A DNA stretch of 64,000 bases, from the NCBI GenBank assembly GCA_029168955.1, contig JAPDOI010000038.1, positions 2,569,001 to 2,633,000 on the forward strand, in the 5' to 3' direction. The position numbers were made by a program, and so were the translations under genes. Every line of letters begins with the position of its first letter. Positions within the stretch are counted from its first letter, which is position 1. The DNA comes from Aplectana chamaeleonis. Taxonomy: Eukaryota > Nematoda > Chromadorea > Rhabditida > Cosmocercidae. The notes below the pieces were generated by a model. The model made no database searches. It saw only the letters and a list, made by a program, of their open reading frames with translations, and was not told the DNA's origin. Below are positions 1 through 64,000 of the stretch, one piece after another.

Positions 1-440
1 TTCGCGATAAAAACGAATTTTGAGCTCTCTTCATGAGAATGTAGATTTGGTCATCACAAAAGTAAAAATGAGTGGAAAAACCCGGAAATTTGCGGGAAAA
101 ACGCTCAATAACAAGGAATAACGGCTAAATACCGGTGTCGGCCGGCCCCCTAATTAACGAGATTTTCATCAATGCTTGTTTCTCCGCTATTTATTTTGCG
201 GCTAAAGTGGTCAGTAGTCTCCAGAAATGCTCAGAAATTACTTTAGAAGCAAAATAAAAGTGTACAAAGCAGGCTTTCACCCGAATCTCGGTGTTTGGGG
301 GCGGGAGGACACCAAGCGGTAATTTGTTCCTGAGCGATTTTTCTCCAATTTTTCGCTCACTTTCACTTTTGTGATGGCCAGATCTACCATTCCATGGGGA
401 TATCACAACAACCGATTAAATCGAGAATCCTGCCTTTAAC
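1..440. mobile_element. Element of the TCTCGATAAAATCG family, cut by the window edge
   Basis: Reverse-complement relative of 4527-4955 and of the split copy at 11899-12825: shared blocks include GATGGCCAGATCTACCATTCC and GGTGTCGGCCGGCCCC. It ends near 440 with ATCCTGCCTTTAA. No coding content. Confidence 0.6.
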
Positions 441-554
441 CAGTTAGAAACACAGGTTTGAGGACATGCTTAGAAGTACAACTAATTCGAATGTTTGCTG
501 TTAGGATTGGCCACAACGACGAAAGGTGCTTCCTTGGTGAGAACAGATGTCCTA

Positions 555-999
555 CCTGCTTCAAAGGCAGTGTTCACGATGAATATCGCACTCGAGTTTG
601 ACCCAAAAATGGGATTGTTTGGTCGTGAGGTAACTAATAGTGAAGAAACAGGGAAGAAAAACGTCCAGAATAAGTCAAAATAACGGTTTCTAAATTCAGG
701 TCGTGGACGAGAATCACATTGGCTCTGCTGATTTCGGCAAGCGCGCGCTAATCACGAAATCTGCGCGAATCGATAATGCTAACTGCGGCAGAGTTGCTTG
801 GCAATTTGCCATTTAAACGTGTGCGGCGCCACAAGCTCGTCCGATTGAAGGGCGGACCGGGATAGCTTTCAAAGCCGTTTTTATTGATATCTGGCCAGTT
901 TTCGTTGCTTTCTTCGACCCTATCCTCTCCAGCATCTGCCAACTTAGTGTGTCACACCGAGACCTCGAGAACGAGATTTATCGTGAACACTGCCTTTTA
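555..999. mobile_element. Foldback element with AAGGCAGTGTTCACGAT ends
   Basis: Left end CAAAGGCAGTGTTCACGATG at about 560, right end ATCGTGAACACTGCCTTTTA at 999. The interior is unrecognised; the short ORFs in it are not supported. Confidence 0.5.
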
Positions 1000-1478
1000 G
1001 GAAGTGTTCACGATAATCTTCAATTTTGAGATTATTTGCTATATTGATTAAGTGGCCCCCGGGTAGGAGTAAAATGACGTAGAAATTAGGAGAAACGCGG
1101 CAGAAGTACACAAAATACCTAAGTATCACCCCGCCTTTTACATATCACAGGAAGTGTTTGTTGTGACAATGAAATCTTTTGTGGACCCGTCCTTAGAAAT
1201 TCTCTACTCTCTATTGCTCCGTTCTTTCCTTAGAGCCCTTACTAATCCTGCTTTGCATAAAATATTCTCCTATTTTCGATTGACTTAATTTTCCACCGGT
1301 GACAACCACCATGAACATGTTCATCCAACTGAACAACTAGTCCATCTTTTAGAATAACGTCACTGAAATACAACGTTTTAATGTGTTTCTCGCCGTTTCT
1401 TCGTATTTTCGGAGGCCAACGCATTGCTTTATGTGGAAAAACTCGGGGACGAAGATCATCGTGAACACTGCCTTTAAG
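1000..1478. mobile_element. Foldback element, copy 1 of family with 49255-49746
   Basis: Begins GGAAGTGTTCACGATAATC, directly abutting the previous element, and ends ATCGTGAACACTGCCTTTAAG. Its body (TTGTGACAATGAAATCTTTT, GTGACAACCACC) is repeated at 49255-49746. Confidence 0.65.
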
Positions 1479-1779
1479 CTACAGTGGCTCCTTGTTGACA
1501 GTGGAGAATGCCTATGGACATTTTAAAAGTCAAAAAGAAGTTTTCTAGAGAGTACCTCTCTTTTCTTGCAACGTATAACATACCGCTCATGGGATTTTTG
1601 GGCGGGTGGGAGAGAGTTTTTGCCCCTATAACGTCCTTTTTCAAACTTCCTTCAAAGTCGGCTACTTTTTCTGATTTGGAAAATTGTTGGATCCGGTTGG
1701 TGAGACGTATTCAAAAATATAATGGTTGCTGGGGTTTAGATCCATCCAAATAAAGTTCGCAATGTGACTTTCAGATCGT

Positions 1780-1985
1780 TATACAGTACATATGTCGCTA
1801 TATGGTCTCCTTAACAGATTTAGTCTAGTGGATGGAGCATCGCGATCGTTGCGGCTGGCCGTTCTGCTTTAGCGACATAACCGGCCAACAGGGTTTCAAT
1901 CGCGCGCGGGAATCTCCGTCCGCAGCCATTGGTTTCACTAGACTAAATTCTATCAGGAGACTACGGCCGCATACTGTATATTTCA
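1780..1985. repeat. About 205 bp imperfect inverted repeat
   Basis: Left arm includes GATTTAGTCTAGTG and right arm CACTAGACTAAATTC; the outer parts (TATACAGTA / TACTGTATA) also pair. The centre is GC-rich. Confidence 0.5.
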
Positions 1986-3901
1986 TACTATACGCCACAT
2001 AAAAACATGGTCCAAACCTTGCTGTTGGATTTTAAAGCCTAGCAATCGTTTAGCCAATGGATATCAGTCTTGATCAGCATTATAAATAGTTTTCAGATCC
2101 AAAGAAACAGTTAAAGTTGATCTTTATGAGCGGATCTTTGTGGGATATCGTTCACAGCAAATTATAGGTGAGGTACCTGTGGGCGAGTTGTGTCTGTTTG
2201 ACTACAAATAATGTTGGGTCTGGTTTGTTTGACCACACATTCTCTTATCAAACACCTATAAGAAGCAGACCAAAGCACTGCAGTTGAAGCTCGATCACAA
2301 CACACTAGCCTTGTTCATTTGATAGACTCTATGATTAGATGACTTTTTTTCAATCACTGTTCAAATACATATTTGAAAGTTTTCATCATGGCCTTAAAGG
2401 CATCGTACGCGCAGAAAACCATATATTATTTTTTCATGTTTTTGTGTAGCTTGGCCTCTCTAGTAAACGAAAATGTCGAAGGGGCCCATGAAAAACCTTT
2501 ATTTGTGAAGAAAAGTCAATCGGAACACATTGTAAATACGAATTTGAATTTCGCGTCAAAATCCTTTTTGAAGTTTTTCTGCTTCTGTAGGCCTCGTCAC
2601 TGCCATTTTCGGAGTTTTTCTGCATGTGGAGTTCGTGCCGTAACTATTTTTCATGTTGTCTTACGGTCGCACCAACATTCAAGGAAAAAGTGCTAGATGA
2701 CTGCTGAGATTTGGTGGCGGATCTTCATCTTTGAAGCCTTCCTACCTCATTGCCCAGCGTTTTTGACGCGCCAAAGTTTACCAGTGTGCTCTACCGGGCT
2801 CAATCATGAAATTGAGCCTGAGAACTGAAAATTGATTTCCAGCGCGAACGATGCCTTTGAGTTGTCCGAATATGAGTAAGATTCGTCTAATTTCTATGAA
2901 AAACTTCGTATTAGATCCAATGAATATTAATTTTTTCCGTTTTTCTGTGATAGACATCACAGAAAAACGAAAAAAAAAATTGTACATAAGCCAATCTCGT
3001 GATCGATGACTTTTTGTCATTGCGCCCACAACATATTTTCAAGGTAGCAATACTGTTCGAGAAAAAAGTGGGCAAATTTCTCTTTCCAGTGATTCATGGG
3101 TCTTCAAAGAAAGATTCGTCCCATGACATTCGGTCAAGCTAGCCATTATCGACGAGAATATTGCGATTCCAATTATTTTGGACAGGACGAGAGAAGTTTT
3201 GAGACAAAATTCGCATGTTTAAAGCAATTGTGGGTTTTAAACCCCCACTTTTCACACTCAAAAATAACAATCAGTTTTCAAAAAAGAGTTGGAGCTGGTT
3301 TAAAATGTCCGAATTCCTCTCAAGATCTCCCAGTTTGCTCCAAACCGCGTCCACATTGCTATGCAACTCTTCAATTTTGTTTGAGGGTCCGATTTTATCT
3401 AAAAAGCGCACCGACAGTTTTGCGTGTACAAGATTGGGGTTCTAATTGGTGAATAGACAAGAACCAATGAACGTTCGATTGGATGTTACATGACCATAAC
3501 CCTCCACTTTTCTCAGAATCGTCTTGTTTGACAATTATGGCTTCATCAAAGACGTCTTAGACTATGTAGTGCCCCTACAGGCTTGAAAAGTTGTATTCTT
3601 TTCTCATTTCGCTCGATTTTCTGCTAATACAAAAAATCAGAGACGAGCGGATTCCCGATTTTGTGATCTCCAACTGTTGTCACTTCCCGATTTCCGTACA
3701 AGGTCTTAAAAACAGTAAGAGAATCGAAAATGCCTACAGCATCACAAATTTTCTGATTCTACGGTTTCTTTATTTCCAATGGGATTAGGCGCTCCGTTTC
3801 CCAATTTTCGATTTCTAAAACTGGTTCAGTAAATTCCCAATTTTGAAAATCGATGCTATTCTGAAGCTCTGGCAGTCCAAGGCTGTTGACGAAATCCACT
3901 A
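1986..3901. other. Unassigned intergenic sequence
   Basis: Short ORFs here lack recognisable motifs, and none chains into a phase-consistent gene model. Nothing supportable seen. Confidence 0.4.
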
Positions 3902-4379
3902 CTGTCGTTCTCGGTGTCCCATTACAGTCCGCGTTCGCGTACAACGGCTGTTGCATGACGCAGCGGGATGATAATCTTGCCAGGACCACTTGGTCCCGAC
4001 ACGGATAGACTTTCTCCCAGCACGATTACTGTGCTTCTCTGGGCCAAATTCCGGTCCGCAATTGCGTCTCGACACGCTTTGCAGCCGCACGCGCTCGAGT
4101 CAGTCGGGTTCCCAGCGCCAAAGCCGACTCGATGTGGCTTTTTTATACAATTTTCTCCGATTTTCCTTAGCTTTCAGTTGCCGAAACCCACCTAGAGTCA
4201 GCAGATCGGCGGCTGCGGCGCTGGAAGCTCTTCTGACTCGGGAGCGTGCGGCCGCAAAACGTGTCGTGACGCAATTGCGAACCGGAATTTGGCCCAGATA
4301 AGCACAGTACCATCGCGTTGCGTGATGCAACAGCCGTAGTCCGCAAATGCGGACCGGGAATTGGCCCCGAGAACGACAG
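3902..4379. mobile_element. TA-flanked foldback element hosting a second element
   Basis: Ends CTGTCGTTCTCGG and its inverse (CCGAGAACGACAG), flanked by TA. Inner arms share CAACAGCCGTAGTCCGC. A related copy without the insertion lies at 34036-34236. The interior insertion is 4029-4307. Confidence 0.6.
4029..4307. mobile_element. 279 bp foldback MITE with CTGTGCTT ends, copy 1
   Basis: TA-flanked, ends CTGTGCTTCTCTGGGCCAAA and its inverse. The arms carry CGTCTCGACACGCTTTGC and GCTGCGGCGCTGGAAGC; the loop has TATACAATTTTCTCC. Three further copies: 12446-12690 (left end lost), 19890-20168, 54532-54810. Apparent ORFs are palindrome artefacts. Confidence 0.8.
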
Positions 4380-4526
4380 TACAAGTGTGTACATATTTCG
4401 ATAATCCTGAGGCCAGATTCATCAACGATAAAACACCATGACTCAAAACGATTTCGAACGTCAATTTTGTGACTCTCATGTAATAGGCATAAAAACCCTA
4501 TGTTTTTGGGTGTCCTATGCCTTTAG

Positions 4527-4955
4527 AGGCCGGGTTCTCGATAAAATCGATTGTTGTGCTATCCCCATGGAATGATAGATCTGGCCATCACAGAAGTGAA
4601 AACAAGTAAAAAATTCGAGAAAAAACGCTCAGGATCAAGTTATCGCTTGATGTCCTCCCGCACCCAATTACCGAGATTTGTGTAAGAGCCTGTTTTGGAA
4701 AATTTCATTTTGCTTCTAAAGTGATTTCGGAGCAGCTATGAAGACTACTGACCTTATTCGCAGCAAACTCGTTAATTAGAGGGGGCCAGCCGACACCGGT
4801 AATTAGCCGTTACCCCTTGTTTTCGAGCCTTTTTCCCTCAAATTTCCGATTTTTTTCACTTATTTTTACTTTTGTGATTACCAAATCTACTTTCTCATCA
4901 AGAGAGCTAAAAAGTCGTTTTTATTATGAGCTCTGATTTTAAGGTCGGTCTTTAA
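4527..4955. mobile_element. Element of the TCTCGATAAAATCG family, copy 2
   Basis: Relative of 1-440 in opposite orientation. Starts GGGTTCTCGATAAAATCGA; contains the GATAGATCTGGCCATCAC and GGCCAGCCGACACCGGT blocks. Confidence 0.55.
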
Positions 4956-5107
4956 GGCCGCGACCAGCGACAGTGCATATCACGCAAATCGACTTTCGGC
5001 CGATGGTAGATATTGCGTAGCGTCGCTCGTCGCTGAGAGTATGACCACGGTTTCAGAGGGACTGGAGTGTTGAGATAGTGACAGACAGCATTGACGAGGG
5101 TCGAAAG

Positions 5108-6833
5108 CAGGGGTGTGCGTAATTACGGTTTACGATTTACGACATTTTGGACCGTAAATCGTAATTTTCGTAAATAAAAATACATGCAATGGAAGTAAAT
5201 CACGAGGCATCTCCAGTTGACCTGCTCTAATCCCACTTTGCGTATACTAATGTTTTTGATCAGGAGATGGGGCCAACCCAGGCGTGTTACTACAGCACAA
5301 TCCCTTTACCATTCTTTAACGTGATTCTATCATTATAACGCGGCACACACGGTCGGAGTTGGAGGCGATGGCTAACAGATCCGCGTTGCTCGCCGCGCAC
5401 GTCTCACTAGCTGTCGCCCACGACGCAATGCAATCTGAAATCAATCCTCACGAGAAACTTCGTTTTCGAGTTTTTTATGAAGATCAACTTCCCTGATTAT
5501 CATAACTAGATTAGCGTCAAAACATCGAGCGAAGCAGCCTAATCAATCAAAAACTGCTTCAAATAGTGCCACTGGCCCGCCTTTTGAGTAGATCACGGCG
5601 ACTCACAGTTCACGAAAATCATCACGAGGATTCGTTTTTATCCCAAACGTTTGAAGCTAAAAATCGTTCCCTCTAGTTAATTTCTCTTCATCTGCAGCAA
5701 ACGGACACTCCGAAAAGGAGCCAGTGCTAGTTTAAACGCTCATCATCGCCCTTTTCCTGAAACCGTTATCTCTCATTAATGCGAGCGTTCGTTGGGGCGC
5801 GTTGGCTACATTCTTCACTCAACTATGGGGACTAAACTACACAAAGCGGCAAAAATTAGAAAGCGGTTTTTTTCGCTTATGTTTCCTTTGAGAAGCTACC
5901 GTATCGTCACCATAAAGCTACGATTCTGCAAGTGATTTAGTGGATATACGAAAAAAAAGTAGCCTGTGCTGGGCGACCGATACTGTGCTCTAGATAGTGT
6001 AGAGTTGGCACGGATTTGACTGATACTCTGCAATCTTTATTGAAGGTTGGTGCAAGCTCGGTGCCATATTTTTTTAACGTACGTGCTCCGAGTTTGAGAC
6101 AACCTTCAGTAGTGAACTTGAAGCATATATCAGTGCGATTCTTATCGATTTTTTAATCGGTTTTGTGGTTTCGCTGGCAAATGGGAGGGGTTCTCAAATT
6201 CGGCTGTTGAGAATCGCCTAGATACGGTGGTTTCGGCTTAACGCTTACAACGGCGTTAGCGTTTCAGGAGAGGCGTTACGAGTATAATTGTGTCCCTGTT
6301 GCTCAGCAGATACGCGTACAGCTGAATCGGACTTGCGGTTTTCTCGAAATATGGGAAGGAGTTGTTCTGCACAGCGACAGCGACCGACTGACGCGGAGCT
6401 CCCGCTCTTCAAACCTGTCGCATTCACAGTGCGCTGCACAGCGACAGGCTTCGGCACATTTGAAGTATGTCAGCCCTCCGCGACACGTCGCTGCGGCTGA
6501 CGCACCATAATTGTTCCTACGGCAACCGATGCAGGTCCCGCGCGCTTTGTGCTAGATTTCATGCCTGTCGCTTATGACAGCGACAAAGTGTACCATACAC
6601 CTTAAACATGGTTAGCTGTTAAATACTGATCGCAAATTAATATGCACTTAGTACGTGAAACAGTGGACAGTAAGTAGTTTCTCTTGTTTCACCACATTAA
6701 TCATATTTTTAGTGGTTATTGTTATTGATTGCTGTTTACGATTCACGATTTACGGTTTACGATTTACGGTGGTTTTGCCGTAATTGCGATTTACGATTTA
6801 CGAAATTTGAAATTTCATTAACGCACACCCCTG
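5108..6833. mobile_element. Non-autonomous hAT-type element with 8 bp target duplication
   Basis: Terminal inverted repeats CAGGGGTGTGCGTAA and TTAACGCACACCCCTG bound the 1726 bp element. The flanks GTCGAAAG (5100-5107) and GTCGAGAG (6834-6841) match at 7 of 8 positions, as an aged hAT target duplication would. Subterminal regions repeat the motif TTTACGATTTACG in both orientations (5128-5180 and 6728-6810). The interior codes for nothing I recognise. Confidence 0.8.
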
Positions 6834-6841
6834 GTCGAGAG

Positions 6842-8837
6842 TCCGGGGACAAACTCACCCTAGAGACACGGAACACCCAAAAATCTTTTTTTTTCGTTTG
6901 AATGCCTTTCTTGAAGAAATAACACGCTGATCGCAACAGGGCAGATAGTAACACAGGTTATACCGACGGCGTTGAAAATACTTTCCAGCCTTATCGCGGT
7001 ACCATGGCCGCCGATTGGCGGTGAACGAAAGGTTTGCCGAGCTGATCGCGGGAGGATGCTAAGCCGCCGGTCGGATCGACGACAGCCACTGAAAATTCTG
7101 TCGGATCGCGGGATGGGTGTTGTGTGGCACGCCATGCGCCCGCAGTCCTACCAGCGTCACTGTATGAAGGCACCTCTGGAACAGTTCAAGTTCGCCTATT
7201 TCCTAGTGTGATGAACAATTTGTCTAAGGCCTGTATTTCTCTTCATTTCTAGCAAGACATACAGAAGAGAGAAATGAAAAAGGACGTCAAAATCGATGAT
7301 CTGATTGAAACTTATTGATTTACTTATCCGCTATTGAGTTCAAAAACCAAGAAAAAAAGCGTGGCTCGTGGTGGTCGCTAATATCCCGCTTTTTTTCTGG
7401 GGAAACAGGCCTAGCACGTGGCACGTATTTTGCAAAAGTGGTTTACTACACAATATATACTCTATTTCACAGTGGAATACTCCTTCTTCTCCCTCACACT
7501 TTCTCGCTGTCTCTACCCTCGCTCCGCACAAGCACGCGAAGGTAGAAACTTAATTTGCCTCCGAAACAGAGTATATGTCTAGTCGAGTCATTGAGTCTTG
7601 GTATCGACTGGAACAGTCAACATCGAGTCAGTCTACCACTCGATTAATCCAAGTTAGGGAACAGAGCGAGTCGAAAACTCCAGTATTCGAAAAAAATTCG
7701 AGCGGTCGAAGTATAGTCCACAATCACGCAAAAATTTTAAAATTCATGTCTGAGGGTGTAGTGTGCCTTCAAACTGCGGGTTGATATGTAGTTGATGAAT
7801 AAGGCTTCTCCTTCCTTGATGCTAGACATTGTTGAACTCTGAGACTCGAACCGGTTTTTACCGCCTGTACATACAATCGAGGTCTAGAGGCGAGGCTTTG
7901 AAATCAGGAAGTTCTATTGATCTTTGCTTATTTGTGTGTTTTACATTACATCTGCTTGATTTTCTTTTTGCCTAAAAAAGCTTCTGAAAACCCTTCTCCC
8001 AAGTTGGAAGAGTTCTGTTATGTCTGTGTAAGATCTGTCCGAAGAAGACTGTCCACCCACGCGGTCGGCGTACGTGTCATGCGGTCGTCGCAGAGGCTCT
8101 TTTCGGGAAGAGTTTTTTAAGCAGCTGGCTGAGATATTACTCACTAATTGTCTGATATTCCTGGTAATTGATTTACAAGCCAGATAAATTCCCTCACGAC
8201 GGCCGCTCGACACGCACGCAGACCGCGTGTGCGGACAGTGACATTTGGACGGACTTCAAAAGGTTTGAGGAACGTCGATCCGGGCATGGAACACGTCTGG
8301 CTCTCTACTCTAATTTCTGTTAATTTTGATTCTTCTGAAAACTGTGTATTCTGCTTTCAAGTTGGAAATTATCTTTGCCCTCTTTCATTTCGGCTTCTCG
8401 CTGTTTGGCCGCCCAACTTGTTATGGCAAAACTAGCCACTGATAAGATTCCTGATAAGTCCCGTTTCTCCCCTTCTTCCTTCTTCTTCCTTAGGTCGAGC
8501 TCTGCTGTAGGCATTATTGTGAAGAGAAGGACATTGGGTTGGCTTCCGGCCTCCTCCCACAAGTTTTTCAGATCAGAGTTTTTTTAGGTACTGCGCTCTC
8601 TGTTTGGGAGGACATTGATGTCCTTGTTTTTTGTCACTATTTCACTATATCCTTCAAAATACTGGAAATGGACTTGAACACTTCTGAAAGATAAAATGCC
8701 AAGTTCTGCTGCATTTCTTTTTTTGTTGAAATGATTTTTTCGCGTTATACATTATAACCTGGCCGAAATGAGTCTAGAAATGTCCTCTAAGATAGAATTA
8801 GGCAGCTTTCAAGCCGATTATGGCAGCTTACATAATA
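6842..8837. other. Intergenic sequence with one dispersed repeat
   Basis: 7210-7560 resembles 50506-50763 (shared AGGCCTGTATTTCTCTTCAT, GTGGTGGTCGC, CTACACAAT). The 6972-7211 open frame is Arg-rich and has no recognised motif. Nothing else supportable. Confidence 0.4.
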
Positions 8838-10545
8838 TACCGTATTTCCTCTATTATAAGTTCACCTCTATTTGAAGTACACCTCTAATAGAAGTACACC
8901 GAAAAGGGAAGGCTGAGTATTAGAAGTACACCCCCTATTTGAGGTACATCTCTTTTAAAAGTACACCTCTTTTCGGAATGGACCTCCGGTACTCGGGTGT
9001 GTGTTTGGCAGTTCGAATGTGGCATTTGAGAGAGACCAGTTTGCACGAAATGTTTTTTCAATATTGTGAGGTTTGAATATTCACAAAAAAAAACTATCGA
9101 TCACCCCTTTCTTGGTCAATGATAGCTTGTATGGGACAACTTGCGATGAAACTTTAGCGAACTTCAAATGACCAAGTAAAAACAGAGCTGAAACTTAATA
9201 TGGCTATTAATCACGGCAAATGCACGGAGTTCGTTTAGGCAATCTACAAGAATGTTGATGTTATTGGTTTAAAAGCAGTGGTCACGATGAAAAACGTTAT
9301 TAAAAAAAACTATAAAAATCAGCTCAGATTGAAAACTGCTGAAAAACTATTAAGGTAACGCGGTGAAAAACGGGTTAGAATTAGAGTTTCTAGGGCCCAA
9401 AGATGCCAGTTCGTGGACTAGTGCACAGCGCCTCCCAAAAAGATCGCAGTCTCATGCCGAGCAGTCAAAAAACATAGACATTTAGGGGAGAAAAACAAAT
9501 GCAAATTTACTTATCAAAATTACTTGGACAATGAAAGCAAGCACTTCAGTCAATATTTTGACTAGATGAGTAATGTTCATTGATTGAAATTCAATTTTAG
9601 ACAAGCTGATGTTTTTGATATTAGAGATCATCCATGCCGAAGAAGTGGAGTGTGCTCATTCACCATCAAAAAACAAGACAGTTAAGGCTTCAAGTTTGGC
9701 CCCCTTTTTTTTCGCGATTTGTTCTATAGGTCCTACTACTCTGAACTCAGAAAAGGGTTTAGAGAGGGAAAAATAGTAAGCATATTTGATCGCGACCACT
9801 GCCTTTAAATCGCTCAAAGTTGACTTGCTTTGGCCTAAGACGTTGACTTTAACGGTCCTTGAAAAGCCAAGGTTCTCCAACGTTGTGAAGACTGGATCAT
9901 CCATGTAGAGGAATCGTTTATACGACGAGGAAGAGGAACCACCAATGATAGATCTTACTTACAGTGGACTGTGGACGCAAAGAACATGCCTGCGGAAGAG
10001 CTGTTGTCAAGTCGTTTAAGAACCGCGCTTGTCCAATCGCTCTGGACGGCTCGAAAGGCGACCAGTTCCATCGTCTTTATGACTAACGAGTCATTCCCAT
10101 TGGTCTCACCCTTCCTCATAAAGCACCTATCAATGAAAGCGATACCGAACTTGCACAGCTTTCGCAAGAAATTTGCTAAGGAAGGGTAAGAATAAGGGTT
10201 TTGAAAATATGATATCAGCGATTTTTAAATCCTCAATTCGACTGAGCCTGTGTGGCTAAGTTTTTGGCTGCGGTCTGATATCTCAATACATACAAATTTT
10301 TTGTGTTATATGGGAGATCTCTGCCGGGTTACGAACAGTCTGTCATTGGAAAGTCAAAAAATTGCGCCGAGTAATACAAGTACACCCTCTATTAGAAGTA
10401 CACCTCTAATAGAAGTACATCAAGAAGAGAGGGCTGAGGATTGGAAGTACAGCCTCTATTTGAAGTACACCTCTAATAGAAGTACATATACAATAGGGGC
10501 CTGAGTATTAGAAGTACATGTACTTCAAAAAGATAAAATACGGTA
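8838..10545. mobile_element. TIR element with TACCGTATTT ends and tandem subterminal motifs
   Basis: The ends TACCGTATTT and AAATACGGTA bound 1.7 kb. Just inside each end are degenerate tandem copies of AGAAGTACACCTCTATT (about 8855-8990 and 10373-10525). No transposase is visible. A separate element (9270-9812) lies inside. Confidence 0.6.
9270..9812. mobile_element. Foldback-end element, copy 1 of family with 31855-32428
   Basis: Starts with AAAAGCAGTGGTCACGATG and ends CGCGACCACTGCCTTTAAA. The body, including AGTTTCTAGGGCCCAAAGAT and the ACTCTGAACTCAGAAAAGGG block, is repeated at 31855-32428 in the same orientation. Non-coding. Confidence 0.65.
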
Positions 10546-10850
10546 GTCTACAGCAGTGGAAGTAGGACCTGGTGAGGTTGCGTACTCTTCCTAACGTACT
10601 GTAGTCTGATTGTATTATCACTCATTTTCTCAAAATAACTGAGATTGGTCGGTGAGTTTCTGCTTCCACTCTCACATTTTCACCTGTTTTCAGTGTTTCC
10701 ACAGATGTAGTCATATCGGTGAAAACACAGACTCATCCATCTATCACAGCAGTTTTGAAAAAATGAGTGATACCACTAACAAACTACCATATGTTAGGAC
10801 GAGTCCGCAACCTCACCATGCCCTTTTAACATTGCGGTAAACTATACGTT
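10546..10850. mobile_element. Foldback element with GTCTACAGCA-type end, partner of 11191-11487
   Basis: Abuts the end of the 8838-10545 element. Shares TGAGTGATACCACTAACAAAC, the reverse complement of the 11.2 kb copy. Its right end (ACATTGCGGTAAACTATA) recurs at 62280. Confidence 0.55.
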
Positions 10851-11092
10851 TGACTAATTCCAAAGCGTAGCAATTATCATCAAGTCTTCAGCTTTCAAAC
10901 ATTAAATCACATCACTTAAGCGGTCGCTACGCAACGCCAGGTATCACCACTAACCATCAATAGTCATTCCTGCATACACTACACAAATATATGTTGGCGC
11001 ACTTTTATGCTGTTTGGCATTTATATTTGCTGTGTTATTTTAATGCACCTAAAAACTGTGCTTGAATTCTTACTTTCACAATGAGTTTGGTA

Positions 11093-11582
11093 CTCTTTCG
11101 GAATAGACGACCCACTAGAGAAACTTCATGAGGGAATGTTCATCCCACATCCCACGTCGAATGATTTAGTCTTTTTCAAACACACTTATAGTCTACAGCA
11201 ATGGAAGTAGGACTTGGTGAGGTTGCGGACTCGTCCTAACATACGGTAGTTTGTTAGTGGTATCACTCATTTTTTCGAATCAGCTGTGATAGATCGGTGA
11301 GTCTTTGTTTCCACCGATATGACTGCATCTGTGGAAGCAATGAAAACATGTGAAAATGTGAGAGTAGAAATGAAAACTCACCGACCAATTTCAGTTATTT
11401 CGCAAAAATGAGTGATAACACAATCAGACTACAGTATGTTAGGAAGAGTCCGCAACATCACCAGGTCCTAATTCCACTGCTGTAGACTATAACTCTTTGA
11501 TGTGACCAACCGAGCGGTCGGTCAATCCCAGACAATTGAAAATTTCATTGTATTCTTTAGTGGGTCGTCTATTCCGAAAGAG
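11093..11582. mobile_element. Foldback element directly upstream of FMO, itself interrupted
   Basis: Ends CTCTTTCGGAATAGACGACC and its inverse. Inside, at a TA, sits the 297 bp element 11191-11487. The pair ends about 150 bp before the FMO acceptor, within the presumed promoter. Confidence 0.65.
11191..11487. mobile_element. 297 bp foldback MITE with GTCTACAGCA ends
   Basis: TA-flanked; arms GTCTACAGCAATGGAAGTAG and inverse (TCCACTGCTGTAGAC), long internal pairing (ACTCATTTTTTCGAA / CGCAAAAATGAGTGA). Confidence 0.7.
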
Positions 11583-11725
11583 CAACAAGAGTGCGGTACT
11601 TGGCTAAAGAAAGTGGCGAACGGTGACTGCAACGGTGATTGCTATTCTTAATATTCTCTCAATGACAATATACTCGATGAATTCGTATCAACGATTATGA
11701 AAGAATATCAATCCTATGTTGCTAA

Positions 11726-11738
11726 TTCCTTTAGACAG
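11726..11738 (+). promoter_or_regulatory. Likely spliced-leader trans-splice acceptor of the FMO gene
   Basis: The pyrimidine-rich ATTCCTTTAG ends at 11734, only 4 nt before the FMO ATG at 11739. In nematodes such a near-start acceptor without an upstream exon usually marks SL trans-splicing. A conventional 5' UTR intron is the alternative. Confidence 0.5.
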
Positions 11739-14700
11739 ATGGCACCGAGGAAAAGAGTGGCCGTAATTGGAGCAGGGGCTTCCGGTCTTCCGTCTATTAG
11801 GTAGGCATCATTTTTGGATTTTTGGATTTTTTGCTCTTGTATAAATTGTTTAAACTCTTCTTATGTCTTTCCACAGTCCGTTCATTACTACCGTCAATTA
11901 AAGGCAGAGTTCTCGATAAAATCGGTTGTTGTGCTATCCTCATGGAATGGTAGATCTGGCCATCACAAAAGTGAAAACAAGTAAAAAGTTGGAGAAAAAA
12001 TGCTCAGGAACAAATTATTGCTTGGTATTCTTCCGCCATCAACTATCGAGTTTTTCTATAAATGCCTGCTTTGTCAACTTTTATTCTGATTTTAATTAAT
12101 CTATGAGCACTTCTAAAGACTACAGACTATTCTAGGAGCAAAATAAAAGGTGCATAAACATTCATTAAAGAAAATCGCGTTAATTAGTGGGGCTGGCCGA
12201 CACCTGTAATTAGCAGTTACAGACGATTATAAATTGCCGTCGGCACAAAATTCTCACGGTAAACAAAATTGATTATAACCAATTGCTAAAGGGTAGGGTT
12301 AAAAGAAATGAAGAGCGGTGTTTTACATTCACACACCGTCTTTCTGAAGAGGTAAGCGGCTGAAGCTCCAAACAGCCTAGGAAGTAGGGAAGCAACTTCA
12401 CCGGTGATGAAGATATAACGATATCGGGCCCAAAACATGGAAAACTCTGAACTGCGTCTCGACACGCTTTGCGGCCGCACGCTTCCGAGTCAGAAGAGCT
12501 TCCAGCGCCGCAGCCGCCGATCTCTAGGTGGGTTTCAGAAACTGGATGCTAAGAGAAATTGGAGAAAATTGTATAAAAAAGCCACATCGAGTCGGCTTTG
12601 GCGCTGGAAACCCGACCGACTCGAGCGCGTGCGGCTGCAAAGCGTGTCGAGACGCAATTGCGGACCAGAATTTGGCCCAGAGAAGCACAGTACAACTTGT
12701 TTTGTCAGCTTTTTCCAGAAATTTTCCGGGTTCTTTCACTTATTTTTATTTTTGTGATGACCAAATCTACATTCTCATGAAGGGAACTCAAAAATCATTT
12801 TTATCGTGAACCGCGCCCTTAAAGAGTGGTCTAGTTTCGCAAAACGTATACATCTACCGACGAAGCAGAAGCGGCCGATTGATGACCAAAAGGCATGAAA
12901 CTCCATGCCACCGGCTCGCCACCGGTTGATCATGAGCGGTCGAATTGCAATGAGGTTGGTGCACCGCTTCTGCTTCAACCGACCGCTTCTGCTTCGTCAG
13001 TAGATGCATGGTTAGGTCCGTGGCTTGTTTCCTCTAGAAAAAAAAAACCATCAAATGGAAATCGCGGCTGGCGCAGCGGTTTAAATCTCACCAGGTAATT
13101 ACCAGTCAGCCGCCAGTGAGATTTTAACCGCGGTTTGAATTCAAATGTTTTTTCTTGAGGAAACAAGCCACGGACCTAACCATATATATATCTGTTTTGG
13201 TAAAGTAGACTATATTTACTCGTGATGGTACAGGCCATAAAACGGCGAAATTCACTTGGTTCCTACGCGTGCTGGTGCTGAGCAGAGGTTAGAGACAGGA
13301 GGGAGAGGCGTCGCGCGCGCCGCTCGCGCCTCGAATGATGTGAATTACGACGTTTTATAGAGGGTAACTTGTCAGCATATGTATACTACGGCAAGTCTTG
13401 TGATCGATACGATATGTTCTTCCTCAAAATTTCAGGCACGCGCTTCTCTACAACCTTGATGTGACATGCTTCGAAGCTTCGTCATATGTCGGAGGGCTGT
13501 GGAGATACAGAGAAGAGGAAACTTCGTGTTAGTCTCTCCATGACATATTGTACTTTGGAAATTCTTATTACGGAGACTGTTTCTTGAGAAATATGAACTA
13601 CTGCAGGCCGCCAAGCTTACCGTTGTAATTTTCCATCTACTAGACTTTGTAATCTCGAGCGGACTCGGTACACTTTTGGGTTGGACGATCCACTCTGATA
13701 AAAAAAAGGTTTTTCGTGCAGCTACAGGCTCGTGATTTGAGTTTTGTTTCTGAAGACATAACCAGATGCCTAGAGCAAAACACAAGTTTAACGATTCTGG
13801 GTGGACCGTCTAATCCGAGTACCTCGGATTCAGCTCAGGTAACAGAAACGGAGAACTGTTCCCAAATTCCATTTATTTAACTAAAACAGTCAGTTGGCTG
13901 CTGCTTCGAGGACGTTTATACACAGAAATCGTATCGAAAGCGTCTCCACAGGACCGTCTAGTTAATTCTTCTCTTATGTAGAATCTTGAAGCTAGCATTG
14001 GCACCTCCAGCGTAACACTGAAATGAAGAAAGTGTAATTCTTCCTGCGATGAGTGTAGCTCATCTTATTCTTATAAGACTTTTACCTTTTCTTTGCCACC
14101 GAAGCCGAATGAAGCCTTGTCTTTCGACATGTCCAGGTTTCCCACGTACTCATTGCCCTTCTCATCCACTATGATGATTGGAGCAGAGTTACCAACATGC
14201 ACCACTTCCCAACCTCCACCGGCGCCTGATCCTTTGGTCATCCATTGGTATTCCAGACCCATCTGGAAAGAAAGAAGACTTCTTCCTGATAGTATCTTCG
14301 ATCTTCGAAGTTAAACTAGTCTAACATTGCTGGCGTCCGGCACTGTCAGCATCTGCATGGAGCCGATCTCCGGACCACTGTTTTCCTGGTTGTTCGCACC
14401 AAAGTGTGCCATAATCTGAAATCTTCTGCTTCAGGTATAACCTCAGTCATGATGGTTCAACGTTGGTAGTACCTTGTTTGCAGGACTTGGGTATGCACGT
14501 CCGAACACTGGCTCACCATGCTTGTACCATAAGGCCACATACTGGTTCATCGGTCCAGTCTCCGTCTTCAGAGGACGGTTGTCTGCCTGAAAAAATTTCA
14601 AATTAGGAGAATTGGTTGATGCGCGAAAGGTCAACCCAGCCCTATTGGCAAATACCAAAGCTAACGTTTTGATAAGATGAGTGAAACTCCTCTACCTCTT

Positions 14701-17700
14701 CATCCAGCCCTTAATTCTCAGTCTGGCATTTGTGAATAAAGTAGTACGGGACCAAAATTATTATAAAGCTCAACCCCTCCCCTTTCGACCTTCGTAAACA
14801 ATGTTCATGCTACCAAAGGGGTATGGTATACTTTTGCGACACACGGTCGCGTCGCTCTGCACAGCGACAGCGACCGCCTGTCACTCAGCTCCCGCCCTTC
14901 AAACCTGTGGCTGTCGCAGTGCACTGCACAGGAATGTAGGTATGGAGCTTCGCGAAGGAAAAAGCACGCCCACGCCGATCACTTTTTCCGCAGGGCTACC
15001 GTAACCATTCTTGAACAAAACATGATAACGAATGTAAACACACGCTCATAACATGCGGGGTATAAAAGAGCGGAGGAGCGGTATGCATTCATTCACACAC
15101 CGCTCTCCTCGAGAAGCCACTGGGAAGTGGCTGGTGAGGTCGAAATTGTGCAAACATGTTTGTTGGCTATTAAGATGTGCTCATAACCATGCTGACACTT
15201 GGAAAAATTTTAAAGGAGGGTTACGGTAGCCCTGCGGAAAAAATGATCGGCATGAGCGTGCTTGTCGCGAAGGATGGCTCATTCTCGTCACGGTTCTTTA
15301 AATTTCCAAGTTTTTACTTCGATTTTGTCAAATCTTCACGGCCGGTGGTGCTGTTTACCCACATCCTAGTCCAGGCAGGTCCTCAACTGCTGACCCTTAG
15401 AGAAAAACGGTGTGTGAATGAAGACACACCGCTCTACACTTCTTTTATAACCCTACTCTTTATCAAATGGTTATCAACAATTTTGTTAACGAGAGCCATC
15501 CTTCCAGAAGCTCCATACCTACATTCGCTGCGCAGAGACAGCGACAGTGGCGGCGACGGACTTCGATACATTTGCGGTATGTCAGCTCTCCGCGACACGT
15601 CGCTGGGACAGTAGGGTCAATGGTATTGATTGTCGCTGTCATGAGCGGCAGCCATCAAATTTAGCACAAATCGTGGTGGGACCAGCATCGGAGCAATGGC
15701 GCTGCCTGTCGTAGGAACAGTTGTCGCGTGTCCATCGCACCGACTTGTCGCGGAGGGCTAACATTCTGCAAGTGTGCCGATGCCTGTCGTTGCCACTGCC
15801 GCTGTCGCTGTACAGTGCCCTGCAACAGCGGCAGATTTGAAAGGCGGGGGCGGTCGCCGTCGCTGTGCCGAGTGACGCGACCGTGTGTAGCAAAGTATAC
15901 TATTGGCCTAACTATCCCTACGACGACCGATGCCGCTGCTCCGATGTGGGTCCCGCTGCAATTTCTGCTTGACTGCATGCCCGTCGTTCATGACAGCGAC
16001 AAAAACCCCTAATTGATAAAAGATAAGTTTGAAAAGAAGCGGAGAGCGGTGTTAATTCACGCACCGTCCTCCTGATCCTGAATGCCCGGCCCCTAATTAA
16101 TTTAAAGCCACGGGGGGGGGTTGTGGACTGAAAAAGACTTCTAATACGTGACGGTGTTGTCTTCCCAAGGTCCTCGCCAGAGTTGGCCGATCGGCCGAGT
16201 CCCACTTGGTCGATACGCACCTGCTGCCACTGCTCTCGGATTAGAGATGTTCGGCAATTGCCGCTTGGCGGCTGTTTATGAACGAATTTTGTTGATTGTC
16301 GTTTGCTATTTTCCCCCTCACTTCAGGGATCGTATTCGCCATCAACCCACCGGGGAGTCGAAGGGTAGATGAGGTGAGTTTTCAGTACAAAATGCGCGCT
16401 CCACGGCCACCTCTCGCCTCCCTTGGCTTCCCTCGCGACCGCCGGAATTTTTCGAATCGCATAGCTGAAGAATGGTCGCTTCGCGATGGAATCTTTATCT
16501 TTTCGCAGTGATATCGATACGTAACACAGCTTACATTTCCATCTTACTTGGTGTAAGATGGGTTGATCTGCTCTTCTGCCGCGCGCGGTATCATCCCTTT
16601 CGCTTCCCTTCGACTTCCCTCGGCGGGTTGTTGGCGAATACGACGCCTGGACAAAACGACTGCAGGCATTGTACTAATTCAAGTATGCGACCTGAGTCTT
16701 CTCGAATCAAACCCTCAAACTTATATAGTGCTTGCGGCAGATTTCCAGAATACGTGTACAACGGGTAACAACGCCCTCACCGGTACAACGTTCGTCGGGA
16801 AGTTGTCGCCGTACTTCATATCGCCCCACACGTCGTCGTAGATCTTAATTCCAGTAGGCGGTGGGCGGAGATTTCGGAACACGCCCATCATCTCCTGAGC
16901 TGGTCCACCCTCCACTTTTTCCGACTGTTTGTTGTAGCCCACTAGTCCAACTTCGGTGTTAAGATCGAGATAGCCGAGTCGCTGCTGGCCATCCTTACAC
17001 GGCATCAGAATGGGTGTCGATTGGCCACATCGGACCAGCTCACGATGAGCCTCACCAGCTAGACGGGTCTTGATCGGCAGCCACTCATACCTTCAAATCA
17101 TGCAGTCAGTGTGATTCAGTTTAGAACTAAGCAGTGCACATACCAGTATCCGAGCGAGTTGAAGTCGCCTTTATAGGTCAGGATCTGAATTTGACCACCA
17201 AGGTCTTTGGCACCGGTCAGTTCCGTCTTGTTGAACGGGAAGGAACACTCCACACCTCCATTGTTATTCCAGGCTCGACCATGAATTGGCTTTCCGTGTT
17301 TGTACCATAGCGCAACGTACATATTCTGCTGCCCCGGCACTCGGACCGGATTGTCGGGAAACGGCGCACCAATGGGCTGAAACTTCTGCAAGTTAGCACA
17401 TTGATCAGAGGGAAGCAGAGAAGCCTTCTGACCTGAAAGGCCCAAGTGTCTTCTTTGGCAGGCATTGAAGCTGAGGAGTAGTCGGATGGACTGTTCCGAC
17501 CTACTCATCTTCTGGGCTTATATACATCTCAGGAATGAAGTTATCGGTGCACCTTATATATGCAAATGATGAACTTGACTGTAGACTGTCAGGTGATAAC
17601 GATGAATTCATATCAGTGTTCTCACTGTCGCACAGAGAAGGCTAATGATCGTTCGCGGTCGACAACCCGTGGCCGTATTCATGAAGGCGCGGGCGCAGGA

Positions 17701-20700
17701 AGGGGGCGTAAACCTCTCATTTCCGGCTTATGGCAACCACTTTTGTGCCTACCCTGTCGAGATTTCAATCGTGGCGGCTCCTCTTCGCCACATGTGAGAG
17801 CAGAGACAGGCACGAGTAGCTGCCCTCAGATACGGAGAGGAGATCGCCGGGTAGGAGGCTGCTGTTTCTCATTTCCACTGTTAATGAAATCCGGCGGACA
17901 TAGCATACTCGACCCCAATTATGCGGGTTGACAGGCAAAGCGCGCGCTGCCTGCTAGGGAGATGGTGATCATTATGTGAAACATAAGATCGACGCAGCAG
18001 TCAGCCGCAACTTTCTCCATCCACCCGCTATATGTCTAGAAACCCTCCCATACCTCCGCCAGGTAGTTGGGAACCTTCCTGCCTGCCTACTGTGTACCCA
18101 GGAACGTGCAACATCGAAAACTCGTCCAACGCCGGATTGACTTTGGACCTTCCCGGAAGGCTTCCAGTCTTCATGTATGCAGCCACCGGTAATCAGTCAC
18201 AGGAGCCGGTGATTCGAATGTGAAAACAGACCAGGACCAATAAAGGTAACATAGAAGCGGGACACTTAAATTTTCCTTCGAGAGATAGGGATTCCTGCTA
18301 GAGCGTGATCTCGATGTGGGTGCAGAATTTTAATTCAATCGTCACCTTAATTACGTCAGTGTTCAGAACGCCGGCAGGGACGAAACTCGAATTCAATTCC
18401 TTAGAGGAATAAGAGAACTTGGACAGAACCACAACTTATCCGTAGCACTAAATATCAAGAACTCTGTAGATGATCAGTCGCGGAAATAATGTAGAGTCGC
18501 GGTGCCCTTTAGACTGATTCGCGCTCTTGCAGTACGACTCTCGATCAATTACTAGTTCATAACCAGCTTCAGTCATTGACTGTCTGGTTGTTGGCTACAG
18601 ATTGTCCTTGCACTTCTCTGGCACTGCTGTGAGGCGTTTTTGCTTTTATAGATGCTATCCCATACATGACTCCTGCTAGAAAGCTTGTTGAGACGCTTTT
18701 CTTCCGCAAGCGGCAGTCGTGAGCAGCATCATTTACAGCTGTGTGTCCGAGTAGTTTGGCTGGCAATAATCTGGAACCCTGCTGAATCTCACGCACTCGT
18801 AATCCTACTTCGCCAGAGAGCCGCAGTCTGCATCTAGGTAAATACAGGGTGCTTCGGGTGGAACCGAAGCTGTCCCGAACAAACCCTCACTGCGTTTTAA
18901 CAACTGTTTATGAACGATGTCGCGGGATGAAGGCGAAAGTTTCATATTTACAAAACCACTACTAGCAGAGCGGCGGCCCGGCGGAACACAACTGCGACTG
19001 TGTGAGTACGTCGGGGTTGAATTAGTTCCGCAGTGAGGGTCAGATCCAGAGTAAATGAGCTAGTCCGTTTACTTGGGCCTTTCAAGGTCAGTAATCTCAC
19101 GTCCATTTGGGCAGCATTCTAGACCATAGGACTGTTCTAACTACTTCGGGATTACCTTTAAAACCAGCACACACGCTCGCGAACGCATCTGAGATAACAC
19201 GTTCATAGAATCGTATGGCTCAGAACACAACGCCTACACATTTTGAAGCGCCGAAAACAACGCTTAATGCCGCTACACGAGTAAGAAGTTGACCCCGCCC
19301 TGGGTCTGCCCGCCCCTGTATTTGCCGTTCTCCTCCGAAACAGGTTGGCTGCGCCTCTCCCACCGTCGTCGATGTGTGTGGTTCACTTGTTGTACTTATT
19401 AAACCACCCACAAACGTCGCCGATGGTTTGAATGGACCAGCACCCTTATTTTGGAGGAGAACAGCAAATACAGGGAGTGGGCAGATACAGGGCGAGGCAA
19501 CTTCTAACTCGTGTTGCGGCATTCTGGGTCGTTTTTGGCGCTTCGAAATGCGTAGGCGTTGTGTTCTGAGCAGCACCATTCTATTTCCGTAGTTATCTCA
19601 GACACGTTCACGCGCGTGTATGCTGCCTTTGAATACAAGAGTGCGCGTGTACCAACTGAAAATTTCCCTATTTGAACATCGCCAAGACAGCATACCTTGT
19701 AAGCTGAAATATGTCGAGTAGTAAAATATATATATACTAGTGACCCTTCGGGTCCCTAGCCCGTGGCAGCCACGTTATTTGAAAGCGCGTGCCCCCTGGC
19801 AGTAATAGTTAGGGTTAGTTTCCGTTGAAGAAAAAGCTTCAGGCAACGTTAAGTAACGAAAAGTCTGCTTGAAAATGAAATCGTACCTACTGTGCTTCTC
19901 TGGGCCAAATTCCGGTCCGCAATTGCGCCTCGATACGCATTGCGGACGCGCGCTTTCGAGTCAAAAGAGTTTCCAGCGCCGCAGCCGCCGATCTGTTGAC
20001 TCTAGGTGGGTTTTAGAAACTGGAAAGTGAACAAAATTGGAGAAAACTATATAAAAAAGCCATGTCGAGTCCGCATTGGCGCTGGAAACTCGACTGACTC
20101 CAGCGCGTGTGGCCGCAAAGCGTGTCGAGACGCAATTGCGGACCGGAGTTTGGCCCAGGTAAGCACAGTATTGTAATACGAAGAAAAAGGTTGAAGGTAA
20201 CAATACCACTTTACAACAAAAGGAAGAACGTCTGTATACATAACGGCACCGCCAAACGATGGGTCGGCTTCACAGGTTACACTCAATAGTATTCGTTGGC
20301 TTGGGCCGGCTTGGCCAACCCCCTTCCACCATGTGCAGTGTTCGTTTGGCTTCGCAAAACGGAGGGCCGGCTTCGCCGACTCCATTCCATCAAGTGCAGT
20401 GTTCGTTTGGCTTCGCCAAACGAAGGGCCGGCTTCGCCCACCCCCTTCCCTCATCAGCAGTATTCGTTTGGCTTCGCCAAACAAAGGGCCAGTTTCGCCG
20501 ACCCCCTTCCATCATGTGCAGTGTTCGTTTGGCTTCGCCAAACGAAGGGCCGGCTTCGCCGACCCCCTTCCATCATGTGCAGTCTTCGTTTGGCTTCGCC
20601 GAACGAAGGGCCGGCTTCGCCGACCCCCTTCCCTCATGACCAGTATTCGTTTGGCTTCGCCAAACGAAGGGCCAGTTTCGCCGACCCCCCTCCATCATGG

Positions 20701-23700
20701 GCAGTGTTCGTTTGGCTTGGCCAAACGGAGGGCCGGCTTCGCCGACTCCCTTCCATCAGGTGCAGTATTCGTTTGGCTTCGCCAAACAAAGGGCCAGTTT
20801 CGCCGACCCCCTTCCATCATTCGCAGTATTCGTTTGGCTTCGCAAACAAAAGGCCGGCTTCGCCGGCCCCCCTCCATCATGTTCAATGTTCGTTTGGCTT
20901 CGCCAAACGAAGGGCCGGCTTCGCCGACTCCCTTCCATCAGGTGCAGTGTTCGTTTGGCTTCGCCAAACGAAGGGCCAGTTTCGCCGACCCCCTTCCATC
21001 ATGACCAGTATTCGTTTGGCTTCGCCAAACGGAGGGCCAGTTTCGCCGACCCCCTTCCATCATGTGCGGTGTTCGTTAGGCTCCGCCAAACGAAGGGCCA
21101 GTTTCGCCGACCCCCCTCCATCATGTGCGGTGTTCGTTAGGCTGCGCCAAACGAAGGGCCAGTTTCGCCGACCCCCCTCCATCATGGGCAGTATTCGTTT
21201 GGCTTCACCAAACGAAGGGCCAGTTTCGCCGACCCCCCTCCATCAGGTGCAGTATTCGTTTGGCTTTGCCAAACGAAGGGCCAGTTTCGCCGACCCCCCT
21301 CCATCATGGGCAGTGTTCGTTTGACTTGGCCAAACGGAGGGCCGGCTCCGCCGACCCCTTCCATCAGGTGCAGTGTTCGTTTGGCTTCGCCAAACGAAGG
21401 GCCAGTTTCGCCGACCCCCTTCCATCATTTGCAGTATTCGTTTGGCTTCGCCAAACGCATAGCCAGTTTCGCCGACCCCCCTCCATCATGTTCAGTGTTC
21501 GTTTGGCTTCGCCAAACGATGGGCGGGCTTTGCCGGCCACCCTCAATGTAGTATTCGTTTGGCTTCGCCGAACGAAGGGCCGGCTTCGCCGACCCCCCTC
21601 CATCATGGGCAGTGTTCGTTTGGCTTGGCCAAACGGAGGGCCGGCTTCGCCGACTCCCTTCCATCATGTGCGGTGTTCGTTAGGCTCCGCCAAACGAGGG
21701 GCCAGTTTCGCCGACCCCCCTCCATCATGGGCAGTATTCGTTTGGCTTCACCAAACGAAGGGCCAGTTTCGCCGACCCCCCTCCATCATGGGCAGTGTTC
21801 GTTTGGCTTCGCCAAACGAAGGGCCAGTTTCGCCGACCCCCCTCCATCATGGGCAGTGTTCGATTGGCTTGGCCAAACGGAGGGCCGGCTTCGCCGACTC
21901 CCTTCCATCAGGTGCAGTGTTCGTTTGGCTTCGCCAAACGAAGGGCCAGTTTCGCCGACCCCCTTCCATCATGAGCAGTGTTCGTTTGGCTTCGCAAACA
22001 AAAGGCTGGCTTCGCCGGCCCCCCTCCATCATGTTCAATGTTCGTTTGGCTTCGCCAAACGAAGGGCCGGCTTCGCCGACCCCCCTCCATCATGTGTCGC
22101 GATGCGCTTGTTTTACTACCGCGGGTCATCCCCGGGAGCGTGGGTAACCTTCCGTCCCCCGCGTGGCGGTCGCGGCGCTGCCACCGCGCCGCCATGTCCC
22201 GCCCCCGTGAACGTGCAGTCTTGCAGTCTCACCTCTGCTGCCAGTCGAGTCGGTGGCAGGCGGTGGCTAGTCCGCCGCGCAGTGATACCGGCGCGGGGCG
22301 GTTTTGCTCTGCGTCGGTTGAGCGCCGATGCCGACCGTCGTCAGTGGACGGCGAACGCACGGGGTATGGGAGCCGGACGAGGGATACTCACGTTACAGTG
22401 AGTCCTTGAGGGTCTTTCTTCTACTACGCGGGAGTTCAAATAATACACGAGCGATTAGGTTCTAATTAGGACAGTTCATCCCGACTCCTTTACCAACTAA
22501 TCTCATGCCGGTTCTAATACGCATCGATACGTTATACCGTTGTTCTTCTCCGTTATTGAGTTGGTTATATTTCTGTACCGGTTATTCCTATCGCCCACTT
22601 ACATTGATTATCTCACCTTATGCCTTGTTATGAATACCGGATAAAGGGATGAGTGAACAGAGTCTACCGTGCTTTGCCGGTTCTAACCGAGAGTATCGAT
22701 TATGATGTGTGATTATTGATTGACTATATATATTGTTGTGCCCACGTATCAATACGCGTAAAGTGAACGGTGCAACCGGGGCCAGGGAGTCCCCAATGCC
22801 AGTGTCAGGAACCAGAACCACCTTTGCAGATCGCGCCAACTCCCTAGGCAAGTTGGTCATGGGGTCATGCCCGGTTTGCCGCTAGAGAGATTGTGGGATC
22901 AATACGCCAAAGACCCATGACTAGGTAGCCCCTCCATCGTGTGCAGTGTTCGTTTGGCTTCGCCAAACAAAGGGCCGGCTTCGCCGACCCCCCTCCATCA
23001 TGAGCAGTGTTCATTTGGCTTCGCCAAACGCAGGGCCCGCTTCGCTGACCCCCTTCCAACATGTGCAGTGTTAGTTTGGCTCCGCCAAACGCAGAGCCAG
23101 CTTCGCCGACCCCCTTCCAACATGTGCAGTGTTAGTTTGGCTTCGCCAAACGAAGGGCCAGTTTCGCCGACCCCCTTTCATCGTGGGCAGTGTTCGTTTG
23201 GCTTCGCCAAACGAAGGGCCCGCTTCGCTGACCCCCCTCCATCATGAGCAGTGTTCATTTGGCTTCGTCAAACGCAGCGCCCGCTTCGCTGACCCCCTTC
23301 CAACATGTGCAGTGTTAGTTTGGCTTCGCCAAACGCAGAGCCAGCTTCGCCGACCCCCTTCCATCATATGCAGTCTTCGTTTGGCTTCGCCAAAAGAAGG
23401 GCCAGTTTCGCCGACCCCCCTCCATCGTGTGCAGTGTTCGTTTGGCTTCGCCAAACAAAGGGCCGGCTTCGCCGACCCCCCTCCATCATGAGCAGTGTTC
23501 ATTTGGCTTCGCCAAACGCAGGGCCCGCTTCGCTGACCCCCTTCCATCATGTGCAGTGTTCATTTGGCTTCGTCAAACGCAGCGCCCGCTTCGCCGACCC
23601 CCTTCCATCATGAGCAAGCTTCGTTTGGCTTCGCCAAACGCAGGGCCAGCTTCGCCAACCCCCTCCCATCATGAGCAGTATTAGTTTGGCTTCGCCAAAT

Positions 23701-26700
23701 GAAGGGTCGGCTTCGCCGACCCCCTTCCATCATAAGCAGTATTCGTTTGGCTTCGCCAAACAAAGAAAACCAAACGAATACTGCTCATGATGGAAGGGGG
23801 TAGGCGAAGCTGGCCCTGCGTTTGGCGAAGCCAAACGAACACTGCTCATGATGGAGGGGGGTCAGCGAAGCCAACCCTTCGTTTCTGCCCTTGATGGAAG
23901 GGGGTCGGCGAAACTGGCGCTTCGTTTGGCGAAGCCAAACGAACACTGCACATGATGGAAGGGGGTCAGCGAAGCTGGCCCTGCGTTTGGCGAAGCCAAA
24001 CGAACACTGCTCATGATGGAGGGGGGTCGGCGAAGCCAACCCTTCGTTTCTGCCCATGATGAAAGGGGGTCAGCGAAACTGGCCCTTCGTTTGGCGAATC
24101 CAAACGAACACTGCTCATGATGGAAGGGGGTAGGCGAAGTTATTCTGCGTTTGGCGAAGCCAAACGAATACTGCTCATAATGGAAGGGGTCGGCGAAGTC
24201 GGCCCTTCGTCTGGCGAGGCCATGAGCTTTGGGGTAAACCACCAAACCTGCCAAACAAGACAGGATCCTTGAGCCATCGTAATTATAAAACTTCGGACCA
24301 AATTGTGTTATTCGAAAATTATGCTAATGATTTTTCGAATTTCGAATCATTCAAAATTCGAAAATTTTGGTTCTAGAATAACATTCGAAACTTTAAATTT
24401 GAAAAAAGATTTTTGAATGTATTCGAAAATTGGAAATTCGAAAAATTTCATCGGTTTGCCCAAGTATGGTAATTATTGATCTTTAGCGGATTTCATGATT
24501 TTGCGAATTCAGTCTTTTCTTGCAGAAAAAAATTACTGTGGTTTCGCTACACTACAAAAAGTTGACTAAAGAATTCAAATTATTAATTGAACAAATATTT
24601 CCGCATTCTCGAGTTATATTTTTTCAATCCCGTAGTCAACTTTTTTTCACACTGAAAATATTGATTTTACTATTATCACAATCATAGGATTTTCAAATTT
24701 TTTAGAAGATGAAATTAGCTTTCGCTAACTGTTTAATTAAGTTTTTTTTCCATTTGATGAAAAAAAACAAGAGTTGAGACAATTAAAAAATTTTTAAACA
24801 GTTAACAAAATCTAATTTCGCCTATGAAAAAAAAAATGAAAACCTTATACTCATCGCCAAATCAATAATTTTCAGTTTAAAAATAGTTTACTGTCGGCAT
24901 AAAATTCTAAACATACGAATACGGAAATAGTTGCTAAATCACTAATTTCTTGGAGCAGTAATGGAGTCAAAACCTTTTTTCCGTCAGCAGAACTGCGAAA
25001 CTATTACTAATACAAACACTAATGCAAAACCGAAGTCGAAAACCACAGGCAACAACATAAAACAAAAAAAAAGACAGAAGAGCGAAGAAAATCAAAAAAA
25101 AAATCCCAGCGATCAGCTGAGATGATGACTGTGCGGAACAGCGCCGCACAGTCCAGGAGCCACAGGCTGAGCATTTACGCATGCTCTCGCCATCTGCGCC
25201 CTCTTCCCTCACCCCACTCACTCCTAATTACCCTCCGTCTGCCGTGCCCCTCCGCACACTTTTGATAACTACGTATTTTTGAAGCGTGTTTCTTTCCATT
25301 CTTTATTATTATGATTTATTACATAGGCAAGCCTATGTAGTCTAAAACAATGTTCAAAATGACCGCGAAATACGAATGAACCATAGGAAGTTTAAAGCAT
25401 GGAAACTAGAAAAAAAAACAACATAGCGGAACAGCAGAGAAAAGCGCATTGCTGTAATAATTATCACATAAAAAAAAAACTGGTGCATCCATTCTGCACA
25501 AACGTAAGAACGTTGTGTCAAGTTACGGACGACAAACGCTAGTTGTAATTGCGAATTTTTTAAAATGATTTTTCAAAAGAAAATGCTTCCAGATTCTTGC
25601 GTGATGAAGTCGACCGTGATTAACACGTCCAAGGAAATGACCGCGTACTCGGACTTCCCCCCAGACGACAGTATGGCCAACTTCATGCACAACACTGAGA
25701 TGTATCGGTGGGATCTATAATCTATTACCTCCAGAAGGAGGACGTAACACATCGTATTCTCTTCAGATACCTCATGTCGTACGCGGATCATTATGACCTA
25801 AAGAAGTACATCAAGTTTAACCACAAGGTGCTCAACATTGAACGGGCCAGCAACTATAAGAAGTCGGGGCAGTGGACTGTAACGTATGAAGACGAGTGAG
25901 TTGAGTAAATAGGTTTAGTAGGCCACGAGCGTGGTAACAACTTGCCAGTTTCCAGGTCCGGAGCCAGAAAGGCAGACGTATTCGACGGAGTTCTGCTGTG
26001 TTGTGGACATCACGCCTTGCCACGAATGCCATCACCATGGCCCGGCCAGGAAACCTTCAAAGGCAGGATACTCCATTCGCATAGTTATAGAAGTGACAAA
26101 GGTTGGTAATATGAGTTACTGATTTCAAATCCGGTCAACATAGATTATCTGTCGTATAGTGCATCCGCAGCTTATAAAACTTGGAGCATTAATCCACTAT
26201 CTGAATATATCTTTGCTTGAACATAGGGTACGAAGACAAGACTGTAGTGGTTGTTGGTGTCGGCAACTCAGGTGGCGATCTAGCTGTCGAACTCAGCAGG
26301 ACTGCTAAGCAGGTAACGAATCGGATGAACCTTTAGTTATACACCGTCGAAGAGCTGTGCGGGCACATTCAATGTTTTGAGGCATTCCAAAAGGAACCGG
26401 CTGTACGGGGAATATGCGGAGGGAAGCCGCAACAAGCCCATATGCACGTCGCCGCATCTCGCGGGACCTACCCTATCGGAAATTTTCTAACTTTCACGGG
26501 CTGATAAGTTGCTGGGTTAAGATTTCTTATACACCATAACATTAGCTTAGGCATTGAGTAACAATGAGAAATGTACTAGAATAAGAGAGGTTTTCTGCAA
26601 CAATTCAATGATGGAGGAAGACAAGATCAATAGAATCACACTAGCGAGACCTAGCAAAGTTTTCGCTCAAGAAAAATTCCACGTGCGCTAGCTTCCTGAG

Positions 26701-29700
26701 GCAGATTATTCTGACAAAACGGTTCTCTGGTTCTCTGGATATGGCGTGTACGCCAGATCGCACAATCCACACGGCAAACTGCGTCGGTATCATCGAAAGA
26801 TGTAGTCATTCTGCCGGTGTTGAACTAGAGCCTGGATCATGTGAGGCAGTACTTATCGTCAATCACTGGATAGGGGGAAGCCGCGACGCTGCTTGTCGGG
26901 GAAACGTGCGCGCGGTCAAACGAAGAGAGGATGGCTATTGATCTAATGATTTTGCGCTTGATTTTTGGGGACGGCTGCCTTCTTGATAGACACTGACGAT
27001 ACAATGCTACAACCTTGTGATTTCTATTGGCTATTTCTGCTTCAAAAGACCGTGAACTTTTAGACATACCTAGTTACTCGACGCGGTACATGGGTTTGCA
27101 ATAGAATCTTCGACTACGGCGAACCATTCGACATGGCACTTAATAGGTTAGTCCTTTAGTCTAGAAAAAAAGTTTGAACACTTGATTCCACCATAGATAT
27201 GAGTATCTAATACAGTAATTCGCAATAATTCGTTCACCTAACCTGTTCAAGCCGCTAATACTCGGGCCGCTGCATGATTTCATGCTTCTCGTCCCCGATC
27301 AATAGTTGCGCTATCGGATTTCCGTCAAACGGGCCAGAGTCAGACAACGAAGTATGGTACTGTGGCGACACGTCTCCACCGCCCCTGTAATGTGTGCTGG
27401 CCCGTGCAAAAACAGCAAACTTGCTGATGGATGATTAGGCCGGTATGGGTTTGTTTTAATTGAGTGTTTGGAACGATCAGTACCCGCGGATCTGCTGGGA
27501 CTTCCATAGCTAATGCTTTGAAATAAAAAAAGGAGACTGATTTATAACAATTCATGACTAACGAAGAATAAAGAGTATGACAACGCCTCGCATAATCTGT
27601 TGCGAGTGAACGAAATGCGCCCTAACGGGTATTAGTTGCTTAGTAGTTTGGGGACGAGGTGTCCAGACACCATCAGTCAAGAGCTTTTTCATAGCGGTTA
27701 CTAACAGCAGACTTTTCCACTTCATAATGATCAGTTTGAAGGAAATACCTGGAAGACATGCGTAGTGTCACACCCGACTGGATTGTTAACACCCTTGTGG
27801 AGAGCAAGCTCAACAAACGGTTCGACCATGAACGATACGGTTTGAAGCCGAAGCACAGAATTTTCGGGTGAGTGCTGTCGAGAGATGAATAATCCACAAT
27901 CGAAATCGTTGTTCGTTTTCAGTGCGCATCCAACAGTGAACGACGAGTTGCCTAATCGAATTGCATGTGGCACAGTTCGTGTGAAGCCGAACATTCGCGA
28001 ATTCACGGCACACGATGTCATTTTTGAGGACGGCTCTCGGGTGGAAAATGTTGACGAGGTGGGTATGCTTTCCGTTTTCGATTTAGTCTAGGGCATGGAC
28101 CAGGCAGCTCGCCGTGCGGGGTTGGCGGCCTCACTGGAGAATGGGGTTTCGATTCTACCATCGCAGTCCCGTCCATTCATCAGACTATAATTATTACGCG
28201 AACTCTACATAGCGGTGAGAACTTCAAGCAGAAGTGACGGAAAATCTTGCGTTTTGATTCAGGTAGTTCTGGCCACTGGCTTTGAATTCCATTTTCCAAT
28301 GGTGGAAGGAGGAAAACTGATTCCTGTACATGAGAACTGTGTTGAACTTTACGAATACGTGTTTCCAGTGGAGACAGCCGATCACAACTCTCTCGCAATC
28401 ATTGGACTTATTCAGGTCGAGTTTTGGCAGACCGAAACCCCACCTTAGCCAAAGATTGCAATTCACTAATTTCAGCCAGTCGGATCAATTATGCCAATTG
28501 CGGAGATGCAGGCCAGACTATTCTATGAAAACCTCTTGGGAACGCACAGGATCCCTTCCACAGAGGAGGTTGTAGTCTCAAGAATATGACGGGACAACCT
28601 CGAAATAATGTTGAGTAGTTCAGATGAAGAAGTCGATCCAGGAGAAGAGGGAGGCAATGGCGGCTCGATATGTGAAGAGCCCTAGACATACCATTCAGGT
28701 GGAGATCGCTTCTAGCATCTGTTTTCAGATGGATTCCATTGACCCAGATTTTTAGGTCGACTACATATCGTACATGGAAGAGTTGGCTAATTTGGTTGGT
28801 TGTAAACCAAACATCGTTCAACTTTTGAAGGAGGATCCAAAATTAGCCATACAGGTTTGCCTTATGGGCCGAGGGCCTGCACGATTGGGTTTGATGATGA
28901 GCCACCGTTCACCTTAGTTCTGGCAATCGGATTTTAAACCTGTTCTCTGAGAGAAATTGCCGCTGTGGCTCCGCGACAGTGCCGCTCCGGTGCCTAAAGG
29001 CGCCGAAGCGACACTATCGCGCTAGCCGTGCCGGCACTACCGCGCAGCCGCAGCGGAACTACCGCGGAGCCGTAGCGGCAATGCGGTGGAGCCGCTTCGG
29101 CTCCACGATAGTGTCGCAGCGAAGAATGATATTACAACTAAAGGGGCCTAAAAACAAAAACACGCGCCTGCGGTTGCTACGTCCTCTGTCGAATAGGGAC
29201 AGAGGCTACCGCCGCTTTTGCACCCATGGAAATACGGAATGTACCTCAAACTTGGGTAATTGAACCGGAGACAATTTCGTTTTACCACACAGGATAATAC
29301 ATCGTACTCCACGCGGGTTCACTGCTGCATTCTCGCGGAGACGGCGCAGTTCTAACGCAGAGCCGCTGCGGTACTATCGCTGCACAGTCGAGGGTCGCGG
29401 TACTTTCCCGGCACTGACGCGACAAATTTTCTCAGTTTTAGTCCATTCGAACTGATAACTTGAAGAGTGGTACATCTAGGCAAGTGAACTTCACCGACGA
29501 AACGACATGCACACGGGAAGTGATTAAAGTGGTTAATTTTCTATTCCTACTGAGCAAAAAGTTAAAGACAAATTTAATCGTTACCAACACATGAAAGTTA
29601 CCAAAGAAAATAGGATAACAGCAACAAGATTTGTCTGGAGTTAACTATTGGATAACAATCCATTCGTTATTATTATCAAACTCTCCAAAGTCTGTACATA

Positions 29701-30978
29701 TTTAGAAAGTATGTTTTCGTTCTAACAAATCTACACACATTCATTCCTTTGAAGGCTCTGTTTAAGATAAATATTTTGCTGGAATTTTCTTCGAGAAACA
29801 ATGGTGGTGGCCCACAGAAGCAGAACAGTGTTGAAAAAACGGATTTCAAGCTTTACTAGAGGCAAAAAATGGTTTTGAAAATTATACAAGTGGGCAAGGC
29901 CGGCCTCCGTGGGCTTAGTTGTTGTCGTTAACACTTGCACGTCTCTATCACTGCCAATTCACTGCCTTGTTAAATAAGAGCCTATGCGGATGATCGCAGG
30001 TCAAAGCGTGGCAGTGATAGAGCCGTGTTGGTGTTGATGACAACAACTGAGGCCGAGGAGGGCGAACCTGCCCACTAGGATATTTTTGGAAGCCGTTTTT
30101 TTGTCTATGAAAATGCGTTCAAATCCGTTTTTTCAACACTGTTCTGCTTCTTAGGGGTGACCACATTTGTTTTTTCTATTGAAAACACAAGATCGAACTT
30201 TATCATGAACAGTGCCTTGATTAGCACTGGCCTAGAAGCTTTTAGCTGTATGTGCGAAGAGTTCAGCGGTCCTGGATGCACTTTGCTGAGCCAAATCGCC
30301 TCATACGACATGTGGTTGTTGACGCAGTTGTTCGGTCTGTAGATTTCAAGTTTGCTTTGGTTCTGGCTTACTGCCCGCCCCAGCCGAAGGCGCATTGGGT
30401 TGGAGTTTTGACCTCTCTAAGGTCTCGCTCCCAACACTCGTGCGTCTAGTGTGTTATGAAGTTACGCTTTTATTGTGGACCACAGAAAGACGTGCCGAAA
30501 ACTGAACTTCTCATTGGCTACACAATAAGCCAGGCACAAGCTGTGCTATGCGTCTATGCATCTTAACGCTAAATGAGCTAATTTCATAAGACTCTATGTC
30601 ACTATAGTTTCGGTGTAAGCGATAAAGGGCTCTTTGGTGAATTAAAACACCAGTGTTAGCAATGAATTATGAGACAACCCGATACTGTTGTTGCCAGTTA
30701 GAAAATTCACGTTTAAGGTGTATTTCGGCCCATATGTTCCGTACGTGTACCGACTCCATGGACCACATGCATGGCCTGGAGCACGTGAAGCAATAATGAG
30801 AGTCGACGAAAGAGTTTTCAAAGTACGTGGGTGTACAGGTTGGAAAGCGATGTTAAGAGCTCACAAATACAAATATTTTTAGGCAACCAATTCGAGCCCA
30901 TATAGGACATCCAATGGCTTATACGGATACTTATTTGTTTCAGTAATTGTTGTCATTCTGCTACTTTTGATTTTCTGA
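11739..30978 (+). CDS. fmo: Flavin-containing monooxygenase (FMO), complete 15-exon gene
   Basis: FMOs use FAD, NADPH and O2 to oxygenate nucleophilic N and S atoms at the ER membrane. I joined 15 exons: 11739-11800, 13436-13527, 25593-25707, 25767-25895, 25956-26101, 26227-26312, 27064-27146, 27742-27867, 27923-28058, 28263-28415, 28476-28568, 28624-28698, 28756-28854, 30718-30822, 30883-30978. All introns are GT-AG, all phases agree, and the total is 1596 nt (531 aa), the usual family length. Seen motifs: FAD-binding GAGASG at residues 11-16; GGLWRY in exon 2; the FMO signature [11 protein letters not shown] near 171-181; NADPH-binding GVGNSG at 192-197; LATGF at 328-332; and a C-terminal hydrophobic anchor ([14 protein letters not shown]) before TGA. 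Intron 2 is 12.07 kb and hosts an antisense gene and a satellite; intron 13 is 1.86 kb and repeat-filled; several others are about 55-60 bp. Family assignment is firm; which nematode fmo paralogue it matches is not resolvable here. Confidence 0.95.
11899..12825. mobile_element. Element of the TCTCGATAAAATCG family, copy 3, split by insertions, in FMO intron 1
   Basis: Left part 11899-12223 and right part about 12695-12825 are collinear with 4527-4955. Between them lie a fragment with CACACACCGTC (also near 15090 and 15410) and CTGTGCTT MITE copy 2. Confidence 0.6.
12446..12690. mobile_element. CTGTGCTT foldback MITE, copy 2, left end truncated
   Basis: Starts inside the arm at GAACTGCGTCTCGACACG and ends AGAAGCACAG followed by TA. 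Confidence 0.7.
13008..13187. repeat. 180 bp inverted repeat in FMO intron 1
   Basis: Arms ATGGTTAGGTCCGTGGCTTG and its inverse. A second, looser inverted repeat with CGAAGCAGAAGCGG occupies 12855-13005. Confidence 0.65.
13229..13365. mobile_element. Short element with ATAAAACG(G/T)CG ends, empty site, in FMO intron 1
   Basis: Left CAGGCCATAAAACGGCGAAA, right CGACGTTTTATAGAGGG. Interior has GGTTAGAGACAG and GCGCGCGCCGCTCGCGCC. Relatives at 42225-42355 (partial), 42394-42549, 62613-63460 (interrupted) and 63448-63582. Confidence 0.65.
13872..13877 (-). terminator. Candidate poly(A) signal of the nested gene
   Basis: AATAAA on the minus strand about 80 nt after the TAG stop. It lies about 340 bp inside FMO intron 2, so the nested transcript would end before reaching FMO exon 2. 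Confidence 0.5.
13958..17465 (-). CDS. Two-repeat DM9-like protein, 7-exon gene nested antisense in FMO intron 2
   Basis: Exons on the minus strand: 17465-17433, 17385-17144, 17090-16781, 14586-14473, 14415-14326, 14262-14086, 14017-13958 (stop TAG). All junctions are GT-AG with consistent phase; total 1026 nt, 341 aa. The protein has two internal repeats: [17 protein letters not shown] in the first half and [17 protein letters not shown] in the second, each followed by a QIQILTYKG / SMQMLTVPD block, a Y(E/Q)W block and a PILMPCKDG / PIIIVDEKG block. The end, FGFGGKEK then FKIL, recalls DM9 (DUF3421) repeats; that link is an impression, not a search result. No signal peptide or membrane segment is visible from the chosen ATG, which follows a possible acceptor CTCCTCAG; an upstream first exon cannot be excluded. 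The 2.2 kb intron 3 holds palindromic repeats. Function is unknown. Confidence 0.85.
14660..16780. repeat. Cluster of palindromic repeats in intron 3 of the nested gene
   Basis: Segments reappear inverted: GCACGCCCACGCCGATCA (14966) against TGATCGGCATGAGCGTGC (15243), and GCGACAGCGACCGCC (14865) against blocks at 15530 and 15830. ORFs here (up to 145 codons) follow the palindromes and are not supported as genes. Confidence 0.55.
17516..19157. other. FMO intron 2, unassigned stretch upstream of the nested gene
   Basis: Should contain the nested gene's promoter near 17470-17600. I see no recognisable exon, RNA gene or repeat family; the 123-codon ORF at 17560 has no known motif. Confidence 0.35.
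19158..19631. mobile_element. About 470 bp foldback with CATACACGCTCG ends, copy 1
   Basis: Arms share CACAACGCCTAC, TGGCTCAGAACACAACGCC and CACGAGTAAGAAGTTGACCC. Other members: 37170-37645, 37655-38296, 49862-50325 and 58183-58637. Apparent ORFs on both strands mirror each other. Confidence 0.7.
19890..20168. mobile_element. CTGTGCTT foldback MITE, copy 3, in FMO intron 2
   Basis: Full length, TA-flanked, ending about 120 bp before the satellite array. Confidence 0.8.
20288..22095. repeat. 61 bp hairpin satellite, array 1 (about 30 units)
   Basis: Unit core: TTCGTTTGGCTTCGCCAAAC, then a GGGCCGGCTTCGCCGACC block, then CCCTTCCATCATGTGCAGTG. Period 61 bp (starts near 20402, 20463 and so on). 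CGTTTGGC-TTC-GCCAAACG is a perfect 8 bp stem with a 3 nt loop; a second weaker stem follows in the same unit. Units differ mainly in GGCCGGC versus GGCCAGT and in the GTG/GGG linker. It has no stops in three frames, giving false ORFs of up to 342 codons. Confidence 0.95.
22096..22927. other. 832 bp unrelated island splitting the satellite
   Basis: The left third (22096-22410) is very GC-rich, the rest is AT-rich with a TATATATA stretch at 22725. Satellite units (CCCCTCCATC) abut both sides. It could be a solo LTR or another insertion, but I cannot see convincing ends or a duplication beyond the satellite itself. Confidence 0.5.
22928..23768 (+). repeat. 61 bp satellite, array 2, forward units
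   Basis: About 14 units in the same orientation as array 1, with more CGCAGGGCC / GTTCATTTGG variants. Confidence 0.93.
23769..24222 (-). repeat. 61 bp satellite, array 2, inverted units
   Basis: Orientation flips at 23760-23775 (CCAAACAAAGA then AAACCAAACGAATACTG). About 7 units follow in reverse; some have a shortened form with CCCTTCGTTTCTGCCC. Confidence 0.93.
24223..25592. other. AT-rich end of FMO intron 2
   Basis: 24300-24450 is dominated by ATTCGAAA-type motifs; 24550-24900 has imperfect A/T-rich inverted repeats. No exon or RNA gene seen before the acceptor at 25591-25592. Confidence 0.5.
26313..27741. other. FMO introns 6 and 7
   Basis: 751 and 595 bp introns around the 83 bp exon 7. 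No conserved element recognised. The exon 8 acceptor (TTTGAAG, 27735-27741) is weak but is the only one that keeps phase. Confidence 0.55.
28945..29434. mobile_element. GC-rich element carrying an SL1-like sequence, in FMO intron 13, copy 1
   Basis: Ends CTCTGAGAGAAATTGCCGC and ACAAATTTTCTCAG; arms are runs of GCGGCACTACCGC-type motifs. The central non-palindromic part includes ACGTCCTCTGTCG and the SL1-like string. Second copy: 59707-60279. Confidence 0.65.
29242..29266 (-). ncRNA. SL1-like spliced-leader sequence plus GTA
   Basis: Minus strand: GGTTCAATTACCCAAG followed by TTTGAG and GTA. It differs from nematode SL1 only at position 4. The downstream GTACATTCCGTATTTCC is shared with the 60004 copy; no clear Sm site follows. 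Probably SL RNA-derived, not shown to be expressed. Confidence 0.5.
29785..30195. mobile_element. Foldback element in FMO intron 13
   Basis: Arms GAAGCAGAACAGTGTTGAAA and its inverse (TTTCAACACTGTTCTGCTTC), with a GGGCAAGGCCGGCC / GGCCGAGGAGGGCG inner region. The CGTTTTTTCAACACTGTTCTG string recurs near 52927. Confidence 0.55.
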
Positions 30979-31666
30979 ATTAGGAGCCCCTATTCAACTT
31001 ATAGAGTGGTTCAACAAAACCTATGTATGAGTTAGTAAGTGAATATGTATGTATTATATCAGGACAACAGCTTCTGCTCACATTCCATTTTGGCTTTAGA
31101 GGAATTTATTCTTTCTCCTATTCTTAGTTTCTACTGCCTATCAGTGAGTGAGCATCACTGCAAGCTTAAACTGCGGAATTTTTAGGCCGAAATGTTATTA
31201 GCGTAGTTCTAGGTCATTATCAGGTCACTTTTAAATAGCACATAAAAATTTAATGCTTTATAACGGCTCCGATTCATATGTTGCCAGATTGTTTTAATTT
31301 GAAGAAGTCAAAAAAGCACCTTCTTTTCCCTGCGGAGATTTGTGTGTTTGACGATTAATAAAGCCTAATTTGAAGTGCTCCAACAGTGAAGGAAGGACAA
31401 ACGTCTAGAAATTTTACAGAGGAAAAAAACGTACCCTATACGCCTCTCATTAGGGAGGTTTTCAATGGATTGGGGACGTTAAGACAAACTGAGCATAGAA
31501 TTTCGTGAGGAAGGGGAGAGGGTAAAATGCAGTTCACCGAATTAGAGCGAATTGCATTCGAGTAGATCAAAAAATTCAGGCAAGGAGTCTCAGTGAAGGG
31601 AAAATACGCCATTTAGCCCTCGGAACCTACCGTGATCCTCCGGGAAACTGATAACGAATCTCATAT
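30979..31666. other. FMO 3' flank
   Basis: 3' UTR and intergenic sequence. Apart from the AATAAA at 31357 nothing is recognised. Confidence 0.4.
31357..31362 (+). terminator. Candidate poly(A) signal of the FMO gene
   Basis: AATAAA lies about 380 nt after the FMO stop codon at 30976-30978. It is the clearest hexamer I saw downstream; the real 3' end is unverified. Confidence 0.35.
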
Positions 31667-31813
31667 AACATCGGCATGGATCCTGAAGAGACTTTGCGTT
31701 CCCCTATGGAGGTTGGATTAAACTCGGTGCACCTATGTTATAGCATATGGCACCGAGTCTGCGCCAACCTTCGACAGTGAACGGAAGTCTCTTCAAGATC
31801 CATGCCGACGTTA
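31667..31813. mobile_element. About 147 bp foldback with CGGCATGGATCC ends, copy 1
   Basis: Arms TCGGCATGGATCCTGAAGAG and inverse; loop around TGTTATAGCATATGGCACC. Other copies: 53688-53836 (followed by a half copy to 53903), 55311-55383 (half) and 61407-61551. Confidence 0.7.
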
Positions 31814-31854
31814 CGTGCTCAGCACCTTGAACAATCACCCTGAATCCACTGTTA

Positions 31855-32428
31855 AAGGCAGTGATCACGATGAAAAACGTTATTTAAAAAACATCAAAAA
31901 ATCAGCTCAGATCGAAAACAGTTGAAAAACTATGAAGGTAGCGCGATGAAAAACGGACTAGAATTGGAGTTTCTAGGGCCCAAAGATACCAGTTCGTGCA
32001 CACGTGCACAGAGCAGCCCAAAAAGATTGCAGGCTCATGCCGCGCAGTCAAAAATTATCGACATTCAGAGGAAGAAATAAATGCCATTCTACCTGAGAAA
32101 CAGTTGAACAATGAAAGCAAGCACTTCAGTCAATGTTTTTGACTAAATGAGTATATAAATATTGGAGCAGGTCAGTCCGAAGGTTAGTGTTCATTGATTG
32201 AAATCCAAGTTCAAGCCAGCTGATGTTCTCGATATTAGAGATCATCGATGGCGATGATGTGGATTGGGCTAGTTCACCATCAAAAGACAAGAAAGTTCTA
32301 GCTTCAAATTTGTCCCAAAATAGCATTTTTTCGCGATTCTTTCCAATAGGTCCCACTACTCTAAACCCAGAAAAGGGTTTACAGAGGGGAAAAAGACAAG
32401 CATATTTCGACGCGACCACTGCCTTTAA
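31855..32428. mobile_element. Foldback-end element, copy 2
   Basis: Homologous along its length to 9270-9812, with ends GGCAGTGATCACGATG and CGCGACCACTGCCTTTAAA. Confidence 0.65.
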
Positions 32429-32635
32429 ACCATCTGACGTTAAAAGCAAATTACGCTCAAATATCATCCAGGGGGTACCTCCAAATAACCGCTCAAGCGG
32501 AGTCTAAACGAAACCTTCCCCTTAATATTGATGTCCTAGAAAGTGGGATATACACTTATGCACGAAACTGTACAGTTGGTTGTATGCCTCGATCACATTT
32601 CGGACAGCTAACGACAATGTGAGAACTACAATATA

Positions 32636-33165
32636 TTGGGTTGGCAACAAAGTGCGGTTTTTTTAGAAAATAAAAGACAATTTTTCCATGGAACGAAATA
32701 ACTTTATTCTGTGATGTAGTGCCCATTTTGAGCAATAACCTTTTGCCATCTTTCAGGCAGCATCATAATTCCACGTTCGTATAACTTTGGTTTTTATCAC
32801 GGAAAAACTGAACCAGGTACGATTTGACATCGTTATAATCATTGAAATGTTTACCATTCAAGTGGATGTGGCAGAACATCGCAACCAAAAACATCTTTTC
32901 GCAGAAAGACTAAAGGTGTGTGGCCTTGCAATGTCATGATAGAATACACCACCTTTTCGATTTGTCAATTCTTCGCTTGGTTGGGATGTTTTGCCACATC
33001 CACCTTATAGTCCTGATCTTGCCCCATCTGATTACTTTTTATTTCGATCTTTTCAAAACTCTGAAAGGTAAAAATTCCAATAATGATAGTGATGTCAAAT
33101 CGTACCTTAATCAGTTTTTTGCTGATAAATACCAGAGGTAATAAATTACTTAGTTGCCACCCCAA
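32636..33165. mobile_element. Mariner remnant arranged as a foldback of two 3' ends
   Basis: The ends TTGGGTTGGCAACAAAG (left) and the inverse of TTGGGGTGGCAACTAAG (right) are mariner-like terminal repeats, each flanked by TA. The left arm read on the minus strand encodes the transposase C-terminus LPERWQKVIAQNGHYITE. The right arm read on the plus strand encodes the third catalytic-Asp region, WDVLPHPPYSPDLAP and SDYFLF. Both arms also carry a DVKSYL.QFF block, in opposite directions, so two copies of the transposase 3' half face each other around about 32900, each with a different deletion. No functional transposase remains. Confidence 0.8.
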
Positions 33166-33169
33166 TACC

Positions 33170-33784
33170 TATGTTTTCCTTATCAGATTTCGTCTAAGGA
33201 TCGGAACAGGCACGATCACTGAGACTGTCCGGGCGGCGTTGCCAGCATCATCGGTCGACGACCCACCGTGGCACTAGACTATTGAACACAGGGACTCTGC
33301 ATATGTATTTGATCGATAAAAACGCTAACTGAAAGTAACAACCGGATGCGCAATAGATTTTAAGGCAATCCATACACAACCTATACACAAATATTTCTAG
33401 TACTAAGAGACGGTCACCTCTTTCTGGACACTCGGCCGCTAGAGTGTCCGTTGTTACGACGCCCTCACACGTACAGGTGATTCATGCCATTCACCTCCGC
33501 ACAAACCCGCAAAGACATTGTTTTCAGATTTCCAAACGCGAAACCTATTATCAAAGGATTAGGAACATGTCACATCAATTAATTGAGCGCAAAAAGAGTG
33601 CATAACATATCTCGTTCAAGATCAGCCGACGGGAACAGAACCTCTGAGGTTCTGCGCAATAAAAAGCGAAGCCATCCACTTGGCCGCTTGCTATGGAGAG
33701 TTCACCAAAAAGACTGTGAACTTACCAGTATAACTTGATGCATCGCAGTACCGCATTCACATGCAATTCATCTACGCAATGGCG
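33170..33784. other. Unassigned intergenic sequence
   Basis: No coding, RNA or repeat signal I can support. Confidence 0.35.
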
Positions 33785-34030
33785 TTCAGTCCGCAAAGTG
33801 CACGCTGATTTTGCAAGCGTTTCGCGGTGCGGTTTCGAGGATCCTCATACAAGGATATCGGATCACCTGGCGGTTCTCTCCTATTTTCGCCGCGGCGACC
33901 TTTGTCTGGGGATCATCTAAACCGTGCCGCAAAGACAAAACCCGCCCGGGTGATCCGACATTCCTGTCCAAGCATCCTTGAAACCGCGCCGCAACAGGCT
34001 TTCGCAAACAACATGCCTTTGCAGACTGAA
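33785..34030. repeat. About 245 bp foldback with GTTCAGTCCGCAAAG ends
   Basis: Left GTTCAGTCCGCAAAGTGCA, right CTTTGCAGACTGAAC. Inner arms pair GGATATCGGATCACC with GGTGATCCGACATTCC. Confidence 0.6.
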
Positions 34031-34035
34031 CACGA

Positions 34036-34236
34036 CTACGTTCGGCCGCTCACGGGCCTAATTCCGGTACGCATTAGTGGACTACGGCTGTTCCATCATG
34101 CGATCCGTGATAATCGTGCTGGGACCACTTGGTCTTGGCGCGATTCACCTTTCTCCCAGCAATATTCACACGTGTCGCATGAAGCAACAGCCGTAGTCCG
34201 CAATTACGGACCGGAATTCGGTTCCGAGAACGATAG
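34036..34236. mobile_element. Foldback related to 3902-4379, without the MITE insertion
   Basis: Arms GGACTACGGCTG and CAGCCGTAGTCC, right end GAGAACGATAG followed by TA. At the position corresponding to the 4.03 kb insertion it is uninterrupted. Confidence 0.55.
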
Positions 34237-34239
34237 TAA

Positions 34240-34918
34240 TCTTGCCTGATTTCGAGCGCGAACTCAATGTGATTCGGCGTGTTTGAAATGAATCACGTTT
34301 TGAACTTTTTTGATCTACCCAGATGCTTTTTGAACTTGCCGAATTTACCGAATGTCTACCTTTTTCCATCATCCCAACATTAAACAGATGGTTTACTTCA
34401 ACGTCAACAACCCATTGAGAACATACCCTAGTCAGAGACATCGTCATATCATTTCCCGTAGTGTGGCCGAATATTAAAGAGGTATATAGAAAGTAAAATC
34501 TACCCCAATCACACACTGACACACATCGCATATCATGTTTTATGATAAAAATTCCAACAAATTTTCTTTTCTATTTGAAAGCATCACAAATAAACACTAT
34601 ACATACATAATGATCATTCATATTTGGAGCAAAATGTCATAAGACATCGTCCGGAATAGCAGATCCTTTTCGTGAGAACGAACGCAGTGAGCCGGTGTCG
34701 AATGAGTGACTGACGCTGAGGTAAGTCCTTGAAAGCCTAAACAGTTTAGTTTCGACTGGATTTTTCGCAGCTTGGATTGACGATTTTGGAACAAAACAAT
34801 ACGAGATGCGAAGTACTAATTCTTTTGGATAACTTCCTGCGATTTGGTCAATTTTGAAGACTCCGGACATACCATTAGCATATAGACATGCAAGGCTTTA
34901 TATAGATAACAAGACTTT
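34240..34918. other. Unassigned intergenic sequence
   Basis: AT-rich. A 77-codon minus-strand ORF (34870-34637) has no recognised motif. Nothing supportable. Confidence 0.35.
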
Positions 34919-35314
34919 ATGTACATGAACAGTCAGAGTGGCGCCGACTGGCAGGCAGCCGTAGCACACTCAGCTAAGCGTAGCACGCACTACTTGAATA
35001 ATGTTCAGACGCGACTGGCTCACAACTCTAACAGAAGCCACTACTTTTTGGTCTGTGTTGGCACAATTTATACATTATTTTCAACGGTTTACCTGCTGTA
35101 TCGTCTTGTAGAAATTCTAGAGACCTTCCTGAATCATTGTGGTGAACTTTGCGAAGAAAAACTTGTAGGTGACCCTGTCTGGACTATTTTACGCGAATTA
35201 TGCTGGATTGCCAAATTGGAAAAAAAGTTGGGAGAACGTGTGATGGGATCGCCCACTAAAGTAAGATGTAAACTATTTCTGCGAGTTCTCAGTAACTTAG
35301 TACAAGCGAACTAA
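34919..35314 (+). CDS. Unassigned 131-codon ORF with one hydrophobic segment
   Basis: An uninterrupted ORF outside any repeat I could delimit. It has a polar N-terminal part rich in Ser, Asn and His, one membrane-like segment (FLVCVGTIYTLFSTVYLLY, residues about 43-61) and a charged C-terminal part with LEKKLGERV. I recognise no family. A possible donor GTAGGT occurs at about 35166, so the ORF could be one exon of a larger gene. It may equally be chance. Confidence 0.25.
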   Translation: MYMNSQSGADWQAAVAHSAKRSTHYLNNVQTRLAHNSNRSHYFLVCVGTIYTLFSTVYLLYRLVEILETFLNHCGELCEEKLVGDPVWTILRELCWIAKLEKKLGERVMGSPTKVRCKLFLRVLSNLVQAN

Positions 35315-35810
35315 GGTCAGTATTGCCACCGCAACGACTGCCGCATGCCGCATTTCATCAGCTGCACGCGGCCCCACCTTCGAATACTTGTCCATACTCG
35401 CCTTGTGTTACGTCGCTCACGCTGCTGTCGCAGCAGCAACTCGTGTGGTCCTTCTGTCTCCGAGAGTGAGTTTCGAGAATCCCCAACGTCGATGTCGTCG
35501 TCCTGAAATACTATTAAAGCCGGTGTTTCTCAGGATTGGAGTCAATGCTCACGATGAAAATAGCCTTTAGTTCTAACCAGAAATCGAAAGATCCGGGGCT
35601 CATTGTGAAAATGGTTAAAACTGTTGAAAACTAGCAATAAACCCAAAATTCGGTATGGAACTCCCATCCGTCTCACTTCTTTAATGATCAAAGAGAAAGT
35701 GGGCGGGGCGGGACGCCGCATTAAAGAATTGGGTCCCTACAGGACTCATGGTGACTCGTTTTCGCCGTTTTTTTATATTGTTGCTAGGATATTTTATATT
35801 GTTGCTAGGA

Positions 35811-37107
35811 TATCAAGCACCACAGTCCCGATTTTCAAGAAGAAAGGGAGTCCTGCTGACTGTTGCAACTACCGGCCCATCCGACTTCTTAGTCATACAA
35901 TGAAGATTTTCGAGAGGATTCTGGAGAGAAGAATTCGTGGTGGCGTTGAGCTGAGCGTAAATCAGTGTGGTTTTGTCAGGAACTGCGGCACCGTCGATGC
36001 TATCCATGCGACCCGACTTCTTGTGGAAAAGCATCGTGAAAAGGGAGAAGCTGTTCACCTCGCCTTTCTTGATCTTGAGAAAGCGTTCGACAGAGTCCCT
36101 CACGAAGTAATATGGTACGCTCTGCGTAGCCGAGATGTCCCCGACGAATTGATCGATTGGGTGAAGCTTTTGTACGTGGACACGTCAAGTTGCATACGAT
36201 GCGCGGCAGGAACATCAAGGCCTTTTCGAATCACTGTTGGAGTCCATCAAGGCTCCCCCCTCCCCCCGCTGCTTTTCATCGTCGTCATGGATGTCATCAC
36301 GCGAGATTTGCAGAGTTCAGCACCTTGGACACTGTTGTATGCTGACGACGTGATGCTCGCCTCAGACAGCAAAGGAAACCTCCAAGCACAAGTTCAAGCT
36401 TGGCACGACAGACTGGCAGCATTCGGCTTACGACTCAATAAAAGAAAACCGAATACATGACAAATGCGAGTTGTGACGGTTCCATCCAAGTCGACAACAC
36501 AGTCTTGCCAAAAGCGCATACGTTTCGATATCTTGGATCAACGCTTTGCGATGATGGGACGCTGACGGCTGAAGTCGACGCACGCATCAATGCTGCTCGG
36601 TTGAAGTGGCGTACTGCGAGTGGAGTGCTCTGTGATAAAAAGGTTTGCGACAGGCTCAAGTCAAAGATTTATCGTTCGGTTGTGAGGCCCGTCGCACTGT
36701 ATGGCACAGAGTGTTATCCAATGACCAAGGAAGCAGAACGACGGCTAGGCGTGATGGAAACGAAGATGCTCAGGTGGAGTGGTGGATTGACCCGATTGGA
36801 CCGAGTTCGGAATGAAGATGTGCGTGAAAGATTCGGTGTCGCGTCCATTTCGGACAAACTTCGCGAAAATCGCCTAAGATGGTATGGGCACGTTCTGCGA
36901 GCTGGAGAACACTCGATAGCGAAAGCGGCTATGCAGCTCCAAGTGACGGGCCAGCGACCAAGAGGACGACCTAAGCAGAGATGGCTGGATGTTTTGCACA
37001 ACGATATGAAAATTGCAGGCCCACATCCTGACAATGCGAATGACAAGGTCAAATGGCGGCAACGTTCGAGAAAAGCGGACCCTGCTACAATGTGGGACAA
37101 ACGCTGA
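35811..37107 (+). pseudogene. RTE-type non-LTR retrotransposon reverse transcriptase, 5'-truncated and frameshifted
   Basis: Homology starts near TTVPIFKKKG (35818) and runs through YRPIRLLSHTMKIFERIL, the LDLEKAFDRVPHE block with its catalytic Asp, HQGSPL, and the catalytic YADD box near 36338-36349. A one-base indel near 36440 moves the frame within the LNxKKTEYM block; the second frame (36457-37107) continues through FRYLGS, VRPVALYGTECYPMT and LRWYGHVLR to a TGA. The endonuclease domain is absent, as expected of a 5'-truncated insertion. The ORF preceding 35811 is not RT-like and includes a 21 bp direct repeat (TTTATATTGTTGCTAGGATA) at 35773-35814. Strand and family are well supported; the exact 5' breakpoint is not. 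Confidence 0.88.
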
Positions 37108-37127
37108 AGAAGAAGAAGAAGAAGAAG
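37107..37127 (+). repeat. (GAA)n tail at the 3' end of the RTE element
   Basis: About seven AAG/GAA triplets directly follow the RT stop codon. RTE-clade elements commonly end in a short tandem repeat rather than poly(A), so this probably marks the 3' terminus. Confidence 0.7.
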
Positions 37128-37169
37128 TTGCTAGGGTATTTCGGGTTTTAATGAGAACTGGGAAGTTGT

Positions 37170-37645
37170 TTTTAAAGGCAGCATACACGCTCGTAAACGT
37201 GTTTGAGATTATTACGGAAATATAATTGTATTGCTCAGAGCACAACGCCTGTGCATTTTAAAGCGTCAAAAACGACCCACAATGCCGTTACAGGAGTAAT
37301 AAGTTTGGCCCCGCCCATATTTTCAAGCCCCCAGTATTTGGACTTTCCCTGCAACGCAAGGTTGCTGGGTTATCTTCACCGCCGGTAATGTTGGTGGATT
37401 GCCTAACAAGTAAACCACACACGTCACCGACGGCGAAAATAACACAGCAACCCTGCGTTGGAGGAAAAGGGCAAATACAGGGGGCGTGAAAAAACGGGCG
37501 GGGCCAAACTCGCTACTCCTGTAACGGGATTTTAGGTAGTTTTTGACGCTTCAAAATGCGCAGGCATTATGTTGTAAGTTATACGATTCGATTCACTTTG
37601 TCATCCCAACCACGTTTACGAGCGTGTATGCTGCCTTTAACGTGT
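37170..37645. mobile_element. CATACACGCTCG foldback, copy 2
   Basis: Arms TTAAAGGCAGCATACACGCT and inverse; nearly symmetric around 37405. Lies just after the RTE tail. Confidence 0.75.
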
Positions 37646-37654
37646 AAACTGTCT

Positions 37655-38296
37655 TTAACCGCAGCATACACGCTCCAAACATAGTTGAGAGATGAGCATT
37701 AATAGGCCTGCACGGCCCCTACCATGTCGTGAACGACGTTTGAAACGCTGAAAACCATCTAGGATGACAGTATTTGACCATCCCTGTCACGCACGCCCGT
37801 ATTTTCACACCCCTTTGAATAACAGAATAAAAAGTTGAACTTGAGAAAACATGTGACAACTTAGAGTGATAGCACTATCAAAGGGGAGTGCACGAGAGAA
37901 ACAGCTCGATCTACTTGATTATTACCCGTCTAAACACTCATAAACTCTCATCCACTTTCGAGAATGCCGCTCTACTCCGGATGGCTCTTGAAAATGGAGG
38001 ATTTCATCAGTGCACAAACATGTAATATCCAGGTAAATCGAGCTGCTTCTCTCGTGCACTCCCATTTGATAGTGCTATCACTCTCAATTATCACATGTTT
38101 TCTCAAGTTTAATTTTTCATTCTGTTACTCGAATGGGTGTGAAAATACGGGCGTGCGTGACAGGGGTGGTCAAATACTGTCATCCTAGATGGTTTTCAGC
38201 GCTTCAAACGTCGTTGACGACATGGTAGGGGCCGTGCAGGCCTATTTGTGCTGATCTCTCGACCATGTTTGCGAGCGTGTATGCTACCTTTAAGGT
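37655..38296. mobile_element. 640 bp CATACACGCTCG-ended foldback, different body
   Basis: Arms share GGCCTGCACGGCCCCTACCA, TTCTGTTA, GATAGTGCTATCA and CGAGCTGCTTCTCTCGTGCA; centre near 37975. Directly abuts the preceding element, so the two form a tandem pair of palindromes next to the GPCR 3' end. Confidence 0.75.
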
Positions 38297-38408
38297 AAGC
38301 GAGCTCAAAGGATAAGACCACACAGCGACAAATGTGAGAAGCGTGATGGGCAAACTATAGACAAATAAAATCCAAATTTGTGGGCCCATGTGCTCATTAA
38401 TCTCTCAC

Positions 38409-41400
38409 CTTAACAATAACATAGTAAGCAGTGAGAAGCGCGGCACAGTTGGCGGCAATAGTGATAATTGAAAGCATAGGTTGGAGGTGACCAGTCACCA
38501 AGGCAAGAATCATCACTGAAATGCTAAGTTGAGGTAAATTAACAATCTTGTGTACTCCGCCTACATCCTATGTATTAGTAAGTGAAACCCCTTGGCGATC
38601 TGCATATGAACAAAAGTGGATTTTGTGACTCCAGCGCGCACCACTGTCTGGTTGACTAAACAGCGCCTCAATACTCATCATACGACCTATTGTACACAGA
38701 GACCATTGAAGTCTGTACCGCCATCAATCTATCTGGGGAACCCACTTCCACTTGTCAGGCGGATGATTAGAAGTCACCTCGTACCAGATGACTCACGTCG
38801 CCTACCACACTCCATGGCTCTTATTGTGATAAAGGGCAGCAAAGTGAATCGGCTTTGATGTGTCCATCGGTGAAACTCTAGGCCTGTTAGCATCGCGGTC
38901 ATTCGGTGGCTTTTCAGGTGCGCCGAAACACTGACAATTCACTTCTTCCTACCGGTCACCTCATATTTTCTATTTTATTCAATAAAATGCGTGCGAGTTG
39001 TCTCTGTCGCTCTTGCGACTTAGCACGCTTTCGTGGAAGTCGATTCCACCAACAAAGCACAGTCGCAGAGACGGTGGATATCAAAAGCGCGCAGTGCACT
39101 GAAGATACTAGAAATTCTGAGGCGAATATATGCATTGTCGTTACAAAGCTGAGACAAGATGGAAGAATCGCTTCTGAGAAATGGTATCAGAGGTCATCCG
39201 ATCAAAATTTCAAAAAGAAAAGCCACAATGGGACTCACGAGCGTTATTGTTCTGGAAGTGATTAATAGTGAGGCTGAGAGTTGTGATGAAGGCTGTTGGC
39301 ACTTGAACGACGAGAAACGCTATCGTAACCGTCGTGATTAGAATCCGCGTCTGGTCGCGTGGCGTTCGACCGAAGCGGTTACTGCAAATGCATACAATAG
39401 ATTTGATCCGATTTGGTATACTACATGTTCGCCAGCAACCTTTCCCAAATATTTCTAGATGATAGAATGAGCAAAAAAAGTAGTAGTTATGTTTTCAGTA
39501 AGCGAATTACTTCAATAAGAAACACATACTGTCTAGCCATGTCAGGACCGAGATCGATTTCCGGTTCTCTTATGAATCCAACATGAAGCAGAGAGAGGAG
39601 ACAACCGGGTATTAGAAACTGCACCACAAAATCCGACAAAGGTAGAAAAACCTGAAACTGATAGAGTCAGTATGATCTTTCTTACCCAAAAACCAAACCT
39701 GAAAATAAGAAGCCTTACTTCCCCGCGAAGCCAATTTTTTCCGAAGCAAAATTATGATCGAAACCGACAGCTCACTAGAGATTTGACAGAGTCTAGCAAT
39801 CGTTAGCAGGTAGAAACGAAAAAAAAGTTAGCAGTACTTTGATTCAAAAGATGAGGCCAGGCAGCGCTTCAAGATGTTTTGCGCTTTTGCATCCAATTCG
39901 CGCTGGGCACGACATGAGCTGCAGGATCGCACTCGCTTTACGCTCCATGTAGGGTCGCTGGACGGCCGCCTAGCTCTCTTCAACAACGTTCGCGCATTCC
40001 ACCCAGATCATCGTTAAGGAGACTGCAATTCTCACCTTCCAAAATGACCTTGTCAGTATATTCATCAGAGCTCCGTCTCGCACCATACAGCGAGCAGCCC
40101 ATTGAGGTGTCGGTTCAGTGTCTATACAACTCTTGAATAAAAACAAATGCTCTCAAAAAAAATACTGGTACTCACCCATGCAGAACTGATAAACTGTCGT
40201 GTCATGTTCGAAAAACCTCAGCAGTCCAATGGCAATGCACACAAATATAATCAGCCATATTGCCCTCGAGAAGCGCTCCACTGTACGAAGTTTCAGCGTG
40301 TTTCGGTGATACTGTGTCAGGAATCTAAAACATGCCCAACAGTTGAGAACATCGATAGTGAAATATGAACTGGGATCCTTTTAATCTTTTATTTATGGAT
40401 TCCTTATCGTGTCGAAGTGGACTTTTCTCTTACCTAGCTGCCGCCAGCAATACACTGAACAGCGTCATCATCGTGTCAACAGTGTGTGGAATCGCTTCCA
40501 TGGTGGTTCGAAACACATGGCACATAACCACAGACTGATTTAGGGACCTGGAGAGAAGGATCTTAACCTAAGCAGAAATAGTCCGCGAGAAAGGATAACT
40601 CAAGAAGGAAAAATTGGGAAGAAAAGAGATAATCCATTCTGAGAGTGTTACAATCCTACCGTAATTACAAACCTAGCTGATTGTGAAACTTTTATATATT
40701 TCTCAACGGGACCATCGCAAAGACCAAACCATCGGACAGCTCCTATGCCAGAACCATGTACATCACCCTAGTTTGCTCGAAGTTGAGTTGAAAGCGAGTT
40801 ATTCAAAAAAAAATGAAAAATGCGCAGAAACGCGTCCTTTTCCGCTTTCTCACCAAATAATACGAGCGGTCTTACCCTAAGAACATTTAATGAAATTGGA
40901 GGAAATGCGCGAGTCCATTTCAATGCTTTTATCTATTCTCCACTAGATTCTAATATTCTCCGAACAAAAACAGCCCCGATAGATAAGGCGAAGCTATGTA
41001 ACTATGGGCGTTTGAAGACTTTCAGTATCAAGAAGTCCCCCTACATTTTCATGTGAAATCAGAGCCCTTTTTGAGTTGCTGTACACTCCATTAGATAGAA
41101 GAGTTAACACTTCTATCACTATACCATATTTGATCGTAGGATCACATATGGACAAGGGAAAGTCGCTGACCTACACGTGATAGGCAAATTTTAGGGCATC
41201 CTACCAGTCTGTGGATTACAGCTGGCTTCAATTAAATACACAAAGGATAAGATCATCACCAGCCGTCTGTATTACCTTGTTCCTTCACCAATGATGTAGT
41301 ACCAAACGGTGAATGGCAGTGGTGCCAGCACGCTGACCCAACCGCAGAACGATAGCAGCCAAATCATCTGATACAGCGGATTGGGCTGAAAAAATTGAGT

Positions 41401-43356
41401 GAGTGCTGGTAGGTAGATCACTCAAAAAGGAAACGCGTTACTGAATTTATTTTTGCAAAATTGGTACGCATGATTTCTGTACAAAAACAACTTGATTTAG
41501 TGACTAGTTGGAGACAGAAGCGCAAATTCCATTTTTAATTGTAAGAGAAGCTCTCGAGCGCGCGTAAAAAAAACAGGTCATGTTTTTAACACACAAAAAA
41601 ATAGTACCGAAAGCGAGACTCCAAGAAATGATTACGAAAGCACATACTTGAATGCACAAGCCTCAAGCGCTGAAGACCTTCCGCGACGCGCCTTGGGCGA
41701 ATTTCAAATTTTGTCGATGCAGCAAAACAACGAAAACCTTCAATCCACTACAGTTGTGCCCTGGACGAAAAGACCGAATATCGAATAGGCTCGAATGACC
41801 TCCTTTTTTTGAAGTCCGATTTTTGAGTACATCCGAGTGGCCTTTTTTTGAGGTCCGAATTTCAATTATATTCGGATGACCCTTTTTTTCGAGTTCCGAA
41901 TTTCGATTAGATTCGGATATATTCGAATAATTTTTCGCATAATGTCAAATCGACAAACTGAAAACAACCCAGTTGAGCATTCAATGTACTCTCTATTTCG
42001 TAGCGAATCTTACTGCCATTGATCGTGAGCGTAAGCGCGCGTATGCTACGTCCCCTTTGCCTCAAACTTTCCCGCTATGCGTGCTGTAAACACTTTTCAG
42101 TAAAAAAAATGCCAGACAGTGTATTTGCTGAACTGGCCAGCTTCCTGTCTCCATTATTACCGCCGATTCGCCATCCGAGGATTAGCGGATCGATTTACAC
42201 GAGTTCTCAACTGGTTCCTACAGGCTATAAAACCGCTAATTTTTCATGGTTCCTCTGCTTGCTGGAGACAGCGAAAGAGCCTAGGACAGACGGAGGCTGC
42301 AGCATCGCGAGCGCCGCACGCGCCATTGGTGATGAGAATTACGACTTTTTACAGAAGATGTCTGGAAAAGGCTGCGTTTACGCTACAACTTTGTACAGGC
42401 TTAAAACGGCAAAATTCACATGGTTCCTACGCGTGCTGGTGTGGAGTGGAGGTTAGAGACAGTGAGAGAGCGGAGGGCAGACGGAGGCCCAGGCGTGGCG
42501 CGCGCCGCTCGCGCCTCGAGTGATGTGAATTACGCCGTTTTATAGAGTATATCTTTCGGTTTTGTAATCTTGGAAATTGCAGGAGTCGGTATGCCTCTGA
42601 AAGGATTTTTTCGCAATTTTGGCATTTACACGGGTTAAGAATTTATGATTAAAAAACTATTGGAGGTCCTCGAACAACTTAGAACTTGAGCGCGCCCCTC
42701 TGATTCCCTGGTCAAAATATAATTAGTGAGAGATTCATTGGGTACAAATACACATTAAATGAGGTGGAACTAGTCAAAAAATCATTCGTTGCAGCGCTGA
42801 CGAACATAGAAACTGTGGTGAGGACGCACCCCAAACCATGTTTTACCACATTTTGCACGCGGCGAGGTGCCAAGTGATTTCGAAATCCTTTTACGTGGTC
42901 ATGCCTGGCAACGGAATACAATTCCCCCTGCCGTACACCTTGAATAGCGACGACGGGCAGATTTGTTTGAAACTATTCGAAATTATAACTATTCGGATGT
43001 TCATTCGAAGGGTAGGCTTCGAATATCGAGGAGATTCGATTGACCCTCTTTTTTTTGAGGTCCGATTTTTGTATAGTACTCGAATGGTTCGATTTTAGTA
43101 ATTCCGATAAAGAATACGTAATCAGATGGCAATAAAACAATAAAGAACAAAAAACAATAAAGAACAAGAAAAGTTAGAGTTCACCCACATATCTTCGATC
43201 GCCCTCGCGTTTCTCTCGTTTCCCCATGCCCAACATAACGGCACATAATGGAGCGATCATTGTGAGCAGCAGCATAGGGTAGGCAAAACCGTAGACGACC
43301 ATGTGGGGCCAGCCATTGTTGAGACGACCAAACATAAACCCGACATTAAGTGATAC
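38409..43356 (-). CDS. Class A peptide GPCR, sex-peptide/FMRFamide-receptor-like, N-terminus missing
   Basis: Eight minus-strand exons join in phase: 43356-43189, 41385-41276, 40547-40434, 40324-40176, 40121-40036, 39651-39530, 39381-39239, 38515-38409 (999 nt, 333 codons). They encode seven hydrophobic segments: TM1 around [18 protein letters not shown]2 around [17 protein letters not shown], a Cys before TM3 (VVMCHVF), TM3 with [18 protein letters not shown]4 ending GLLRFFE, a loop Cys pair, TM5 [17 protein letters not shown]6 [20 protein letters not shown] and TM7. HT before TM3's end and RFFE after TM4 are typical of myoinhibitory/sex-peptide and FMRFamide receptors. Odd points: ARF replaces the DRY/QRY motif and TM7 lacks NPxxY. 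The C-terminus either reads into intron (GTGAGAGATTAA, stop at 38397) or splices to 38354-38196, which overlaps a repeat. The extracellular N-terminal exon(s) above 43356 were not identified. Confidence 0.75.
41386..43188. other. Long GPCR intron with repeats
   Basis: Contains TTCGAA/ATTCGGA-rich sequence (41760-41945 and 42965-43090) and two members of the ATAAAACGGCG element (42225-42355 partial, 42394-42549). ORFs at 42019-42523 come from these GC-rich elements. Confidence 0.55.
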
Positions 43357-45578
43357 CTGTAATTTTTCTGATTCTTATATCGAACACAAATTATGATACA
43401 ACCGCAACTCTAATCCTTTGCAATTCAATAAAGTGTTTTTTCATTCTTGAAAAGTCCCTAGGGACAGAATGGTGATATAGAAGGCAGTCACATGGTCAAT
43501 TAGTCAACGCTATCTAATTTAAAAGTTTTTTTTTCCAATAGAGGAGCTTAAAATACATTTTAGAAGGGAACGCCGTCAACAGGGAGAGGGATACAGATTG
43601 AAAAAGACAGAATCTTCCGTATTATAACAACTAAAACTAGGAAGTTTTAACGAGGGGCTTCACAGCTAGACTTAATGATCAATTTTAACAGTCACCCCAA
43701 TAGAAATCAGAGTAGCAGCCTTTTTCGACAACTTTTTACTTATTTAGAGGAGCACACCAAAATTTCACAAGAAAGCTAATCAAGGTTTTACTACATCCAT
43801 CTCACGTTGTTCTTCTGTAAGAAGGTAACTCCTTCCAGTGATGGTGGCCATTTCAAGTCAAGGGTGGTAATAATTGGGTGTTTCAACGCGAGATAACCGC
43901 CGACCTTTGTATGCAAATTAAAACCAGGAGTGGTCGTGAATGGGTTTGAAAGCGCGACTGAACTGCGAGTTGAACGCGACTAAACTGCGAGCTATCAGAG
44001 AACATGAAAATAGTGTATGAATGAAGAGAAAGATGAATGGCTTCCCAAAAAGTCCTCAGAAGAATTTTTTGATAGCTATCAATTTTTCTCTCCATTCACA
44101 CACTATTCACATCTTCTCTGACATGTCGTTCACTGACCCTTCGTTAGATTTTACTACCACCTCAAATGTTCTTTTCTTGAGCCAGCTGAACGAAGGATTC
44201 AACTGTGCACCTCGAAGCTGAATATAATCACTTTGAGCGAAGTCTGCTCTTTAGGGCTGCAAACGCGAGAAGGTAGGGGTACTCCAATCAGGCAATCCGG
44301 AGACAATTCTCCCAAAAACTGTCAATGAACGTCGAACTTCTGTCCACCATCTAGTAAATAACCTCACAGAGTAGTTTTGAGTCGAGGCTGGTATTCACGA
44401 ACGACTTACCCAAGATTTAAAGGTAAAGTCCTTTAAATTTGGCTCTCACCCGGTATTCACAAGCTTGCTTACCCAGAATTTGAGGTAGAAAACCCCGCAA
44501 TCTTTAACCATGGAGTATGGGTTGATGTCAAGTTAAACCCCAGACGGCTGCAGTTGCCCCGTTCCACTGCTTATAGCGAAAATAGCCATGGAGCGCAATA
44601 TCTTCATCGGAAGTTTGATCAGCCCATTTCTTTATGAATTGTTTTCGCCCTTTTAAGACTCTTTCAAATCCGTTTTTCTCAGAAGAAATGGTATGCTACT
44701 TTCATATGCGCAGTCTGGTAGGATTTCTAAGTCGTGAAAAGACGATGAATTTTGTTGCCTTCCATTCTATTGACTTTTTACTTACCTTTAAATGGATCGA
44801 AAAATGCAACGCAGGAAATTCTATATACTTCTCGCGCGATTCTGGAGCAGAATTTTTCTACATAGCGCTTCAGGGGCCGTTGAAATTTATATTCCACCTT
44901 CATTATTCTCACTTCCCCTGACGGGAAGCACTGATAGTCAGTGCAAAAACTTATATAGATCACTTGGTCCAACAACTCACCAGACCAACGTTTTGTGTTC
45001 TTACAGTATAGCTACAACCGTCCTGAGCTACAAATCCCAGAAGGTTTTTCTGTGGCTACATACGGATGAGCTCACCTCACAGCGTTTACGCGGAAAATCA
45101 AAAAAGAAGCCGTCACCGCAGCAGCATTTCGCAGCCTGGAATGAAAAAGCTAACGCCACAAGTTAATACACATCCTACGCGGATCATATTTATGGAACTT
45201 GAACCCAAATCGCTAGACTCAATTTTTCCTATTAATCAACTAAACAAATAATTCGAAATTTCGCATGAATCGAATGTTCATTTTTTCGAGTATTTGGGAA
45301 AGTCGTTTTTCCGGATGCTCGATTTTCGAGTTAAACGAGATTTTCGAACTTTCCGAATATTCGAATACCCGGATAATTCACAAATTGGCACTTTTTGAAT
45401 TTCGACTTTTCGAATTATTTGGAATGAATACATACTCGACCTCTCGAATTATCCTATTGCGACTTTTCCAGTCGAGTGAATATTCGAATCATTCGCTTCG
45501 GTCAAAGCATGCTTGGCGTCACACCAATAAAAACTGAGTGTGCTTTCAGCAGCCACTGATACTTTCAGTATTTAAGGT
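43357..45578. other. Upstream region of the GPCR
   Basis: Missing N-terminal exon(s) should lie here or beyond. Seen instead: an inverted repeat 43993-44122 (CAGAGAACATGAAAATAGTG and inverse) and a TTCGAA-rich block 45245-45500. No exon I can defend. Confidence 0.4.
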
Positions 45579-45580
45579 AT

Positions 45581-45732
45581 CCTCTGGTTCCGAGCCAGAT
45601 TTACTCTGTTCCCTCGCGCGCCTGTGCGGAACGAGGATAGAGACAGCGAGAGAGCGTGGATAGAAGGAGACGCAGCGTTCGCGCGCAGACGCACGCGATG
45701 AACGTCAATAAATCACACTCGCAAACAGAGGA
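45581..45732. mobile_element. Short element with CCTCTGGTTCCG ends
   Basis: TA-flanked, ends CCTCTGGTTCCGAGCC and CAGAGG; interior GAGACAGCGAGAGAGCG. Terminal relative of the element at 51846-52078. Confidence 0.55.
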
Positions 45733-46895
45733 TACCTTTCCTGTACGTCCATGCTTCTGCTAACAAGGGAAGGATCATTACATGCCGTGGCCATTCCGAA
45801 TGAAACATGGGTTGCTAGGATCAATTTTCAACGTAGAATTCGAATTTTTACATTGCATCTGCGAATAGTTTCTCTGAACAGATTTATATGCATTTTTAGC
45901 GCTGAACTTGAAGACGCATCATAACGTGTAATTCATGAGTCTTCGTCGCCTCCTGAGGTAAACCAACGTGGTTTCTACGCCAGGAATAATCCCAGTGTTT
46001 TGTAACGCCGAAATATAATGAACGAGGCGGCTCGCCGTCATATACGAAGTCAGAGCCGCTTCGGCCGTGACAGGTTGGCGCACTGAAAGCGCGTGCTGCA
46101 GCGAAGAATGAGGTCACGTGCTCGAATCCATGCCGCACTCCTAGTATTTGCACTCTAGTAGAATACTCGTTTTCATCTCGATAAGAGTAGAGGATTAGCA
46201 GTTTTATCGTGCGAGAGCTTTTTTGTAAGAAAATGAAGCGTTTTGTCGTGAATGTCTGATCCCCGTGGCTGGCGTTTTACTTCGAAAATAATTGGACTTG
46301 CACCCAATCTATAGCTACCAGCACATGTGGTTACTGTGCCCAAGAGATTCAAAATAAAGGATTTTCTCACATTGAGAACAACGACTGAAGTGGACTTTCG
46401 AACAATCAATAGAATCACAGAGCTCTACTAATTGAGGAAGAAAACAGTACTGAACCAGACTTTACTAGATGTGCTAATACAAGCTGTGGGCAGAACATTA
46501 CAAGAGAAATCGCTTGATGAGCCAGGTTGCAGTAGGAGCGGGCAGACAACAATCAATATTGATTGGGAGATCACGGCCTCGAGAAAATTTGGCTGAGATG
46601 CCACGAAAACATAGTAACTCAGAAAGAGCTCTTTCTTTTCTGGAAAATTACTTCAGGTTTTGATAACTAAAATAACATATTCCTATCGTGACCTACAATG
46701 ATCAACTTGAGCATCAAGAAAGAAGCTCATATTCGTGTGCAGCGCTCAAAACAACCCCCCTACGACGTTCGGCCGAATAATTCCACCTTCGCAGCCTCAT
46801 GCATGTGGTAGATAATTGAAGCCCACTTTTGGCATGCCAAAGGTCGAAATTTTTTCTTGCTTTAAATTTGTCTATAGGGGGGTTATTTGGGGTGC

Positions 46896-47389
46896 TTAAC
46901 GGCAGTGTCCACGATAAAAACCATGTCCGATTGTTTGATGGAGATCGGCAGCTGCGGGGCCTAGCGCAACCCTAACGTTGAAAAAAATAAGAAAATTGAG
47001 CTCGGAACGGTCCCCTACGGCTCCAAAGTTGGACACCCGTCAGCTCGCCGCACCCAGATGCACTTTCCACGCCCAACGACGTGAACGAATGAATGCTCGA
47101 GATTGTGAGTTGAGCGATGGATTCCGATCAGAAGCCCCATTCCTCCCTCCATTCTCAACTTCTCTCTTTATTCAGGTCAGCTCGCATACATCGGCTGCAA
47201 GAGACGGAAGTTACAAGCCTCGGACAACTCGTCCACCATGCTTCCCTAGCGCAATTTTTGAAGGACCATAACTCCGTTCCTGGAAGGTCTTGTACGATTC
47301 CAAAAACATTATTGGAATCATCATGGGACCGTCTTCAAGATAGGTGAAAAAGCAGAACAACGATTTTTATCGTGAACACTGCCTTTAAC
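46896..47389. mobile_element. Element with AACGGCAGTGTCCACGAT ends
   Basis: Ends ACGGCAGTGTCCACGATAAA and TTTATCGTGAACACTGCCTT. The body (CAGCTCGCATACATCGGCTG, TCGTCCACCATGCTTCC) recurs inverted at 52199-52480 and 52556-52800. Confidence 0.6.
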
Positions 47390-47564
47390 ACAAATATGAG
47401 ATCTGTTTTCGATTTTTCGGAAGATTTTTGTAAGTTACGGTAGATGTAATGCCATTTTGCTACAGAAATCTACATTAAAAGCTCATAACTCCTTGCAGAG
47501 CAACGATTCGCAGCTTCAATGTGAGAATTCGAAATCTACGTTAAAAACTAATTCTAGAAATGCA

Positions 47565-47905
47565 TACTTCATTTGGAATGGCCACGGCATGTAAGGTGCG
47601 TCCGAATGAGAATGGTGGATCATGCGGCCGGCGTGCTTGGCAGGCGGCCGTCGCGTTCGTCGCTCTCGGACGAGCATGCAAAAAGTCTCCACCGCCATCG
47701 ACAACGAACGGGGCCGGCACCGGCTGGCAGCAAGCACTGCGCCAATCAATCTCTGCAGACGGTGGGAGAGGGGACGGCCGTCGTTGAAATCCAACACTCG
47801 TCCGAGGGCGACACATGCGACGGCCGCCTGCCAAGCACGCCGGCCGCGTGGGTCGCCATTCTCATTCGGGCACACTTTAATGATCCTTCCCTTGCAAGGA
47901 CATGG
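47565..47905. repeat. About 340 bp GC-rich inverted repeat
   Basis: Arms GTCCGAATGAGAATGG and CCATTCTCATTCGGGC, then GGCCGGCGTGCTTGGCAGGC and inverse. The overlapping ORFs of up to 195 codons on both strands are mirror artefacts. Confidence 0.65.
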
Positions 47906-49254
47906 GAAATGGTAAATATGCTTTGGATTCGCATTCGACGTCCTACCTCCCCCATCCCAAGGCAACAAGACCCGGTCATACTTCCCACGACGCGGAACCG
48001 CGATCAGACGTGCCGATTTTCGGCCGATATGGATGATATTCACTGTGTCGCGTCACCGGCGACCGAGGAGTGTAAACCCGGGCATAGTCCTTGGCGGGTT
48101 TCACATGAGAACTCATTTTCAATCCAACGTAAATTAAGGTCAACGGGAGTCTCGGAGTAATCCCAGAGCCACTCTAAGCCAGATTTCAATGTCGCTCAAT
48201 ACCCGTTGATCTTCCGTTGCACATTGATCCGACGGCAATATGGAAATGTTATGAATGCGTAGATCTTCTTCGCCATCGATTGTCGTCAAGTGCATGGCAT
48301 TGCGTGCACTTGTGTACCTCACGAAGAGCCCTCGTGCTCTGGATTACGCAGCGTTTCCGGGATCTCTGAATAGAAAATGAAAGAATCGGAAATTATATTT
48401 CCTTAAGAAATCACCGGGTGAAAAAAAGGTTTTTGAGAAAGCTCATTGATTAGATTTCACATTTAGCAAAAAAGACAGAAATATGCTGCATGATAAGGTA
48501 TAAGATGTGATGTTTAACATAAAATCGCATGAAGGAAATCCAATTAGTCGAGTAAAAATGTCCGCGTCGTAAATGAAAAATGCCTATTTCAATTCCGTAG
48601 ATGTCTGGACACAGAAAAATCGAGAGAATTGATGAGAGGAGTTCAAGTCCGTGCAGGCACGCACACGAAGAAAAAGGTGAAACAAGGATGCATAAAACGT
48701 TATGTGCTAGGGAAGCATCCTTCATATCCAACCGAGCATATCTTGATCTGTGCAGAAATATGTGGCTAAATTAAGTTTCTAGATTAGAGGCATCGTCTAC
48801 ACAGAGCATTCAGACCTTTGTTCGCTATCACTTGAACCTTTCCCTGTGACTGACAACTCTTTTAAAATTCAGCGCTGGAGTATGTTGAGCCGGAATGGTG
48901 GTTCAATCGAGTTTTGAAGGATGAGAGAGAGGACGGATATTAATGGAGCGCGGAAACGCAGTTGGTAGCGTCAAAACCATAAAAGACACTCATATTGTCA
49001 GCCAGGTGCATGCTACACCTACATACAACTAGGGATTCAAAGACGAAAAGCGCCGACTGGTCACTAGCAATGATGTTTACACAAGGTGTTGAGTTGATCG
49101 CAAAACGCTTGGCTCCGGGCGAGATTGAACCAGCATATTCCCTTTCCGGGGGAGCGCCTTATCGCACTGCACCACCGGAGCCCCAGCGCCGCTCTCACTC
49201 AACTGCTCGGTAAATCTTCACCGAAGCAACTAGCAATGATGACCAACCCCTAGC
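47906..49254. other. Unassigned intergenic sequence
   Basis: No gene model, RNA gene or delimited repeat seen. Confidence 0.35.
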
Positions 49255-49746
49255 TTAAAGACAGTGTTCACGATAATCTTCGATTATGAGATTAATAGCT
49301 GAATCGATTGTTTGGCCCCCGAGTAGAACTGAAATGACGAAGAAACCGAGAAAAACGCACCAGAAGGGCACGAAATCCTCAAGTATCAGCCCGCCTCTTA
49401 AGTATCAATGGAACTGTTCGTTGTGACAATGAAATCTTTTGTGGACCCGTTTTTTGCAATTCTCCATTATGTATTGCTCCGTTCTTTCCTTCGGACCCTA
49501 ACTAATAATATTTTGCCCAAAATATTCTTCCATTTTCGATTAGTCCCATTTTTTACCGGTGACAACCACCGTGAACATGTTCTTCCAGCCAGTCAACTAG
49601 TCCAGGCCATAGAATAATGTCACTGAAATAAGACGAATTAGTGCGTTTTTCGCCGTTTCTTCGTGATTTTGGTAACATTTGGTTGCCAACGCATTGTTTT
49701 GAGTGGAAGACTTGGAAACGAGAATCATCGTGAACACTGCCTTTAA
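49255..49746. mobile_element. Foldback element, copy 2 of family with 1000-1478
   Basis: Ends AAAGACAGTGTTCACGATAA and ATCGTGAACACTGCCTTTAAG; body collinear with 1000-1478, same orientation. Confidence 0.65.
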
Positions 49747-49776
49747 GTGGAAACAGAATCTGGAACTCCACCCTTA

Positions 49777-49863
49777 GGCGCTGTTCATACTACTCAACGC
49801 CAGTGCGGCACGCGCGTGCCGCGCTGTGATGCGCTGGCTTTGAGTAGTATGAATAGCGCCCTA
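49777..49863. repeat. 86 bp hairpin repeat
   Basis: Arms TTAGGCGCTGTTCATACTAC and inverse around GGCACGCGCGTGCC. It directly joins two larger foldbacks. Confidence 0.6.
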
Positions 49864-50325
49864 AAGGCAGCAGACACGCTCGAAAAAGTTGTTGAGATAA
49901 CTACGCTACTTGGTTCGTATGGCCCCTAGTAAACCGCTCACGCCGGTGCAAGCGTCAAAAACGAGTGAAAACTATTGAGTCGAAAATTTTCGTCAGCCAC
50001 GCCCATGACCTCTCAACCCCGACCTCTCAAAATACGAACACGGTCACTTCGGCCGGTTTTTGAGGCTTCCAACGAGGTGAGCGTTCTAGTACAGGCTGTA
50101 AGAGTCTACCGGCTTAGCTATACCAAACGTGTTACCGTTAATATTGGCTATTTCAACAGCTCGGGAATAACTCGTCCAATTTCACCCCATCACAGAACAC
50201 TCGTTATTCCTGTATTTGCATGCAGTTTTCGTCGGTTTTTTCGTTAGTTTCCCATACTACTAGCTTCAAAACCTCGATTTATGACATAAAATCGATACCT
50301 TTTCTGAGCGCGTCTGCTGCCTTTG
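49862..50325. mobile_element. CATACACGCTCG-family foldback, diverged copy
   Basis: Ends AAAGGCAGCAGACACGCTCG and GAGCGCGTCTGCTGCCTTT; the interior pairs only partly. Confidence 0.5.
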
Positions 50326-51183
50326 AAGGCACAAGACATCCAGAAAATTATTCTTCAGTTTTTAAGGTGATCTCGGAGAGAGTCATAAGCTAATCACCGT
50401 GGTATCTCTGGAATCGTCCAAGACCCCCTACAAACAGAGTTATGGCTCCCTATAGATGCCTGTGTTTTGAGGGTAAAAAATTGGTGGACGAGTTGCCTCA
50501 GGCCTGTATTCATCTTCATTCACAATCGTTGCACGAGAGCGAGTCTGGAAAAGGAGGCAGGCAATGGATTGATGAACGGCGAATTGTTGAGAATTAATCT
50601 ATCCATTTAGCCACTATTTGAGTTTGAAAATCTGCTGGGGGTGTGGACCGTTATGGTGAGCGAAGGAAGTCGGGCCTGTGGTGGTCGCATATACCTCGCT
50701 TATTTGGAGAAACCGAGATCTCGTACTTGACACGTGTTATACAGGAGGGGTCTACTACACAATCAAACAAAATTCATTAAATTGATGTCTGGGGGTGTAG
50801 TAAACTTTTGAAGGCACAGTCCAGCACTAGAATCGATTTTTTGTTTTTTCGCTCGTCTTGGAGAAATTTTCATGCTGGTCACAATGGTGTCTCCAGAATC
50901 GCTCAGAACTCACTACGAACGATGTTATGGCTTCTCAAAGATTTTAATTTGAACGGCTAGAGGTTCGCGAGCAAGTTGCCTCGAGCCTGTTTTTTCGAGT
51001 TTCGCAGCCACCATTTTGAGGCAGGCCATAATATAAAACCATACCACCGGAAAGAAGTAGAAAAGCACAGATTTCGAGTGAATTCGGTCGCGCTTCTCTT
51101 CGAATTTTTCCTCGCTCTTTCTCATTTATTTGAGAGGGATTAAATTACGATGGGCAGGGTTGCTATACACGGCGACCGGACTA
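50326..51183. other. Diverged repeats
   Basis: 50506-50763 is related to 7210-7560; GAAGGCACAGTCC-type ends occur at 50812 and 52155. Nothing coding. Confidence 0.4.
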
Positions 51184-51581
51184 CTCAGAAAAATAAAAAC
51201 AAGTTACTTGTAACATAAAAGACCGAAAACAAGTTACTTGTAACATTTCTGAGCCGATGTAAGTTACTTGCAACTTTTCTCAGGTCATTTAAGTTACATG
51301 AAACATATCGACTGGATACAGCTTGCGATGCGCCTCCGATATGTTACATATATCTTAAAGGACCTGATATAAGTCGCAAGTAACTTACATCGGCTCAGAT
51401 ATGTTACAAGTAACTTGTTTCGATTTCTGAGAGGACACTGTTTCAGTGCTCTTCCGTTAAGTTGCATGTTACTTAAATGGCACAATATAAGTTGCAAGTA
51501 ACATAAATCGGCCGAGAAGATATTTCCAAGGGGAATGTGCGACGCGTTCGCGGGGTCAGGCTTACGACTGGCGTTGATGTT

Positions 51582-51670
51582 GGTTCAATTACCCAAGTTT
51601 GAGGTATTTGACCCCACATCAGCAGGGAAGGCCCGCACAATATTTTTTTGCGTAGTGTGTGGTCTGGGGC
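51582..51670 (+). ncRNA. SL1-like spliced-leader RNA-like unit (best copy)
   Basis: 51582-51603 matches the 22 nt SL1 leader at 21 positions (GGTTCAATTACCCAAG then TTTGAG; C for T at position 4), followed by GTA as a splice donor. TCAATTACC of the leader can pair with GGTATTTGA just downstream at 8 of 9 positions, as in stem I of SL RNA. CAATATTTTTTTGC at about 51638-51651 could be an Sm-binding tract. Similarity to SL RNA architecture is inference; no promoter element was identified. Confidence 0.5.
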
Positions 51671-51845
51671 GCGCTCTCTGCTTCGCGTGTCGTCTGCATC
51701 ACGTGATGGCCGCCCATATTGAAAATATAAATGTAAGTTACATGTAAAATAAGTGTAACTTACATGCAATATAAATTCAAGTTACATGTAATATAAATGT
51801 ATGTTAAATGTAATATAAATGTGAGTTACTTGAGGCATTCTAGTA

Positions 51846-52078
51846 CCCTCTGGTTCCGGGCCTGATTTAGTGTGTGCAATTGCGGACTTGCGTCGTAAGG
51901 GCGCGACTCATCGCTTTCGTACGATCAAAGAACTAGGAAAAACCTTGAAAATGTAGAAAAACACGCACACGAACAGTTGATGAGGGGCGGGCGCGGAAGC
52001 TCCTACGAAAGCGATGCGTCGCGCCCCACGACGCAAGTCCGCAAATGCACACACTAAATAAGGCCTGGAACCAGAGGA
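51846..52078. mobile_element. Element with CCCTCTGGTTCC ends nested in the 51.2 kb foldback
   Basis: TA-flanked. Arms GTGTGCAATTGCGGACTTGC and inverse; the arms also share CATCGCTTTCGTA / TACGAAAGCGATG. Confidence 0.65.
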
Positions 52079-52198
52079 TAAGTTACATTTTTATTACAAG
52101 TAACTTGTTTGATTATTCTGAGTATAATATCAAAAAATACCCCTGACGTCGGACTGTGCCTTTGAATGCACAGTCCAACCTCAAAAACATTTTTCTGC

Positions 52199-53013
52199 TT
52201 TCCTGTCTATCTTGAGAACGGTCCCAGGCTGATTCCAATCATGTGTCTGGAATCGTACAAGACATCCTGAGTACGGAGTTATGGCCCCTCAAGAACTAAG
52301 CTGCGGAAGCATGGTGGACGAGTTGTCCGAGGCTTGTAACTCCGTCATTTGCATCCGATGTATGCAAGCCGACCTTAATAATGAGAATGAAGAGAAGAGC
52401 GGGGCTATTGATCAGAAACAATCGCTCATTTTGCCAGCGTTGGGCTGGAAATATCGTAAAAGGAGCGTGCCGAAGTGACTTCTTGAAAAGGGCGTGCCAG
52501 GGTGGCTCCCTCCTGTATCTCGCTCAAAGGCACTGTTCGCGATGAAAATCGCTTCTGTTTTTTTCGCCTATCTTGAAACCGGTCCCATTCTGATTCCAAT
52601 GTTGCTTTTGGAATCGTACAGGACCTTCTGGGAACGAAGTTATGGTCCCTCAAAAATTGAGTTAGGGAAACATCGTGGACGATTTGTCCGAGGCTTGTAA
52701 CTTCCATCTTTTTCAGCCAATGTATGCGAGCTGACCTGAGTAAAGAGAGAAGTTGAGATTCAAGGGAAGAGCAGGGCTTTTGATCGTAAACCATCGCTCA
52801 TCTCACCGATTTCGAGTGTTCCTTTGTTCACCTTGAGGGGCGGAAAGCGGTGGGGCTTGCCCACAGCGGCGGGGTTTGCCCACTTTTCTGAGTCGTTTTG
52901 CGGCTCCTGGGTAGCTTTTCGTCCCGTTTTTTCGACGCTGTTCTGCTTCTGAGAGCCACGAGAAGCGTTTATCATGAAAAATTCGAGGATGAAGTTTATC
53001 GCGAACAGTGCCT
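52199..53013. repeat. Two diverged copies of the 46.9 kb element body
   Basis: 52199-52480 and 52556-52800 (the latter opposite in part) share GGAATCGTACA, GTTATGG and TGGACGA-TTGTCCGAGGC. CTTTAATTGG near 53013 ends the last with GCGAACAGTGCC. Confidence 0.5.
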
Positions 53014-53687
53014 TTAATTGGAGAAATTGACAGCTCACACTTGGCAGGTCTTGTGTAGGGTGGGTCAACTTCACAATTATGTATGCAGAAGTCTCAGATT
53101 TCGTCCCCGTGTTTGGACTGTGCCGTTAAGTGGAGGGTTCGAGAATTGGTATTAAACCAGCCATATTTTTTTGTTTCAAAACGCGTCGTCTACACGAAAG
53201 TGCATGTGATATGTAGTCCTGTTTAGAGTGGACGATTTCAAATTCTAAAAAGGCCATTCGTGTAGTCGCGATTTCGAAAATGCTGTGTTCAGAATCAAGA
53301 AAAAACCCGATCGTGGCATTATGACGCACTTTCTCCCTACGAAAGTCGAAATCATTCTACAGTCGTGTACGCCGGATACGTCAACCACTCTGAAAACTCC
53401 AACTTTTTTCGATGGAAAAATGTCATAACCAGGTCCACAACCCGGGTTTTACGGAGTCGCAACAAGATTAAAAGAGAAAGCTATGAGCTGAAAAGTTACG
53501 AGCTCTGTAGGTAACTATAATTACATTTATGTGCCGTTAACTGCCTTGATCGTCTGAAATATTGGGAACGAACCTCAAATTCGTAATCAGCGCCCCACAT
53601 TACTCCCCTGGGTGAAGCTTGACGGTTTTTCCTGAGTTTTTTGATAAAAAAATATTCTTCCAAAAATATTTTTCGGGCAGCTAACAT
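53014..53687. other. Unassigned intergenic sequence
   Basis: Nothing supportable seen apart from a duplicated 3' block (CTGAAATATTGGGAACG near 53555) repeated at 53940. Confidence 0.35.
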
Positions 53688-53903
53688 AACATCGGCATGG
53701 ATCGTGAGGAGACTCTGCGTTCACGGTTGAAGGTTGGCGCACACTCGGTGCTCCTATGTTATAGCATATGGCACCGAGTTTGCTCCAACTTTCAACAGGG
53801 AACGCGAAGTCTCTTCACGATCACTGCCGACGTTAGGTGCACCGAGTTTGCGCCAACCTTCAATAGTGAACCCGAAGTATCTTCACGATTCATGCCGATG
53901 TTA
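53688..53903. mobile_element. CGGCATGGATC foldback, copy 2 plus half copy
   Basis: Full hairpin 53688-53836 followed by a direct half copy (GGTGCACCGAGTTTGCGCCA to CATGCCGATGTTA). Confidence 0.7.
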
Positions 53904-54531
53904 TAATTGCATTTATGTGCCGTAAACTGCTTTGATCGTCCAAAATATTGGGAACGTACCTCATATTCGTAATCAGCGTCCCAAATTACTCCCATGGGTG
54001 AACCTTAAATGAGATTTTTTTCTAACTTTTTAATGGAAAAAGTACTCTCCTAAAACTATTAAGGGGTCTGCAGAGTTACGCCGCGGCGAGTATCGCTTCG
54101 GCGGGGCAATGATGGAGATTGGGGGCGCCACGCAGTGGGCGAGGGCGGCGACGCGGGTACCTCACAGTGTCTTCGTCGCCACGACAGCAGCGGTTCCCGC
54201 AGCGACGCCGCCAGCGGGCGATGGCGAGGAATGGTCTGGACCATTTCTACGGCCTGCGAGAAGTGCCGCAATCGAGACGTTCAATGTTTTTTTTTGATTG
54301 TTTAGTCATTCGTGCGTTTATTTCTATTTCCACTCTCATTAGAGGTATTGATCGCACCATTCCATAAACGCTTGAGCACTTTTTTCATTCATCCATGGTT
54401 TTTTATGTGATCTATTCCAATTCCAAATTTTTAAAAAACCTATGCAAGTTTAGCAATTCTCGAGATGCTTCTCAGTTCCGGCACTTCTGAAATTCGAATT
54501 TCTGTTCAAATATGGTTCCATGGTGGATATA
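53904..54531. other. Unassigned intergenic sequence
   Basis: Includes a GC-rich patch 54070-54280 with overlapping ORFs on both strands and no recognised protein motif. Confidence 0.35.
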
Positions 54532-54810
54532 CTGTGCTTATCTGGGCCAAGTTGCGGTCCGCAATCGCGTCTCGACACGCTTTGTGGCCGCACGCTCCCG
54601 AGTCAGAAGAGCTTCCAGCGCCGCAGCCGCCGATCTGCTGACTCTAAGTGGGTTTTGGAAACGGGAAACTAAGAAAGATTGGAGAAAATTGTATAAACAA
54701 GCCACGTCGAGTCGGATTTGGCGCTGGAAACCCGACTGACTCTAGCGCGTGCGGCTGCAAAGCGTGTCAAGACGCAATTGCGGACCGGAATTTGGCCCAG
54801 ATAAGCACAG
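54532..54810. mobile_element. CTGTGCTT foldback MITE, copy 4
   Basis: 279 bp, TA-flanked, same length as copies 1 and 3. Confidence 0.8.
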
Positions 54811-54812
54811 TA

Positions 54813-56869
54813 GCTCGATTCAACAAAACGGTAGTCGATAAAAAAATTTTTCGGGTCATCTGCTACCTCAAGAAACAATGAAGAACTTTTCGTCGCATTT
54901 ACTTGCACTTTTTCGACCTATAATTATGCGTGATTGTTACCAGAGTGAGTTTTTTTTTGGCAAGGCTTCCAAATCGTCATAAAAATGCAAATAGTGTTTA
55001 TTTTTCAAATAAAGAAAACTTCTTTAGTCTTCTATAATGAAATATAGGATACAACAATGAACACATGAAAGCAAGCGAGGAAAGTGGTGACGAAATTTCG
55101 AAATCGAAAAAAATTCAAACTTTGGCGTGGAATGAATGAGGTTGTACGTAATGTATGAGAATGAAGAACGACGGAGGCAACGCTGCCACTCTGCGAGGCA
55201 TCGAACTGCGCCGCCGCGTCAGGTTTTGGCCACGCCCCGATCATGTCGCTCGGCGGCGTGCCGCCGGGCGGCGCAACTCTGCATAGCTCTTTACTCGGGA
55301 AGCTAAAATTATGTAGGTGCACCGAGTTTGCGCCAACGTTCAACAGTGAACGCGAAGTCTTTTCACGATCCATGGCGACGTTAGTGCTTTAGGAGTACCC
55401 GTAAGATTACCGATTAGAAATACAAGGCTACATGGGTAGTCCGGCAGCTTCTCTAGTGAGCATTGCTAATAAGGAAATAAATCAGTCCCCCTAGAGTGTT
55501 GGCGCCCTAAGGCCGTCATCCTTAATTCTCATTTCTAAGGAAAAATAAACAAACTTAAGAAAATATTAGCATTCTCGCGACTGCAAGGAGAGATTGACAT
55601 TCTGAGCAAGGTCTTTTTTCTGATTGAGATTGGAAGGAAATGAGTGCATAATGAGGCACGTGTTCCGATTTAATCACTTTTTTCAGCCAAGCTCTGCCCT
55701 ACGAGTTCGCTTATGTAATCCACGCAAACTTTTTTCTAGAAAACCTCAAGCTGATTAATTAAGAAGGTTGAAATAAGGATGTTGAAGAGATTTCATTTAC
55801 GTAAGAAAAGCCTCATAAGAACTTAGAATAAAACGATTGCAAATTATGACTAATTACAGAAATTTAAGCTCTTGAAAAGAGTTTCTGTTGCTTGTCGTAA
55901 AAATGGAAGAATAAAAACTAAATTGAAAAAATATTTGAAATACGAATAAGGTAGTGAGGTGTACCACAACGAGGCGAGTATTCGGGAAATTAATGCAGGG
56001 ACGATTCTTAGGTGCCTACGGAAGTATTCCAATTAGAATGACACTAATGCGAGTCTTCGCTCGCTGCATAGCATTTGATCATCCACGTCATTGCTAGTAG
56101 GTAACTAATCGTCAAGCATTACCACGCGAAAACGAAACGGATTCCGATTATTTGCAAATTTTACTTCTTTTATCCGACTTCTAGAAAATGCGAAAGTTCA
56201 AAAAATTGAAAAAAGGTGAAACCAGATATCGACATTATGAAGGTCGTTAAAATATAAATTTTAACAGGAGTCACATGTAACTCGATTAAGCTTCACATCT
56301 CATCGACTGATCAAATCACTACCCGATTGAAAAAGGTCGACTCCGCTGGAATCGATTGAAACTATCATTCGAAAAGCGTGATTTTTGGATAAGTCCAAAA
56401 GGCGATCATTCGAAAACGTCTGTTTTTTTGACTTATTCGAGATGTCGAATATTTAAGAAACGCGATTTCCGTATAAGTCGAAAGGCCGATTATTTGAAAA
56501 AGATAGTAATTTGCCCAGGTTTAGTATATAGTATACTCTGACCGAATCAAATTATTAGAATGTTCATTCGACTAAAAAAGTCGAGTTCGAAAAAATTGAA
56601 AGTGTCAATTCCCGACTAATCCGAAAGACCGAATATTCAAAAAAAGGCAATTCTCGAATTGTTCTAAAAGAGCCGATTCCCGAAAAATTCAAAAAACCGA
56701 ATATCCCAAAAAAATCAGAAAATGTAAAAGTATAGTTCATAGTACTGTTACACTACGGCGAACAAAATGTGTTTTGCAACATGTTCCCTCTGAACTGCAC
56801 GTTTTTGCATGTTGACATCACAGTTCATAACAATTACGGGTGATGGAAGCCGGTACTCTAAGAACTTTG
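54813..56869. other. AT-rich intergenic sequence
   Basis: A half CGGCATGGATC hairpin at 55311-55383 and a TTCGAA-rich block 56325-56730. No gene seen. Confidence 0.4.
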
Positions 56870-57022
56870 ACCGAAAAAACAGCCGCGAAATAGCCGCGAA
56901 ATGTCTTCGTCCCGCGTAATAGCTGCGAAATAGCCGCCAAATAATGCTCGCCGCGGAATAGCCAAGAATTATGCTCTCCAAGTAGGTACACGACGCGTGA
57001 TTTAGTTGTCAACACCTCCGTC

Positions 57023-57047
57023 GGTTCAATTACCCAAATTTAAGGTA
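57023..57047 (+). ncRNA. SL1-like sequence, diverged
   Basis: GGTTCAATTACCCAAATTTAAG then GTA in the first module; three differences from SL1. Confidence 0.4.
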
Positions 57048-57280
57048 TGTCGAACCTCGCTTAGCCAATCAAGGTCCCGCCCAACCGCTTGCGGCACCGC
57101 ATAGCGGATATTTATCGGTTCTCTGAAAAGTAGCCGCGAAATGTCTGCTTGCCGCGTAATAGCCGCGAAATAACCGAGAAATAGCCGCTAAATTATTCTC
57201 GCCGAGAAATAATGCTCATGCTCCCCAGGCAGATTCTCGGCGCATTTCAGAGAAATGATTCAGATGTCAGCACCTCCGTC

Positions 57281-57305
57281 GGTTCAATTACCCAAGCTTG
57301 AGGTA
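57281..57305 (+). ncRNA. SL1-like sequence
   Basis: GGTTCAATTACCCAAGCTTG then AG and GTA in the second module; two differences from SL1. Confidence 0.45.
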
Positions 57306-57560
57306 TATGGACCTCGTTCAACCTCTGGAGACCCCGCTCGACCGCTGGCGACCCCAGATGGTGGCTCGGCGAGCCGGTGACATTTGCGTCTCGGTTAATT
57401 TGTTTACTCCCAAATCTTTCTCGTTTATATCTCGGCTATTTCTCGGCTTCTTCTTGTCCATTCCGTGAGAAGTCGAGAAATAGCCCGGAAATAGCCCCGC
57501 AGGAGCCGCTGCGGAGTTTAGTGGGGTGTTTCGCAGCTACTCCTCGGCCCAAATTCTAAG

Positions 57561-58182
57561 AGTGAACATTGGATCCGATTTGGAGGATTTTGGATATTTA
57601 TCCAAATGGTTGGACATCTAGACGACTTAATATCCGATTAACAAAAAAAACGACAAATCCGAACCGGACCGAAATCCAAATGATAGAAAATGAATCGAGT
57701 CCTAATCAAATTCTGAATCACCGAAAACGCTGAATCCGAATCGAGTCGTTATTCGATTCATTGGAAAAAAGACAGACAGACAGAAATTAGAAACCGGACA
57801 AAGGACACGTTAAAGCGCGGAATATACGAGGTAAAACTACTCTGGGTTGACGTAGTGTTACTCCGCTATTCGTCTAAACTTATAATCATTTCAAAAATCG
57901 GCCTATTCAAAGAAGAAAAGAAGAGGCAGTCCAAAGAAACAAGCTTGAAGAAGTCTCTCGCAAAAGGAAGGTTGGAATGCCTAGAATGAGTTGGCCTTCA
58001 CTCTAAGAAGGAATGGTGGGAAACTCTCAGGCTATTGTTAGATTCAGAAGGCCTTTAAATCGAGGAAAAAGATTCGCGAAGCTTTCAGCACTCTTTGAAT
58101 GCTCCCTGGCCCAGCGGGATGAAACGTTCTGGATCGAATAATGAGGTTGGGTTGTACCGTTGTTTCGTGGGGTTATTTTTCT
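57561..58182. other. Unassigned sequence with ATCCGAAT-rich start
   Basis: 57570-57760 is rich in ATCCGAAT/GAATCG motifs like the other TTCGAA blocks. The rest is unrecognised. Confidence 0.4.
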
Positions 58183-58637
58183 TAAAGGCAGCATACACGC
58201 TCGTAAACATGGTTGAGATAACTACGGAAATAGAATGGTATGGCTCAGAACACAACGCCTACGCATTTTGAAGCGTCAAAGACGACCCACAATGACGCTA
58301 CACAAGTAAGAAGTTGACCCCACCCCAGTATCTGCCCGCCCCTTGTCGTCCTCCAAAACAGGAGTTCTGGGCCGTTCCCAACGTTGGCGACAGTTGTGGT
58401 TGGTACCCTAAAATCAATAAGCAAGCCACATTAATCGACGACGGCTGTGGGAAGGTCCCATCACCTCTGTTTTGAAGCATGACGGCAAATACTGGGGGCG
58501 GGGCCAATTTATTACTCGTGTAGCGCCATTGTGGGTCGTTTTTGGCGCTTCAAAATGCTTAGACATTGTAATCTGAGCCATACCATTCTATTCCCTTAGT
58601 TATCTCAATGGCTTTGGTTGTGTTGCTGCCTTTAAAG
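58183..58637. mobile_element. CATACACGCTCG foldback, copy with clean arms
   Basis: Left TTAAAGGCAGCATACACGCT; arms share TAGAATGGTATGGCTCAGA and TTTTGAAGCGTCAAAGACGA with their inverses. Confidence 0.75.
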
Positions 58638-59706
58638 GGATCGTACACGATGATAACCGAATTCCAGCTTTTGCGTTCAGTCGGACTAGTGGGTCATGGC
58701 AATGTCACTCAGCAAGTTTGGAGTTTCAAAATCGCCTCTTATTAAAGATTTGCTAACCTCAAAACGGCGTCCTGGGTTTGAGGGGCCTGCCTTGGGGTCG
58801 ATCCTTTGTTACAAGGGACAAAACTCCGTGGCTGCTGCCGGCGGGAATGCCTTGACGCGCCGTAGGGCGCAATGCACACCCCAGTCGATTTCACATTCGG
58901 AATCGATTGGATGCAGCTGACAGCAATGGACGCAGCAGGTTGGTCACCGCCAAGTGGTTGTTTTTGGGGTAGGAAATCGAGATCTTCCATGGCTGCGCCA
59001 AGGAACGAATCGTAGAAGTGTTCCTTGCGTTCTAATTGCAACTATCCCAAGTTGATGTCGGCGCGAACTTCAAATTTGTTTTGAACTTTTCTAAAATGGG
59101 TTTTTCTTGGAAAGTTGACGTTTTTGATAAGGCCTTTTGCAGCCTTTAGTCACTGTAGGGATACAACAACACGAAAACGTCAAAAACCCAAATGCGGTTT
59201 TCATCTTGTACGATGCTTTCAAGTATCAGAGTGGATGCTATCAAAATTTTTCCTTGCCATTGGAGGCATATCTACCTCCAAGAGAGGACTGATTACAAAG
59301 TTCTATCTAGTTCTCAGAAAATTGCGTGACACATAGTTTTTATGTCCTTGTGCTGAGAAGTCCTATGAACACCTCCATTTGTTCAGAAAAAAAAACAGTT
59401 CGAAAAACACCAAGAAAGTGCCTTCGAATTTCGCGTCATAATTGCTCTGGAGGTGTTTCAATTGTTCAACGTACATAATTCTATTCTTTAGCGCTTGATG
59501 AGAGACCAAGAACTCCACCTTTTCAAGCGTTCAGCGTTCTTTTCTATAGAATTAGGTTTTCTGAAGCGCTCTCAAAGATCTGCTCCGCTTATGCAAGGTT
59601 CACGAAAAAGGCTTTGGCAGTTTAAACATACCTTCAGAATGCGGAACCTTCAATAGAACGTAGATAAAATAGAGCCTGAAAAAGCTGCCTACTCCATCGC
59701 TAACTA
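58638..59706. other. Unassigned intergenic sequence
   Basis: No gene or delimited repeat supported. Confidence 0.35.
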
Positions 59707-60279
59707 CTCTGAGGGAAATCGCCGCTGCGGCTCCGCGATAGTGCCTCTTCGGAGCCTACACGCACCTTAGCGGCACTATCGCGGAGCCGCGGCGGCACTA
59801 CCGCAAAGTCGTAGCGGAAACGCGGCAGTGCCACTGCGGCTCCGAGATAGTGCCGCCCCGGCTCCGGGAGATTATTTCATACGATGTTAATCAAGAAATA
59901 CTTGGGGGGCTAAGAACAAAAATACGTCCCTGCAATTGTTACGTCCTCTGTCTGATAAGGGCAAAGGTTACCGCCGCTTTTACGCTTAAGGAAATATGGA
60001 ATGTACCTGAAACCTGGGTAATTGAACCGGCGACAATTTCGTTTTACCACACAGGACAACAGTATGTACATCGTTTTCCCTGCGGGTTCGCATCCACGCG
60101 GAGCCAGCGCGATTTTAACGCGGCACCGCTGCAGCTAATATCGATGCCATGTCGACGCTCAAGGCGCGACAACATAAGCGTCTAATCACGGAGCCGCTGC
60201 GATACTATTGCGGAACTATCGCGGCATAGTCGGTGATCGCGGTACTTTCCCGGCACTGACGCTGCAATACCTCTCAGAG
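59707..60279. mobile_element. GC-rich element carrying an SL1-like sequence, copy 2
   Basis: TA-flanked, ends CTCTGAGGGAAATCGCCGC and CCTCTCAGAG; collinear with 28945-29434 through the centre. Confidence 0.7.
60004..60028 (-). ncRNA. SL1-like sequence, diverged
   Basis: Minus strand GGTTCAATTACCCAGGTTTC then AG and GTA; three differences from SL1. Downstream GTACATTCCATATTTCC matches the 29.2 kb copy. Confidence 0.4.
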
Positions 60280-61332
60280 TAGGGACTGATCCCAGCGCAA
60301 ACTAGAATTTAAGAAAATGACCTGTTGAGTGCTGTAAGGGAAATTTAAAAAAAATCGAAGTTCGTTAAATTTTTCCTGATACACCTGAGTAGATCAAAAA
60401 CGACATAAAGCCGAATTTCTTTGATTTTTAGAAATTCGAACACTCTCGGTCCACACTTTGTCCAGTGTGGTAATTTGTGGCGCTTAACACAAATATAAGG
60501 TCCATTTTAAGTCCTCGGAAGATTACGGTAGGTTACTGTTGACAAAAAATACTTTTCCCAATGTAACCTGCAGTGATCTTCTTGAAAACCGAAAATTTAC
60601 CTTATACTCGTGTTAGGCGCCCCAAATAACTCCCCTAGACAAATTTTGAACCAAAATTTTCAAACTTCTGTCTTCAAAAAAATCGCATTTTTGCAGATGT
60701 TGATCTACCCATGTGCATTAGGGAAATTTCACAGACTTTTAATAATTTTTTTTTACCTTCGTCACAACAGACCATTTTTCAAAATTCCGGTTTGTGCTGG
60801 GATCAGCTCCTAATAGGTTCACCCATGCACTAATGTTCCGAACATCGCTAGGCCTACATATGATGTAATGTCTTCAAATCGGTTAATCCTCCGGAAGTCT
60901 TCGAATAACACCCATTTGGTAGAAGCAGCTCTAATGGTAAAACGCAAAAATAGCGATAAAGCCAGTCCCAGAAGTCAAACATCACATTGAAGGAAGTGTT
61001 CATGAGAATTTCATCAAACTTTTTCTCCGAAAAAATGCAAGCTCTTGGCGCTTTTATAGCAAGTAGGGAAGAAGAGAGGAAAAACGGCAAAAACTTGGGT
61101 GAAAGCCGCGTGGAACAGTCCGCCCACATCATGGAAGAGTTGTCCATTAAAAAGAAGAGCTGTCTAAATATTGAATACGTTTAAATCGAAAGATTCAATA
61201 GTCCAAACATGCGCAGTGAAGCCTTCTTGTTTTTAAAGAAATCAATCTCGGTATGAGAAAGACGAAAGCAGGTCGAAAAATAAAGAGTTCTAGTACCTAA
61301 CCACTGTCCAACTTTTTTTATTCCATATTATA
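60280..61332. other. Unassigned intergenic sequence
   Basis: No supported gene. ORFs of 97 and 65 codons overlap on opposite strands without motifs. Confidence 0.35.
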
Positions 61333-61406
61333 CTCTGTTTATCTTGGATTGCACAAAACACGGTCCGCCAATAGTCCTCTAATTGGAACGCTAGTACCGT
61401 AGTGTA

Positions 61407-61551
61407 ACGTCGGCATGGATCCGGAAGAGACTTCGCGTTCACTGTTGAAAGTTGGCGTAAACTCGGTGCCATGTGCTATAACATAGGTGCACCAAGTTCG
61501 CGCCAACCTCCGATGGGGAACGCAAAGTCTTTTTAGGATCCATGCCGATGT
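61407..61551. mobile_element. CGGCATGGATCC foldback, copy 4, nested
   Basis: TA on both sides (61405-61406 and 61552-61553); arms CGTCGGCATGGATCCGGAAG and inverse. Confidence 0.75.
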
Positions 61552-61553
61552 TA

Positions 61554-61676
61554 CGTCCACGACGCGTTCTCGGCAGACCTGGGTGGCAGGGTGGGTGGCC
61601 GAGTGACGGCATTGATGAATCGATTGCTCTGCACACCGGGTGCACACCAGGGTCTGCCGAGAACGCGTCGTGGACG
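61554..61676. mobile_element. 123 bp foldback with CGTCCACGACGCG ends, nested
   Basis: Arms CGTCCACGACGCGTTCTCGG and inverse, with AGACC/GGTCT continuing; flanked by TA. Confidence 0.75.
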
Positions 61677-61750
61677 TACACTACGGTACTAGCGGGCCAA
61701 TCAGAGAACCATTGGCGGACCGTGTTTTGTGCAATTCAAGATAAACAGAG

Positions 61751-62612
61751 TATACCAGCTCCAAACCTTCGGATTACAGTTTACCGCAATGTTAAAAGAA
61801 CATGGTGCGATTGCGGTCCACACACTGAAACCACGCTGAAAACCTGGCACTTTGCCAGACTTCGTCTTCGATTTACAGCACAACTGATTCCCCAGGGGGA
61901 AGTTACGTTTTTTTTTATTTCTTCTTGTTTATTTCTGCTCTATTTTTGTTTCTGACTCTATGAATCTTGCAAATAGGGGCTTTTTTAAGGCGTTAGGATA
62001 GTTAGCCGTTTGTTCGGGCCTTAAAGTGTCTCTTTTTTCAAGATTCTTCTTTTATATTGATAAAAAACGGCAACCCCCTTTCCCTCGCACACTATGAAAA
62101 GGCCCTATTCCCAAAATTATAAGAGTAAGAAACAAATTTGAAGCAGAAACAAGTGCAAAAAAAATAAAACCTGCAACTCATCCAGAAAACTAGCTGTGGT
62201 GTCGATCGATGACGAAATCTGACAAAGCGCCAGGTTTTCACAGTAGTTTTAGTGTGTCGACCGCAACCGCACCATGCCCATTAACATTGCGGTGAACTGT
62301 ATTATGTCACGAAGTCGATATAGTTTTAGAGTGGATGCTGCTTTTGGGAGAGGGGCTTTCTACACTGGGAGTTGTCTCGTCTTTTGCGGCTCTAATTCCA
62401 CTCGGGACCACTTCGCTCGAATTGAGTACCTTGACGTGTTGAGCTGTTAAAACGGGCCACGTCTCCCTCGGTGTGTGGAGAGCCCCTATCCCGGCGCCTT
62501 TGAAGGCGAATTTTTGTCGGATCACATTTATGATATAACAAAAGAAATCCGGCAACTGTTCATGATTTTGGGGATCGTACCAGAGAATACGTCACTTACA
62601 AATTTCGGAGTT
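61751..62612. other. Unassigned sequence
   Basis: At 62265-62300 there is a stray end shared with the 10.8 kb element (CATTGCGGTGAACT). No gene seen. Confidence 0.35.
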
Positions 62613-62730
62613 GTACAGGCTACAAAACGGCGAAATTCACATGGTCCCTACGCGTGCCTGTGCGGAGCGGAGGTTATAGACAGTGGGATAGCGGAGGGCA
62701 GACGGAGCGCGCCTCGAATGATGTGAACTA

Positions 62731-63438
62731 CTCAGAAAAATCAAAACAAGTTACTTGTAACATAAAAGGCTGAAAACAAGTTACTTGTAACATATCTGAG
62801 CCGATGTAAGTTACTTGGGACTTATCTCAGGTCATTTAAGTTACATGTAACACATCGACGGGATACTGCGTGCGGTGCGCATCCGATATGTTACATGTAT
62901 CTTAAATGGCCTGAGATAAGTCGCAAGTAACTTACATCGCTCAGATATGTCACAAGTACCTTGTTTTCAATTTCTGAGAGGATACTGTGTGCAGTGCAAC
63001 TCCGATATGTTACATGTAACTTATATGGCTCAATATAAGTCGCAAGTAACTTAAATCGGCAGAAAAGATATTTCCAAGCGGGATGTACAACGCACTCGCG
63101 GGGTCATGCTTACGACTGGCGTTGCTGTTGGTTCAATTACCCAAGATTGAGGTACTTGACGCCACACCAGCAGGGAAGGCCCCGCACAGCTTTTTTTTTG
63201 CTTAGTGTGTGGTCTGGGACGCGCGCTCTGCGTCGCGTGTCGTCTGCGTCACGTGATGGCCACCCATAGTAAAAATATAAATGTAAGTTACATGTAACAT
63301 AAGTGTAACTTACATGCAATATAAATTTAAGTTACATGTAATATAAATGTATGTTACATGTAATATAAATGTAAGTTACTTGAGACATTCAAGTAAGTTA
63401 CATTTATATTACAAGTAACTTGTTTTGATTTTTCTGAG
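62731..63438. mobile_element. GTTACTTGTAAC foldback carrying an SL1-like sequence, copy 2
   Basis: 708 bp between TA dinucleotides (62729-62730 and 63439-63440); ends CTCAGAAAAATC and GATTTTTCTGAG. Confidence 0.8.
63130..63218 (+). ncRNA. SL1-like spliced-leader RNA-like unit
   Basis: GGTTCAATTACCCAAGATTG then AG and GTA; two differences from SL1. Downstream collinear with the 51.6 kb unit (CAGCAGGGAAGGCCC), with CAGCTTTTTTTTTGC at the Sm-like position. Confidence 0.45.
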
Positions 63439-63447
63439 TACGAGGTT

Positions 63448-63582
63448 TTATAGAGGGTAGGCTGTATATAACAAAAATCCTATAGTTTGCTCGCGCGCGT
63501 CTGCGGAGCGCCAAGGTTAGAGACAGCGAGAGAGTAGAGGGGAGGCGGAGGAAGCAGTATCGCGAGTACACGCACGCGCGGA
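63448..63582. mobile_element. ATAAAACG-type short element, diverged
   Basis: Contains GGTTAGAGACAGCGAGAGAG shared with 13.3 and 42.4 kb copies; runs into the next GTTACTTGTAAC foldback. Confidence 0.45.
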
Positions 63583-64000
63583 CTCAGAAAAATCAAAACA
63601 AATTACTTGTAATATAAATGTAGCTTACTTGAATGTCTCAAGTAACTTACATTTATATTACATGTAACATACATTTATACTACATGTAACTCAAATTTAT
63701 ATTACATGTAAGTTACACTTTATGTTACATGTAACTTACATTTATGTTTTCACTTTATGTGGTCATCAAGTGACGCAGAGAGCGGGTCCTAGACCACCCA
63801 CTATGCAATAAAAGCTGTGCGAAGCCCTTCCTGCTGGTTTGGGGTCAAGTACCTCAAAGTTGGGTAATTGAACCAACAGCGACACCAATCGTAAGCCTGA
63901 CCCCGCTGGTGCGTCGTACATCCCCTTAGGGAATATTTTCTTTTCCGATTAATGTTACTTGCGACTTATATGAGCTATGCAAGTAACATGTAACATATCG
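63583..64000. mobile_element. GTTACTTGTAAC foldback, copy 3, cut by the window end
   Basis: Starts CTCAGAAAAATCAAAAC; arm and centre inverted relative to copies 1 and 2. Confidence 0.75.
63786..63874 (-). ncRNA. SL1-like spliced-leader RNA-like unit
   Basis: Leader at 63874-63853 (GGTTCAATTACCCAACTTTG then AG), GTA at 63852-63850; two differences from SL1. Downstream CAGCAGGAAGGGC and AGCTTTTATTGC occupy the positions seen in the other two copies of this family. Confidence 0.45.

Follow-up and report, generated by a model that had tools for sequence, protein, structure and literature searches.

Spliced-leader (SL) genes are regarded as lying in tandem arrays or at a few dispersed loci. The locus at 51582 raises the question of what an SL1-like leader with its splice donor represents in the core of a transposon: a working gene, passive cargo, a start module of the element or a copy of an RNA. 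Seven such leaders lie in the window, the whole 64,000-nt stretch of DNA analysed. The reading favoured here, which as a whole is probably correct, is that the elements concerned (families F1, F2 and F3) form a related group of non-autonomous elements with terminal inverted repeats and foldback-like arms, that they captured an SL1 gene, and that its promoter would still have a role in them.

Leader copies in the window

A script search of the 64,000 nt locates seven copies of GGTTCAATTACCCAAGTTTGAG|GTA with 0-2 changes per 25 bases. Their 5′ ends are at 51582, 57023, 57281 and 63130 on the plus strand (0, 2, 1 and 1 mismatches to GGTTCAATTACCCAAGTTTGAGGTA, respectively) and at 29266, 60028 and 63874 on the minus strand (0, 2 and 1). 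These are not chance resemblances, since the second-ranked site in the window has 8 mismatches; reversed-pattern controls in the genome all gave 0. As in an SL1 RNA gene, each 22-nt leader is followed by a GT donor; an RNA starting at the leader would begin with GGTTCAATTACCC. Canonical SL1 is given as GGTTTAATTACCCAAGTTTGAG for Haemonchus (PMC7652881). The leaders of the window copies share one departure from SL1, at position 5, where GGTTT becomes GGTTC. A first-pass annotation had listed the same seven copies, with GTA after the leader (present in 7/7) and with central positions in at least three repeat families, all of which holds: the leaders sit in the cores of F1, F2 and F3. The shared change, which it called T4C, is instead T5C, and it is common to all seven window copies but not to all copies genome-wide, where T5 copies exist in F1 and F2. 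The GGTTCAA in the leader resembles a B box. A tRNA-type promoter was considered and rejected, because the −44 element is common to SL1 and U2 genes and no tRNA is present in the window.

Structure of the elements

Elements of all three families end in inverted repeats, and tandem units of 11 or 22 bp are found in their arms. Copy a of F1 (51184..52122, plus strand) has terminal inverted repeats CTCAGAAAAAT... with TA at both flanks, and its arms are built of 11/22-bp tandem units. Its leader with GTA occupies 51582..51606 (leader 51582-51603) with 0 mismatches to the C5 25-mer. A PSE-like TGCGACGCG precedes it at 51538..51546 (−44, 2 mismatches to TACGACGCA), and a non-canonical T-rich tract, AATATTTTTTTG, follows at 51639..51650, near the place of the SL1 Sm site. 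Another inverted-repeat element is nested in this copy at about 51846-52078; taken as 51844-52080 it has CCCTCTGGTTCC ends with TA on both sides, and it is absent from copy b. F1 copy b (62731..63438, plus strand, TA at both flanks) has its leader with GTA at 63130..63154 (1 mismatch, position 17) and the PSE-like TACAACGCA at 63086..63094 (−44, 1 mismatch). The elements with leaders at 51582 and 63130 are copies of one family with 90% identity across 670 bp. F1 copy c (63583..64000, minus strand) runs past the end of the window; its leader with GTA is at 63850..63874 (1 mismatch, position 16) and TACGACGCA itself is at 63910..63918 (−44, 0 mismatches).

The F2 element (56856..57562, plus strand) has tips CTCTAAGAACTTTGACCGA and CTCTTAGAATTTGGGCCGA, flanks TA and TG, and two leader units that arose as a tandem duplication within it. 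Unit a has its leader with GTA at 57023..57047 (2 mismatches, positions 16 and 20) and its best PSE-like match at 56989-56997 (−34, 2 mismatches); unit b has them at 57281..57305 (1 mismatch, position 17) and, as CTCGGCGCA, at 57236-57244 (−45, 3 mismatches). Both F3 elements are on the minus strand. Copy a (59707..60279) has tips CTCTGAG... and TA at both flanks, with leader and GTA at 60004..60028 (2 mismatches, positions 15 and 20) and the best PSE-like match, AACGATGTA, at 60067-60075 (−47, 3 mismatches). Copy b (28945..29435) has decayed ends, leader and GTA at 29242..29266 (0 mismatches) and the PSE-like TACGATGTA at 29298..29306 (−40, 2 mismatches).

The prevailing tips are CTCAGAAAAAT for F1, CTCTGAGAGTTTTG for F2 and CTCTGAGAGAATTT for F3. 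Among copies fetched from the genome, tips are present at both ends in 25/31 F1, 12/28 F2 and 2/4 F3. Equal 2-bp flanks border at least 13 of the 25 two-tipped F1 copies (TA, TT or AA), 9 of 12 in F2 (TA or AA) and neither of the two in F3. Inverted terminal repeats with a short target duplication, the marks of class II non-autonomous elements, are present; no transposase was identified in F1-F3 and no autonomous partner was found. Across families little can be aligned beyond the promoter element, leader and donor, apart from AGGCCCCGC, which F1 and F2 share. The sequence after the leader is GTACTTGACCCC in F1 and GTACTTGGACC in F2.

The window has other content. Exons of the sperm-motility gene MFP2b (PF12150) lie at 16721-17517, with closest relatives in Parelaphostrongylus (83%), Dictyocaulus (82%) and Ancylostoma (82%). 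At 35609-37107 a reverse transcriptase open frame, closest to Heligmosomoides and Haemonchus (71%), is followed by an overlapping second frame, with about 70% identity to Heligmosomoides copies. By these relatives the host is a strongylid-like nematode. A long tandem array of 61-bp units at 20303-24222 (about 29 and 14 copies) has GGCTTCGCCAAACGAA and then the opposite orientation.

Copies in the genome

The genome searched comprises 1,036,593,504 bases in 2087 contigs and holds thousands of copies of the leader with its donor: 13,827 sites are within 3 mismatches of the C5 25-mer (reversed control 0), a count that takes in T5 copies and can include SL1 plus GT sites of other element classes. 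The exact C5 25-mer occurs at 1413 sites (reversed control 0) and the exact SL1 22-mer at 1024, of which 469 continue with GTA (reversed controls 0). The fetched copies have T5 in 3/34 F1, 12/30 F2 and 0/6 F3, counts that are not frequencies because T5 and C5 copies came from separate searches. By eye, the C5 places examined (30 + 20, one incomplete) resemble F1-F3 cores; automatic sorting left one of the C5 copies, L070, outside these families. The 30 T5 places with GTA divide equally into 15 F1/F2 cores and 15 other elements. A transposon-derived leader array at C1:5168532-5170379 (L065-L069) consists of five exact F1-type leader cores on one strand at about 370-bp or double spacing. Leader scans of viral and prokaryote contigs gave 0 matches.

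Genuine SL1 genes and the promoter element

Three full-length matches to the SL1 model RF00198 were found in the genome, at 45.6-50 bits and all below the cut-off of 75; they set the number of genuine SL1 genes at three or more, from 50 scored among 256,011 first-look candidates. Each of the three (L109, L110 and L111) is followed, about 290 bp on and in the same orientation, by a 5S rRNA gene; SL1-5S linkage is known in C. elegans, with the opposite orientation (PMC11822377). Their RNA runs from SL1 through GTACTTTCAAG... and AAATTTTGG (AAATTTTGT in L111) to the 3′ stem, and the donor GTACTT is common to them and to the F1 and F2 consensuses. At −45 they carry TACGACGCA (L110, L111) or TATGACGCG (L109). 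U2 loci have TACGARGCG at −44 in four of the five read, the fifth having CACGATGCG there; the five were drawn from 36 matches, and three of the four lie on one contig and are not independent.

A check for a PSE, proposed with the first-pass annotation, turned up a PSE-type element upstream of the leaders at nearly the same distance as in the host SL1 and U2 genes. It stands at −44/−45 in the F1 and F2 consensuses and at −40 in F3, 4-5 bp closer to the leader. TACGACGCA is found with at most 2 mismatches at −52..−28 in 32/34 F1, 24/30 F2 and 4/6 F3 copies, and in none at the control slot −90..−66 (background about 0.02 per slot). The fixed distance of an snRNA-type element is a property of the F1 and F2 consensuses; the window copies vary, and two of the seven, both F1, have the element at −44 with at most 1 mismatch.

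The 60 bp upstream of L110 read GGATACGACGCACTTTCCAGCCATGACTTAGGAGTCAAC..., and the counterparts are ATACGGAGCATTCCAGAGGCATGATTCAGATGTCAGCACCTCCGTC in the F2 consensus, GTACGACGCACT in F1 and GTACGATGTACT in F3. The F2 consensus matches L110 across 48 columns (equalled by 0/1000 shuffles) and F1 matches it over TACGACGCACT (p 0.005); the F3 match is weak (p 0.07). The diverged L109 upstream region matches F2 (p 0.004) and shows no match to F1 or F3 (p 0.33 and 0.66). Downstream bodies can barely be aligned to SL1 (against L110/L109, p 0.42/0.085 for F1 and 0.41/0.19 for F2), and F3 has a stem resembling the SL1 3′ stem (p 0.02 against L110, 0.03 against L109). Cross-family alignment of the decayed window copies gave no signal (p 0.10-0.87); the common upstream element surfaced once family consensuses were compared (p 0.008-0.03 depending on word length, 120 shuffles) and then again in the genuine SL1 and U2 genes, and a downstream word in the consensus comparison reached p 0.03 at one word length and 0.10-0.12 at others. 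Scanned as a whole with Rfam, the window had no SL1 hit up to E 5. When a single copy of each family was scanned by itself, the scores were 21.4 (F1), 15.8 (F2) and 14.4 bits (F3), below the cut-off of 75, with SL1 E-values of 0.054, 0.95 and 1.9.

Since the PSE-type element is present with the leader, we conclude that, as far as sequence can tell, the two arrived together and that gene DNA, not RNA, was captured. That the F1-F3 cores derive from the start of an SL1 RNA gene, promoter included, is well supported on these grounds. Their description as SL1-gene units on mobile elements is upheld by promoter, leader and donor, and T4C as a diagnostic variant is not supported. The common core would comprise a PSE-type promoter at about −45, the start site, the 22-nt leader, the GT donor and a diverged gene body. 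In better-preserved copies the promoter may still recruit the snRNA-type Pol II machinery, and the RNA would begin at the first G of the leader; promoter competence of the cores is likely in part. The SL sequence of Ascaris has reportedly been found to be an internal promoter element. Source copies would retain the core, the promoter/start module mattering to the element and possibly to an autonomous partner, an argument built on consensuses of copies mostly chosen for an exact leader.

Leader conservation and decay

The 7 leader changes among the window copies are confined to positions 15-20 (p ~5e-5 if uniform, ~9e-4 for any six-position run), and the remaining 19 positions are unchanged, where flank divergence would predict 14.7 changes. 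Such a pattern fits selection on the stem as opposed to the loop, yet this was rejected on the genome counts, which are alike at stem, loop and donor: against 1413 exact copies, single-site variants number 90 at stem position 11, 93 at loop position 16 and 137 at the donor G. These were counted at three of the 25 positions, the donor-G variant being the C5 22-mer with A, C or T in place of the G and the two bases after the changed base left free. The exact share, 1413/13,827 (T5 counted as mismatched), points to some 2-3 changes per 25 bases, and the mean flank divergence of fetched exact-leader copies is 7-12%. Changes per copy being close to flank divergence, we estimate that individual copies decay much as their flanks do, nearly neutrally at the counted sites, and that what is kept is the family consensus. 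Neutral drift of the leader, which had been named as evidence against SL genes in these elements, therefore largely describes the single copies at the three counted sites, but not the consensuses, which keep leader, donor and promoter element.

This decay is also what would be seen if one or a few captures of an SL1 gene had left a leader without a role in the element, the consensuses looking intact merely from youth or from exchange with real SL1 genes. The near-equal variant counts at stem position 11 and loop position 16 agree with such passive cargo, and non-autonomous elements require no promoter of their own. Against it, between families little aligns except the promoter element, leader and donor, and the AGGCCCCGC of F1 and F2. 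Passive carriage is a serious contender, with somewhat less than an even chance.

Exact SL1 in other element classes

Exact SL1 sequences also lie inside LTR-like repeats, in the pairs L096/L097, L098/L099 and L101/L102, whose members are 10-12.5 kb apart, and L007/L008, 1.4 kb apart. A PBS-like TGGTGCATCGG occurs 84-106 nt past the first base of the leader in L007, L096, L098 and L102. L096 and L098 have DUF1759, which is taken here to be the Bel/Pao gag domain. A second group, L014/L027, L016/L023/L028 and L019, is retrotransposon-like and starts exactly at SL1, with unrelated upstream flanks and no visible LTR; GTA follows SL1 in these copies, which were selected for it. Downstream identity is 97% for L014/L027, 98-99% for L016/L023/L028 and 67% between L019 and L014. 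An endonuclease domain is above cut-off in L014 and L019, below it in L022 and absent from L016.

SL1 leader and GT could be imagined as a portable first exon or start module used by several element classes, whose RNAs would open with SL1 without trans-splicing and may be cis-spliced from its donor. Exact SL1 in LTRs (four of them with the PBS-like sequence) and at the first base of retrotransposons would suit this, as would GT next to the leader in 11/20 copies chosen for having no GTA, some of which are LTR partners and not independent. A PSE-like element is found, however, in only 4 of 42 loci not sorted into F1-F3, all 4 resembling unsorted F1-F3 copies, and where GT is missing, trans-splicing followed by reverse transcription could explain how SL1 was acquired. 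A general start module is possible but rather unlikely. The related proposal of the SL1 gene start as a portable promoter/first-exon cassette, taken up with its snRNA promoter element by thousands of inverted-repeat DNA elements and, as a leader that often has a GT donor, at presumptive start sites of LTR and other retrotransposons, is put forward tentatively and is a shade more doubtful still. If it were true, element RNAs would start with SL1 and might be mistaken for trans-spliced mRNAs, and as sources of SL1-headed RNA the DNA elements could exceed the genuine SL1 genes (at least three) in number.

Predicted fold, Sm site and use of the leader

When the first 40 or 60 nt are folded, stem I, in which the leader pairs with the donor side, is predicted for 3/3 F1 and 2/2 F2 window copies; it is also predicted for the consensuses of both families. 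In each of these copies it does better than controls (p 0.009-0.037 against shuffled tails, 0.008-0.073 against random window tails). Neither F3 window copy has it in the 40- or 60-nt prediction, where it is no better than controls (p 0.30-0.75), and F1 copy c (63874) adopts a different predicted fold with 125 nt. The pairing described by the first-pass annotation is in this way borne out for F1 and F2 and not for F3. When the three F1 copies were run through RNAalifold, no pair showed changes on both sides. According to the Rfam SL1 model line, as read, position 5 is opposite G29, so that C5 would give C-G where the model has U.G. C5 is not accounted for by the host's own SL1 genes, because position 29 is T there and the outer part of stem I is absent from the predicted fold of the genuine L109 and L110.

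An Sm site is reportedly required for SL RNA function. The strict patterns applied,.{40,55}AC?T{4,6}G and.{40,55}[AG]T{4,6}[AG], are nematode Sm patterns as used by SLIDR (PMC7986045). They fit 3/3 genuine SL1 genes, compared with 2/34 F1, 0/30 F2 and 0/6 F3 cores (2/70 in all) and 0/7 window copies; at random places they fit 29 and 89 of 2000. The cores as a class lack an Sm site 40-55 nt past the donor, and the proposed check of Sm conservation went against them. Looser tracts are frequent. AT4-9G occurs 30-60 nt past the leader in 17/34 F1 copies (random 47/2000), and AT4-6G occurs 61-110 nt past it in 23/30 F2 and 3/6 F3 copies (random 86/2000). F1 has a longer T tract near the Sm place and F2 has AATTTTG further down, the tracts starting in the consensuses at about +62 (F1), +117 (F2) and +107 (F3). 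The T-rich, Sm-like tract noted earlier is real as a feature of F1, some 40 nt past the donor, but no window copy fits the Sm patterns. With the Sm site altered or displaced, element RNAs would mostly be inefficient SL donors.

If C5 RNAs had been spliced to mRNAs and then reverse-transcribed, C5 leaders joined to other sequence should exist. Such cases were looked for among the 137 C5 22-mers that have A, C or T next to them: of the 100 listed, the first 20 are all F1-F3 cores (12, 5 and 3) with the donor changed or lost, and in none of the 20 is the leader joined to other RNA. This gives use of C5 as a donor no support and is weak evidence against it. T5 copies are indistinguishable from true SL1 by leader alone. 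SL-donor activity of the cores is unsupported.

Mobile working SL genes, whose RNAs would be assembled with Sm proteins and trans-spliced to mRNAs, would enlarge the host SL1 pool (T5 copies) or supply a C5 leader. The promoter element at snRNA spacing, the intact leader and donor, stem I in F1 and F2 and the AT4-9G and AT4-6G tracts of F1 and F2 are all what such genes would have. The strict Sm sites present in every genuine gene and in hardly any core, the 20/20 sampled C5 leaders without a following G that proved to be decayed cores, and the like drift of counted leader and donor sites make working genes improbable. That the cores are SL RNA retrocopies inserted in repeats, offered earlier as an alternative, would explain why leader and donor stay together, but is very improbable indeed, because the cores include promoter sequence, which is untranscribed, and have family-specific flanks within inverted-repeat elements, many of which are bordered by equal 2-bp sequences.

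Comparison with known systems

Under the favoured reading, transposons have raised the start of a captured SL1 gene, together with a promoter element that U2 genes also have, to thousands of copies. If a few copies were active, leader pool, operon processing and transposon expression would be linked, for which no report was found in open-licence PMC papers; nor did these yield a report of an SL gene inside an inverted-repeat DNA element. The elements offer a natural test of which SL gene parts are necessary. They also carry a warning, as SL-gene finders that rely on leader and GT would report element copies by the thousand in such genomes.

The F1-F3 cores resemble the 5S-linked nematode SL1 RNA gene (RF00198) in the leader (21/22 or 22/22), the GT donor, the PSE-like element at about −45 and, in F1 and F2, stem I. 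They differ from it in lying inside mobile elements, in an Sm site and body that are not conserved, and in scoring 14-21 bits (three window copies) where host SL1 genes score 45.6-50 against a cut-off of 75. SINEs derived from RNA genes (tRNA, 5S, U1) are retrotransposons that took core and promoter from a host small-RNA gene. F1-F3 have likewise drawn core and promoter from such a gene, but they are DNA elements with inverted repeats, and their promoter element is of the Pol II snRNA type. Retroposed genes of dinoflagellates are said to carry relict spliced leaders derived from trans-spliced mRNA; these too are SL sequences in genomic copies, whereas F1-F3 have a promoter and donor as well.

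Some mRNA of Cer1, an LTR retrotransposon of C. elegans, begins with SL1 (PMC3315495). Cer1 acquires SL1 through trans-splicing, according to that source, in contrast to the LTR copies here, which have SL1 in the LTR DNA. The Tm1 Mutator/Foldback elements of root-knot nematodes are non-autonomous and of inverted-repeat type; their arms are composite repeats, and some have a histone-hairpin motif in the core (PMC3169594). No SL gene was seen described for Tm1. F1-F3 are like Tm1 in being non-autonomous inverted-repeat nematode elements with composite arms; Tm1 has 9-bp target duplications (PMC3169594), whereas F1-F3 have 2-bp flanks and carry an SL1 promoter and leader.
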